A stretch of 64,000 nt of DNA from Bolinopsis microptera (Eukaryota > Ctenophora > Tentaculata > Lobata > Bolinopsidae). Position numbers and translations under genes: made by a program. Position 1 is the first letter of the stretch; each line of letters opens with the position of its first letter. The notes under the pieces were generated by a model. The model was not told where the DNA came from and searched no databases. It was given only the letters and a program-made list of their open reading frames with translations. This document shows, piece after piece, positions 1 through 64,000 of the stretch. The stretch is taken from NCBI RefSeq assembly GCF_026151205.1, contig NC_087073.1, positions 2,004,501 to 2,068,500 on the forward strand, in the 5' to 3' direction.

Positions 1-45
1 GACTCATGACATACTCATAGATGAGATCTGTATAGCAAGAGCGTT

Positions 46-149
46 ACCTTAGTAACACCTTAGTAACACCTTAGTAACACCTTAGTAACACCTTAGTAAC
101 ACCTTAGTAACACCTTAGTAACACCTTAGTAACACCTTAGTAACACCCT
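46..149. repeat. 11-bp minisatellite (TTAGTAACACC type)
   Basis: About nine near-perfect tandem copies of an 11-bp unit, GTAACACCTTA in one phase, lie just upstream of the first exon of the dickkopf-like gene. The unit differs at only about two positions from the 11-bp unit GTAACCCCCTT found at 20450-20583. No coding role is seen. Confidence 0.95.
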
Positions 150-254
150 AGTGATACCTCAGGAGCTGAATCTGATCCTTCCCCACAGGACTCATGACAT
201 AGATGGAATAAGTCGTGCTCCCTGCTTTGTGCAGCTTTCCTCTTTATCTTGGAT

Positions 255-3200
255 ATGCTGCTAAACCCTCTACAACTGATACTAGCTGCGGTCCTGTTCG
301 CGTCCACCCATTCCATGTACAAATTTACGGACTTGTCCAAGATCAAGCATTTGTCAGATTTTAGCCGTGATTTTCTATCGAAACAGTAAATAAATTCAAA
401 GAATGATTCAATTAAATTCATTTGTTGATTAAATTTCCATGTTAAATCAAATAATGAGCTGTGGCGATTGAAGATTATCCAAACATAAAACTCTGTTGTC
501 TGAAGATTTCTGTGTTGCAAATTTCCAAGAATACGTCCAGTAATATTCGCTTTTGCTCAGCAAACCTTTTAACGACCTCAATTTCAGTTTCTGTTCGGAT
601 AACCAGCCCTACTGTTCTGGCGGAAAGATCTGCGTTCACAACGAGTGCAGAAGATACAGGACCAACATTGACTGCTCCACTTCCGGTTAGAAGAGAAGTC
701 TTTTTAGCTTCTTTACTTTCACTTTCACTTTCACTTTCACTAATCTTACTTTAAACGTATCTCTAAAGGTTGGCTATCCTTACATCTTTGCCTGGCCTAG
801 GTACATTCTACGGTGATCTACGGTGATCATCGATGAGACAAAATAATAGCGGTTGAATGACTCATTGACTCTGATTCACGTGACAATCTTTCTCTTGCAC
901 CTTGTTTATGTTAACCACCATGGTAATATTAAAAAGCTCCTGAATTGATCTATAAATCCTTTCAGTTGAATCATCGTGTTGATTCGTCAAACATTCAAGT
1001 TGCTAGAAGAATCTTTTAAACGAAACTTAACTTCCTTAATTCTTGTGAAGCTACAATCACGCTGACACTAGAAAGAACGCGTTGCACAAACAACCTTTTC
1101 TACGTCTTCAATACAAATATTTCAACCGGAAATAAGCAATGTTATCTCCAGGTGGGAAGTGTCCTCGTGGTTACTGCTGTATGAACCAAGGTTCCTCCTC
1201 GGCGGGCATCTGTGTCCGCAAGCTCAACTTCCGGCTCCGGATAGGCGACTACTGTAACAGACAGGCTACCTGCGATTACTGCCAGTGTCAACCCGGACTG
1301 GTCTGCGCCAAAAACGGCTTCCAGTTTTTCCCCGAAGCCGTCTACACTTGTCAGGAGAATGACACTGTAAGTGTGATTAGTTTTTATAAATGTTTTTAGA
1401 GTCTGTACTTTGCTTCTGTAAGTGTGATCAGTTTTTATAAATGTTTTTAGAGTCGCTATTGGTTATATCACCGAGCAGCTAGGGTCCAAAAGTTTCAAAC
1501 CATTTTTGTCATAATCAGTGTTTCTCACTTAATTGCTTGAACAAGAAAGTAAAATGGTTTGGTTTTTCGGGCGATTACCTGGCACGCTAGTCCCAATGCG
1601 CGGCGCTCTTTTCAAGAGGGGCATTAGACTAGTAAGCTAGGTAAGTCGGGCGACTCCTCTTTGGGTAATCACACTGTATCTCGACATACACCGTATCTCG
1701 AATGTCGATATAGAGGTGTCGAGATACGGTATATGTCGATATCCAGTGTGGGAATCTCATCTTTGCAATCGTTTATAACACGTTTACCCAGTTTACTGAA
1801 CAGGAGGGCGACTGCTCTGAAGACGAACAGTGTGCCAGTGATAGGTGTTGTTCCAGCTCAAAGTGCAAACCCAAGAAAAGTAAGGCTTTACTGCTAGTTA
1901 CCATAGTTACACTACTAGTTACCATAGTTACACTACTAGTTACCATAGTGACGAACAGTGTGCCAGTGATAGGTGTTGTTCCAGCTCAAAGTGCAAACCC
2001 AAGAAAAGTAAGGCTTTACTGCTAGTTACCATAGTTACACTACTAGTTACCATAGTTACACTACTAGTTAGATAGGTGTTGTTCCAGCTCAAAGTGCAAA
2101 CCCAAGAAAAGTAAGGCTTTACTGCTAGTTACCATAGTTACACTACTAGTTACCATAGTTACACTACTAGTTACCATAGTTACACACTGATAGGTGTTGT
2201 TCCAGCTCAAAGTGCAAACCCAAGAAAAGTAAGTTACCATAGTTACACTACTAGTTACCATAGTTACACACTGCTTTTCAAATCATTAAGGAAACTTTAA
2301 GCTCAAAGTGCAAACCCAAGAAAAGTTAGTTACCATAGTTACACTACTAGTTACCATAGTTACACACTGCTTTTCAAATCATTAAGGTTGATGTGATCGG
2401 TGTTGTTCCAGCTCAAAGTGCAAACCCAAGAAAAGTAAGGCTTTACTGCTAGTTACCATAGTTACACTACTAGTTACCATAGTTACACTACTAGTTATCA
2501 GTGTGCCAGTGATAGGTGTTGTTCCAGCTCAAAGTGCAAACCCAAGAAAAGTAAGGAGCATTCAAATCATTTAGGAAACATTAAAGCTCAAAGTGCAAAC
2601 CCAAGAAAAGTAAGGCTTTTCAAATCATTAAGGAAACAAAGTGCAAACCCAAGAAAAGTAAGGCTTTTCAAATCATTAAGTGCAAACCCAAGAAAAGTAA
2701 GGCTTTTCAAATCATTAAGGAAACAAAGTGCAAACCCAAGAAAAGTAAGGCTTTTCAAATCATTAAGGAAACAAAGTGCAAACCCAAGAAAAGTAAGGCT
2801 TTTCAAATCATTTAGGAAACAAGCTTATTGATTGATGGTCGCCGAAATTTCATTAGCCCTGACCGTGTAGCATTATAAGACCAGCCCTAGAATATTTGCC
2901 CTTAAAAAACCCCGAAGATTGTATTTAAACTGATCTAAGACTTCGTTTTTATATTATAACGTTTATTTTTAGGCAGATTCCAGTTAATTAAAATAACAAT
3001 CCATTAAAACTCTGGACAAAAATCTGACGCAAGAATCGATAGGCGGTCGAACTTACAAAGAATATTAATTATTAGGTCTAAACTAATGGAAGATCATTTT
3101 TGATAAAATGATCTTTTTTTCTATAACAGTATAACATTCGATGTGCGCTTTGATGCGAATCATTATTAAATATTCAGCACCGATTTTTCGTCGAAATCAA

Positions 3201-3957
3201 TTTCGTTTCACCATTGATAATAAATTATCAAAACTTGCACAAATTAAAAATTTGCTGACACTTATCAGCATTATTTTTGTCCAAATACTATTTTTCATCG
3301 GAAATTTGAAAGAGAATTCTGCGAATTCTGCCCAGACAGGAGAAATAAAGCAATATTGTTCGACCAAACATTATTCTTATTTCCAAAGAAAAATATGAGA
3401 CAATTTGAGACAATTTAAAGACAATTTAAAATTGAATTTTAACAAGTAGACAGGATAATGTGTCATCACACCAAAATAATTTGCCACACCTGTCCTAGCG
3501 ACCTTATCTTAGTTTACGCTAATATTTGTGCAAAGGCATGGTGCATAAAATTGGAGGAGACCGGTGGTTGAACTTGAAGGTGTCTTAACGCCGTCTGAAA
3601 ACATTTATCTATGGAATGTAATCGCCTTATTGGGCTGTAAAAGCTGCTTTCTTACATCTTATAAATATAACACGTATGGAATTATCGTTCATCACGTTAC
3701 ACGCATAAAATCTGAATACCCTTAAGTTTAAAGTGTATAGGTTTATCACTCCTCCTTACCTTACTCCTCCTTCCTCTCCAGGAGAAGGAGAAAGATGTTA
3801 TCCAAAGAACGGAAAGTTCTGGGAGGCGTATCTTGAGTGTAACGGAGACTGTGTGGACGGGACAGTCTGTACACGTGACGACACCCAGCCTTACTACGGT
3901 TTCTATATTTGCAGGACAGTAGGATCGGGCCCTGAGAAGCTCTGTCGTGGATCATGA
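255..3957 (+). CDS. dickkopf-like secreted cysteine-rich protein, five exons
   Basis: Five exons are read from the sequence: 255-385, 588-685, 1152-1366, 1792-1879 and 3782-3957. All have GT donors and AG acceptors, the phases match at every junction, and the total is 708 nt (235 residues plus stop). Residues 1-20 form a signal peptide with a hydrophobic LQLILAAVLFA core. Two cysteine-rich modules follow. The first, about residues 46-143, includes GYCC, GICV, GDYC and QPGLVC and ends in YTCQ. The second, about 154-221, has GDC, CASDRCC, KCKP, GERC and GTVC and ends in YICR. This spacing is that of the colipase-fold CRD of dickkopf and prokineticin proteins. Dickkopf proteins are extracellular Wnt modulators that bind LRP5/6; that role here is inferred from family likeness. 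The start at 255 is the only ATG giving a signal peptide. Another colipase-fold family, such as an astakine/prokineticin type, is the main alternative. Intron 4 carries amplified copies of the exon 4 end. Confidence 0.85.
1365..1452 (+). repeat. 51-bp tandem duplication of a 5' splice site
   Basis: The donor of intron 3 (GTAAGT at 1367) and the following 30-odd bases recur 51 bp downstream, with GTAAGT again at 1418. The shared block begins CTGTAAGTGTGAT and runs through TTTTTATAAATG to AGAGTC with one visible difference. The last codons of the exon are not fully included, so the second donor would add a short extension to the exon. Confidence 0.85.
1670..1750. other. long hairpin in intron 3 of the dickkopf-like gene
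   Basis: Two 32-bp arms, 1670-1701 and 1719-1750, are inverted copies with three mismatches around a 17-bp loop. The arm begins CACACTGTATCTCGACATAC. A smaller inverted pair (CTAGTCCCAATGC and GCATTAGACTAG) lies at about 1586-1633. The pair could be the core of a small MITE, but no target duplication was found. Confidence 0.8.
1947..2822 (+). repeat. exon 4 end plus 5' splice site, amplified about 11 times in intron 4
   Basis: After the true donor at 1880, the 3' end of exon 4 recurs with its donor: copies begin near 1950, 2070, 2188, 2300, 2394, 2500, 2585, 2635, 2678, 2725 and 2772. Each retains all or part of TGTTGTTCCAGCTC and then AAAGTGCAAACCCAAGAAAA followed by GTAAG (GTTAG in one copy). 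The copies shrink along the array: early ones carry about 60 bp of exon, late ones only about 20 bp, joined by CTTTTCAAATCATTAAGG. Early copies are separated by CTAGTTACCATAGTTACA blocks. Reading frames across the array are by-products of the repeat. Confidence 0.9.
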
Positions 3958-4040
3958 GACCCTGAAACGGTTGATAATCTGTGCCACGGGCAAGTGTGGG
4001 GTGTCTTAAGTTTTGATCCCGAGTTGCTGTTCCCGGGTTC

Positions 4041-4071
4041 ACCCTCTCTCTTTCTCTCTCTCTCTCTCTCC
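4041..4071. repeat. CT-rich microsatellite
   Basis: A short CT dinucleotide run lies just after the dickkopf-like stop codon, and a GAT trinucleotide run lies at about 4188-4207. Confidence 0.9.
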
Positions 4072-4289
4072 ACATTTATCCTATGCTCCCCTCTCTCTAC
4101 CTGTACCTTGTTACCAGGTAGCGCAAACATTCTGCTTGATTGCTACATTCCATATCTTTAATTACGGTCTCTCTTTTGTGATGTTTTGATGATGATGATG
4201 ATGATGAATGAAGTTTTAAGGTAGGATTTAACCGAACAAAGGACGATCTTTGGAGACCCCAACTCGCCCAAACGTGTCCCGGAAACAAA

Positions 4290-5590
4290 TTAACGATTTG
4301 AGATACAGAGACACTCTGTCTGCATGATCAGTGTTTTATTAAGGCGAAGCATTGCTTTGCATATTGCGTATATTTTAAACTTGGATTGTTGCCAGTTTGT
4401 TGCCGGTCAATTATTGCTTTGAGCTATTTTCCCGCTCTGTCCTCGTAGTAGACCGACTGTCTTGTTGGCAAGGTGCCAACAAGACAGCAATTCAGATTTT
4501 ATAAATGAGTTTATCACTCATAGATAGTAGGGGCAGATTAGTTTGTATTTTTAATCAGTGTTGTAACAGTGGATGGTCGCAAGTAGATGATCATTTCTAT
4601 TTGTACTGTTTCGGGTCAATCTATCTCAACTCAAGCCGTTATAGTGAGGTTTGAGGCGAATTTCTGCCATTTAAATTCAATTTTGACTCTGAGGGTCCAA
4701 GTAAAGTTTTAGATTCCGGTATAGGGTTTTTGGATTTTGGATCAGATGTAGAGTTTAGTTTTCGAAGAAAAGTTAGATTTAATTTATGTGGTAAAATGTA
4801 AGAGGCCCTTCTCGTGGGGACCACTAGGGTATTATGTGTCTGGGGTTCAATGTAAGGTTATAAGAGTTTGTCAGCAATATAGGGGTCACTGCAACACATA
4901 ATTACTACGGTACTAATTGATTTTGGAAGATTTCAAACATAATTTTATTAACATCGTTCTCGGATAGGATCACGTCAAATGTGTCCTACATAAGATGCGA
5001 CCTCAGTATGCAGGTAAATCTAGTTAGGATTTAGTAGTGATCATACTCATAGAATTTAGGATGATCACCATGCAACGTTACGCACATATCAAGACCTGGA
5101 TTCTATCCGGAGTAGTAACTTTTTGTTTATTTTGGATAATAAGGTGGTTCCAACTGATTTAGCAGATTTTAATTTCGGTTCATGTGCTTCAACGTTTATC
5201 TCAAAAATTAAAACGTCCGCATATTATATCAAGACCTGGATTGTAGAACCATCCTGCATCAAGTTACACAATTAACCGATTTAGTGTTTTATACATTTTT
5301 ATATTTTGAACATTGACCGATGTGGATTGTTAAGGATGTCCTGCCATTCGAATATTGATCGGCCTGTTTAGCACATTACTATTGTCATAATATGGATTAT
5401 GGTAAACAAGTATTAATACAGTAACATTGTCAATACAATCACTAAAAGAATTGTATAATCAGTCACCCTTTTATATAGCCTCTTATGTTTAGTGTTTACT
5501 ACTGAGGAGCCGTGTCTTCTTATACCACGTGACTGTGATAACCAATCAGCTCCCAGCAGTGACTAATTAAATCCACGGATATTCAACATA
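4290..5590. other. AT-rich intergenic stretch with one perfect hairpin
   Basis: No gene is seen. A perfect 14-bp hairpin lies at 4457-4487 (arm CTGTCTTGTTGGCA, 3-bp loop). A CACGTG box and an ACCAATCAG (CCAAT-type) motif lie close together at about 5526-5550, immediately before the TTAA element, but no exon follows them. Confidence 0.5.
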
Positions 5591-5594
5591 TTAA

Positions 5595-7502
5595 CAGTTG
5601 GCACGACGCCAGGGCACGATGTCACGTTTTAAAAACACGTTAGGGGGAAATAAGCCGGCTCACCTGCCGACTGTTGTTGTTACACTAGGTCACACAATCT
5701 CAGTATCCCATTATGCCCTGTTAATGTACCTATGTACCCAGGCTCTGACTGCTTCCTCTTTCTCTGATTTCTTCTGTATTACTGTTGTAGCACCCCTTAT
5801 CTATTCCAGTACTAACGTTTGTTTATACAAAGGAACGATTTGCCCATAAGAGGCTTCTGAGCTAATGCAACTGAAGGCTTATTCTAGATACAATGTGCTT
5901 TAGCAAATTTTCTATACGTTTTTTAAGTACAGATTTTGCAGGAGAATCGCCATGGCAATGTATATTTTCCTTTGATTTCTCTACAGCTGTCAATATGAGA
6001 GGATGGTAAGTACCCCATAATGTTTTGATTTCATTTGAGTAAGTATCTTAGCAGTGTCCTCATGGTCCGTGTTTTCTTCCCGTAACAGCACAGTAGTGGG
6101 GTACAAAACTGCAAATCCTGGAGGTTTTGTGAACTGCAGATGATGTAATAATCTTCCGTCACACCCGAACTAAGTCGTTTAAAGTCCATTTACTAGTTGG
6201 AACTCTTTGGAAATTCTCCATTTTCAACTTAAAAAGACCTTTTCCGTATATCTAAACGTTTTAAACCACGCTGTTTGAGAATAGACTCTCCAGAGGAGCA
6301 TTAAGTTAAACTGACTAAGATTTACCACTTTAATTACTGAGTTATATAACTAGTCAGTGGAATGGAAATGAACAAGAACCAGAACAGTCTGTACTTCAGT
6401 TTATTCCTCCACTTAAAGTTAAACTTCCGGCCGCATCTGTAAACAGTAATACCAGTTTATTACTGTTGTAGTAATAAACTGGTAATAAACTGGTAAACCG
6501 GTGAACAGTTCAGCTCACTGTTGTGGTAATAAACTGGTAAACAGTTTAGCTCATAGCTGGTGTAGAGGTATTTTAAAGCGTTTGTTCAGATTGGTCTAGG
6601 TAAATGTTAAACCTGTATAAATGCCTCATATTCTAATTTCCTCTGCTAACGACCAGCCCACTCATATGCAAATAAAGTATAGAGATACCAGTAATGAGTA
6701 GTCAGTACGTGAGATTCTGAGAATCCGCTCTCTCCTCTATCTGCTCAATCTATCTCCTGGTAAAGTCATTCAGAGCTCGGCTGATTAGCACTACATTTAG
6801 CAGCTTACCTAAGCAATAAAGGGGTAATTATTGTAATTCGGATTGTGTGTGGTTGTGACTGGTACTATTTGAAGCAGTTTCCTGACTTTTTGGAGGATTT
6901 TCAATTTGCTCGTACGATTCTCAACATCTAGATTAGGCAGTTGAACCTGTAAGATTCGATTACTTTCTTTGAGCATGGAGGCTTATAATTCGTTGGAATT
7001 AAGCAAAGCAATAGAGCTTGCAATATCGGATTAATTAGTGAGATTAATTTAAGTGTCAGAGGAGCATACGATATCTTCATTACTGTCTTGAGCACTGTTT
7101 GTAGTTAATACTGGTTAGGCTGTCCGCTGTGTTTGGTAACTGTGGTTATCTTGTCACCCCATCCCTCACAACTACACCTTTTGCTTCAAAGATATGTTTC
7201 AAGCAACATCTCTGACTTTCTGTTTCATCGTTGAGCTATCAATCTTTCTTTTCCGTCTCCTGGCGTGCTACTACATGTCTTTTGCATGTAGATTGTAGCC
7301 GCAGGTATCCATTATTCCAGTACATAATCTGATTTTCCCTGATTGTTAAAATAATTGACCATTCTTTCTATTGTATTATATTGTATTGGTAATCTAGATT
7401 AATGAACGTCGCAATAATACACCGTTTTTGGAACAAAGAATCAAGAACACAGTTCCATACGACAAAAGTCAAAGCCCTCGTGCCCTGGCGTAGTGCCAAC
7501 TG
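5595..7502. mobile_element. 1.9-kb DNA element with 25-bp TIRs and TTAA target duplication
   Basis: The ends are inverted copies over 25 bp with one mismatch: CAGTTGGCAC, then G or T, then ACGCCAGGGCACGA. TTAA flanks both ends (5591-5594 and 7503-7506). The bases beyond TTAA are also mirror images (ACATA and TATGT), which fits insertion into a palindromic target. No transposase is visible, so this is a non-autonomous element. TTAA points to piggyBac-type or other TTAA-specific transposases; the CAG...CCAGGG end is also reminiscent of hAT, whose 8-bp duplication is not seen. Inside, 6440-6550 holds an inverted pair built on TAATAAACTGGTA. Confidence 0.8.
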
Positions 7503-7506
7503 TTAA

Positions 7507-10250
7507 TATGTCGGATATTTTCACGGAACATACCGGACTCAATCGATCGCGGTTGGTCCAAACCACTGAATTGCGGTTAATTCTTTTCATGAGGTTAATT
7601 GTTTTATGTCAATTATATAAACAGGATGTTAGGAACTTGTCTCTCCCAACCGGATATTATCCAACTATCAGTATTTCAATCATGAGACTAATAAACCGCG
7701 AACTACTCCATCATTCAATTATATTTCTCATAAGTAGTCCATATTAATTCCTCCCACCACGGGCCACCTTTCCGGAATCCTTGCTGAATGCCACATTATT
7801 TTGTGTCAGACGTATTAGCTCTCCGTTGCTTGCCTGCCTTGAGAGATTTCATGAATTTATTAGCTCACGTTTGAATTGAGGATGTTTGATTGGTGACTGA
7901 TTTAGCTTGTAGCGTTAAAAAAGTGGTATGTCCTTGATTTCAGTTGTAGATTAGATGGTTTGCCATGGTCCATTAATTGCTTGTCACTTGTCAACATTGT
8001 GTGACAAAGTAGTAATTACTGGACCCGATATGATTAGATAATTAACCTGGGCCGTACCTTTATATCATAATCATGTACTGACAGTGCACAGTTGTTACTG
8101 TTAGTTCCGAAGTTGTCACTGCTGGTGGATGCTCGTAAATATTTAATTTCAATTTCCTGGTGTGAGATATTATTAATAATTTCAATTACGCTCGCAGTTG
8201 TATCCGATTTAGAATGGAAACCCTCTTCTATCACTTTAACAAGATGTATACGTTATCCTATAAGCCTGGTCAGATTGTGCTGATGTTCATTACTTATATT
8301 GGAATTTGAAGCAGAGTTATGAACTTTGCTGATCTCTTTAGCATGTGGAAGTAATTTACTCCCGACCCCCAGGAAATTCGTTAGATTTCTGAGATCACAT
8401 ACGAAAAGTAACTTTTCGATTATATGATTAGTCTAAACGCTCTACATTGCTTCCGTCCAACCCTGGTGATTTTATATTTAACTCATATTATGCTGTCTGA
8501 CCCATCATGTATGTTCACTGTGCTACTTGGCATTGCTACTTGGCAGTGCTACTTGGCAGTGCTACTTAACAGTGCTATTTGACAGTGCTACTTAAGTCTA
8601 TCTTCGTCAAGGTTCCGAATACAGCCGTGAAACATGATTTAGATTGCTTGATTCCTACAATATTACACAATCAGTACAAGGAGCATGTTTTCTTCAATTT
8701 AAAATTGATAATTGAATTTGTAACAGAAGATGATGTTAATAAAATTAAAAGAAATGTGTGTTTTTAAAATTTAATTTATTATTTTAGATTGTTACGTACT
8801 GTTTTATTTATATACAATCTAACAAAGTAAGAAATAATTTCCGTGTCCCAAAATTGCAGAAATTCAGGAGTCAGGAATGTACGGATATAATATACTGATT
8901 CAATATAATTTCCAAAAGTCGGCTCAGAAAATTATTTATTTTACTAAATTGTACTCAAATTGTACTATACACTATACAAGTTTTAAAATGTGTTCCATAA
9001 GAGTATACCTAGTACATCGTATCTAGTTTCGTCAATAATTATATCTTTCATCACCTCCAAGGTGTGTACACACTCTACACTCCGCGGAGAAGTGTTTGTA
9101 TTTGCCGCCTACTTTCAGTCCACCCGGGACGTGTTGACTTGCCTTGTGTTTCAACTAAATGAGGATTACTTCGCACTTTGCACCGCTTGAGTTGCTTGGC
9201 TTGTGGTCATCGTCGCCAGCTTCTTTTGTCACATCCATGTCATGAATCCAATGTTGTAATTTAAATTAATTAGATCAACAGTTTGAAGGAATTGCAAGAT
9301 AACTGTTTATCCTCATGGTTTAGTGGGACCGCAGAATGTCAGGAATTGGAATAGTTACTTTCGTTGATGAAAGTGGTAATTAATTAATCAATTAATAATA
9401 CTACATTTAATACATCCCATTCAATATAATCATTGAACAACGTTACAATTAATTGCATCTTATAAGATAACATTCGTATGATCTGTTTACCATCAATCAT
9501 CATGTGATCATGTCACAAGTACTGAAGTAGTCCGCAGACTGGCCGGGTCTGGCTTCTTGGATAGTGCTGATAATCTGAGGTTTTGATGGGTTGAACATTT
9601 CACTATAAAGTAGCACCTGCACCTGAAGTTGCGAACTACGGTCCGGTACCACTACCACCAAACATCACGTCGTCACTGCAGTTGCTACGCGCTATATTTC
9701 AGAAAAACACGTACCAGTTACATAACTTCAGTCAGCCTAATATAATGGGTATAATCGATATTAATTCGAGGAGAATTGGATAGATGGCATGGGTGATGGG
9801 GCACTCCCATGGAATGGTGTTAGGCAAGTTACAAACATTCGATATTCGTTAATTCTAAATTAAAATTAACTCGATCATGAATGGTGAAGGATCTTATTGT
9901 ATAAGCGGTATCTTGCTTTTGAAATTGTTTATCGGAAATACCGGCTTTTATCAGCTTTTTTTGCCGGACCAGAACCGAACCTAACATCAACTTTGGAACC
10001 AGAACCGGTTTTTTTTCTTAGAACCGGATTGCTTTGAATTAGCTTTCTTCATTAATTTATTAAACAAATCCCTATTTGCATTCCCAGAAAAAATGATGTA
10101 ATAACCACATGACGTACGTGTTATGTAGGTTCTTCTTCTTTGTAGGGGGCTGTGGTCATATATATCACTATAATGAAAAGATCGTGACCACTGAAAGATA
10201 GAGCATTGGAGCCCTGTGCTTACCCCGGTAAAATATTAATTAGTGGAGAA
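7507..10250. other. AT-rich stretch without recognised genes
   Basis: Stops are frequent on both strands and no domain is recognised. It holds a short tandem run of a GTGCTACTTGGCA-type 13-15-bp unit at about 8517-8592. Three loose copies of an ACCAGAACCGG-like motif lie at 9965-10030. Confidence 0.5.
8517..8592. repeat. short minisatellite, GTGCTACTTGGCA type
   Basis: Five to six tandem copies of a 13-15-bp unit with increasing divergence towards the 3' side. Confidence 0.8.
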
Positions 10251-10255
10251 AAAAG

Positions 10256-10600
10256 TTAAACTTTGTTTTCTCCGCATTTAGTAAATCGTTTTGTTGCTTG
10301 TATGAAGCCGATGATCCTTGGTAGTGAGAACTTGTCCACTATGTCTGTCACACTTAGATAGAAGGAGTCAAAGTATCCTCCTCTTTGATAAGACCATTTG
10401 GTATAAGACCATTTCGGGCACTGACCAATAAACTGGTTCATTGTCTCCTCTTCCATAAGACAGTGTGGAAAAGTTTTGGGGACCGTTGTCGGCTTGAACT
10501 TATTAATGTGGTAGTTTAGTTCACAATGTCCAGTAAGGAATTGTGTTGCTGTTCTTGTGCTCTCTTTGCCAATTACAAGTTTCGGGATTGATCTGGCGAA
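10256..10600 (-). pseudogene. LINE ORF2 3'-terminal fragment (Jockey/I-group type)
   Basis: Read on the minus strand, about 110 codons show the C-terminal signature of RNase-H-bearing non-LTR retrotransposon polyproteins: a LTGHCELNYHINKF block, a PHCLMEEETMNQFIGQCPK zinc-knuckle-like block, then YFDSFY and RIIGFIQATKRF near the end. The frame is open from about 10590 down to the stop at 10256-10258. No reverse transcriptase core lies further upstream on that strand, so this is a 5'-truncated fossil. The clade is inferred from the GH, C and H-C pattern only. Confidence 0.65.
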
Positions 10601-11046
10601 CTAATGTCTACAAACAATGTGTGTGTTTTTAATCACTTTTGAAGTTTTAACGACAGTCGATGTTCAAGCAAGTCGGATGATTGAGTTATTATTAATTTGC
10701 CGTATATAATATTAATAAGTTGAATGTTAACTTTTTTAAACACCTCGACTGTTGAACAAATTAATATGAGAATATGACGAGACTCAGTTGGAAGGAATAT
10801 TAGTTTGCCATCATGTGTGGTCTTTTAAATTTCGAAACAAGTCGTTTAGGCTTAACTCCTAGTCCTACAGAATAGATACCCTTACGACCGATAAACTGTC
10901 CCAATCTACTGAAGTATTGGACCAACCGGCCAACTTGGTTATTTTGTCTGTCACGGGTAAGCAATAAAATTAACTGATACTAATCAACATACTCCAGGAG
11001 ACAGGAGTCGGTTAAACACACCAAGTCGTCAACTGGTTGGAATATA
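10601..11046. other. AT-rich spacer
   Basis: No gene, RNA or repeat seen. Confidence 0.4.
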
Positions 11047-11176
11047 CTGGGTGGGCCAAAAGTCAGTACCCATACGTTGGGTCTTATACCTCTGCCGTGA
11101 AGAATTATTTCAATTGGGAACTCAGTGACTGAGCTATAAAGGCCAACGTATGGGTACTGACTTTTGGCCCACCCTG
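11047..11176. mobile_element. 130-bp Tc1/mariner-like MITE
   Basis: Thirty-four-base terminal inverted repeats with one mismatch (CAGGGTGGGCCAAAAGTCAG and onwards to ACGTTGG) enclose about 60 bp. TA dinucleotides flank both ends (11045-11046 and 11177-11178). The CAGGGTGGGCCAAAAGT terminus and TA duplication are typical of Tc1/mariner-mobilised MITEs. The near-identical arms suggest recent insertion. Confidence 0.85.
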
Positions 11177-11178
11177 TA

Positions 11179-12814
11179 ATAAATGGGAACAGTTCACTTT
11201 GATACTGAAGAGCCGCTTATGCAATATGCATACACCAAAACCGTTTATATTATGATTATTCCGGCAGATAACTTCACAGAAAATTATGCTACTTTAGGGT
11301 AGCTTCTTATTTGGTATTTATAATATAGATAACTATTGTAAAGAACACTTCTACTATGATACTCTTTGAACTTGTTCAGTGCTATTTTCATGTTAAAGCC
11401 GTAACGTTTTCTGTTGCGTTCCCACTCTACTTGAAATATATACATGATATTATTCATCTGGTGGGTCAGCAATTATATGCTTGCATAGTTGCAACCTTGG
11501 ATTCCTTGGAGTCCTTGGAACTGGATTCTTCGGCTACTTATCCATGGCATGAAATACGGCTGTGGCTAGAATCCCACTCCCAGTAATACATGATATTATA
11601 TAATCAGTCCTTGTTTTTAATCGGAGCAGCACGTTCTGCCATCCGCCTGACTACGACCAAAATAACCATGCAAATAAATTGTAATTTCAAGATATCGCCA
11701 CGTTAATCAACCGCATGTTAACAAGATTGGACCTAAGTTAGAAAATGTTGGACTAATTTTCGAAATTAAATAACCGTCTCCAGTAGCAAAACATGCACTG
11801 TTGTATGAACACATCGACCCAATCCAGTATTGGCTACAACTTATCAAACATTTTACCAGTCTCAGTTGAATCTCTGTCACAGTAATATAGTTACAATCAA
11901 CACCAGTGTGGGATTGCTGCTTGCTATATCGTGGCTGATATAACAATAACTCTATTATAATACTCTATTACTGTATTATAAGAATCCATTTCGTACCAGC
12001 TTGCACAAAGAGTTGGTGTCGGTGGTAAATAACTTGGTATGTGATATTTGTTGTTTGGTATCATGCTGCCAAATACTACGCACACTGTATGTTGTACTAC
12101 TACTATACTGTACTTATGACAGCTCTCAGAGTAATGACTATTGCAGGAGTATCTGTGCATCTGTGCAGTTATTACACTGATCAGTGATTATTAAATACGC
12201 TGTTAAGTGTTACGACGCATCGTCCCACTTTATAGCTTCACTATATAGTTCTACTTTTAATATGCTTCTGTTTCGTCGTGCGTGCCTGCTCGCATTGCGG
12301 CGTTCAGAATGTCACTCACCTAGCTATATTAACGCGGCACCTTTCCTAAATTTCCGTTTGACTGTCCCCGCATCGCAGAGCCAGCGGTGCCTTTGTTACG
12401 TTACCATGGTTACATACCTTTGTTACGTCCCTTCACTTTGCTCACTAAGCGCCAAGCAACGGTCATGTAGTGTGTACTTGTATGAAAGATTCAAAAAGGG
12501 CCAATTTTGGCTAGCCGAGCTCAGGATACAGCTGGGTAGCTTACTGGACGGTGCTCCGTGTTACCATGGTTACACGAGCCATCCTGTTACTATGGTTACA
12601 GATCTCAACCCACTCACTAACAAATAACTTACTCCTGGGGGAATGTCCTTTTCGTTGAAAAATAGTTCGACAATACTAATACTAATAATGACATTACAAT
12701 AGCAAGCAGCTAGGAAAAAGGTGGCCTAAACAGTTCAGGATTGGCACTTAATTCTTTGATTCGATGAATATTATTCTCACTACTTTTACTCGGAGATCCA
12801 TGCGAAATCGAACA
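11179..12814. other. intergenic stretch with GTTACCATGGTTAC motifs
   Basis: No supported gene. The longest frame (12184-12627) has no domain and spans three copies of the near-palindrome GTTACCATGGTTAC (about 12400, 12559, 12586), also seen elsewhere in the window. Confidence 0.5.
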
Positions 12815-12900
12815 TATTTAAGTGTGAACTACAGGTTTAAGTGTGAACTACAGGTTTAATTTTAAGTGTGAACTACAGATTTAAGTGTGAACTACAGGGC
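12815..12900. repeat. 18-bp minisatellite, TTTAAGTGTGAACTACAG type
   Basis: Four tandem copies; one has a short insertion. Confidence 0.9.
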
Positions 12901-13134
12901 AGATTGTTAGCCTAAGGTGAGTATTACTATTATACACTTTGAAGAAGTGACCCGGAGACCGGGAGAGGAGTGGTATGGTCACTATGGGGATGGTATGCGG
13001 TGTAAGTGGCTTAAAAGTGATAGCTCATAAGCTCACGTTATTCTTCCGCCTCCATCTGAATGTTGACACGGGTTCTTTTCAAAATTAACCTTGGCTCTAA
13101 CATCCAAAAGGTTACCCGTGCCATGGCCCGGGTG

Positions 13135-13178
13135 CCCCCCCTCTCTCCCCCCCCCCCCCCCCCCCCCCCCGGCCCCCA
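13135..13178. repeat. poly-C tract
   Basis: A C-rich run with an uninterrupted stretch of over 20 C. Its length is unreliable in assemblies. Confidence 0.9.
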
Positions 13179-13804
13179 CTTCCTACACGGACACCCTGCC
13201 AAGCAACCATTGCACTTTAATTGTAACCTGCAGAATTCAGATCTCTTTACTCAGCTTGTTGTCTCGTCTTGATGAAATAAGTATCTAATTACTATAACTC
13301 ATTGTAACTTAGACTCCACGATCCAGAAACACAATGCAATTAATGGGATGAAAATTCATAAACATCATCCATATAATCCCCACTAAGTTATAATATTACG
13401 TAAGTCTGGGCTGGCAGATAGTAATTATAGTTATGATTATCAACAAGTCTGTCTAAACCATAATAATAGCTGTAAATTGTGCACTGTAATTTGTCCGCGC
13501 AGTTGCTGTCGTCTCGGAAAATCACGTACATCGCTTAGGATAAGTAGTCAACTCTCTATTATGCGAATATCTCAGCTGCAGAGCTGTGTTCTAATGTTGT
13601 AATGTGTTCTCTTACAACCAAGCAGCAAATTATATATCCTACTTTCTACTATATCATTATACAAATAATCTTATAGAGCTGGAATATTTGTATAATAATA
13701 TTCTGGGAAGTTCACTTTTATTATTAAAGTATTTACTAATTTCTATACTTCGTCCCTAGAGGATTTCCAGTCAATAGTCACGCATTGTTGTATTTAAAGT
13801 TCGT

Positions 13805-13905
13805 AATTACCTTGTAAATTCCTAATAAATTCCTTATAAATTCCTTATAAATTCCTTATAAATTCCTTATAAATTCCTTATAAATTCCTTGTAAATTCCT
13901 CCTAT
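13805..13905. repeat. 11-bp minisatellite, TTATAAATTCC
   Basis: About eight tandem copies, with slightly varied copies at both edges. Confidence 0.95.
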
Positions 13906-15017
13906 TTTGAGGAACAAAGATCGAAATTCATCAGAAGTTTATGTAAAATACCCTAATTTCTGAGCCTTGTATTTTAAAAAGGGCAGACCCGCTGGCTCTT
14001 ACTTAACTTCTTCACATGTGACCACGGTAACAATTCCAAGGACTTCGCCTTCCATATTCAATAACTTTAGGTTGTGTTTAATTTAACTTTAAGCTAAGTT
14101 ATAACTTTAGTTAGTCAGCAGTGACAACTGACATTGTATGGATTTGCAAATTCTCTATGAGAGATTATTTGATATTAACGCCACTTCCACATGGTAAATT
14201 GTTAGTATACCAATTGCCAGCTGCTTACCTGGGGAGTGGGGATCCCAGGCTATAATGTTACATAAACATAGAGATTCGGCGGAATGACAGGCTGAGCGCC
14301 GCCCGGTGAACCAGCTGCTTCTGTCATGTACAATTATTGACAGTTATCTCTATTTAGGAATAGAGGTGGGATTCCACACATAGTACTTGCAGAATTTAGC
14401 TTGCAGAATCTAGCTTTCTGTCACAGTACAAGTTCTCGTAAGTCTCCAACTTCAACTCTTAACTAGATGATAATATTGGAAATTAACTAGCAGTCGAGTT
14501 TTACAAAGATAAACTGGGTTCAGTGGCTACAGACCAATCTTTTAATCTGACAATCTTTGAATATGTTGAGCTGTTAATTTGTTTAGCTTGACAAAACTAT
14601 CCCCTCGCAGTAACTCATTGAGAATACGAGACAAAGTTAATAAATCCTTGCAGCTTCGCGGGAATACTGCAAATAATTAATACTATCCAGCTGGATCCTT
14701 GAAACATGACTCTGAAGAAGCGTCGGGCAAATAGTTACAATACCGACTGGACTTTAACCAGTTAACAGGCGGCTTATAGCCATTACAAAACACAAGTATG
14801 CGTCTGCTATTAGTCCGCTATTAAGGTTTTCCTTTTAAAATAAAGAGCTGACGAGGTGGGTGGCATTGTACCTATTTACCGGACAATCGTATCCAATCAA
14901 ACCAAATATATGATGTTGACATTGTGGGTGACTCAAACTAAACCATATGGTGTTCGAGTGAGCCTTCTTTAAACGGGAATAGCCTTTAAATCCAATCTAA
15001 CAGCTGCTTAGTGCTTA
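13906..15017. other. AT-rich spacer
   Basis: No gene or clear repeat seen. Confidence 0.4.
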
Positions 15018-15191
15018 GGGGGCGTTCACATAATAATATGTAATCAATAATATTGGCCAATTTTTAACCCCCTCCGTAATCAGTTTTACACATAGCTATC
15101 GTGTTAAAATTACACTAGCGTAATCATTTGGAAACTGATCATTGAGAAACACACCTCATTGATTACGTTACAGTATATTGTGAACAATCCC
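15018..15191. mobile_element. 174-bp PIF/Harbinger-like MITE
   Basis: The ends GGGGGCGTTCACA and TGTGAACAATCCC are inverted copies, and imperfect complementarity continues for about 35 bp (TAATCAAT on both arms). TTA lies on each side (15015-15017 and 15192-15194). A G-run terminus with a 3-bp TTA duplication is the PIF/Harbinger pattern. The element is too short to code for anything. The divergent arms suggest it is older than the MITE at 11047. Confidence 0.65.
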
Positions 15192-15194
15192 TTA

Positions 15195-16512
15195 CTGCCA
15201 ATACTACCACTATAATTTTAAGTAGTTATTTAATTTCCATTGTTCATGTTGGTGAAGACGGTGCTTTATCAAAAAAAGAGATTTCCATCGAATTTTTGCT
15301 GTCCTCTGTGAACTTAAAATTGAGTGGTGCTATTAATAGATTTATTATATTATTAAAGATCAGGACCAACTGTCTGATCTGTCTGTAAAATATAACTTTA
15401 ACTTTAAGTGTTCCTTTTAATTGGTTTATGGTGGTGTACTTAATCTTAAAAATATATTTTCCACGAAAGGTGTACTATCCAAAAAAAAATCGAATAATCT
15501 ATCAATTTGTATTGCTATGAGACTTGAGAGCCACTCTTTAAAATTAATAGAGGTCAGTCGCTGATCAGGACAAATAATTGTCTGTACAAACAAAGGTCAA
15601 GTCTCCCAAGTACTAAGCCATGTTCATTATTCATTGTACAAGCTTTTAAGGTTTCCTTAGTCACCTAGATGACAATTAGTCGGTTTTGATTTGATAAGAT
15701 ATATTTATGAAGGAGAACAGGTTTTGATTTGATAAGATATATAAACGATGGATCAACCTGTTCTCCTTCAATAATCCCGGTTTACCTAACACTGTCTGTT
15801 GCTGCACCATCATCTGCGGGAACCTTCAATTATCTGATTTAGTACAGCCTCGCAGTCAACATGTGCTAAATGTTTTGATCAGTAATGAAACTTTACTTTG
15901 TCACGTATAACTTATGCTATACGGTACGCTATATGTTTAAGTTTTCTAATGACAAGTATTGACGTTCGCAGTTATATAATATATCTCTTCAAGCCTGTCC
16001 GTTGGCATTTTATTCAGTGACCATTCATTTCTTCTTTGAGTAAAGTATTCTTATGTGATTGAATAGATGTTAGGTCAAGAAGATGTTAGGTCAAGAAGAA
16101 AATAAAATAAAAAATACGTAGAACTGATCGACGAACATTTGTTTTCTCTGTTACAAAGTTGATGGTAGGACAGCCCTGACACATTAATATTCAGTTCTTT
16201 TATTCTATTGTGGCTATAACATTTATAAGCACCCCATGAATATTAATATTAATTAGCTAATAGAGTTTGTAATTATAATAAACCATGCTGCTTTATGCCT
16301 TTTTCTCTTTAACTTCTTATGTTGATCTTATGTCGATAAACCAACCAATTAATCTCCATTGGAACTCTTTCATTAGTTTATTGCTTTTATAGCTTCACAA
16401 TCCAATCCATCGCCAGTCTTTGGGTTTCTTTGTTAAATGTTACCCCATTTATTAAATGTACTTATTAATACAGCGCGGAATAACGATGCTAATTGTACAA
16501 TCGTCGTTATAA
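15195..16512. other. AT-rich spacer with a small nested repeat
   Basis: At 15684-15772 the block GTTTTGATTTGATAAGATAT occurs twice, and GAAGGAGAACAGGTT (15710) is mirrored by AACCTGTTCTCCTTC (15756), so one copy sits inside a hairpin. No gene is seen. Confidence 0.5.
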
Positions 16513-16638
16513 CATATAAGTATAAGTATAAGTATAAGTATAAGTATAAGTATAAGTATAAGTATAAGTATAAGTATAAGTATAAGTATAAGTATAAGTA
16601 TAAGTATAAGTATAAGTATAAGTATAAGTATAAGTATA
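16513..16638. repeat. (TATAAG)n microsatellite
   Basis: About 21 uninterrupted copies of a hexamer. The Tyr-Lys frame across it is an artefact. Confidence 0.98.
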
Positions 16639-18917
16639 ATGAAGATTTATTTAAGTCTGATATGATAGTCTGTTGAATAATTTAGACTCATCAATATAAA
16701 TCTAAGTTTGTAGTGAACTTGCTGAACGTTCACTAATTAGTAATAGTAATAATATTTCTACGATTATCTGGTAATAGTTTCAAGAATCCAGTTAGGTTTG
16801 TTACTTGCTACAAATTCTACCTGTTTACTGTTAGCAAACCAGTTAGGTTTGTTGGTGTTACTTGCTACAAAATCTACCTGTTTATTGTTGGTGTTACTTG
16901 CTACAAATTCTACCTGTTTACTGTTAGGAAAATGTTCTTTTCCAATTAGAATTTAGAAGCCATCAATCATCAATGATCAATCCGATGTGCAGAATGTAGT
17001 TGACAAGAAGTGTTCGTGGTCCACTCATATCTATTAGTATATCTGTAATCCGTGAAATGTCTGTACAATTTTGAAACGGATTTCAAAATTCATTCAAGGG
17101 CAAAAATGTTCAAAATTCTTCCGATCACGTTCGCTGGCGTTTACCAAAGTTGCAAAATGAGTGGAACGTGTGTTCGCTACTAATACGTCCAAATCCAACC
17201 TTCACTAAAACTAATACTATTAAAGTATAAATGTATACCATGAGTGAGGAAGCTACAATATTCTAATATTGTAATGATTTTATATGTTTCATGTAATCGC
17301 ACGTTGAAATCTTCATTAGCTTTGCCAGCATGCCACTGCATCGGTAAATTGTCGTTAAATGTGAAACATAGAGTCAATAAATGAGATTGGTTCGAGTCAA
17401 CAGTCTAATCAAATCTTCTTATGACCCTCCGACGTAAAATTTGTTTATACTTGCATATTCCAGATAGTCTAGCTCTAAGCACTGATAACAGTTGCTATCA
17501 GTGTCACCACAACCTATCAGCTGGTGGTACTCACATGTTTCTCACTTGAAAAATCCGGATTTTATTTAACAGACATTATGTGGACGCTAGCGTTTTGTGC
17601 GTTTACGGGGTCCGTCCAAGTCTGTTCAAATTTTTTTCAACGTATTCCACTACAACCTTTTTATTCAGGATGTGACTATATTTTTGAATATAAACCTTAA
17701 ATGCAAATGAAAGGTTTTTCGCTGGCCATTTGGTCACCATGACGGTGACTGGTCACAAATCATTGGGTGGAGGCTACATATATCTGTATACTACAAGCAT
17801 TCTAATGGCTAGTAGCAAAAGAAAGTCACAGATCAGTATTCAGTAGTATTAGTGATCCTCAATTTAGATGATAGAGAACAGGACGTTTGTAAATGTGCAC
17901 GAATAACTGGTGGAGTAGTCCACTAATAGTAGCACTGCCATATAAGGTAGTGTCACCATAGTAACACTACCATATAAGGTAGTAACCTATCCGGTATTGT
18001 AATAACTGTTGGAGTAGTCCACTAATAGTTTTCTTTTAACTTGTGCGGTTACAGGAGTATAAAAGTCAGTTTTCCTAGAATATCGTAACTTTAATAGATC
18101 CGTAAGTGTTCGTTTATGAAATGTCAAAGTAATAATTGTGTAATGAGCCTGATATTAGGTAATTAGGTACTTAGGTAATTACTAATTACCCCGGCCATTA
18201 GGAGTTTGTGGCACGGCGTTTTATCCAACTTTCCAACCCGTTGGATAAAACGCCGTACCACCAACCCATCCAACTTTGGAAATTCGGTAATGCGCTTAGT
18301 CAATAATAAAGACGACAGATACTTAAGGCACACTTAAAGGACACTTATAAATGCCTTAACTGTGTCTTCAGTGTCCCTTAACTGTGTCTTCAGTGTCCCT
18401 TAAGTGTGGCTTAAGTGTGTGCATTAAGCGTTAAATTTAATGAATAACTCTTTTGTGTTATATTTGCCGACAGATTACCATATTGCTCCAACTTTCAAGC
18501 CCCTTAGCATCTAGATTTAAAAAGTTAAAAGGAATACTAATGTGTTACCATTTAATTAGGAGGTGGTAACCTTGGTAACCGTGGAAGTAGTTAGAATGTA
18601 GCAGGAGTAGCCTCCATACCGCGGTAGTTATACTGTTTCCGTATCTTTTTTAGAAGTTGCTCCAATTTTTAAATTCATGTTAATTCGCTGTTTGTATTAA
18701 AATTGCAAGATTTGGACGTATCACGTAACGTCAGAATTCAAAGTTAAGACGCCGGCTCGCCTTTTGAAACTCTTTAACCAGATCTCCGAGAGCTGAATTT
18801 CAGTTTTAACTCCCCCACATTAGTAAAGCGAGAGAGGTCATATAACCACCACCAATCCACTATACCACCGTGAACTGACCTGTTTGCTAGGATGAGTTTT
18901 ATACGATAAACCATTGC
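16639..18917. other. AT-rich stretch with several small duplications
   Basis: No gene. About three irregular copies of TTACTTGCTACAAATTCTAC lie at 16795-16930. GGAGTAGTCCACTAATAG occurs at about 17911 and 18012. A perfect 17-bp hairpin (arm ACGGCGTTTTATCCAAC, 10-bp loop) lies at 18213-18256. A 22-bp unit built on TTAACTGTGTCTTCAGTGTC is repeated at 18355-18402. Confidence 0.55.
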
Positions 18918-20874
18918 CATGGTAGCATTCTCCAACTTGAGTTCTTTACTTTCCATCTTGTTGGGACTCTTCTAGTGGATATGTCCATGTGTATTGTGTA
19001 TCCACTGCTATTTCATTTGTCTGACTACAGGTTACATACAGTCTAAAACACTTTACATTTTGACGACAAATACGAACTGTTGAATTAAGATTTGTAGCGT
19101 GGCCCCTTCATTATCGTAGATCCTCCTAAGTATGATCACAGTTATAGATTATAGAAGGTGGGCATCTACGGAATTAAACCGACCACCACGAGAGTCTGAT
19201 AGCATCTCAAGTTTGTACCGATATCAAATATAAAGGTTCACAGCTGCTCTCTCTTGAGTCATCTCCACGATTATATCGAGACAACATCTGGTTCGCCGGG
19301 GTCAGGATGATGGTTACAAGGGGGTTACCTGAACATACCTTATCGGACCTTAATTGGACGGACATTAAATAAACGGACATAATTAATATGAACGGACATT
19401 AATATGAACGCTAGAAGGCATTCAAAACCATTAAAATTCCTGTTTTTTTCTTCTTTTTTTTTTGACGTTTTTATTTCAGCAAATGATTTTTAAATCCATT
19501 TTTATACAGTAAGTAAGAAAAGCAGACGTTAAGCAGTAAAAATGTTAAAATATATGTACATGATCAGTGTGTAAGCCGTGATCAATTGAGATGAATTTTG
19601 GGTAATATTGTGTAATATTGTGTAATATAGTGATTATAATAAGGTGGTCGTGTTGCGTCCAGTATTTTACCGTAGTATTTTGGGGCATATATTAGTATAC
19701 GACAGTTATTGCAGTTTAAGGGCAGAGAGGTCAGTTTAACATATGTTTGAGTTAATACGAGGTTGGTTTGTGCGGTGTTTAGAGAATACTACAGTTACTA
19801 TGTTGTGGTTATCGACAGGATAATTGGGGATTGTTTAGAGATTGCTAACAGAGAGTGGGAGATTGTTTAAACTATCTGGGGGCGAGAGGGAGTTAGCTTT
19901 TTGGGAGAGGAGAGTGACAGTTTACCCGATCAACAGGTGGGTCAATTTGATGGTAGCATTCTCCAACTTGGGACTCTCCATCTTGTTGGGACTCTTCTAG
20001 TGAATAGTGTATTGTGTATTGTGTATCCACTATATAAATACACATTATTATCTTTACAACCTGCACCATTTGATGATCACACCACCAATTAGAGTCTGTT
20101 TTAGTGTACTAACCTCATCTTATCTTTGTGAGGCACTTATGATGGACGAAAATATTCTACCGATGTTATAAAGATTTTGTTGGAATTTGTAAAACTCATT
20201 CGTTGTTTAGAGTCCAACAATAACTGCTAACTCACCTTAATTATATAATAGAAAGATCCCATGCCGCAATTATACGCATATTGCACATTGATAATCAATG
20301 CACGTATTCAACTTCAAGCCACATGCGAGGATTCTCGGCTAGTCCCTTTATATTATGTGTGATCTATTAATAGTGAGCTGGTTTTTCTCTTTGCTGTCTT
20401 ACTTATACGAACAGATTCTCTGAGAGGGAAACTACACTATGTTCAGGTAACCCCCTTGTAACCCCATTGTAACCCCATTGTAACCCCCTTGTAACCCCCT
20501 TGTAACCCCCTTGTAACCCCCTTGTAACCCCCTTGTAACCCCCTTGTAACCCCCTTGTAACCCCCTTGTAACCCCCTTGTAACCGTCATCCTGACCCCGG
20601 CGAACCAGATGTTGTCTCGATATAATCGTGGAGATGGCTCTAGAGAGAGCAGCTGTGAACCTTTATATTTGATATCGGACAAACTTGAGATGCTATATCA
20701 GGCTCTATTTCGTCGGTGGTCGGTTTAATTCCGTAGATGCCCACCTTCTATAACGGTGATCATACTTAGTAGGATCTACGATAATGAAGGGGCCACGTTA
20801 CAAATCTAAATTCAACAGTTCGTATTTGTTGTCAAAATGTAAAGTGTTTTGGACTGTATGCAACACTTGTAGTC
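18918..20874. mobile_element. foldback-type element with 0.3-0.4-kb inverted arms
   Basis: The left arm, about 19023-19338, and right arm, about 20439-20874, are inverted copies. Both carry GTGGCCCCTTCATTATCGTA (or its near-identical complement), the CACCTTCTATAA block, AGATGTTGTCTCGATATAAT and CCCCGGCGAACCAG. About 1.1 kb separates them. A direct repeat (about 18918-19010 and 19950-20035, containing ATCTTGTTGGGACTCTTCTA) overlaps the left outer edge and the centre, so the element has been rearranged. The arms differ at scattered positions, so it is not very recent. No transposase is seen and the target duplication is unclear. Confidence 0.7.
20450..20583. repeat. 11-bp minisatellite (GTAACCCCCTT) inside a foldback arm
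   Basis: About twelve tandem copies. The matching place in the opposite arm (about 19312-19330) holds only one to two copies, so expansion happened within one arm after the inverted arms formed. Confidence 0.9.
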
Positions 20875-21920
20875 ATACAATTCGAATAGCATAGTTTGCA
20901 CGTGGGTAGGCTAGGTCCTGTGTCACAAAATGAGAAACATTACCTCCATGTGTGCTGGACCTATGGTCATAGTCACCTTCCAGCTCGATGCCCAGTGGTG
21001 ACTTCAATGATGTTGATACTGATGTTGATGCAATGTTGATGTTGATGTTATAATGTTGGTACTGATCATTAGACTAGGACTTTGCCTCAGCACAGCTAAT
21101 CTTCAGTTATGCAAATATGCAGTACTAAGAACATCAGGAGCTAGCCGGGTATCTTTTCGTGCAATGAATAAGTAATTAGTAATTAGTAATTACTATCCAG
21201 CCAACGAGAGGTTGTCACAGCAACGAGAGATTCTGTCACAACTAGATTCTCAGTACAAACACGCACACAGTGTCTACTGCTGTACTACGTGTTTATAAGT
21301 AATACGATTTTCTTTGCTAACAGTTGGTTAAGACTCGCTGGTTATTGAACAGCTTGTCTTCCTCTGCAGTCAGTAACATGCTATCCTGGTACCGAAGGTA
21401 GGATAATTTCCAGCAATTTTAGTATTTCCGTCACCACTTTTTCACGCCAAGACTACTTTTCAATCAGATATTCAATTAGCAACCAATACATTGATATACA
21501 TTAATATACATTATACAATCTACAAAATAAATCTCACCAAGAATAAGCTAAAATGCCTGGATACGTGACCCCAATAGAAAGTTTTGGTTTACCAAAATAT
21601 ACGAAAAGAAAGTTTGTCCAACCAATGACATTGGGCACTGTGCACGTTCTAATTAGACCTAATATAAGCTATAAAAATATCATTTAACACCACATCAGAT
21701 ATGTGTCCATTGTCCGAATTGAAACTAGATCTGGTCTTGTCAAACTAGGCTCACACCCTTTGTTATCAAATATCGCTGTCGATTTTATGGTCTCGATTTT
21801 AATGGACTTTTTGAGGTTCCGATACTTGCTTTCTGTTTGTTATCCTCCCAGACCTTCTTGTGAGCTCTCCTTTGCTAAACTATCTTGTCGGAGCTGACAC
21901 GCAACACCTATAGTAATATA
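20875..21920. other. spacer with GATGTT-rich run
   Basis: Irregular GATGTT repeats lie at 21008-21062. No gene is supported. Confidence 0.4.
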
Positions 21921-21935
21921 AATATCTCCGGGATT

Positions 21936-22040
21936 TCGACGCGGGATCATATTATCACTCAGCCCGGCCCGCTGTTAGATAAACATCTCAAGGTGATATC
22001 ATCCCGCCCCGGAAATTTGTATAAACCCGGCCCGCTTTTT
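21936..22040. other. hairpin cluster 1 (GCGGGAT/ATCCCGC)
   Basis: GCGGGATCAT at 21941 is mirrored by GATATCATCCCGC about 60 bp on, with ATTATCAC and GTGAT also pairing. GCCCGGCCCGC occurs twice (about 21962 and 22026) and TATAAACCCG precedes the second. The order ATCATCCCGC then TATAAACCC is the same as in the cluster at 22543-22709, so the two are probably copies of one repeat family. Confidence 0.6.
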
Positions 22041-22138
22041 AGTCGTAACTGATGTTTATCATTCAATTCTCCGACTTACAATAATCAATGATACTGCTGA
22101 TTAGAACTCGATAATAGTAGAACAGTTAGACGCGCGAT

Positions 22139-22222
22139 CACGTGGGCGCGTCACGTGCGTACCACGTGCCACCAATAGCATACGCCGAGTCTATACCACG
22201 TGACACGAAAGCGCACCACGTG
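22139..22222. promoter_or_regulatory. cluster of five CACGTG E-boxes with CCAAT
   Basis: CACGTG occurs at 22139, 22152, 22163, 22197 and 22217, five times in 84 bp in an otherwise AT-rich region, with CCAAT at 22172. CACGTG binds bHLH-zip factors of the MYC/USF/MITF type. Spacing and local GC content suggest a promoter or enhancer, but the transcript it would serve is unclear; a 38-codon frame starts at 22429 (MTDRFDIQIDELL...). Confidence 0.5.
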
Positions 22223-22542
22223 ATATGAAACATCGTAACCGTCCACTTCTTTTACACGCAAATTCCTGGGAACGTTGCCAAAGCAGCTAATTCTTGGAAT
22301 TTCTCCAACGCGTGGCGTGAGAAGTTGGCGACTAGCCAGCTACCCTTGTCCTTGCCCTAAAAATAGTATTGTTTTGCTTGCTCTCCTTCCAGCTCTTGTT
22401 CCTGCTAACGTTCAAGCTATTGCTCCACTATGACAGATCGGTTTGACATTCAGATTGATGAACTGCTTTCCAATCGTGTTCTTCTATATATACTTCTCAA
22501 GTATAAATCCCTTGTCGAAATCGCCGGAGATAATTATAATCC

Positions 22543-22709
22543 ATAAACACTTCACGCTCAGGGCTAAATAAATGTAATCCCTCAGCTGGCGCTTCGGGAT
22601 TACATATTAACACAAAACTCGTGCGCTGCGCGCACTCGTATGTGTTTATCAGATCATCCCGCTAGCGCGGGATGATCTGTTATATAAACCCTTTGCGTGG
22701 CGGGTTTAT
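22543..22709. other. hairpin cluster 2, branched inverted repeats
   Basis: An outer pair ATAAACAC (22543-22550) and GTGTTTAT (22642-22649) encloses two hairpins: ATGTAATCCC/GGGATTACAT (22572-22605) and GTGCGC/GCGCAC (22621-22635). Two more follow directly: AGATCATCCCGC/GCGGGATGATCT with a 4-bp loop (22651-22678), then ATAAACCC/GGGTTTAT (22684-22709). All arms are perfect. This could fold as a multi-branched RNA or a cruciform; no known family was recognised. Confidence 0.7.
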
Positions 22710-22729
22710 GTTATTATCAATCCTTTGTG

Positions 22730-23722
22730 CGCTCTGCCGTTTTCTGATAAGTGTGCTTAGAGACAATTTTTGAAATTCTGAATTCGTTAACCCAAATTTC
22801 TTGTTTGGGTCAAACACTACCCTGAAAACCATCCGAAACCATTAAATCAATCGCCTTCACTATAGGTGGCATTTCTGTTTTTAAAAGTTTCCGTCACTGT
22901 TTTCTCACCAATTTCACCTATGACACCTGAAGCCTTATCAGGCAGCACTTCTAAATGGTCTCAGATAGAATCCGTATATATGATCACCTTTATCAGCCGT
23001 CGACCCAACTGTAGCTCTTATTCTCTTCGGAGCAAGGGCAGCCTCAAAAGGATTAGGAAGCACAGAGGAGTTAAGCTCTTTCTCTTCGAGTTAACGTTAT
23101 TCCGTGCAAAATATATTTGTGTTTCTTCACTTGTCATTAACACCCCTCTTGCCGTTTCTCCTTGTCGTTTCTCCTTGTATATCGCAGCTAGAAGCTTTAT
23201 TTTTAAAACCTTCCAAAATACAAATCGAGTTCAGCCATTCACACAGTCAAATAGTTTCTCTTTCGGTTTCTCTTTATTTTGTTTTCTTTTGGAAGAACTC
23301 ACTCCCTCTGACAAGTTAAATTTTGTTTCTTTAACCATTTGTTTTGATCAGAAGTGTTAATTAATACTTTTTGATAATCTCAAAATAGCGCAGATCATAG
23401 AAATCGTAGAACTATTGATTTTTAACACTGTCTAATAATTACTTCAATGCGGACATTATCCTTGTTTGTCGTACCTATCGTCCAGAACCCATTAATTGGG
23501 ACTATGTCGAAAATAACCTTTGTACGATCGCGACAATCCGTATGTCATTACAAAGGCAGCCCAACGTTGGTGTTGTCGTCACAACCTCATGAATGTCATG
23601 ATATCCCATATACATGGTCTATGCAATTTCAATGATTGCTTGCAACATTCATATATACAATATAATCTTTTCAACAGGATTAATTGTGACATTATTCCAC
23701 AGATTATTATGTTTTATTCTAG
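22730..23722. other. region with weak antisense coding trace
   Basis: Plus-strand frames here lack domain content. The minus strand between about 22850 and 23130 has short protein-like stretches with coding-like composition in more than one frame, which suggests a decayed mobile-element or gene relic. No family was assigned. Confidence 0.25.
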
Positions 23723-24053
23723 GTATAAAGCTCTCTCGAATGACTCGCTGGATACCGACTCAACAGCCGGGATGAGCAGTGACTCTGACACGGAGCTTGA
23801 CTCCTGCATGTCCACCTTGTCCCTGGCTACGTCCACCACATCTTTAGAGTCCCTGGACACGGTTGCAGGGTGTTCCAGTTCTAGCTATACTGATAATCAA
23901 GGGTTATATGGACAACAGCACACTCCTCATCAAGAAAACCGCGATCAGTTTCAGTCTGATTCTATGTCTGCATATGGCAAGCGTTATCAACCAGGTATGA
24001 TTTTGGGACTTTTAATTTCCTTGGCTTTTATGTATATTGTTTTAACTAATTAA
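23723..24053 (+). CDS. possible exon of an unrecognised Ser/Asp-rich protein
   Basis: A frame with higher GC and coding-like composition follows a good acceptor (TTTTATTCTAG ending at 23722). It encodes an acidic, Ser/Thr-rich stretch (SLDTDSTAGMSSDSDTELD, then STLSLATSTTSLESLDTVAG). It either splices at CAG/GTATGA (23993) or runs on to a stop at 24053, giving a hydrophobic 17-19-residue C-terminus (GMILGLLISLAFMYIVLTN) like a tail anchor. Neighbouring exons were not found. The 38-codon frame at 22429 might be a 5' exon, but nothing proves it. Confidence 0.35.
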
Positions 24054-25585
24054 CGAACATTTTTGATCCCGAAAATAGTGGTCAGATTTCGTTCAAATTT
24101 CGACGCAAACTGTTTCTTGGTAGAGTACAGCTCAAGTTGTCCAATTTCAATCAGCTCACAACTCTTATCATGGACTTTCATTTATCAAAAAGATAAGCAT
24201 TTACTAAAGATGTATGGACTCCATATGATCCATAACTGGGTAACTAGGATGGCTAAATTACCGAGACCTCATTAAATACAGCAGAATAAAAAAGTTACAA
24301 TAGCGTAATACTAATATATAAAAATAGACAATCTACCCATGCTATACCAGCATGAAATGATTATTATCTGGTATATTATCCTTTGGGCTGATGTCACATG
24401 TTCAGCTCATCTGCAATTACGATAATAATACTAATCAAGTTATCAGTTGTTGCGATTATAGGGTTGTTCACGACAATTTGCCGGCGGAGAGTCGCGCACA
24501 AATCCATTCCAATGCTGGCACTGCGCGACCTTATTAAATTGTACTTATCATGTTTATGCAGCATTTCACGGACCAGCACGCCATTTCACGGACCTTACTG
24601 TTAAAGGGGGAATTACCTGGTAGTTTTAGCTGTAGTGTACATGTTAACCTAAGTATCCATGCAGTCACGTACAAGAGAAAAGCGAACAGATCTGAGAGTA
24701 CGAGGTTATAAATATTCTACCTTTAAGTTTAAGCAGGTTGACGTTGTTTCCAATAAGTATTGACTGCAGAGTGCATACGTTATCAATACCTCTCAGTTGA
24801 TTGCTCTTAACATGACCTCAATAGGTGAGATCTAGCATGAATACAGGTGCTGTTGGGTTTAGAAGGCAGTGACCTATAAAACCAATGCTCATTACTATAC
24901 ATTATTACTATACGTCTGTGAGCTGATTAATACTTATTCTTACCCACGATCACAATGAGTAACGAACACGATTGGTTGCTGCTGGAATTATATTGGTTCG
25001 TCATTGTCAAGCAAGCGTAAAATAAAAAATATAATATGGATCATTCTCCACTTAAAATGAAGCCGGTGATCTATTTACTGTGAAGCTGTCATTTAGTGTT
25101 CGCTTCTAAACTATTTGAAATCGTCCTATTCGAGGTTATTTCCTGCTGTGTAATTTCTCCTAAATTTCTGAACAGTTTATTAGTTATAAGCTGAATGGCT
25201 AATTAACCGAGTAAGGGCAGTTGTGCCTAACCGTCCGCATCCAAACCGTTCTAATTTTGACACAAGTGACAAAAACGGGTGATATAGTATTGAAGCTCAG
25301 TTTGCCTTTAAGGGTGGTGTCTGAGGTTCAATTGGTGCGCGTAAGAGTCAAGACACATAGCGAGTTTTGGCTTCGTAGACATTTTACGCTTGTATGCGAA
25401 AACAGGTTCCTTCTATTTTACGAGAAATAAATGCTTATCATCTTGTAAGCTCACGTTTTGCTGCCTTCTTTGTTACCAGAGACCGGAAGGTTTGGTGGTT
25501 TTAGCGTGCTAACAAAGAAACCATTATAAGCGCGATTATAACGTACAGCAGGTGAGATTACCTTATTATTATATATTATACTAGA
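24054..25585. other. AT-rich spacer
   Basis: No gene. ATTTCACGGACC is directly repeated at about 24565-24595. Confidence 0.4.
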
Positions 25586-25800
25586 AACCCGCCGCTAGTC
25601 GAAAGCTTTGTTCGAGGAAATTTTAAACATCAGTTATGTTTTAATTTCTCTTCATCATATAGCCCCAAAACGATACTTTTTACCGCATCAAAAATTTCAA
25701 TCACAACCAAAGTTATAAATATATATAGGTATATAGCGTCATGAGGGTAAATGTGAGCTAGTTGTGAAATTCTGACGTAGCATACAGCATAACACCGCGC
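25586..25800 (+). repeat. dispersed repeat, copy 1
   Basis: A block containing GTCGAAAGCTTTGTTCGAGG, ACGATACTTTTTACCGCATC and GACGTAGCATACAGCATAAC recurs at 26456 in the same orientation. A short third trace (TGTAGTCGAAAATTTTATT) lies at about 25812. It is likely a mobile-element remnant of unknown class. Confidence 0.8.
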
Positions 25801-26455
25801 GTTGAAATCCGCTGTAGTCGAAAATTTTATTAAAGGACACTATAAGGGAGCGAATTTATCGTTCGAATTTATCGGTCATCGCTAGTCAATGGTCAAACAA
25901 TCCAACAAATATGCTTTAGTTCCCGAACCCTGCTTCACTGAAAATATATGAATTACACATTTGAATCATTTCGGTAAATGTCAGGTCCCTCTCTGTTCAA
26001 ATTGAAGTTTTTACGTATGAAAGTTTTTACGTATGAAAGTTAATGTTAAAGTGGATAGATACAGATACAACAAATTTTAGATGATATTTATAAAGCAAGA
26101 ATGGTAATGTAACGACGTTTAAAGTTAAATATATGTAGGTTCTTACGATGAGTCACGGTGTCTGAACTTTTTCATATCTTTAACTCTCACAGCAAATCGA
26201 TTGTGCAGAGATCTCCGTTTAGCAGGTCTAGATCCAAGAAAGGGCATTGAAAAACAACAACAGATGAGTAAAATATGTTAATCGTTGGAAGATATTTCAA
26301 TCGAGAATGACAGTCAATTGAATTATTGCCAGGCATTTAAAATGGCACGTGATGTTTAACTGCGCAAAGTTATTTGCGTAATTAGGAAACATCAATATTT
26401 TTGTTGATTGTGTGTGCGCGGCGTAATGTCAGCATTGTGTGTAGCTCTAGCGAAG

Positions 26456-26730
26456 AAACCCGCTAGTCGAAAGCTTTGTTCGAGGAAATTTTAAAAATCA
26501 GTTATGTTTTAATTTCTCTTCATCATATAGCTCTGTTATACTGTAGACATAATGGAATTTATCTAACAATGGCGACAGCGTTGTTAGTATTCGGATTCCC
26601 AAAACGATACTTTTTACCGCATCAAAAAATACCAATCACAAACAAAGTTATAAGAAGTCATAGCGTGAGCGTAAATGTGAGCTAGTTTTGAAATTATGAC
26701 GTAGCATACAGCATAACAACGCGCGTAGTT
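26456..26730 (+). repeat. dispersed repeat, copy 2
   Basis: Direct copy of 25586-25800 with about 60 bp extra in the middle (26530-26597). The two copies are about 870 bp apart and diverge at scattered sites. Confidence 0.8.
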
Positions 26731-27297
26731 AAGATGTTTTTGCTCGCGCACGTGCATTTTAACGTTGCTACGCAACCTAGCGCAGTAAACCTTTGCTAAA
26801 ATAACGACATTATTCTAACGGTTATTTTACCTCACTTCCGACGTTAATTATAAAAAATCTAAAGCCTAAATCAAAATTCTAAGAATGCTATAGCCTATTC
26901 CTATCCTTTTTCTACAACCCTGCTAAAAATGGCGAGGTTTCAACTCCATTTGCGAGCTGGGTTTGGCATCACCAGAGGGTCATTTTGAGGTCGATTTTCG
27001 GTGTTTTTTCTTCTATGTCCCCGTTGCCGGGGAAATTTCGTCAAGTTTAAAATATAATATAGATATTATTATATATTATTATATATTATTATATATTATA
27101 TATATTATATTACATGAAATTTACACCCCACTTATAAGCTTATACAGTCTGACAGTAAATTTGTGCTCACTTTATTTGTGCGATTTCCTTATAGAAGGAA
27201 TTGCGAATTGGGGTCTGATTTTTCAAATAGATTTTAGTCAGTACGTAGATTAGTGAATAGCAATAGAAATATTGGAGGATTTTAAAGGGTTGACAAT
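26731..27297. other. AT-rich spacer with TATTATA run
   Basis: A TATTATATAT-rich run lies at 27053-27113. No gene is seen. Confidence 0.45.
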
Positions 27298-27499
27298 TGA
27301 GATAGTGTGACATAGTGTGACATAGTGTGGCATAATGTCACATAGTGTGACATAGTGTGATATAGTGTGACATAGTGTGACATAGTGTGATATAGTGTGA
27401 CATAGTGTGATATAGTGTGACATAGTGTGGCATAGTGTGACATAGTGTGACATAGTGTGGCATAGTGTGACATAATGTCACATAGTGTGACATAGTGAT
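27298..27499. repeat. 10-bp minisatellite, CATAGTGTGA
   Basis: About twenty tandem copies with a few substitutions. Reading frames across it are artefacts. Confidence 0.97.
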
Positions 27500-27560
27500 G
27501 GTAGAAGATGATTGATGGATTTAATAAAATCTATTACCGCAATGTTATACAGTGGGTATG

Positions 27561-27644
27561 TTTAAAATCCGTTTGAAGACATACTTATTCAATTTGTCAC
27601 GATGTGATTTTGAGAAGCTCATATCGAATATGTTTAATAACTAA
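27561..27644 (+). pseudogene. LINE ORF2 C-terminal tail fragment
   Basis: Twenty-seven codons before a stop read FKIRLKTYLFNLSRCDFEK and onwards, matching the FKxxLKxYLF tail that ends ORF2 in CR1/L2-type and related LINEs. Nothing upstream in frame belongs to a reverse transcriptase, so this is a short 5'-truncated copy. Confidence 0.45.
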
Positions 27645-28201
27645 AGTTTAAGTTCAGTTTTTAGAGATAAAACTGATAGGTATAATGCTTTTGGACACGA
27701 AGGGAAACACACAACGTAAGGCTTGAAATCTTCGTAATACTACATCATTAGTGCCTCAAATTATTCATTATATAGTAGTTTTGAGAGACAGTATGGGTAG
27801 TTTGTTGTTGTCGCTCTTTATTTGACTCTTAATATCGTGTTCTTTATATTATAAAAAATGGTATTTATAACACTACTATTAAGTTAAATGAATACTCGGT
27901 GCCTTGTGTGAAAAAACTATACTAAAAAACTAAATTTAAAAAACTATTATATGTGTATTAGAAATATCTTGTTTAACGCTTATATAAGTGGTATTTAAGA
28001 TTATTATATATTCACTTATAAGTTATAACAACTTATAATCAGTTTCTCGGCCGACCGCTTTTCCACCGCTTGCTATCGCCAATCCTATTTGGAAATCGCT
28101 TATAAGTGTTCGACAACATTAATTATAAGACGTTTTTATAAATATAAGCGTTTTAAAGCGATAATACAAATTATTGGCGCTTTTCTATTTTGGAATATCG
28201 A

Positions 28202-28369
28202 TTATAATTAATTGTTTTCCTAGCTTTTCCTAGCTTTTCTTTATTATAATTAATTGTTTTCCTAGCTTTTCCTAGCTTTTCTTTATTATAATTAATTGTT
28301 TTCCTAGCTTTTCCTAGCTTTTCTTTATTATAATTAATTGTTTTCCTAGCTTTTCCTAGCTTTCCTTTT
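28202..28369. repeat. 42-bp minisatellite
   Basis: Four near-identical 42-bp copies, each with TTATAATTAATTGTTTTCCT followed by two CTAGCTTTTC blocks. Confidence 0.95.
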
Positions 28370-29030
28370 TTCGCTCAATATGAGCAAACAAAACTTCATG
28401 GTTTTCGCAATATTTTGGTTTGATTTCATTTTAGGCTAATGAAGTGTTGGGGTGAATTCATACTAAACATGAGCCATATAGTGTGCAGTGTACAGAGGGA
28501 TTATTTATTCAATGTTATTTTATATGTTTTAATTGGTCATTAGAACCGCCTGGCACCGTCCAACTTTCAATTCACAGTACATTTTAAAAAAGGCGCCTCC
28601 TGACCGCTCATTAGGCGATTATAATCGACCGTAACTGTAAAAACATTTCATTTGTGGTAACTTGCCAAATTTCCGACGCTTCATCATTTTGAATAACCAT
28701 GTACGTAGCACGACCACAAAACATACCGTTTAACTATTATAATGGCCCATAAGCAGGGTCTAATAGGCCTATTTCAGGCTTCATCTGGTGCTATATATAT
28801 TACTATATAATGCAAGTAAGTATATATACTTACTTGCATTTGAAAAGGTCTCCTGAGTTCCAATTTTTCAAATTTGCGTGTGTTTCGATTTTCACTGCTC
28901 CTCGAAATTTGGCTCTCTCTATAAGTATAAGTATGAGGACGGGTTCTATAAACAAACAAACAAAAAGGTCTCCTACAAGTCTCCATGGCCTGTCCCACAC
29001 AGTAACTCCTTTTTGCGTCTCCCGTGCACC
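28370..29030. other. spacer with a perfect 30-bp palindrome
   Basis: 28810-28839 is a perfect palindrome with half-site ATGCAAGTAAGTATA. No gene is supported, and the short frames at 28810-29108 have no domain. Confidence 0.6.
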
Positions 29031-29606
29031 CCTTGTTTGTTGCTAATTATTCTTCAGCTAAGCGATATTGTCGACACCTGTGAAAATGGACACCCTGTTT
29101 GTTGCTAATTATTCTTCAGCTAAGCGATATTGTCGACACCTGTGAAAATGGACACCCTGTTTGTTGCTAATTATTCTTCAGCTAAGCGATATTGTCGACA
29201 CCTGTGAAAATGGACACCCTGTTTGTTGCTAATTATTCTTCAGCTAAGCGATATTGTCGACACCTGTGAAAATGGACACCCTGTTTGTTGCTAATTATTC
29301 TTCAGCTAAGCGATATTGTCGACACCTGTGAAAATGGACACCCTGTTTGTTGCTAATTATTCTTCAGCTAAGCGATATTGTCGACACCTGTGAAAATGGA
29401 CACCCTGTTTGTTGCTAATTATTCTTCAGCTAAGCGATATTGTCGACACCTGTGAAAATGGACACCCTGTTTGTTGCTAATTATTCTTCAGCTAAGCGAT
29501 ATTGTCGACACCTGTGAAAATGGACACCCTGTTTGTTGCTAATTATTCTTCAGCTAAGCGATATTGTCGACACCTGTGAAAATGGACACCCTGTTTGTTG
29601 CTAATT
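29031..29606 (+). repeat. 62-bp minisatellite, left part
   Basis: About nine almost identical 62-bp units, each with TGCTAATTATTCTTCAGCTA, AGCGATATTGTCGACACCTG and GAAAATGGACACCCTGTTTG. The array is interrupted by the element at 29607-31782 and continues beyond it. Confidence 0.97.
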
Positions 29607-31782
29607 GGACACGTTCATTTGAGTTTGAGGATATTGGTAAACAAAAATAATAGCGTTTTTGACGATAGTGGCTTAATTTTGACATCTATTAACTTAGCAC
29701 GTTCAGAAGTTCTGAACATTAGCCACGTAACTCATACTCCCATATACACTGCTCAGAAAGAAAATCCATTGTTGTTAGGCACTATAATGTTTCAAATGTC
29801 ACATTTTGTGTGACTTATTTAACTGCAGTTGTCTAATTATCATTCCTTGGTCTGAAATATAGTAAATTAGGTCAATCTAACAATTATGATACAACATTGG
29901 TTAATGGGCACGGATCGAACGGTTACAAGGCAATATTTGGGTAACTTTGTCACACTCATGATACCATATACCTCTATTCTACTGTGAGGTGTCTTAAAAA
30001 CCCGTTCAACTCATTATTTGATGGTTGCTCTACCAATCATAGCCCTAAAATATGTTGTTTTGACTAGTTAGCTAATACAGGCACTTGGTTATTGGGAAAT
30101 GAGGTTAATTCTGTCACAATATATGAAATTTTAAATTTTGGGCGAATTATTTATATCTGATTTTGGTTTGAAAGGTGGGAAAATTTTATATGATGACAAT
30201 GTAGTTGATGCAAGTTAAGATCAGTTGCTGTTTACATTGTCACAAAAAATTATACGAAATCGTAAATAGATTAAAAACAATGATTATCGAATGAAATAGT
30301 CTCTTATAATAACTCTTATAATAACTGATGTGACAAAGTAAACATGTCTTGCCCCTTTTTGGAAGATCTATATTCTATACCTTTATTAGAATATTGTCCA
30401 GAATATCAGAGCTTAAGTTTAACAATTTTAGGTTAAATTTGTCAAAGTCACTAAAAATGTGACAAAATTAACTTTTCATGCCCCAACAATTTCAAGATAG
30501 TGTGTCAAAATTAGCATAGGCTGCTTTATTACCTATATAAATCAATCCAAACTACAAAAAAATATATGTGATGATTACCTAACTCTTATAATAACTGATG
30601 TGACAAAGTAAACATGTCTTGCCCCTATTTTGAAGATCTATAACTCTATTAGAATTCAACATTCTTTCAGAAACGATTGGAAGAATATTGTCCAGAACAT
30701 AAGAGCTCAATTCTAAAAATTTAGATTAATTTGTCAAAGACATTAAAAATGTGACAAAATTAACTTTCCCTGCCCCAACAGTATCAAGATAGTGTGTTAA
30801 AATTGGCATAGGATGCTTTATTTCAGGTATATTAAAGTATTAATCGATCCAAACTACGAAAAATATCTTTTAATCTGATGACGATTACCTAACTCTTATA
30901 ATAACTGATGTGACAAAGTAAACATGTCTTGCCCCTATTTTGAAGAACTATACCTCTATTAGAATACTATGTAACTTTATCATCAACAAAATTTCGATAA
31001 ACTAGTTATTTTGCCAGCAAGGAGCTAACAGAGTTATAATAATTTTTTGTGACGAAATTACCCTATTTTTGACCATGTAGCGGTAGTTTAATTGTGACAC
31101 TGTTAACATATTACCACCTGATAATGATTTATGTGACTGGTGCATGGTACTATCAGTGTTGTTTGATCCATATTACGTAATATAAGGGGTTTAAGCTGGT
31201 ATATCATTATTTGTTCAATTTCACATATGTTCAGATATCATCAAAATTATGTGACAAAGTAAACTTGGTTGTGCCTTCTGTGTTTTAATTCCTTACGACT
31301 ATATGATATAATAACAATTCCCAGCACTTCCAGGCTATCAAATAAACTTACACTACTCAGCATTGCTTATCAGGGTGCCCTAAACATTCATCACATATTT
31401 TCTTTAATGTGTGACAGAGTAAACCTGAATGCACCATCTAACGAAAAAAGTCGTCAAATATGTAGGTAATGGTCATATGTACCCATCCAATCAACTGGAC
31501 ACTAAAAAATTTGGTCAAAAACGGCAGCAAGGGGTCCATATTTACTCCGTCACATGTTTATAGTGTGACAATGTAACCATTTCCGTGCCGGCCGTATTTA
31601 AGCGATATCTTATCACCTGATTAAGATATCGTTATGTGACAAAGTTAGCCTAGAGGATGAGACGATTATCCTAACCATCAAGGGTTTAAGTAATTTCATA
31701 GTGTGACAAATTCAACTACACTGTGCCTTTTAATAGGGTCACTTGTATTTACCAATATCCTCAAACTCAAATGAACGTGTCC
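29607..31782. mobile_element. 2.18-kb TIR element packed with TGTGACAAAGTAAAC motifs
   Basis: Perfect 35-bp terminal inverted repeats start GGACACGTTCATTTGAGTTT and end ATATTGGTAAA. The element lies within a 62-bp minisatellite unit; AATT on both sides (29603-29606 and 31783-31786) is a 4-bp target duplication. No transposase frame is present. The interior holds about twenty copies of TGTGACAAAGTAAAC or close variants. Left of about 30240 they mostly appear as TTTGTCACA; to the right mostly as TGTGACAAAG. Three 290-310-bp internal repeats (starting near 30302, 30580, 30890) each carry AACTCTTATAATAACTGATG before the motif. The motif array may be transposase binding sites. The superfamily was not recognised; 4-bp duplications occur in several (e.g. 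Sola, Ginger). Confidence 0.85.
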
Positions 31783-31786
31783 AATT

Positions 31787-32272
31787 ATTCTTCAGCTAAG
31801 CGATATTGTCGACACCTGTGAAAATGGACACCCTGTTTGTTGCTAATTATTCTTCAGCTAAGCGATATTGTCGACACCTGTGAAAATGGACACCCTGTTT
31901 GTTGCTAATTATTCTTCAGCTAAGCGATATTGTCGACACCTGTGAAAATGGACACCCTGTTTGTTGCTAATTATTCTTCAGCTAAGCGATATTGTCGACA
32001 CCTGTGAAAATGGACACCCTGTTTGTTGCTAATTATTCTTCAGCTAAGCGATATTGTCGACACCTGTGAAAATGGACACCCTGTTTGTTGCTAATTATTC
32101 TTCAGCTAAGCGATATTAGCAACACCTGTGAAAATAGACACCCTGTTTGTTGCTAATTATTCTTCAGCTAAGCGATATTGTCAACACCTGTGAAAATAGT
32201 CACCCTGTTTGTTGCTAATTATTATTCAGCTAAGCGATATTGTCAACACCTGTGAAAATAGTCACATGATAA
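31787..32272 (+). repeat. 62-bp minisatellite, right part
   Basis: Seven to eight units continue the array after the element. The first five are almost identical to the left part; the last three carry shared changes (GTCAACACC, AAAATAGTCAC) and then the array ends, as expected for edge copies escaping homogenisation. Confidence 0.95.
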
Positions 32273-34221
32273 CCAGTCCTCACAAATCAGCTCTTGCTTG
32301 TTGCCATATAGAAGTTAATATTAATGTACACTCTTTTTTCAAAAGCAAACAATAGTCTTAAATGTGCTTTTGTTGCACTCCTTGAGTCATGTAAGTTTGA
32401 AAATGGTAGTACTTATTTTTAAATTTTTGCAAGTCTCGTGATTTTGGTACTCGATTTCTAGATAGCTGTTGATAGCCATCATAATAACCTACGGCATTTA
32501 TGAGGTTTCTTTGAAGGACGGCAAGAAAGTTGTCCCAACACTTTTTGCACTTTGCTATGTCTTTAATTTCATTAAGTTCACAAAAATTATTTATTCCTCC
32601 GGCATTTATGAAGTTTCTTGGAAGGAGGCCAAGGGTGTACTGTTAAAACTTGACGCGATGTTGCTGACTGCTGAGGGTTCCTCTTACCTATCGACTTTTA
32701 TATGCGGCACTTTGCCAATGGATAGGTATTCTATCGTATTTTTATTTTCTTTTGTATTGATAAAACATCTCCATTAACATCTAGGTTATCAGCACGCGGT
32801 ATTTTAGCACTATATGATTCTACCATATTGTTATATTTTGTATCCTCTGAACTACGAGAGGTTTTCTTGGGATTTCATCCGATACTAAAGACAAGTTAAT
32901 TGTCTGAGACAACATTGCCTAGCTACGAAGATACTAATCTATACGACGATGCTAAGACGCTTTGTAAATTAGTACATTGTATAGGCCAATTAATCTGAGG
33001 TCTTTGAACATTCTTATTTACCGACTAAAGTTACTACACCTGCAAGTGTAATCACTGGTATAACATTCCAGCAATAACTTATATTGTAGCTCTAATTTAA
33101 GTTTGTTCTTCTAACAGAGGAGTATAAATTACTGTAATGACGTGCAATATGCACTGGTAATGAAAGTTCGTTCACGGGTCCTGCCTTTTCGCTATGTCAA
33201 AATTCAAATACCCCATTTCGACAATCCATTTGTCACACTTTTAAATGTATGAAGTGTTTCAAACCAATACAAGAGATCTGCATTCTGCCTCTATATAAAT
33301 AGTAGGATAAAGTAGGATGCACTTTTAGGAACCTTCAGTTCCTTGTTGTTATTTGTCATTGCTTATAGTGCTGCTTCTTGTGACTTCTTGTATTATATAG
33401 ATAATGTATGAAAGTGGGAACAAATCTCCTAGAAAATTTACTATTGGTAAGTTAAAAGTAATCGTACCATATTTAATTTTTAAATAAAGTGCCTTGGACT
33501 TTTGATATCAATTAGTTTGAGAAATTTAATTGATTATCCAATATCCATTGTGTTCTTATGAGCGATAATAATGAACGCGACAAAATATGTTAATCAATAA
33601 GCTTCTCGATTCAGTATCTTTACTTCATTATAAATGTATTTTTAATGTATCTCCATTCTCCAAACAGCTGGTATTTCAGCGTGAAATTTAAACTCTGTCG
33701 AAAGAAGGTTGTTCAACCTTCCAACTAAATTTCAATTCTTAAAAATCCAATAAGAGTTGTGGACCTGGTTCGCAGTGGACCACCAACATTATTGTTGTAA
33801 CTATGGTAACACTACCAAGGAACAGGTAACTATGGTAACACTACCATGTTACTATGTACTATGGTAACAATACCAAAGTCACACAATTGTGGGAGTACCA
33901 GAAATATATTGTTACAATAAAGATTTCGTTCAGAATCTTTCGAAAATCACGTCATTAACAAAATAACAATGGGTGTATTATTAATTTGGAGGAGGATGAT
34001 TCGTCTGACTCTTACCAATACTTTGGAATAATCACGGTCTATAATATAATCGGTACATGATCGCGGTAATATTATATCCGATTTGCTAATTCATAACCCA
34101 CCCATATTATACCAGACTGTAATATTATACCTTAACAAACATCAAACATTTTGACACAAATTATAACTGGTAAAGATTTCACGCTTTTATTTTGTATCGC
34201 TAACATTTGCTCACCTTTACC
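32273..34221. other. spacer upstream of the SDR gene
   Basis: A 102-codon frame at 32469-32777 contains a doubled motif (GIYEVSLKDGKK and GIYEVSWKEAKG) but no known domain, so it was not called a gene. GTAACTATGGTAACACTACC is repeated at 33796-33850 with a related copy near 33862. Confidence 0.4.
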
Positions 34222-37200
34222 ATGCTCCCAGTGACGAAACAGAAAGTATTAGTGACAGGCGTGACTGGGTTTGTGGCATCTCACATTACGAAGCGACTCC
34301 TCAAAACCAGTTAGTTTTCCTAATAGCAGGGAGGGGGGGAGGGGTTGTACCTGCTACTAGAGTATTGTACCTCTCAGTTTCCTAGTAGCAGGGAGGGGTT
34401 GTAGAACTACTACTACTCTACTAGTTGCTACTAGATTATTTTACCTCTGCCTTTCAGACTTCAGTGGTGTTTTAGAGTTTGGAACTTTGCCATATTGCTA
34501 TTTTATTCGTATGTGTTATTTATGTTTTCACACATAAGCACATGTAATGTAACACAGTGAATTATCATTATATTATATTAGTGAAATACGCACGTTTTCC
34601 GGCAAGTATTTCAAGTCTGCAAACTGTAAGGCAGCCTATAAGAGCACAAACTTATTTACAGATAAATACATTGTGCACGGCACAGTTCGAAGTAGACACA
34701 ATCGAAAGAGAGTGAAGCCGGTTACAAAGTTCCACAATGCACTCGAGAACCTGAGGCTTTTTGAGTGTAACCTGCTCGACGACTTGAATTGGGACAGGTT
34801 TTTATCTGCAATTTATTTTCATTTCATACGAACTGCACTGTGAGTTTACCCTGTCTTTTAATTATGCAAATACGCGATAAAAAGTCACGCCAATAAACCC
34901 CCACAGGGCTGTGAATGACTGTACCTATGTTATCACGCCAATAAACCCCCACAGGGCTGTGAGTGACTGTACCTATGTTATCCACGTGGCATCTCCGTTC
35001 CCAGACTCCCAGCCCGGAGAACCCTCCTCAGTAGTGGTACCAGCAGTCGAGGGGACTAAGAGAGTTCTGGACGCTTGCAAAAGAGCGGGAACTGTTAAGA
35101 GGGTTGTTCTTACCAGTAGCATTGCTGCAATATCAGGTATGTGTTCAAGCTGGTGGTCAATTGATCGATTAATTGATAATAATGTAGCATAGTTTAGTTG
35201 TCTCTTTATTTTACCCTCTTTCTTCATTCCCTGTATGTATAGCATTTGTGTGTTATCCGTATACACATTGAGGAGGAAAGTGAACTTGTAATCTTATACA
35301 TTTGCAGGAGGAAAGCAGCGAGGGGATTATCATTACACAGAGAGAGAGTGGAGTTGTTATCTTATATATTTTCCAGGAGGAAAGCAGCGAGGAGATTATC
35401 ATTACACAGAGGGAGAGTGGAGTTTGTAAACTGATATATTTTCCAGGAGGAAAGCAGCGAGGGGATTATCATTACACAGAGGGAGAGTGGAGTTGTAATC
35501 TTATATATTTTCCAGGAGGAAAGCAGCGAGGGGATTATCATTACACAGAGGGAGAGTGGAGTTTGTAAACTGATATATTTTCCAGGAGGAAAGCAGCGAG
35601 GGGATTATCATTACACAGAGGGAGAGTGGAGTTGTAATCTTATATATTTTCCAGGAGGAAAGCAGCGAGGGGATTATCATTACACAGAGGGAGAGTGGAG
35701 TTTGTTATCTTATATATTTTCCAGGAGGAAAGCAGCGAGGGGATTATCATTACACAGAGGGAGAGTGGAGTTTGTTATCTTATATATTTTCCAGGAGGAA
35801 AGCAGCGAGGGGATTATCATTACACAGAGGGAGAGTGGAGTTGTAATCTTATATATTTTCCAGGAGGAAAGCAGCGAGGGGATTATCATTACACAGAGGG
35901 AGAGTGGAGTTGTAATCTTATATATTTTCCAGGAGGAAAGCAGCGAGGGGATTATCATTACACAGAGAGAGAGTGGAGTTGTAATCTTATATATTTTCCA
36001 GGAGGAAAGCAGCGAGGGGATTATCATTACACAGAGAGAGAGTGGAGTTGTAATCTTATATATTTTCCAGGAGGAAAGCAGCGAGGGGATTATCATTACA
36101 CAGAGAGAGAGAGTGGAGTTTGTTATCTTATATATTTTCCAGGAGGAAAGCAGCGAGGGGATTATCATTACACAGAGGGAGAGTAGAGTTGTAATCTTAT
36201 ATATTTTCCAGGAGGAAAGCAGCGAGGGGATTATCATTACACAGAGAGAGAGAGAGTGGAGTTTGTTATCTTATATATTTTCCAGGAGGAAAGCAGCGAG
36301 GGGATTATCATTACACAGAGAGAGAGTGGAGTTGTAATCTTATATATATTTCCAGGAGGAAAGCAGCGAGGGGATTATCATTACACAGAGGGAGAGTGGA
36401 GTTGTAATCTTATATATTTGCAGGAGGAAAGCAGCGAGGGGATTATCATTACACAGAGGGAGAGTGGAGTTGTAATCTTATATATTTTCCAGGAGGAAAG
36501 CAGCGAGGGGATTATCATTACACAGAGGGAGAGTGGAGTTTGTAATCTTATATATTTTCCAGGAGGAAAGCAGCGAGGGGATTATCATTACACAGAGGGA
36601 GAGTGGAGTTGTAATCTTATATATTTTCCAGGAGGAAAGCAGCGAGGGGATTATCATTACACAGAGGGAGAGTGGAGTTGTAATCTTATATATTTTCCAG
36701 GAGGAAAGCAGCGAGGGGATTATCATTACACAGAGAGAGAGTGGAGTTGTAATCTTATATATTTTCCAGGAGGAAAGCAGCGAGGGGATTATCATTACAC
36801 AGAGAGAGAGTGGAGTTGTAATCTTATATATTTTCCAGGAGGAAAGCAGCGAGGGGATTATCATTACACAGAGGGAGAGTGGAGTTGTAATCTTATATAT
36901 TTTCCAGGAGGAAAGCAGCGATGGGGATTATCATTACAGAGAGGAAGAGTGGAGTTGTAATCTTATATATTTGCAGGAGGAAAGCAGCGAGGGGATTATC
37001 ATTACACTGAGGGAGAGTGGCGTTGTAATCTTATATATTTTCCAGGAGGAAAGCAGCGAGGGGATTATCATTACACAGAGAGAGAGTGGAGTTGTAATCT
37101 TATATATTTTCCAGGAGGAAAGCAGCGAGGGGATTATCATTACACAGAGAGAGAGTGGAGTTGTAATCTTATATATTTTCCAGGAGGAAAGCAGCGAGGG

Positions 37201-40200
37201 GATTATCATTACACAGAGGGAGAGTGGAGTTTGTAATCTTATATATTTTCCAGGAGGAAAGCAGCGATGGGGATTATCATTACACAGAGAGAGAGTGGAG
37301 TTGTAATCTTATATATTTGCAGGAGGAAAGCAGCGAGGGGATTATCATTACAGAGAGGAAGAGTGGAGTTGTAATCTTATATATTTGCAGGAGGAAAGCA
37401 GCGAGGGGATTATCATTACAGAGAGGAAGAGTGGAGTTGTAATCTTATATATTTGCAGGAGGAAAGCAGCGAGGGGATTATCATTACACTGAGGGAGAGT
37501 GGCGTTGTAATCTTATATATTTTCCAGGAGGAAAGCAGCGAGGGGATTATCATTACAGAGAGAGAGAGAGTGGAGTTGTAATCTTATACATTTGCAGGAG
37601 GAAAGCAGCGAGGGGATTATCATTACACAGAGGGAGAGTGGAGTTTGTAATCTTATATATTTTCCAGGAGGAAAGCAGCGAGGGGATTATCATTACACAG
37701 AGAGAGAGTGGCGTTGTAATCTTATATATTTCCAGGAGGAAAGCAGCGAGGGGATTATCATTACACAGAGGGAGAGTGGAGTTGTAATCTTATATATTTG
37801 CAGGAGGAAAGCAGCGAGGGGATTATCATTACACTGAGGGAGAGTGGAGTTGTAATCTTATATATTTGCAGGAGGAAAGCAGCGAGGGGATTATCATTAC
37901 ACAGAGAGAGAGTGGAGTTTGTAATCTTATATATTTTCCAGGAGGAAAGCAGCGAGGGGATTATCATTACACAGAGGGAGAGTGGAGTTTGTAATCTTAT
38001 ATATTTTCCAGGAGGAAAGCAGCGAGGGGATTATCATTACACAGAGGGAGAGTGGAGTTTGTTATCTTATATATTTTCCAGGAGGAAACCAGCGGGGATT
38101 ATCATTACACAGAGGGAGAGTGGAGTTGTAATCTTATATATTTTCCAGGAGGAAAGCAGCGAGGGGATTATCATTACACAGAAGGAGAGTGGAGTTTGCA
38201 GGGAGATTGTGACCCTTATTGTCTGAGCAAAGTCCTCGCAGAGAAAGCTGCATGGGATATGGCTGCCACGGGTTGGTCTATCTTACAGTCTCTTACTCTT
38301 AGTCTTACTATTACCTACTCTCTGTAAGGTATTTAATATTTATGCCCAGTATGGCAACTAAAAACACTTGTCCAAGTTCCGTCTGATACATTGTCAGAAT
38401 CATTGGACTTTCAGTATGTTAGTGCTTAAGTGTGATCACAATATATAATCTTTACATTTCCTCAGCGAACTTTGAGTTGGTAGCACTAAATCCTACAATG
38501 TGTCTCGGTCCTATCCTTGTCGGGGAATGTACCTCTATGCTGGTGAGTAAATATTCTATAGTGTGCGGTGAGTGTTATTACCACGTGATGCCCTTATAAG
38601 GGGTGTTTGTTTATTTTAAGAATTTCCTCATCTTGTCCTCTCAATATTCTCCACTTATATTATTTTATTTATAACATATAGCGCCGAATGTTGAGGTCTT
38701 TGTCTAATGTCGGAGTTTATTCAAGCAATCTAATAAACATTAAACAATAAACATGCATTATAAACATGCATTATCGTCACAGTATCACAACTTCTCACTG
38801 CTCAGCTAGTAAAGCGGATATTAATAACTAATTAATTAATTAACTAATTAACTAATTAACTAATTAATTAATTAATTAATTAATTAATTAATTAATTAAC
38901 TAATAAATAATAAACATGCATTATCGCCACAATATCACAACTTCACATTGCTCAGCTTGTAAAGCGGATATTGGAGGGCGGCTACCCCATGCTCCCTAAG
39001 ATATTCCTGCCCACTGTTGATGTAAGAGATGTGGCGGATGCTCATATTTCCGCTATGCTAGCTCCGGAAGCTGCTGGGAAACGAATCATAATTCAGTGAG
39101 TTAATCTTAACGTATTCCGTGTTATGAGTAAATGTTATTGTTAACGTATTCCGACAATTCATCAACATGATTGAAAGTCGGTGATAAATTTAATTTTTCC
39201 GGCTACAATTATCTCTGTTCAGAGAGTGCAGCGAGTAACCGAGTTTATGACCTTTTGTTTGACTATGAACCTATAATAATTGGATGGTGTTTCAGTTCCA
39301 CCAACTTTTGGCTGAAGGACATTGCCCAAACGATACACGACGTGTTCACGGACCAAGGTTACAAGATCTCAGTTCGGGATATGCCAGATTGGGCTTTAAG
39401 TATCGCCGCTAAAATCAACAAATCTGCCAAGTTTGTATCCAGCAGCATCGGGAAGATCATCACTTACGACACCAACAACGTAAGTCTTTAATATAACGTC
39501 TGGAGGATATTGCTGAGTTGAGGATTTGCTGAGTTGGCAATAAATAATGACAATGTGTTCTAATCCACGATTTAAATATTATAACTGATATCATGATATA
39601 AATTGTAAAATAAACCCCCATCGAGCTAGACATACATGACACACCAGTCACTAATCGAGACATACATGACACACTAGTCACTAATCGCCATGTTGCACGT
39701 ATTTAAAAAGGGTGAACTTGTAGCACTATATTACGTAGGTGTTTCAAATTACTAAATACAACACAAGATACAAGGGCAGGTCTCTCCCGAACGTTGGGAT
39801 GGCCTGAGGTGCTTATCTCCTTTTCAGTAACCCTAAGCCACTCTGTGCCGAGGCACTATACTAGCTGTAGGGGGGTTAGTCCTACGAGCCAGAGAGTGTG
39901 TATCACCAGCCGAAGCTGTACCAAATCACAGCTTGGTAACTGGCCGACTTGCATCCGACCGGATTTGAACCCGGGTCTTCTGCTTGGGAGGCGATCGTGT
40001 TACCACTACACCACCCGGCCGACAGATTACTAAATTACTAAATGCCTGAACGAAATCGATATCTCAGCATAGCAGCGTTTGTGAGTGCAATTGTTTAAAT
40101 AATACCACTTAAAAGATACTCCACTTTTTCAGATGAACCAGATTCTCGGAATCGAAGGGAGGGATGTGCGAGCAGCAGTTATTGACATGTGCTACAGTAT

Positions 40201-40300
40201 GATTGAACTCAAATTAGCCTCCACCAAGGGCAAATACGTGCCCAACGTCAGCTACTTGGACGACACTGAGCTGTCATTCGACAACGTCTTTCAGTTTTAA
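34222..40300 (+). CDS. NADP-type extended SDR, dihydroflavonol/cinnamoyl reductase-like, eight exons
   Basis: Exons: 34222-34309, 34662-34797, 34955-35136, 38149-38271, 38466-38542, 38956-39095, 39296-39479 and 40133-40300. All introns are GT-AG, phases agree throughout, and the total is 1098 nt (365 residues). The N-terminal TGVTGFVA (12-19) is the glycine motif of the Rossmann fold; VHGTVRS supplies the Arg typical of NADP binding. YVIHVASPFP, VVLTSSIAAIS (with the catalytic Ser), YCLSK (Tyr159, Lys163), NPTMCLGP and DVRDVADAH are family blocks in the expected order. Length is near the family norm of about 330-350. These enzymes reduce carbonyls of phenylpropanoid, flavonoid or other aldehyde/ketone substrates in the cytosol; the animal substrate is unknown. 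Introns are 0.16-0.65 kb except intron 3 (3.0 kb), swollen by a tandem array of its own acceptor. An ATTAAA near 40494 may be the polyadenylation signal. Confidence 0.95.
34885..34980 (+). repeat. 48-bp tandem duplication of the exon 3 acceptor
   Basis: Two copies of a 48-bp block, TCACGCCAATAAACCCCCAC then AGGGCTGTGA.TGACTGTACC, place acceptors at 34906 and 34954. Forty-eight is a multiple of three and the first copy is open, so use of the upstream acceptor would insert 16 residues (AVNDCTYVITPINPHR) in frame. The downstream acceptor matches the family (AVSDCTYVIHVASPF). Confidence 0.9.
35269..38148 (+). repeat. about 41 tandem copies of the exon 4 acceptor region
   Basis: A 69-71-bp unit fills intron 3. 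Each unit holds the intron end (TAATCTTATATATTTTCCAG or a TTTGCAG variant) followed by the first 45-48 bases of exon 4 (GAGGAAAGCAGCGAGGGGAT and on to GGAGAGTGGAG). The final copy is the genuine one: at 38149 it continues past GGAGTTTG into the rest of exon 4, which encodes the YCLSK active site. Each unit therefore carries an acceptor and, in 69-bp units, an open frame that repeats GGKQRGDYHYTEGEWS joined by CNLIYFP. Longer 70-bp units change the frame. A partial, divergent unit at 35269-35307 marks the left edge. Confidence 0.95.
38580..38606 (-). repeat. inverted copy of the 40.37-kb CACGTG repeat
   Basis: CCACGTGATGCCCTTATAAG here is the reverse complement of a block found twice at 40369-40432. 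The arms bracket exons 6-8. Confidence 0.75.
38750..38972 (+). repeat. duplicated exon 6 acceptor with AATT array between
   Basis: The true acceptor (38955) with TATCACAACTTC, TTGCTCAG and the first exon bases CTTGTAAAGCGGATATT is preceded about 150 bp upstream by a copy with its own CTCAG at about 38805 and CTAGTAAAGCGGATATT. An AATT/AACT tetranucleotide run at about 38827-38899 separates them. Confidence 0.85.
39758..40025 (-). mobile_element. tRNA-derived SINE in intron 7 of the SDR gene
   Basis: On the minus strand the head starts GGCCGGGTGGTGTAGTGGTA (A box TGGTGTAGTGG) with B box GGTTCAAATCC, resembling tRNA-Gly(CCC) but with mismatched anticodon, T and acceptor stems, so it is not a working tRNA. 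About 190 bp of unrelated body follows, ending in a CTTGTATCTTGTGTTGT tail. A 10-bp target duplication ATTACTAAAT flanks it (39748-39757 and 40026-40035). SINEs are transcribed by RNA polymerase III and moved by LINE proteins. It lies antisense to the host gene and does not touch exons. Confidence 0.88.
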
Positions 40301-43300
40301 AGTTTTAAACGTAAAGCCGTTGAAATACAATGACTGAAACTGTCTGGGAATTGTTGGGAAGATGCTGCACTCCTTATAAGGGCATCACGTGGTAATAGCA
40401 CTCCTTATAAGGGCATCACGTGGTGTAGTGGAACAACAAAGCTATTCGCTGCTTTTAAAGGGAATGATGAGTTTTGTTTGAACAGTTTTGCTCTATTAAA
40501 ACTAAAAAGTATGAAAGAAAGAGGACTATACTATGAACTGTTTGATTTTAAATTAATGAAATCATCATGAGATTGTAACTGTAAGACGTTATTTGGATTG
40601 AGATGGCCACAATGATTTATTGACTAACTAACAAGAAACTACTGCTGCGTTGTTGCAACCAGCCATTTAGCGCGTTTATCTATTTATTTTTATCTGTCGT
40701 TATTTTTACCTGATCGAGGTCCAAGGCTTTAGCTGATCCCTTTTAAGTTTTGATAACATAATATTGCCCTGAGACACCTGACTTAGCGTTGGATTATATT
40801 TATGAATATAATTCACCGTGTCGTGCACCTCACATGATGATTTTTGCTCCTGTTGATGATGTCGACAAATTACAGAGGTTGACTTGAGACTGTTGGCAGA
40901 GGAAATCAAAGTTATACAAAATGATCAATTTCAGATTCTATGTTGCATGTGTACAAATAGATGGCGGTAGAAGTGATTATCGTTTTTTATGTCTATGGGA
41001 GGACGTAGAGAACTCGAAGTTTTATTATTTTATACTTCTTATGGACGAACACATGGCTAAATTATAATGGCTACCGTTTTCTTTTTTTCATTTCATTTAA
41101 GGATAATACTATATAATAGGTTATTATCTTAATCTTGCACGCAGTCACTCTCAAACTATTTCATGTTCATATGTCAATAAATCAATCCGAAAAAGAGTTC
41201 AGCATGAAATGATTTGAAAGTGACTCGGGACTGTCATTAAAATAGCATGGATAATGTAAATTTTAATTATGTGTGGTGTATTGAAAATTATATCACTTTT
41301 AGAACCTATAAACTTTAAATGTTTACCCATTGCCACTGCCTGCGAGCACGAAAGTTAAATCAAAAGATGGGAAACATATTTAACTTTTACCTGGGGACCT
41401 CAGGCTTTTGTATTCATAAACACACCGATTGAATATATGGAGAAATGACAGTAAATTTAACCAATGAAATAATTATAGTATAGTCACTTATTTTTTATTT
41501 ATCAACCTTGAACCTGCAAATCAACATTGCACACGCTGCACAAGTTTATTTCAAAGTTGTATAATGAAATATATTTGTAAATTGTATGATAATAAGCTGC
41601 GTTTTATTTTTAATCTTAGTATTGACTGTGTCAATTATATGTCAATTCTTTGCAACGATCTTAGCTCTGTCAACATTTGATAAAAACATAAAAAATGAAA
41701 TAAAATCAATGAGCCGTCTGAATTCTGATCCTTACTCCACGGCGCTCAGCCTGTCATTCCACCGCAGCTTGAGTTTCTGTTAATATGAACAGAACAAGCA
41801 CCCAGGCGCTCAGCCTGTCATTCCACCGCAGCTTCTGTTAATATGAACAGAACAAGCCCCCAGTCGGTAATCTAATCCCTGTCGGATTTGTAAAGAAGAG
41901 TGCTACTCACTTTCAGTGCTGAGTAAAAGTATGTGGTTCTTATATCGGCTTCTCGGTAGATGTGGTATATCATTATCATCAGGTGATATCGTAAACCTTT
42001 AGGAGTAGTGTACACTGTGACTATTTGTACGGTGGCCTTTGAATTAGAACATGGATGATCTAGATCTAAGAATATGACAACTATGGTGTTATATCAATAT
42101 TAGGACGCAATGAAACTACCGGACCCGGGACCACGATGTATGGGGACTTGCCACCCCATGGCAACATTAAAATATATCGACTCTGTTACATCGTTTCCTG
42201 TTAATATAAAACTCCGTTACAAAATGAACTGGGGTGGGAGATGGTAAAGCCGTGTTGTTGTTAGATCTGGGAGCATGGGTATAGATCGCAGTAGGATTTG
42301 GCTTGAGCTTAGTTCGGATCAACGAGGGTTGATCCGATTCCGGTAGATTCCATGGCAGGGTTTAGCTTCGAGGGTTGACCTGAGTCTACTAGATTCTAGT
42401 AGGGGCTTTTGGCGGTATAAGTCTGGTTAATTAGGAGTCGAAGTGTTCATTGGTGTTCATTGGTGTTTATTGGTGTTTATTGGTGTTGTTTCGTTTTATA
42501 TTAGATTACATTTTAATCACCGTTATTAATTTCGTTTCCGTTGAACTTAAAAACTACTAATTAATCTACGAACCTGAAAGCAAGTGTCCACTGCTTACAG
42601 TTACAGTAGGACTACTCACCTTATGTGTATCACATGATCATACCAATGGTGCTGTGAGATAACGTATATCATACCAATAGTGCTGTGAGATAACGTATAT
42701 TAATTTCTAATTTCTAATTTCTAATTTCTAATTTCTAATTTCTAATTTCTAATTTCTAATTTCTAATTTCTAATTTCTAATTTCTAATTTCTAATTTCTA
42801 ATTTCTTATTTCTACTAATAGTGCTGTAAGATAACGTAAACAGGAATTAAACAGGAATTAAACATGAAATGACCAAGGAGAACACTAACGAACTCGTCTT
42901 GGTAATACAGCAATTCATGAAGACGATCAGAACTCTAAAAATCGAGAGAATGCTATAAAAATAAAATCTTAAAATCTTAACGTATCGGTATATCAGACTC
43001 TATTTAAGACTGACCTGCTGACCAGAGTCAAAAGGTTTTTTGAGTAGTTCCACCTAATGAAAATTATTTCAATTTCACAATTCTTTCTGAGAATGTCCCT
43101 TTGTACTCTACTCTTGTAATTGTATTGTACTTGTTCATTTTTACTTCTCTTAGTACATTTTGATTTACGAATTTCGTTCCGTTTTCTTATTATTTAAATT
43201 TCACAATTCTCAGTTTCTGAGAATTATCCCTTGATGCCAGCTGGCGACATTTTGATTCTCACAGAATGCTGCTTTCTATTTTAACGATAGCATATAGTTA

Positions 43301-43683
43301 TACATACTGCTAAATGATATTTTGCAAATAATTGAAATAAAAGACCTATTCGCTAGATTCCAAGTCTAACTTTTTGTTGACTAGTTCCGCCTCATGTGTT
43401 ATTTGTACTCGATAAGCCAAAGGTCTCTTAGTCGTTGGAGTGCAAGTTACTGTGGTTACTGTGCATGGTTACTGTGGTTACTGTGGTTACTCATGTGGTT
43501 ACTGTGGTTACTGTGGTTACTGTGGTTACTGCATCCCACATTAACTTTTCTTTTTTACTGCTTGAAATTTGTCATACGTTTCTAGTTTGAAGGTAACTAA
43601 TAACTATGTTGACAATAGTTTCGGGATCGTTCACATATTCATATTGCCGGTTTCACTAACTGGTCGTTAAATTTTCAGAAACA
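40301..43683. other. intergenic region with small repeats
   Basis: ACTCCTTATAAGGGCATCAC is duplicated at 40369-40432, immediately 3' of the SDR stop. A roughly 60-bp tandem pair (GCTCAGCCTGTCATTCCACC type) lies at 41745-41860. CATTGGTGTT repeats lie at 42448-42488. CCAATAGTGCTGTGAGATAA occurs twice at 42635-42695 with a partial third copy after the heptamer array. TGTGGTTAC repeats lie at 43450-43530. No gene is supported. Confidence 0.55.
42699..42812. repeat. (TAATTTC)n heptamer microsatellite
   Basis: About sixteen copies, inserted between copies of a CAATAGTGCTGTGAGATAAC block. Confidence 0.97.
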
Positions 43684-45482
43684 ATGGAGGAGCTAAAATA
43701 TCTAAAGATTAAAGATGAGATGAAAATGGAGGAAGATAGGATACCACCAGAATTTATAAATACAGATACCAAGGAGGAGGAAGATAATCTTTATGCCAAA
43801 TCAGAAGTGTATGATCGTACTTGTCAAATGCAGTTTCCCAACCAAGATTTATTTACGAAACATCCTCAACACTATACTTTAATTATGGCTGGAGACATGA
43901 ATACAGGCAAAATCTCCATAGAGTGCATCAACAAACCTAATTCAAAACTCCACCAAACTTCTGCCCCTGATACCGAATGGATTAAAGAACCTCGAGAACG
44001 ATTGATGTACTCTGAAACTTCCTGCGACACAACCACAATATCCACTTTACCAGTTTACCTACCACTACTAGTAAAGAGAGTTATATCAGAAAGAAACCAT
44101 ATCAATGCTCTGAATGCCACTACAGTACAGCACATAAATCACACTTAGTTCCCCATCAGCGAACTCATACCGGAGAAAAGCCTTATAAATGTTCTGAATG
44201 CTTCTACAGAACACGTTATAAATCCAACTTAGTTTGCCATCAGAGGAATCATTCCGGAGAAACTCCTTACAAATGTTCTGAATGCTCCTACAGTACACGC
44301 CAAAAACAAAACTTAGTTCGCCATCAGTGGACTCATTCCGAAGAAAAACCTTATAAATGTTCCGAATGCTCATATAGTACAACCCAAAAATCTATCTTAG
44401 TTCGCCATAAGCAGTATCAAACCAAAGACAAACCTTATAAATGTCCTGAATGTTCCTACAGTGCTAGTCAAAGATCAAACTTGGTTACCCATCAGCGGAC
44501 TCATTCCGAGCGATTATTTTCACGAAGTATACAAAGCAAAGATTTTCCAAAAATATGCCAAACTTCTGTCGCTGAAACAGAGTGGATGAGAGTTACCCCA
44601 GATTTGTCTACAGTTTTAAACAGCACAAGCACAAAATCTCCTCTACCATCTGTTCAGCGGACTGATAAGATTAAGAACCATGTATGCATTCCAACACAAA
44701 TGGGCAGCAATGGGCCTATTTTCGTGAAGCCTCTACCTTTCGTGAAGCCTCTAACATTTGTCAAGCCTCTAACAGTAACATTTGTCAAGCCTCTAACGTT
44801 TGTCAAGCCTCTGTTCGTAGCTGAGCCCCTCCACTCCAGTTCCAGTCCTTCTTCCGGACATCTACCAGTGTTATCTCACACGACACAGTCAACAGCTCCT
44901 GATCCGACCTTCTCACCTGGTGATCCTGTCTTCATACCTTCTTCCAGTGCATCATCTACCTACTCTACTCCGACCTTCTCACCTGGTGATCCTGTCTTCA
45001 TACCTTCTTCCAGTGCATCATCTACCTACTCTACTCCGACCTTCTCACCTGGTGATTCTGTCTTCATACCTTCTTCCAGTGCATCATCTACCTACTCTAC
45101 TCCGACCTTCTCACCTGGTGATTCTGTCCTCATACCTTCTTCCAGTGCATCATCTACCTACTCTACTCCGACCTTCTCACCTGGTGATTCTGTCTTCATA
45201 CCTTCTTCCAGTGCATCATCTACCTACTCTACTCCGACCTTCTCACCTGGTGATTCTGTCTTCATACCTTCTTCCAGTGCATCATCTACCTACTCTACTC
45301 CGACCTTCTCACCTGGTGATCCTGTCTTCATACCTTCTTCCAGTGCATCATCTACCTACTCTACTCCGACCTTCTCACTTGGTGATCCTGTCTTCATACC
45401 TTCTTCCAGTGCATCATCTACCTACTCTACTCCGACCTTCTCACCTGGTGATCCTGTCTTCATACCTTCTTCCAGTGCATAA
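43684..45482 (+). CDS. C2H2 zinc-finger protein with 22-residue repeat tail; frame change between N-terminus and fingers
   Basis: The ATG follows an acceptor (AAATTTTCAG, 43679). An N-terminal frame (43684-44148) encodes an acidic leader (MEELKYLKIKDEMKMEED...). The fingers lie in another frame, open from 44016 to the TAA at 45480, so a one-base indel, sequencing error or tiny intron is needed in the 130-bp overlap. Five fingers follow at about 44100-44510 (C-x2-C-x12-H-x3-H, linkers TGEKPYKC, SGETPYKC, SEEKPYKC). Finger 4 ends HKQYQ, lacking its last His. A QTSxxxTEW motif occurs before and after the fingers. Then come FVKPLT repeats (44720-44815) and about nine copies of a 22-residue Ser/Thr/Pro/Tyr-rich unit (TFSPGDPVFIPSSSASSTYS). 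The fingers suggest a nuclear DNA-binding protein; the tail could be an activation or low-complexity domain. DNA target unknown. Confidence 0.65.
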
Positions 45483-48400
45483 TCTACCTACTCTACTCCG
45501 ACCTTCTCACCTGGTGATCCTGTCTTCATACCTTCTTCCAGTGCATCATCTTCCTACTCTACTCCGACCTTCTCACTTGGTGATCCTGTCTTCATACCTT
45601 CTTCCAGTGCATCATCTACCTACTCTACTCCGACCTTCTCACCTGGTGATCCTGTCTTCATACCTTCTTCCAGTGCATCATCTACCTACTCTACTCCGAC
45701 CTTCTCACTTGGTGATCCTGTCTTCACACCTTCTTCCAGTGCATCATCTACCTACTCTACTCCGACCTTCTCACTTGGTGATCCTGTCTTCATACCTTCT
45801 TCCAGTGCATCATCTACCTACTCTACTCCGACCTTCTCACCTGGTGATCCTGTCTTCATACCTTCTTCCAGTGCATCATCTACCTACTCTACTCCGACCT
45901 TCTCACTTGGTGATCCTGTCTTCATACCTTCTTCCAGTGCATCATCTACCTACTCTACTCCGACCTACTCACTTGGTGATCCTGTCTTCATACCTTCTTC
46001 CAGTGCATCATCTGACATCTACCTACTCTACTCCGACCTTCTCACTTGGTGATCCTGTCTTCATACCTTCTTCCAGTGCATCATCTACCTACTCTACTCC
46101 GACCTTCTCACTTGGTGATCCTGTCTTCATACCTTCTTCCAGTGCATCATCTACCTACTCTACTCCGACCTTCTCACCTGGTGATTCTGTCTTCATACCT
46201 TCTTCCAGTGCATCATCTACCTACTCTACTCCGACCTTCTCACCTGGTGATTCTGTCCTCATACCTTCTTCCAGTGCATCATCTACCTACTCTACTCCGA
46301 CCTTCTCACCTGGTGATTCTGTCTTCATACCTTCTTCCAGTGCATCATCTACCTACTCTACTCCGACCTTCTCACCTGGTGATTCTGTCTTCATACCTTC
46401 TTCCAGTGCATCATCTACCTACTCTACTCCGACCTTCTCACCTGGTGATCCTGTCTTCATACCTTCTTCCAGTGCATCATCTACCTACTCTACTCCGACC
46501 TTCTCACTTGGTGATCCTGTCTTCATACCTTCTTCCAGTGCATCATCTACCTACTCTACTCCGACCTTCTCACCTGGTGATCCTGTCTTCAACCTTCTTC
46601 CAGTGCATAATCTACCTACTCTACTCCGACCTTCTCACCTGGTGATCCTGTCTTCATACCTTCTTCCAGTGCATCATCTTCCTACTCTACTCCGACCTTC
46701 TCACTTGGTGATCCTGTCTTCATACCTTCTTCCAGTGCATCATCTACCTACTCTACTCCGACCTTCTCACCTGGTGATCCTGTCTTCATACCTTCTTCCA
46801 GTGCATCATCTACCTACTCTACTCCGACCTTCTCACTTGGTGATCCTGTCTTCACACCTTCTTCCAGTGCATCATCTACCTACTCTACTCCGACCTTCTC
46901 ACTTGGTGATCCTGTCTTCATACCTTCTTCCAGTGCATCATCTACCTACTCTACTCCGACCTTCTCACCTGGTGATCCTGTCTTCATACCTTCTTCCAGT
47001 GCATCATCTACCTACTCTACTCCGACCTTCTCACTTGGTGATCCTGTCTTCATACCTTCTTCCAGTGCATCATCTACCTACTCTACTCCGACCTACTCAC
47101 TTGGTGATCCTGTCTTCATACCTTCTTCCAGTGCATCATCTACCTACTCTACTCCGACCTTCTCACTTGGTGATCCTGTCTTCATACCTTCTTCCAGTGC
47201 ATCATCTACCTACTCTACTCCGACCTTCTCACTTGGTGATCCTGTCTTCATACCTTCTTCCAGTGCATCATCTACCTACTCTACTCCGACCTTCTCACCT
47301 GGTGATCCTGTCTTCATACCTTCTTCCAGTGCATCATCTTCCTACTCTACTCCGACCTTCTCACCTGGTGATTCTGTCTTCATACCTTCTTCCAGTGCAT
47401 CATCTACCTACTCTACTCCGACCTTCTCACCTGGTGATTCTGTCTTCATACCTTCTTCCAGTGCATCATCTACCTACTCTACTCCGACCTTCTCACCTGG
47501 TGATCCTGTCTTCATACCTTCTTCCAGTGCATCATCTACCTACTCTACTCCGACCTTCTCACTTGGTGATCCTGTCTTCATAGCTTCTTCCAGTGCATCA
47601 TCTACCTACTCTACTCCGACCTTCTCACCTGGTGATCCTGTCTTCATACCTTCTTCCAGTGCATCATCTACCTACTCTACTCCGACCTTCTCACTTGGTG
47701 ATCCTGTCTTCATACCTTCTTCCAGTGCATCATCTACCTACTCTACTCCGACCTTCTCACCTGGTGATCCTGTCTTCATACCTTCTTCCAGTGCATCATC
47801 TTCCTACTCTACTCCGACCTTCTCACCTGGTGATTCTGTCTTCATACCTTCTTCCAGTGCATCATCTACCTACTCTACTCCGACCTTCTCACCTGGTGAT
47901 TCTGTCTTCATACCTTCTTCCAGTGCATCATCTACCTACTCTACTCCGACCTTCTCACCTGGTGATCCTGTCTTCATACCTTCTTCCAGTGCATCATCTA
48001 CCTACTCTACTCCGACCTTCTCACCTGGTGATCCTGTCTTCATAGCCTTCTTCCAGTGCATCATCTACCTACTCTACTCCGACCTTCTCACCTGGTGATC
48101 CTGTCTTCATACCTTCTTCCAGTGCATCATCTACCTACTCTACTCCGACCTTCTCACTTGGTGATCCTGTCTTCATACCTTCTTCCAGTGCATCATCTAC
48201 CTACTCTACTCCGACCTTCTCACCTGGTGATCCTGTCTTCATACCTTCTTCCAGTGCATCATCTACCTACTCTACTCCGACCTTCTCACCTGGTGATCCT
48301 GTCTTCATACCTTCTTCCAGTGCATCATCTACCTACTCTACTCCGACCTTCTCACCTGGTGATCCTGTCTTCATACCTTCTTCCAGTGCATCATCTACCT

Positions 48401-51280
48401 ACTCTACTCCGACCTTCTCACCTGGTGATCCTGTCTTCATACCTTCTTCCAGTGCATCATCTACCTACTCTACTCCGACCTTCTCACTTGGTGATCCTGT
48501 CTTCATACCTTCTTCCAGTGCATCATCTACCTACTCTACTCCGACCTTCTCACTTGGTGATCCTGTCTTCATACCTTCTTCCAGTGCATCATCTACCTAC
48601 TCTACTCCGACCTTCTCACTTGGTGATCCTGTCTTCATACCTTCTTCCAGTGCATCATCTACCTACTCTACTCCGACCTTCTCACTTGGTGATCCTGTCT
48701 TCATACCTTCTTCCAGTGCATCATCTACCTACTCTACTCCGACCTTCTCACCTGGTGATCCTGTCTTCATACCTTCTTCCAGTGCATCATCTACCTACTC
48801 TACTCCGACCTTCTCACCTGGTGATCCTGTCTTCATACCTTCTTCCAGTGCATCATCTACCTACTCTACTCCGACCTTCTCACTGGTGATTCCTGTCTTC
48901 ATACCTTCTTCCAGTGCATCATCTACCTACTCTACTCCGACCTTCTCACCTGGTGATCTGTCTTCATACCTTCTTCCAGTGCATCATCTACCTACTCTAC
49001 TCCGACCTTCTCACTGGTGATCCTGTCTTCATACCTTCTTCCAGTGCATCATCTACCTACTCTACTCCGACCTTCTCACCTGGTGATCCTGTCTTCATAC
49101 CTTCTTCCAGTGCATCATCTACCTACTCTACTCCGACCTTCTCACTTGGTGATCCTGTCTTCATACCTTCTTCCAGTGCATCATCTACCTACTCTACTCC
49201 GACCTTCTCACCTGGTGATTCCTGTCTTCATACCTTCTTCCAGTGCATCATCTACCTACTCTACTCCGACCTTCTCACTGGTGATCCTGTCTTCATACCT
49301 TCTTCCAGTGCATCATCTACCTACTCTACTCCGACCTTCTCACCTGGTGATCTGTCTTCATACCTTCTTCCAGTGCATCATCTACCTACTCTACTCCGAC
49401 CTTCTCACCTGGTGATTCCTGTCTTCATACCTTCTTCCAGTGCATCATCTACCTACTCTACTCCGACCTTCTCACCTGGTGATCCTGTCTTCATACCTTC
49501 TTCCAGTGCATCATCTACCTACTCTACTCCGACCTTCTCACCTTGGTGATCCTGTCTTCATACCTTCTTCCAGTGCATCATCTACCTACTCTACTCCGAC
49601 CTTCTCACCTGGTGATCCTGTCTTCATACCTTCTTCCAGTGCATCATCTACCTACTCTACTCCGACCTTCTCACCTGGTGATCCTGTCTTCATACCTTCT
49701 TCCAGTGCATCATCTACCTACTCTACTCCGACCTTCTCACCTGGTGATCCTGTCTTCATACCTTCTTCCAGTGCATCATCTACCTACTCTACTCCGACCT
49801 TCTCACTTGGTGATCCTGTCTTCATACCTTCTTCCAGTGCATCATCTACCTACTCTACTCCGACCTACTCACTTGGTGATCCTGTCTTCATACCTTCTTC
49901 CAGTGCATCATCTACCTACTCTACTCCGACCTTCTCACTTGGTGATCCTGTCTTCATACCTTCTTCCAGTGCATCATCTACCTACTCTACTCCGACCTTC
50001 TCACTTGGTGATCCTGTCTTCATACCTTCTTCCAGTGCATCATCTACCTACTCTACTCCGACCTTCTCACCTGGTGATTCTGTCTTCATACCTTCTTCCA
50101 GTGCATCATCTACCTACTCTACTCCGACCTTCTCACCTGGTGATTCTGTCCTCATACCTTCTTCCAGTGCATCATCTACCTACTCTACTCCGACCTTCTC
50201 ACCTGGCGATTCTGTCTTCATACCTTCTTCCAGTGCATCATCTACCTACTCTACTCCGACCTTCTCACCTGGTGATTCTGTCTTCATACCTTCTTCCAGT
50301 GCATCATCTACCTACTCTACTCCGACCTTCTCACCTGGTGATCCTGTCTTCATACCTTCTTCCAGTGCATCATCTACCTACTCTACTCCGACCTTCTCAC
50401 TTGGTGATCCTGTCTTCATACCTTCTTCCAGTGCATCATCTACCTACTCTACTCCGACCTTCTCACCTGGTGATCCTGTCTTCATACCTTCTTCCAGTGC
50501 ATAATCTACCTACTCTACTCCGACCTTCTCACCTGGTGATCCTGTCTTCATACCTTCTTCCAGTGCATCATCTTCCTACTCTACTCCGACCTTCTCACTT
50601 GGTGATCCTGTCTTCATACCTTCTTCCAGTGCATCATCTACCTACTCTACTCCGACCTTCTCACCTGGTGATCCTGTCTTCATACCTTCTTCCAGTGCAT
50701 CATCTACCTACTCTACTCCGACCTTCTCACTTGGTGATCCTGTCTTCACACCTTCTTCCAGTGCATCATCTACCTACTCTACTCCGACCTTCTCACTTGG
50801 TGATCCTGTCTTCATACCTTCTTCCAGTGCATCATCTACCTACTCTACTCCGACCTTCTCACCTGGTGATCCTGTCTTCATACCTTCTTCCAGTGCATCA
50901 TCTACCTACTCTACTCCGACCTTCTCACTTGGTGATCCTGTCTTCATACCTTCTTCCAGTGCATCATCTACCTACTCTACTCCGACCTACTCACTTGGTG
51001 ATCCTGTCTTCATACCTTCTTCCAGTGCATCATCTACCTACTCTACTCCGACCTTCTCACTTGGTGATCCTGTCTTCATACCTTCTTCCAGTGCATCATC
51101 TACCTACTCTACTCCGACCTTCTCACTTGGTGATCCTGTCTTCATACCTTCTTCCAGTGCATCATCTACCTACTCTACTCCGACCTTCTCACTTGGTGAT
51201 CCTGTCTTCATACCTTCTTCCAGTGCATCATCTACCTACTCTACTCCGACCTTCTCACCTGGTGATCCTGTCTTCATACC
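44899..51280 (+). repeat. 66-bp coding-type satellite array, left part (about 97 units)
   Basis: Unit of 66 bp containing CCGACCTTCTCACCTGGTGA, TCCTGTCTTCATACCTTCTT and CCAGTGCATCATCTACCTAC. It starts inside the zinc-finger frame. Marker variants (GCATAATCT, TCTTCACACC, CGACCTACTC) recur in the same order at 45481/45722/45963, 46609/46852/47090 and 50503/50748/50986, showing a higher-order repeat of 17 units (1122 bp) plus kb-scale duplications. A 7-bp insertion at about 46013 and single-base length changes, dense at 48880-49550, alter the frame repeatedly, so most of the array is not one protein. Two of the three plus-strand frames are open in the basic unit, which creates long but meaningless frames. 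Confidence 0.97.
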
Positions 51281-52477
51281 TGTAAGAACCTCGGCCCCCT
51301 ATTCTTTTTGTCGCTCAGTTAATAACTGAGCACTGGGAGTTGACACTTACACTTCATACCTAGTTCATACCGTGATGGACCGGACGGGACATCTCTAGGA
51401 GCGAATGAAGGCTCATTAAGAGTTGCAGTGATAAGGCTTCCATCAAACTGTGGAGCGCGCCAATCACCGTGGCAACCGTACGAATAGCAACCAATCACGG
51501 AGCCCCCGAACCGGTGTCCTGACGGCGAAATCTCATATTTCAGTGCACCGGGACAGGACGAGATAAACCGAGCTGATACGACCAATTAATTATCGGACCT
51601 CTGAGTTTAAACGGTAAATTAACAGAACCTGGGAGACTATCCGAGATGACGACCTGGACTTCTCCCCACTTCTACTCAGTTCCATTATTCCAACTTCGAG
51701 TTGGTCACTCGGCCTCCGATCGTTCCGACACTGAACCTCTGGATCTCTTCACTTCTACTCTGTTCCTGCCCTTATCCCTAAGATGACGCCCTGATTCTGC
51801 CTCCGTGCGACTGAAGATGATCAGACTCATCTCCGGCCAACGATCAGACTCATCTCCGGACTTGTTGAGGAAAGTCGACTCTTTAAGCTGCGGTGGCGAT
51901 ATGCAGATTAGAGAACCAACTCTTCAACTGTCCACCCCTCCTACTCATCCTAAGGTCGGTTAGCTCGGTCGATACTATATTTTATTGTACTATACTATGA
52001 TACTTGATACTACTTACCTTGATGACCAGATGTTCTGCTGGTCTTTTCATATACTGTCATTAATCGCTTACATTACAACTGCTAAAACTGCTATATTGCA
52101 AGTCTCTGAGACTATGATTGAAAGTTGAGTCGTTACAATTACTAAAAGTGTGCAGTGCCACAAGTAAATTTGAGTTCTTGACACAGAAAGCCGTATTTAA
52201 TCACAAGCCTAACTCGTACAGTTTCAGGAGGATACAAGTTCTTGGCGAATTAGAGTAACACCATACTGGTGGAGACTATCGATCCCGAAGACCCTCAAGC
52301 TAGTCATCATTAGAGCGCTCTAGCTACTAGTAGTTAGACCGCAAGTTATTAAGACTTGTAGTCAGTACTATATACCAGGCGTAGTTAGATCCTATACTGG
52401 TTCTTATAGGATGGAGCCCTATAAATTGCGTAGACCTAGTGACTAGTTAGTAGTTACTCCCACGGGAGGTTCCTACA
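51281..52477 (+). repeat. left LTR, 1197 bp
   Basis: Direct copy of 58666-59862, starting TG and ending CA with 10-bp inverted ends. No difference was noticed in a visual comparison. A TATATTTTATTG stretch (about 51975) could be promoter-like. Confidence 0.93.
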
Positions 52478-55400
52478 AATTGGAGACTGAAACGAGACTC
52501 TGATTCTAAAAGAACTTTCCCACACAGTAACGAGTTGAGACAATCAAGGAAGACGTATCCTACAGACGGCTATCTCTCTGACGAACTCCGAGAAGGACAG
52601 AGAGAATACCTCAGAAGCAAGACAAGACAAACTCAAAAGATCTCTACTCCACATTACGGCGACAAAGTGGATAAGAAGAGGACAACTCCCAAGAAGAGGC
52701 ATTGCAGGCCACCAAGGTAAGAGTTGTCGTTCTATAAAAGCGCTCAGTTTGCACTAGTAAAAGATTTGTAAGCTAAATGTGCTACTTTTGGCGGAAAATT
52801 TTTGGCGAAATGTGATAGAACATAATGAAATATAACGGGCCATACATGGCGTTACTAAATCAGTAACTAAGAAATAGAGCTCTGAGGAGTAACTGTACTG
52901 TATAAGTTGTGTGTTACCGTGCTGGTCAGTAATTGCGTCAATATATTATCCACATCACAACTCATCGTTACAAGTATGTTAATTTAATATTTTAAGTTAT
53001 GTAGGCAGTAGCATCGAGGCTGATTTTATAAGTTTATAAAATGTTCCACGCCCATATATGGCGAAATCGAACTTTCTAGAAAGAAAGCAACATTTTAATA
53101 CAGGGCGAAGGCCAATGTGATCGAATTTTCCAATTATTCAGTTTTTTTTTACGACTATAATTCCTGATAATAATTGTATTTGTAATGAAGCGAGAGTTGA
53201 TACACTATGGTAACCAAAGGCCAGGCTACGTGGTTACTGCTGGGAAGGCACATTTTGTCGTATGTGCAAAAGAAAGGCCATAGGCAAACCTTTTGTAACG
53301 CCCCAGAATGCCAGCATTTTAAAGTAACCACACAAAAAATTCTGAGATCGAATATGGCTCATATTCAAATTAACGGCACCAATACAAACCACGGTTACCG
53401 AGTGGACCAGCTTAAGCCAAACTTATTAATTCACTCACGCTCAGTTCACCCCACTATTTTTATTTTACTCATAAATCAATATTCATCACGTCGAACCCGT
53501 CTCAATCAAAGAGACAAAGCACTGTGTCCAATGCCAGCCTACTGATTAACGCGGAATTTTTACATTATTTATCCGAATATTTTACGGCCATTATTTGCAA
53601 CTAGACTTAAATAGGCGTGATGTGTCCGTGGTTAAACAACTGCGGACATCCTTACATTTTACCATAAAACACCAAGAACACTACTAAATTATATAGATCG
53701 CCGTTAGTTTAATGAAAAAGGCGGCTGTATGCAGAACTGGCCGAAAGATTTTGACGACCATGCAGTGGTAAGTCTGCATGGCCTTAAATTTCTGTATTTT
53801 TTAAACAGGTTAAAATATTCCTTTAATTTTCTTTAATTCCTTGACAAAGATGAAGGCGAGCACCTACTTGATGACCATGTAGTCATTAATTCTGCATGGC
53901 CTTAGTTTGCGTAGTTTACACAGTAGCTCTCACTTGGCGAGACTACTACCTACAGCTTAAAACGCGGACTATATATTTTTACGAGTTATATTCTACGAAC
54001 CCCCCCTCATTGATCCAAGCAGATTTCTTGCAGCACTTTTGGGTAACACGTCAATTCCATTTTCCACAGTACAATTTGTATAACATTACAGTACACTAGT
54101 AAACGAGGACAACTAAAAATTTAACAAAATTTGTCGACTAATATACACCCTCCTTGACCAAATTCATAAGGTCATTTTAGCAAAAGCGACCGTTGAATTA
54201 CTAAAAGTTTCAATTAACTAAACTCTGATAGTTTTTGATTTTTATAAAACTTGCATTTAAGACCAATGTAACGGGCACAATATGAACGGAGTTAACGTAC
54301 CAGCCATATTATCATTAACTCCAAGGCATTTGCACAAATATTGACGGGTAGATTACCAAAATTTCTGTCTATGCCCAAATTAAATTGATAATTGTGAGTT
54401 AACGGTGAAGAGTAAACAGATCAGAATGAGTGGAACTGTAAAATATACGCAATGAAAGAAGTGTATTTGTGTGTATCAAGATTAAGTACGGTATTATAAC
54501 TACAATTAACTTTAAAGCGCTCTTAGCATGATTACACCGGTCTGCTCCGATATTATTGTTTCTCATGAATCATGGAGTCTGGCGAATAAAGTTCCATATT
54601 TTAGTGGCGAACACGTAATGACGTGGCGAATACGACCAGTCCCCCTAAAGTTGTCAGGTACTTTCCTGGAATCAGCGGCACATTCTAAAATAAAGTCGGA
54701 CAGGCTAATTATATCAGCTGGAGAACTGATCCTTCCGAGTGCCAATTATAGGGAGCGCTGTCCGATAATGACAGTAATTTGTACCTCACCAGGGACAGCA
54801 ATGAGAAATTTTAATATATATCGCAGTCCGAGAACCGAGTCATAATAATATAACAAGTTTGTCTCCGGGCCGGATCATTTAAACACAACTTTACTAACGT
54901 CACCCGGGTCAGGCTGCATTCAATATCTCAATGAACATTCGCAGGCTGGTGCATTTAAGTAAAAATATAATCTTAAAGACCTCAAACATTTTATATAATG
55001 TAGTCACGTACGGAAACGTACGTGACACATAACCAGGTCACTGAACTAAATAGGGCACCCAAGATTCACATGTCAACAGTACCTGTGTAGCACAAGTTGA
55101 ACTGGTAAGTAATGGCGATCGTGAGTATAGACTCAATAAGAGAGACCTTGTGTACGAATGTGTCAGTAAATAAGGGCGAGCGAATGCAATAGCGAAAGTG
55201 GTGTGGCAAGGCCTAAAAGACACAGTCAGATAGTTGTCAGCTCGCTGACTGTAAGGGAGAAGGTATATCCGTATTTCGCTGCTACTGATGCAGTCCTTGA
55301 TCTGGCAATCAAGGCTTCTCTGTCTTTCGTCTAACTATGTACCGTCGGGCTTGTGGAACCCGTAAGGGGGACATACATAGGTTGGAATGGTTTTGTGCAC

Positions 55401-57043
55401 CACGAGGAGTTACAGAAGATGTGTTTACTCAAAGTCACACGCACTGTCCCGGTCACCAAAGGTATAACTATAAGTTGATAAGATAAACCATGAAATCACC
55501 ACCAATTAATTTATATACTACTTAACAAAGCCCTCAGCGTGGCTAATACGGCGATCCTGGCCGACAACGGAACCGGCCTATATACTATAAATACTTATAT
55601 TAACGTAAGGTAAGGATAAGTGAGGGCGCACTACAGTGGCCAGCTATATAGCTACAGGAGGTAATCATCAGGTACATCAAATTCATTCACTTATCAATTC
55701 ACCCATTCACCATTCATCTCACCAGGTAAAAGGTTTCATTAGGCAACTGTAGTAAAGCAACCTCACTTTTATGAATAGAGCTCTTAGAATAGAACTGATG
55801 ATTAACCGCCTACATTTTAAAGTTGAAGTTCGCCGCTATATAAAATGCACGTGCATATGAACCGCTATATAAATGAGATATTCCGATAAAGCGCTATATA
55901 AATGATGATGCTCACCGGTATAAAAATGGAGATGTGTTTATGTATATAAAGGTTGACCGGTTATTTTATTCCTCCAAAAGTGAGAAGATCGATGATAATT
56001 AAAGCACGTTTTGCGGCGCGATATAAATAGCCTGCGGCGGTATAGAAATAGCCAAGTTGATATTGAAGCGGGATGATATTTATAATGATAAATAAGCGGT
56101 AGTTTGCGCCTAGTTTAATGAAATATTATATGAGTATAATCAATATGGGCACTGGGCCGTTATATAAAACATTTAAAAAAAAAAAAAAAAAAAAAAAAAG
56201 TAAGATGAGTAGTAAGGTAAGCAAAGGTGATCGGAAACAAGCCGTCATTACATTCATAATGATAAACCATCATTTAGTGTAAATTACAAACTTATAGAAA
56301 AAAAAACACAGATTCTGGTACTGCAGCCCCCACTGACTTAGAAGTAGTAAATTAACCACAAGCAGAAGTTGAAGCTCCTCAGGCGGACACAACTCTAGAA
56401 GTAGAGCAACCTGAGCTTAAAGTGCGCAGGTCAACTAAATTGGCGAACAGACTACTTGTGCGTTATAATGTAAATTGTTGTTTTACGGCACGCAAACGGC
56501 AAAAATGGTTGTTGTGAACATACTAATACTTTTACGTACGAATTTCAAACTTTTGGTCTACTTTCCGAGAATTTTACGTGATCACATCTTGGGCGAATTT
56601 TCGACAATGATAAATGTTATGTTTCTTTCCAAAACGACGATATTTTGGGGAACACTTTGAAAGTTTGATTGAACAAAAGATTGTGGAAATGGAATTGATA
56701 TATTAACAAATACCAAATATATAAATTTACGTGTTTAATTATAAGACTAATATGTGTCCACAAACTTGAATTGTGCTTTAAACTTTTGTTGATTTTATTC
56801 GTAAATATGTGTTACCCTCGTATGTTTCCGCACTATTGAAGTGATCAACTCAATGGTCGGCAATAAATACTTTATTTTTAGGCAGAGTACTCCAGGTAAA
56901 AAGAAAAAGAAAAAGGGAATACACCTCGCTAGCCCAAAACTCCTAAGTGAGACACCTAGCGACTGGGCAACTAGCGAAAACTTCGAAATTCTTCACAGAA
57001 TTTCCCCATCTTCTGTATCAGACGGCGACAGCGACATAAATCG

Positions 57044-57895
57044 ATGCAGATTTTGAAAATCTACAATTCGACACCAGCTGGACTACTCCTACGAACCAAC
57101 TCGACGGCGATAAAGATAGTGTCCCACAAATCCTCGGAACAAGGTACTTCCCACCCACACATGCAAACCACATCATCAGTGGCGGAAAGAATAATGCCGG
57201 AGCATCAAGTGACATTCGTGAAATGGGATCGGAATACCACGAGTGTTAGCTTCGGTAACATAGTGATACACAGTCCCGAGAATGCGGCGCCCAACAGTAT
57301 CATGTACCGAAAACCACCTCTACTGGCGCCAATGATAGATCGAGAGGATATGATCAAAATTCCGGGGCTGGGAGCAGAGAGCTTGGCGAGAGACGTGCAA
57401 AACTTCCAGGAGGACTTACAGAAGCTGAAAGAAGGACAAAAGGAGATTGCCACCATGCAGAGTGCACAACCAATAATTAAAGACACCATACAAAATATAA
57501 AAATGATCCCCAAGTACTTTAAAATGGCATGCATCGTAGGGGTCACACTGCTGGTATTTGTGGTATTGAAAATGATCAAAGACTTTGTCGCTCCTAACAC
57601 TAATATGTGTCCCCCACCGTGTTGCAAGTGCAGGCGAAACTCAACCAGAGTGCACTTCCGAGACCCCGGCTTAGAAAGATATGGCGAAGAACGATGCAGT
57701 ACCTTACCGAGATCAGAGAGCCACATATCATTAGTGGTAAATGCAGGGGAAGCCCCTAAACCGACAGCACCCATCGGACAAGCAGAACAGCAAGATGGCA
57801 CACTACCCGGACCTTACGCATCACAATACATGTACCCAGGCGGATATCATCCAGTCTACCCTGGCTTACAGGACGAAGAACGAACTTTCCAGTAA
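57044..57895 (+). other. envelope-like membrane-protein frame within the LTR element
   Basis: A 283-codon frame sits where env lies in env-bearing LTR elements. It has a predicted coiled coil (about residues 112-138, SLARDVQNFQEDLQKLKEG), one membrane span (about 161-177, MACIVGVTLLVFVVLKM), a Cys cluster directly after (CPPPCCKC, 189-196) and a Pro/Tyr-rich tail. This coiled coil-membrane-tail order resembles the transmembrane part of viral fusion proteins, but a captured cellular gene is equally possible. It is treated here as a fossil part of the element. Confidence 0.5.
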
Positions 57896-58665
57896 TGGCG
57901 GCGCGTGAGTATAGTAGTGTGACTTTTATAAATAGGAGGTAGTTTTCTTTAAAATGGTGGTATTTCCAAACCTCTGAGTAGATGTCTGGATACGACCTGG
58001 TCATAGGCGTTCCATGATAAAACCAATTCCCTCTTTTTCCTTCTCTGCCTCTCTCCTTTACCGTCGAACCTTAGGTCACACTCACTCACAAACTCACTAA
58101 AATCTCGGTTCTGCCGAGTGGGCGAGTGCTGGTCCGCCCGAAGAAAGCAGGTTATGGTCTCCCAATCATGGGAACACTCTACCTGCGATCACCCAGTCGC
58201 AACCCTCGGCTTGAATAAATGAGGAAGAAGAAGCTTTTCACAAACCGTGCCTTAGTACTTGCAGTTGTAACTTTTCTTTTCTAACAAATGTTGGCGATAT
58301 TGTTAGTCATTCAAAGTCATACACTTAACACCGCACAGCTCCATTCATCAATAACCATTGGCCTAATGCCGAAAACTATTTACGAACTAAAGTAAAAGAT
58401 AATTGGCGAAATGTTTGTTTTAAAAAAAAAACAAGTTTTATTTTAACTATTTACAACCGGGTTAACTTAAATTATTGCGGCGAAACCACGTTTTTAGAAG
58501 TGTATTAATGTATCGACCAAGGTTAACCGGGCCAACAACTCCTAACCATCGTGGATCTCTCTCCCAAGCAACCCTTGATGTCAACCTCCATTATCCATGT
58601 CAACTCCCCGATTCCAAAAACGCAGATAGACTCATGGCGGGACGCCAGTTTGGAAGAAAGGGACG

Positions 58666-59862
58666 TGTAAGAACCTCGGCCCCCTATTCTTTTTGTCGCT
58701 CAGTTAATAACTGAGCACTGGGAGTTGACACTTACACTTCATACCTAGTTCATACCGTGATGGACCGGACGGGACATCTCTAGGAGCGAATGAAGGCTCA
58801 TTAAGAGTTGCAGTGATAAGGCTTCCATCAAACTGTGGAGCGCGCCAATCACCGTGGCAACCGTACGAATAGCAACCAATCACGGAGCCCCCGAACCGGT
58901 GTCCTGACGGCGAAATCTCATATTTCAGTGCACCGGGACAGGACGAGATAAACCGAGCTGATACGACCAATTAATTATCGGACCTCTGAGTTTAAACGGT
59001 AAATTAACAGAACCTGGGAGACTATCCGAGATGACGACCTGGACTTCTCCCCACTTCTACTCAGTTCCATTATTCCAACTTCGAGTTGGTCACTCGGCCT
59101 CCGATCGTTCCGACACTGAACCTCTGGATCTCTTCACTTCTACTCTGTTCCTGCCCTTATCCCTAAGATGACGCCCTGATTCTGCCTCCGTGCGACTGAA
59201 GATGATCAGACTCATCTCCGGCCAACGATCAGACTCATCTCCGGACTTGTTGAGGAAAGTCGACTCTTTAAGCTGCGGTGGCGATATGCAGATTAGAGAA
59301 CCAACTCTTCAACTGTCCACCCCTCCTACTCATCCTAAGGTCGGTTAGCTCGGTCGATACTATATTTTATTGTACTATACTATGATACTTGATACTACTT
59401 ACCTTGATGACCAGATGTTCTGCTGGTCTTTTCATATACTGTCATTAATCGCTTACATTACAACTGCTAAAACTGCTATATTGCAAGTCTCTGAGACTAT
59501 GATTGAAAGTTGAGTCGTTACAATTACTAAAAGTGTGCAGTGCCACAAGTAAATTTGAGTTCTTGACACAGAAAGCCGTATTTAATCACAAGCCTAACTC
59601 GTACAGTTTCAGGAGGATACAAGTTCTTGGCGAATTAGAGTAACACCATACTGGTGGAGACTATCGATCCCGAAGACCCTCAAGCTAGTCATCATTAGAG
59701 CGCTCTAGCTACTAGTAGTTAGACCGCAAGTTATTAAGACTTGTAGTCAGTACTATATACCAGGCGTAGTTAGATCCTATACTGGTTCTTATAGGATGGA
59801 GCCCTATAAATTGCGTAGACCTAGTGACTAGTTAGTAGTTACTCCCACGGGAGGTTCCTACA
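58666..59862 (+). repeat. right LTR, 1197 bp
   Basis: Direct copy of the left LTR, followed by the ATACC target duplication and then the resumed 66-bp array. Confidence 0.93.
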
Positions 59863-61350
59863 ATACCTTCTTCCAGTGCATCATCTTCCTACTCTACTCC
59901 GACCTTCTCACCTGGTGATTCTGTCTTCATACCTTCTTCCAGTGCATCATCTACCTACTCTACTCCGACCTTCTCACCTGGTGATTCTGTCTTCATACCT
60001 TCTTCCAGTGCATCATCTACCTACTCTACTCCGACCTTCTCACCTGGTGATCCTGTCTTCATACCTTCTTCCAGTGCATCATCTACCTACTCTACTCCGA
60101 CCTTCTCACTTGGTGATCCTGTCTTCATAGCTTCTTCCAGTGCATCATCTACCTACTCTACTCCGACCTTCTCACCTGGTGATCCTGTCTTCATACCTTC
60201 TTCCAGTGCATCATCTACCTACCTTCTCTACTCCGACCTTCTCACCTGGTGATTCTGTCTTCATACCTTCTTCCAGTGCATCATCTACCTACTCTACTCC
60301 GACCTTCTGACCTGGTGATCCTGTCTTCATACCTTCTTCCAGTGCATCATCTACCTACTCTACTCCGACCTTCTCACTTGGTGATCCTGTCTTCATACCT
60401 TCTTCCAGTGCATCATCTACCTACTCTACTCCGACCTTCTCACTTGGTGATCCTGTCTTCATACCTTCTTCCAGTGCATCATCTACCTACTCTACTCCGA
60501 CCTTCTCACTTGGTGATCCTGTCTTCATACCTTCTTCCAGTGCATCATCTACCTACTCTACTCCGACCTTCTCACCTGGTGATTCTGTCTTCATACCTTC
60601 TTCCAGTGCATCATCTACCTACTCTACTCCGACCTTCTCACCTGGTGATCCTGTCTTCATACCTTCTTCCAGTGCATCATCTACCTACTCTACTCCGACC
60701 TTCTCACTTGGTGATCCTGTCTTCATACCTTCTTCCAGTGCATCATCTACCTACTCTACTCCGACCTTCTCACCTGGTGATTCTGTCTTCACACCTTCTT
60801 CCAGTGCATAATCTACCTACTCTACTCCGACCTTCTCACCTGGTGATCCTGTCTTCATACCTTCTTCCAGTGCATCATCTACCTACTCTACTCCGACCTT
60901 CTCACCTGGTGATTCTGTCTTCATACCTTCTTCCAGTGCATCATCTACCTACTCTACTCCGACCTTCTCACCTGGTGATCCTGTCTTCATACCTTCTTCC
61001 AGTGCATCATCTTCCTACTCTACTCCGACCTTCTCACCTGGTGATTCTGTCTTCATACCTTCTTCCAGTGCATCATCTACCTACTCTACTCCGACCTTCT
61101 CACCTGGTGATTCTGTCTTCATACCTTCTTCCAGTGCATCATCTACCTACTCTACTCCGACCTTCTCACCTGGTGATCCTGTCTTCATACCTTCTTCCAG
61201 TGCATCATCTACCTACTCTACTCCGACCTTCTCACTTGGTGATTCTGTCTTCACACCTTCTTCCAGTGCATAATCTACCTACTCTACTCCGACCTTCTCA
61301 CCTGGTGATCCTGTCTTCATACCTTCTTCCAGTGCATCATCTACCTACTC
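59863..61350 (+). repeat. 66-bp coding-type satellite array, right part (about 22 units)
   Basis: The array resumes at the exact position of the unit where the LTR element broke it (CATACC, then TTCTTCCAG). It ends at 61350 with ACCTACTCTAAATAA, giving a stop (61355-61357) directly after the last unit in the Tyr-Ser-Thr frame. AATAAA at 61464 could be the polyadenylation signal of the original zinc-finger transcript (inference). Confidence 0.95.
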
Positions 61351-61357
61351 TAAATAA

Positions 61358-62479
61358 ATTTCATGAGACAGTTTTCTCACATATTTACCAATTTTGTCAG
61401 AATGAATACGAAGTTGTTACTTTGAAACGTCGTTTATCCTAACAGTGCAGTATCATTTGTCGCAATAAATCAGAATAATCAGAAATTATTTGGAACTCCC
61501 AAAAATTGTCTATCTAAAGGTACACTCCGGCCTCCTCCCTCTCACATCCCCTGTCAGTACAACAACAATACTATATTGGTATTAGAATGTATTTCTATTC
61601 CTATTCTGATTTACGTATAATAGGGGACGAAAAGTTTTGGATGAGAATTAGCGGGTAAGGACAAAACAGCATCATATAAACAGTAAAGTTAAACACTTAA
61701 TAATATTAACGGTATTATATTAGTAGGTAGGTCTTAAGGTCTTTGTGTGTTTTTTGAGTATCCTCTTATTATTTTGTGGTTTGCTTCGTTTTAACTAGTT
61801 GGTTTTAACTCGTTGATTTTTATCGGCGACGGTTGAAACCAGCTTGAATCGATGTATTTTCGGACGCTGATTCAGAATCACCCCCATGACATAGGGTTAA
61901 AATGCTCCCCTGCCAAGGAGCCAAGATATTGGCGAAAACTGTCTTGATCACGTGATATGACCGTATAAGGAAGATGGTCGAATTTCTCGTTAGGGTTAGG
62001 GTTTCAGCATATGCTTTTGTTAGGGATTGGGTTAGGGTTAGGGTTGAGATCAGATAAGAGGGTTAGGGTTTCGAATAGTCGTTCAGGGCCAGCTAGAGAA
62101 CGGGTTGAAAAATTCACGTGACAGTCGAGTGTAGAGTGATTAATCATCATCCGTTTGTTTAGTTTACTTTAATAATAAGTACCTGCTAGGCGGGTTGAAG
62201 AGGTGATACAGATTTGTGACTACTGCATAATGCATATTATGTGATTACTGCAGAGAGCAGCACCCCGCTTACGTATTGCTGTATTGGTGTTAAATGACTG
62301 GACACTGTAAAGTTTTTACAGCTTGCAGACAATCGCTCTTATCTTTAGGTATCATTGTGACAAGGAACTGAGGATTGGATTTATAGGTTGCTGGTATGGA
62401 TGTGTGGAACTATTGGTCTGCTACAAGAGGTTTGAACAAAAGTTGGCGATATAAGATTAATTGAGATTAGATATGATCC
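61358..62479. other. AT-rich 3' region with TTAGGG-like blocks
   Basis: Short runs of TTAGGG/GGTTAGGGTT at 61991-62007, 62029-62045 and 62059-62070 resemble interstitial telomere-like repeats. No gene is seen. Confidence 0.6.
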
Positions 62480-62651
62480 CAACAAAACTTTCTGTACACC
62501 TCTACCAAAATTTGGAATGATCTCATCACTAATAGCAATGTATAGTATAAGTATAACTATTACTATCAGTAAGGCTCTTTAAACATGCTATTGCCAAAGC
62601 CTACTTTGAGAATGACTCAAATCCATTTGTCACCAAAAAGTACCTTTAACT
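62480..62651 (+). pseudogene. decayed LINE ORF2 C-terminal fragment
   Basis: Short protein-like traces (IWNDLI, then LFKHAIAKAYFENDSNPFV and a stop) match the WNxL...FKxxI pattern at the C-terminus of many non-LTR polymerases. The frame is interrupted between the two blocks. Assignment rests on pattern only. Confidence 0.35.
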
Positions 62652-62989
62652 TACTCAAAATATAATTTTCGGGTATTTTACTTGTAGCAACTGGCTTCTT
62701 GAGCGCATAATTTAATATAGCTGGTTACTCCTTCATGAATTAATCTAGTCTAGTCTATGTGGTAGATATTTATATAGCGTACTCTAGAATCTAGATCTAT
62801 ACCACGATAGTCTTTTAGTTTTATCTCTCCGCTATTCCGCTAAGTCTAAAATTCTGCTAATATATATATAACTAACAATTAAAATTACATTCACAGTACA
62901 CATAATCATAGCTGAATATCATGAGACAAGTGGAAAACAAACAAACGAATAGATTGTAAGCTCGTAAGGGACCGTCGCTTGAGATCGGA

Positions 62990-63160
62990 GATTTCAAAAC
63001 TCTAATTCGACAGTAGAAGTTCTCTAGTCGAATTTAAGTACGTGTCGAACTTGAGTCCAGGTATAGTAGCACACTTTAGTTCAACAGAGTCGAACCTTAG
63101 GGTTTGTCGAAGTACAGTACGTGTCGAACTAGAGTGCTTGTCGAACTTGAGTACGTGTAT
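62990..63160. repeat. irregular GTCGAACTTGAG repeats
   Basis: About seven loose copies of TCGAACTTGAGTACGTGT or parts of it, in one orientation, with variable spacing. Confidence 0.7.
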
Positions 63161-63617
63161 CTAAATTCTAACGTGACTATTGCCTCGATATTTCGGTTTC
63201 AGCTGTTACACAATAAATGTGTAAATCTCATGATGATTTACTTGAGTAATTAAATTCAGTGGTTTCCAGCCCTGATCTCATAGTACAGTTAAAGTTTTTA
63301 ATTGAAATGTTTCGACTTTCATATCTTCTTTGACGTTGATATGTATTTCTGGAACCTCAACAAAATTCTGAGACGCAATTTTTGCGAAATAAAACACATG
63401 TTGTAAACAATAAACATGCTAAAATATGAGTATTTCATTATTTTCTTGTCATCTAAAAAGGTATTATTCTAAGTAAGAGAAGCTAGCTCAAGTCAAATGA
63501 GTTTTTTCGGGATTATTATACTTTTAAAGAGCGAAATTTGTGAAAGCAAGTTTTTAAGAAAAAGTTAAGTAATATATATATATCCATTCAATTCTTAAAA
63601 TTAAATACTGGTATAAG

Positions 63618-64000
63618 CAGGGGTGTAGGAATAAATTTCTTCGTAGGGGGGGGGGGGGGGGGGGCAAAATTATAGAGTTTTTGAATTGTAGCGCGCTGTG
63701 CGCCTGAATGTCAAAGCAGCGAAACATTCAGTGTCAACCATGACTGTACAAAGTTTAAAGTTTAAACTTTATGACAGGACCGCCGAGAGCAGCATCCTGT
63801 CCAAATTCCAGATGAGTATTAATGTAGAACATTTCGCCGTGCAAAAGGCCTAGCTGAGCAATTTGGCATTGCAGGGCCGGGCCGGATGCCAAATTTTACA
63901 CAGTTTCAAGAACGATTCGAATAATACTATTTTAAATGTATATTATAGCCTGCCAGCAGCTCTTGCTAAATAAATTTGGTTTTAAAAACGTTCAGCATTT
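63618..64000. mobile_element. possible hAT-like element end, running off the window
   Basis: CAGGGGTGTAGGAATAAATT followed by a poly-G run (about 63647-63664) and CAAAATTATAGA resembles the CAGGGGCGTAG...GGGGGGCAAAA terminus of hAT-type non-autonomous elements. The other end is not in the window. A hairpin (ATTTGGCAT/ATGCCAAAT) lies at about 63859-63893. Confidence 0.35.

Follow-up and report, generated by a model that had tools for sequence, protein, structure and literature searches.

Intron 3 of an SDR gene of the ctenophore Bolinopsis microptera is filled by a tandem array that carries 41 intact copies of the intron's own 3′ junction, and we consider it probable that this array is a large 3′ mirage, in which the last acceptor, at position 38149, is used and the upstream copies remain intronic. 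The gene lies in a window of 64,000 nucleotides (NC_087073.1, positions 2,004,501 to 2,068,500), which is the whole stretch of DNA analysed and to which all coordinates refer. The array would be a large member of the known mirage class, and its occurrence in a ctenophore would extend that class beyond lancelets.

The SDR gene and its exon model

The gene is intact in a splice model built from the reading frame and GT/AG boundaries, with eight exons and a 365-residue product.

34222..40300, + strand: SDR gene; exons 34222-34309, 34662-34797, 34955-35136, 38149-38271, 38466-38542, 38956-39095, 39296-39479 and 40133-40300 (reading frame plus GT/AG)
35137..38148, + strand: intron 3, 3012 nt, nearly all array
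38149..38271, + strand: exon 4, sole full-frame acceptor among 43 anchors tested; donor at 38272 (8.7 bits)

The donor at 35137 and the limits of exon 4 coincide with those proposed in the initial annotation. By homology, the predicted product is an extended SDR of the dihydroflavonol-4-reductase/cinnamoyl-CoA reductase (DFR/CCR) type, and both features taken to define this type were found, namely an Epimerase-family Rossmann domain (Pfam PF01370, E = 6.7e-21, with a 177-residue model of exons 1–4 as query) and DFR/CCR homology (dihydroflavonol-4-reductase, PDB 4qtz, E = 1.4e-39). When the last acceptors are used, the alignment to 4qtz crosses the exon 2/3 joint without a gap and the exon 3/4 joint with a gap of one residue. 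With the SDR protein as query, all 18 matches in the 264.65-Mb genome fall at the SDR gene itself. The reading frame and the homology together argue that the gene would yield a normal mRNA.

Anatomy of the array

Tandem Repeats Finder (TRF) delimits the array at 35275-38196, with a period of 69, 42.2 copies, 95% matches and a score of 5189. Individual units were anchored on GAGGAAA[GC], the start of exon 4, which gave 43 anchors: one degenerate anchor at the left edge (35273), 41 intact upstream anchors and the true exon 4 start at 38149.

35273..35307, + strand: degenerate left-edge partial copy, 35 bp, with GAG in place of CAG before the anchor
35308..38148, + strand: 41 intact tandem copies of 67-74 bp; unit = GAGGAAAG...GTGGAG (exon 4 start) followed by TTGTAATCTTATATATTTTCCAG (intron 3 end)

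We read the left-edge segment as a probable decayed copy of the array unit. The + strand of the window has 42 occurrences of the motif CAG/GAGGAAA[GC] (a slash marks the splice junction). These counts bear out the initial description of an intron filled by about 41 copies of its own 3′ splice site, and each intact unit does join the exon 4 start to the intron 3 end, as had been claimed. The tandem arrangement stood as described; the unit size of 69–71 bp did not, as the measured units are 69 bp (20 units), 70 bp (12), 68 bp (6) or 67, 72 and 74 bp (one each), and their length is a multiple of three in 21 of 41 units and not in the other 20. The exon 4 portion measures 46 bp in 35 of the 41 units and 44-50 bp in the remainder, and the intron-end portion 22–24 bp.

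The mean identity of the units is 94%, and the true exon 4 start differs from the array consensus by one edit. Edits are denser in the intronic part of the units (41 in 947 nt) than in the exonic part (39 in 1894 nt; Fisher p = 0.001), from which no conclusion on selection is drawn because they are common by descent. By our estimate, the retention of AG in every intact copy is not clearly above chance at the divergence of the array. The units fall into 21 sequence types arranged in irregular order, which argues against an assembler having inflated or collapsed a few copies. Assembly of tandem arrays is difficult, and the amphioxus draft is described as having held an aberrantly assembled mirage (PMC3087553); however, PacBio CLR, HiFi or Iso-Seq libraries are listed for an animal set that includes B. 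microptera (PMC10232365), and the junction array itself would persist whatever its copy number. We regard an assembly artefact in the copy number as very unlikely.

That a dispersed satellite or transposable element in the intron merely mimics an exon is exceedingly improbable. Further tandem arrays do occur in the window, but the unit is the start of the SDR gene's own exon, and the array sequence was found at this locus alone: when 672 bases from the array end and exon 4 were searched at the DNA level against the 264.65-Mb genome, with very common words skipped and the best candidates alone scored, all seven matches lay inside the array.

Acceptor strength and frame consequences of the copies

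Splice sites were scored with matrices derived from other genes of the same genome (28 acceptors and 21 donors); these reference junctions were placed by ourselves, so the reference favours consensus-like sites. The 41 intact copies score 8.5-14.8 bits as acceptors, against a reference median of 8.1 bits, and every one exceeds the reference 10th percentile (4.1 bits), in agreement with the earlier impression that the copies look like good acceptors. The last acceptor, 38149, scores 14.3 bits, a value equalled or exceeded by 24 of the 41 upstream copies and by none of the remaining 3087 AGs on the + strand of the window. The first good acceptor of the array, 35308, scores 9.4 bits. In contrast to the acceptors, none of the 123 GTs in the array reaches the reference donor 10th percentile (5.1 bits), and the best, at 2.2 bits, falls just under the lowest leave-one-out score among the 21 reference donors (2.3 bits). 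The percentile cut is no test of use, because the SDR gene itself has two of seven donors (4.0 and 4.6 bits) and one of seven acceptors (2.7 bits) below it.

Among the 43 anchors, 38149 alone opens the full 365-residue frame, which upholds in the gene model the claim that only the last copy joins the coding exon. Reading through to 38271 from any of the 42 anchors upstream, the degenerate one included, ends at a stop that is premature or shifted: the length of 20 of the 41 units is not divisible by three, and units with TTTGTAA bring a TAA into phase. Such unpreserved frames, with only 21 of 41 units divisible by three, are as expected for untranslated DNA. The initial annotation suggested that, if upstream copies were used, transcripts would be lengthened in steps of about 23 residues; this is not supported, as no upstream anchor (0/42) keeps the frame by read-through.

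Two readings in which upstream copies are used were weighed against these data. In the first, the upstream acceptors would often be chosen as an attenuator or as splicing noise, the products would mostly carry premature stops, and array length would tune the amount of functional enzyme. The high scores of the upstream copies (24 of 41 at or above the real acceptor) and the stops that follow all 42 anchors speak for this reading; however, with no donor close by, the exons defined by these acceptors would be about 190 to 2964 nt long, and the amphioxus mirages are reported with splicing undisturbed (PMC3087553, PMC3902484). We regard it as unlikely.

In the second, productive use of upstream copies would add in-frame residues, either by read-through or through 45-nt mini-exons that end at GGA/GTTTGT. 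By our reading the 45-nt mini-exon is in phase, and GGA/GTTTGT is present 12 times in the array (7 GTTTGTA and 5 GTTTGTT units); against this stand the absence of any open frame by read-through (0/42) and the best internal donor of 2.2 bits, below the weakest reference donor. Such a ladder of isoforms, which would appear in cDNA as repeated GKQRGDYHYTEGEW segments, is highly improbable.

Selection of the last acceptor

In the preferred reading, that of a 3′ mirage, the array anatomy, the gene model, the frame consequences and the splice-site scores are shown, and the history and the splicing events would be as follows. A stretch of about 70 bp over the intron 3/exon 4 junction would have been duplicated in tandem, and unequal exchange or slippage would have raised the number to about 41 extra copies, all within the intron. 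The spliceosome would pair the donor at 35137 with the last acceptor, 38149, presumably because this acceptor alone has a good donor (38272) within exon distance, 123 nt. The upstream copies, acceptors without donors, would be left in the intron, and a wrong choice among them would lead to a premature stop and probably to decay of the mRNA.

In exon definition, an acceptor is paired across a short exon with the donor that follows it. From established knowledge of splicing we infer that the choice of the last acceptor is made by exon definition. Such a choice would need it, because first-AG scanning that starts at a branch point ahead of the array would favour 35308. As a counterpoint, we note that the SDR introns other than intron 3 are short (157-653 nt), and these neighbours could be intron-defined. 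Recursive splicing at the copies was ruled out by eye, the junction being CAG/GAGG rather than AG/GT.

Intron 3 offers a clean natural test of how one 3′ splice site is chosen among some 40 that are near-identical, and a single intron holds the donor, the decoys and the real acceptor. The locus also suggests that duplications extending into coding sequence can be buffered by splicing, since whatever lies upstream of the last copy turns into intron. It is conceivable, if distinctly doubtful, that the array has an active role, either because 42 near-identical acceptors compete and the length of the array determines how much of the mRNA is productive, or because rare internal donors insert 15-residue mini-exons. 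If so, the locus would amount to a natural titration of how splice sites are chosen and how exon definition overrides first-AG scanning.

Comparison with amphioxus mirages and other intragenic repeats

Mirages are described in amphioxus for Adh3, the globins BflGb6 and BflGb9, troponin C and PGBD5 (PMC3087553, PMC3902484). Both 3′ and 5′ forms are described in the globin report, which also cites Adh3 and gives RT-PCR results that suggested regular splicing (PMC3087553); PGBD5 and troponin C were added subsequently (PMC3902484). Like the SDR array, these are minisatellite-like tandem duplications of an intron/exon boundary; they lie on the 3′ or the 5′ side, carry AG or GT signals in many copies, and are reported to be spliced normally (PMC3087553, PMC3902484).

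Three of five mechanistic features of mirages were tested on the SDR array and all three were found: head-to-tail repeats of minisatellite size (67-74 bp), a unit that spans the exon–intron boundary with exonic and intronic parts, and splice signals in the copies, which are present in 41 of 41 intact upstream copies here and in many, not all, copies in the globin case. For Adh3, units of 10-72 bp are given. The scale differs, with about 41 extra copies over 2.9 kb in the SDR gene and 6 and 3 units of 150-160 bp in the two haplotypes reported for BflGb6, and so does the host, as mirages are reported in cephalochordates and the SDR array belongs to another phylum. In the open literature searched, no report of junction arrays in ctenophores was found, and wider searches on such arrays turned up the two lancelet reports and one human study (PMC2812944); the SDR case would carry junction arrays from lancelets to ctenophores.

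Two other systems bear comparison. Genes in human segmental duplications are described as containing internal minisatellites, on average four 30-bp units, some of which lie at exon–intron boundaries, alter gene structure and form new introns or alternative transcripts (PMC2812944); unlike these, the SDR array leaves the gene product unchanged in our model. Intron gain through duplicated AG/GT proto-splice sites (Rogers 1989, as cited in PMC3087553) likewise involves a tandem duplication with splice signals inside a gene, whereas in the SDR gene the unit is without a good donor, no new intron has formed and an existing one has grown.

Smaller junction duplications in the window

Three smaller duplications of splice junctions were found in the window, two of them in the SDR gene.

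34885..34980, + strand: intron 2/exon 3 acceptor junction, 48-bp tandem duplication in two copies; acceptors 34907 and 34955
38757..38972, + strand: intron 5/exon 6 acceptor junction, 66-bp duplication (38757-38822 and 38907-38972), 91% identity, 150 bp apart; decoy acceptor 38806, real acceptor 38956
about 601-3954: Cys-rich gene, no Pfam match, with a donor-side array

The upstream acceptor of intron 2, 34907, would add 16 residues in frame; that of intron 5 leads to a stop by our reading of the sequence. The two copies at intron 5 are parted by an ATTA-rich run. In both introns the last acceptor yields the protein that aligns with homologues, so that the last-acceptor rule also fits the two smaller SDR duplications. 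The donor-side array of the Cys-rich gene consists of 11 copies of CCAAGAAAA/GTAAG (first GT at 1880) and one with GTTAG.

Frequency of junction duplication in the genome

A junction was counted as duplicated when a 30-bp window centred on it had a match of at least 83% identity at a distance of 20-500 bp. By this measure 3 of 14 junctions of the SDR gene, all three of them acceptors, and 1 of 6 of the Cys-rich gene are duplicated, compared with none of 43 in 24 kinase loci and none of 26 in two CCT chaperonin genes; for the 69 junctions sampled outside the window, the 95% upper limit is thus 4.2%. Taken together, 4 of the 89 junctions sampled (20 of them in the window) are duplicated. As background, duplicates of this kind cover 4.1% of the window once five arrays are set aside; the figure is 3.5% for 30 homeobox loci and 2.3% for the 24 kinase loci, and the two CCT loci stand at 0% and 34%. 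On the window background, the chance of three duplicated acceptors among the seven of the SDR gene is 0.002, or 0.023 when the large array is set aside (two of six). The comparison of 3/14 SDR junctions with 1/75 others gives a Fisher p of 0.012, in a gene that was chosen for one of its three duplications. A genome-wide enrichment of junction duplications is not supported.

The kinase sample was drawn from 40 loci that we picked from the 136 matches listed (hits ending inside the domain). Sixteen of these were left out: L075, L076, L080, L083, L084, L088 and L091-L097 had no clear intron, L059 and L090 had unclear boundaries, and L068 is a near-copy of another locus. Two kinase and two CCT junctions were dropped as their strings were not located, and one further CCT acceptor was too poorly defined to be listed; one CCT locus contains a masked stretch and was used unchanged. 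The homeobox loci gave no junctions because most hits sit in one long open frame. Of 111 homeodomain matches 30 were translated, and by eye none of these is a Hox sequence. Among the kinase loci, a donor in L072 is borderline (0.77). Minisatellites lie within introns near junctions, without spanning them, in L101, L070 and L060.

Repeated sequence at or near splice sites

In the Cys-rich gene (about 601-3954, without a Pfam match), which was read as four exons, the repeated junction lies on the donor side. The array (1822-2822) carries CCAAGAAAA followed across the exon-intron boundary by GTAAG in eleven copies and by GTTAG in one, and the frame would stay open if the exon at 3782 were joined to the first of these donors (1880). 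The intron start behind the preceding exon (donor at 1367) recurs about 50 bp past that donor (GTAAGTGTGAT.AG; 1367-1460); this second copy scored 0.70 in the strict junction-duplicate test (a 30-bp window centred on the junction, with at least 83% identity, 20-500 bp away), and was left out of the junction-duplicate count.

Among the loci sampled elsewhere in the genome, the donor of kinase locus L072 (reverse strand, near 890), GGGGATTAG/GTGAGTGTAAT, recurs 39 bp downstream, past a run of G, as a short junction duplication under the threshold of the same test. In two further kinase loci, L060 (near 1003) and L070 (reverse strand, in the intron after the kinase exon), an intronic minisatellite without exon sequence starts a few bases past the donor. 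An intronic minisatellite of a CCT chaperonin gene (L101:3149-4976; 61 copies of 30 bp) ends about 20 nt short of the 3' splice site.

Other repeats in the window

A 62-bp tandem array, whose unit contains TGCTAATTATTCTTCAG, is split into two parts (29034-29606 and 31783-32259) by about 2.2 kb ending in inverted repeats (GGACACGTTCATTTGAGTTTGAGGATATTGGTAAA and its complement), which resembles the insertion of a mobile element into the array. Intron 7 of the SDR gene holds a candidate tRNA-derived SINE, which looks like one on reading the sequence, with the tRNA-like end on the minus strand (39780-40022).

Two arrays reading PTFSPGDPVFIPSSSASSTYST are located downstream of a C2H2 zinc-finger ORF, in a region where the reading frames are interrupted in places:

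44903-51281, 66-bp array, 96.6 copies (TRF)
59863-61352, 66-bp array, 22.5 copies (TRF)

Because positions 51625-51954 and 59010-59339 encode identical peptides, a segmental duplication likely lies behind the match.
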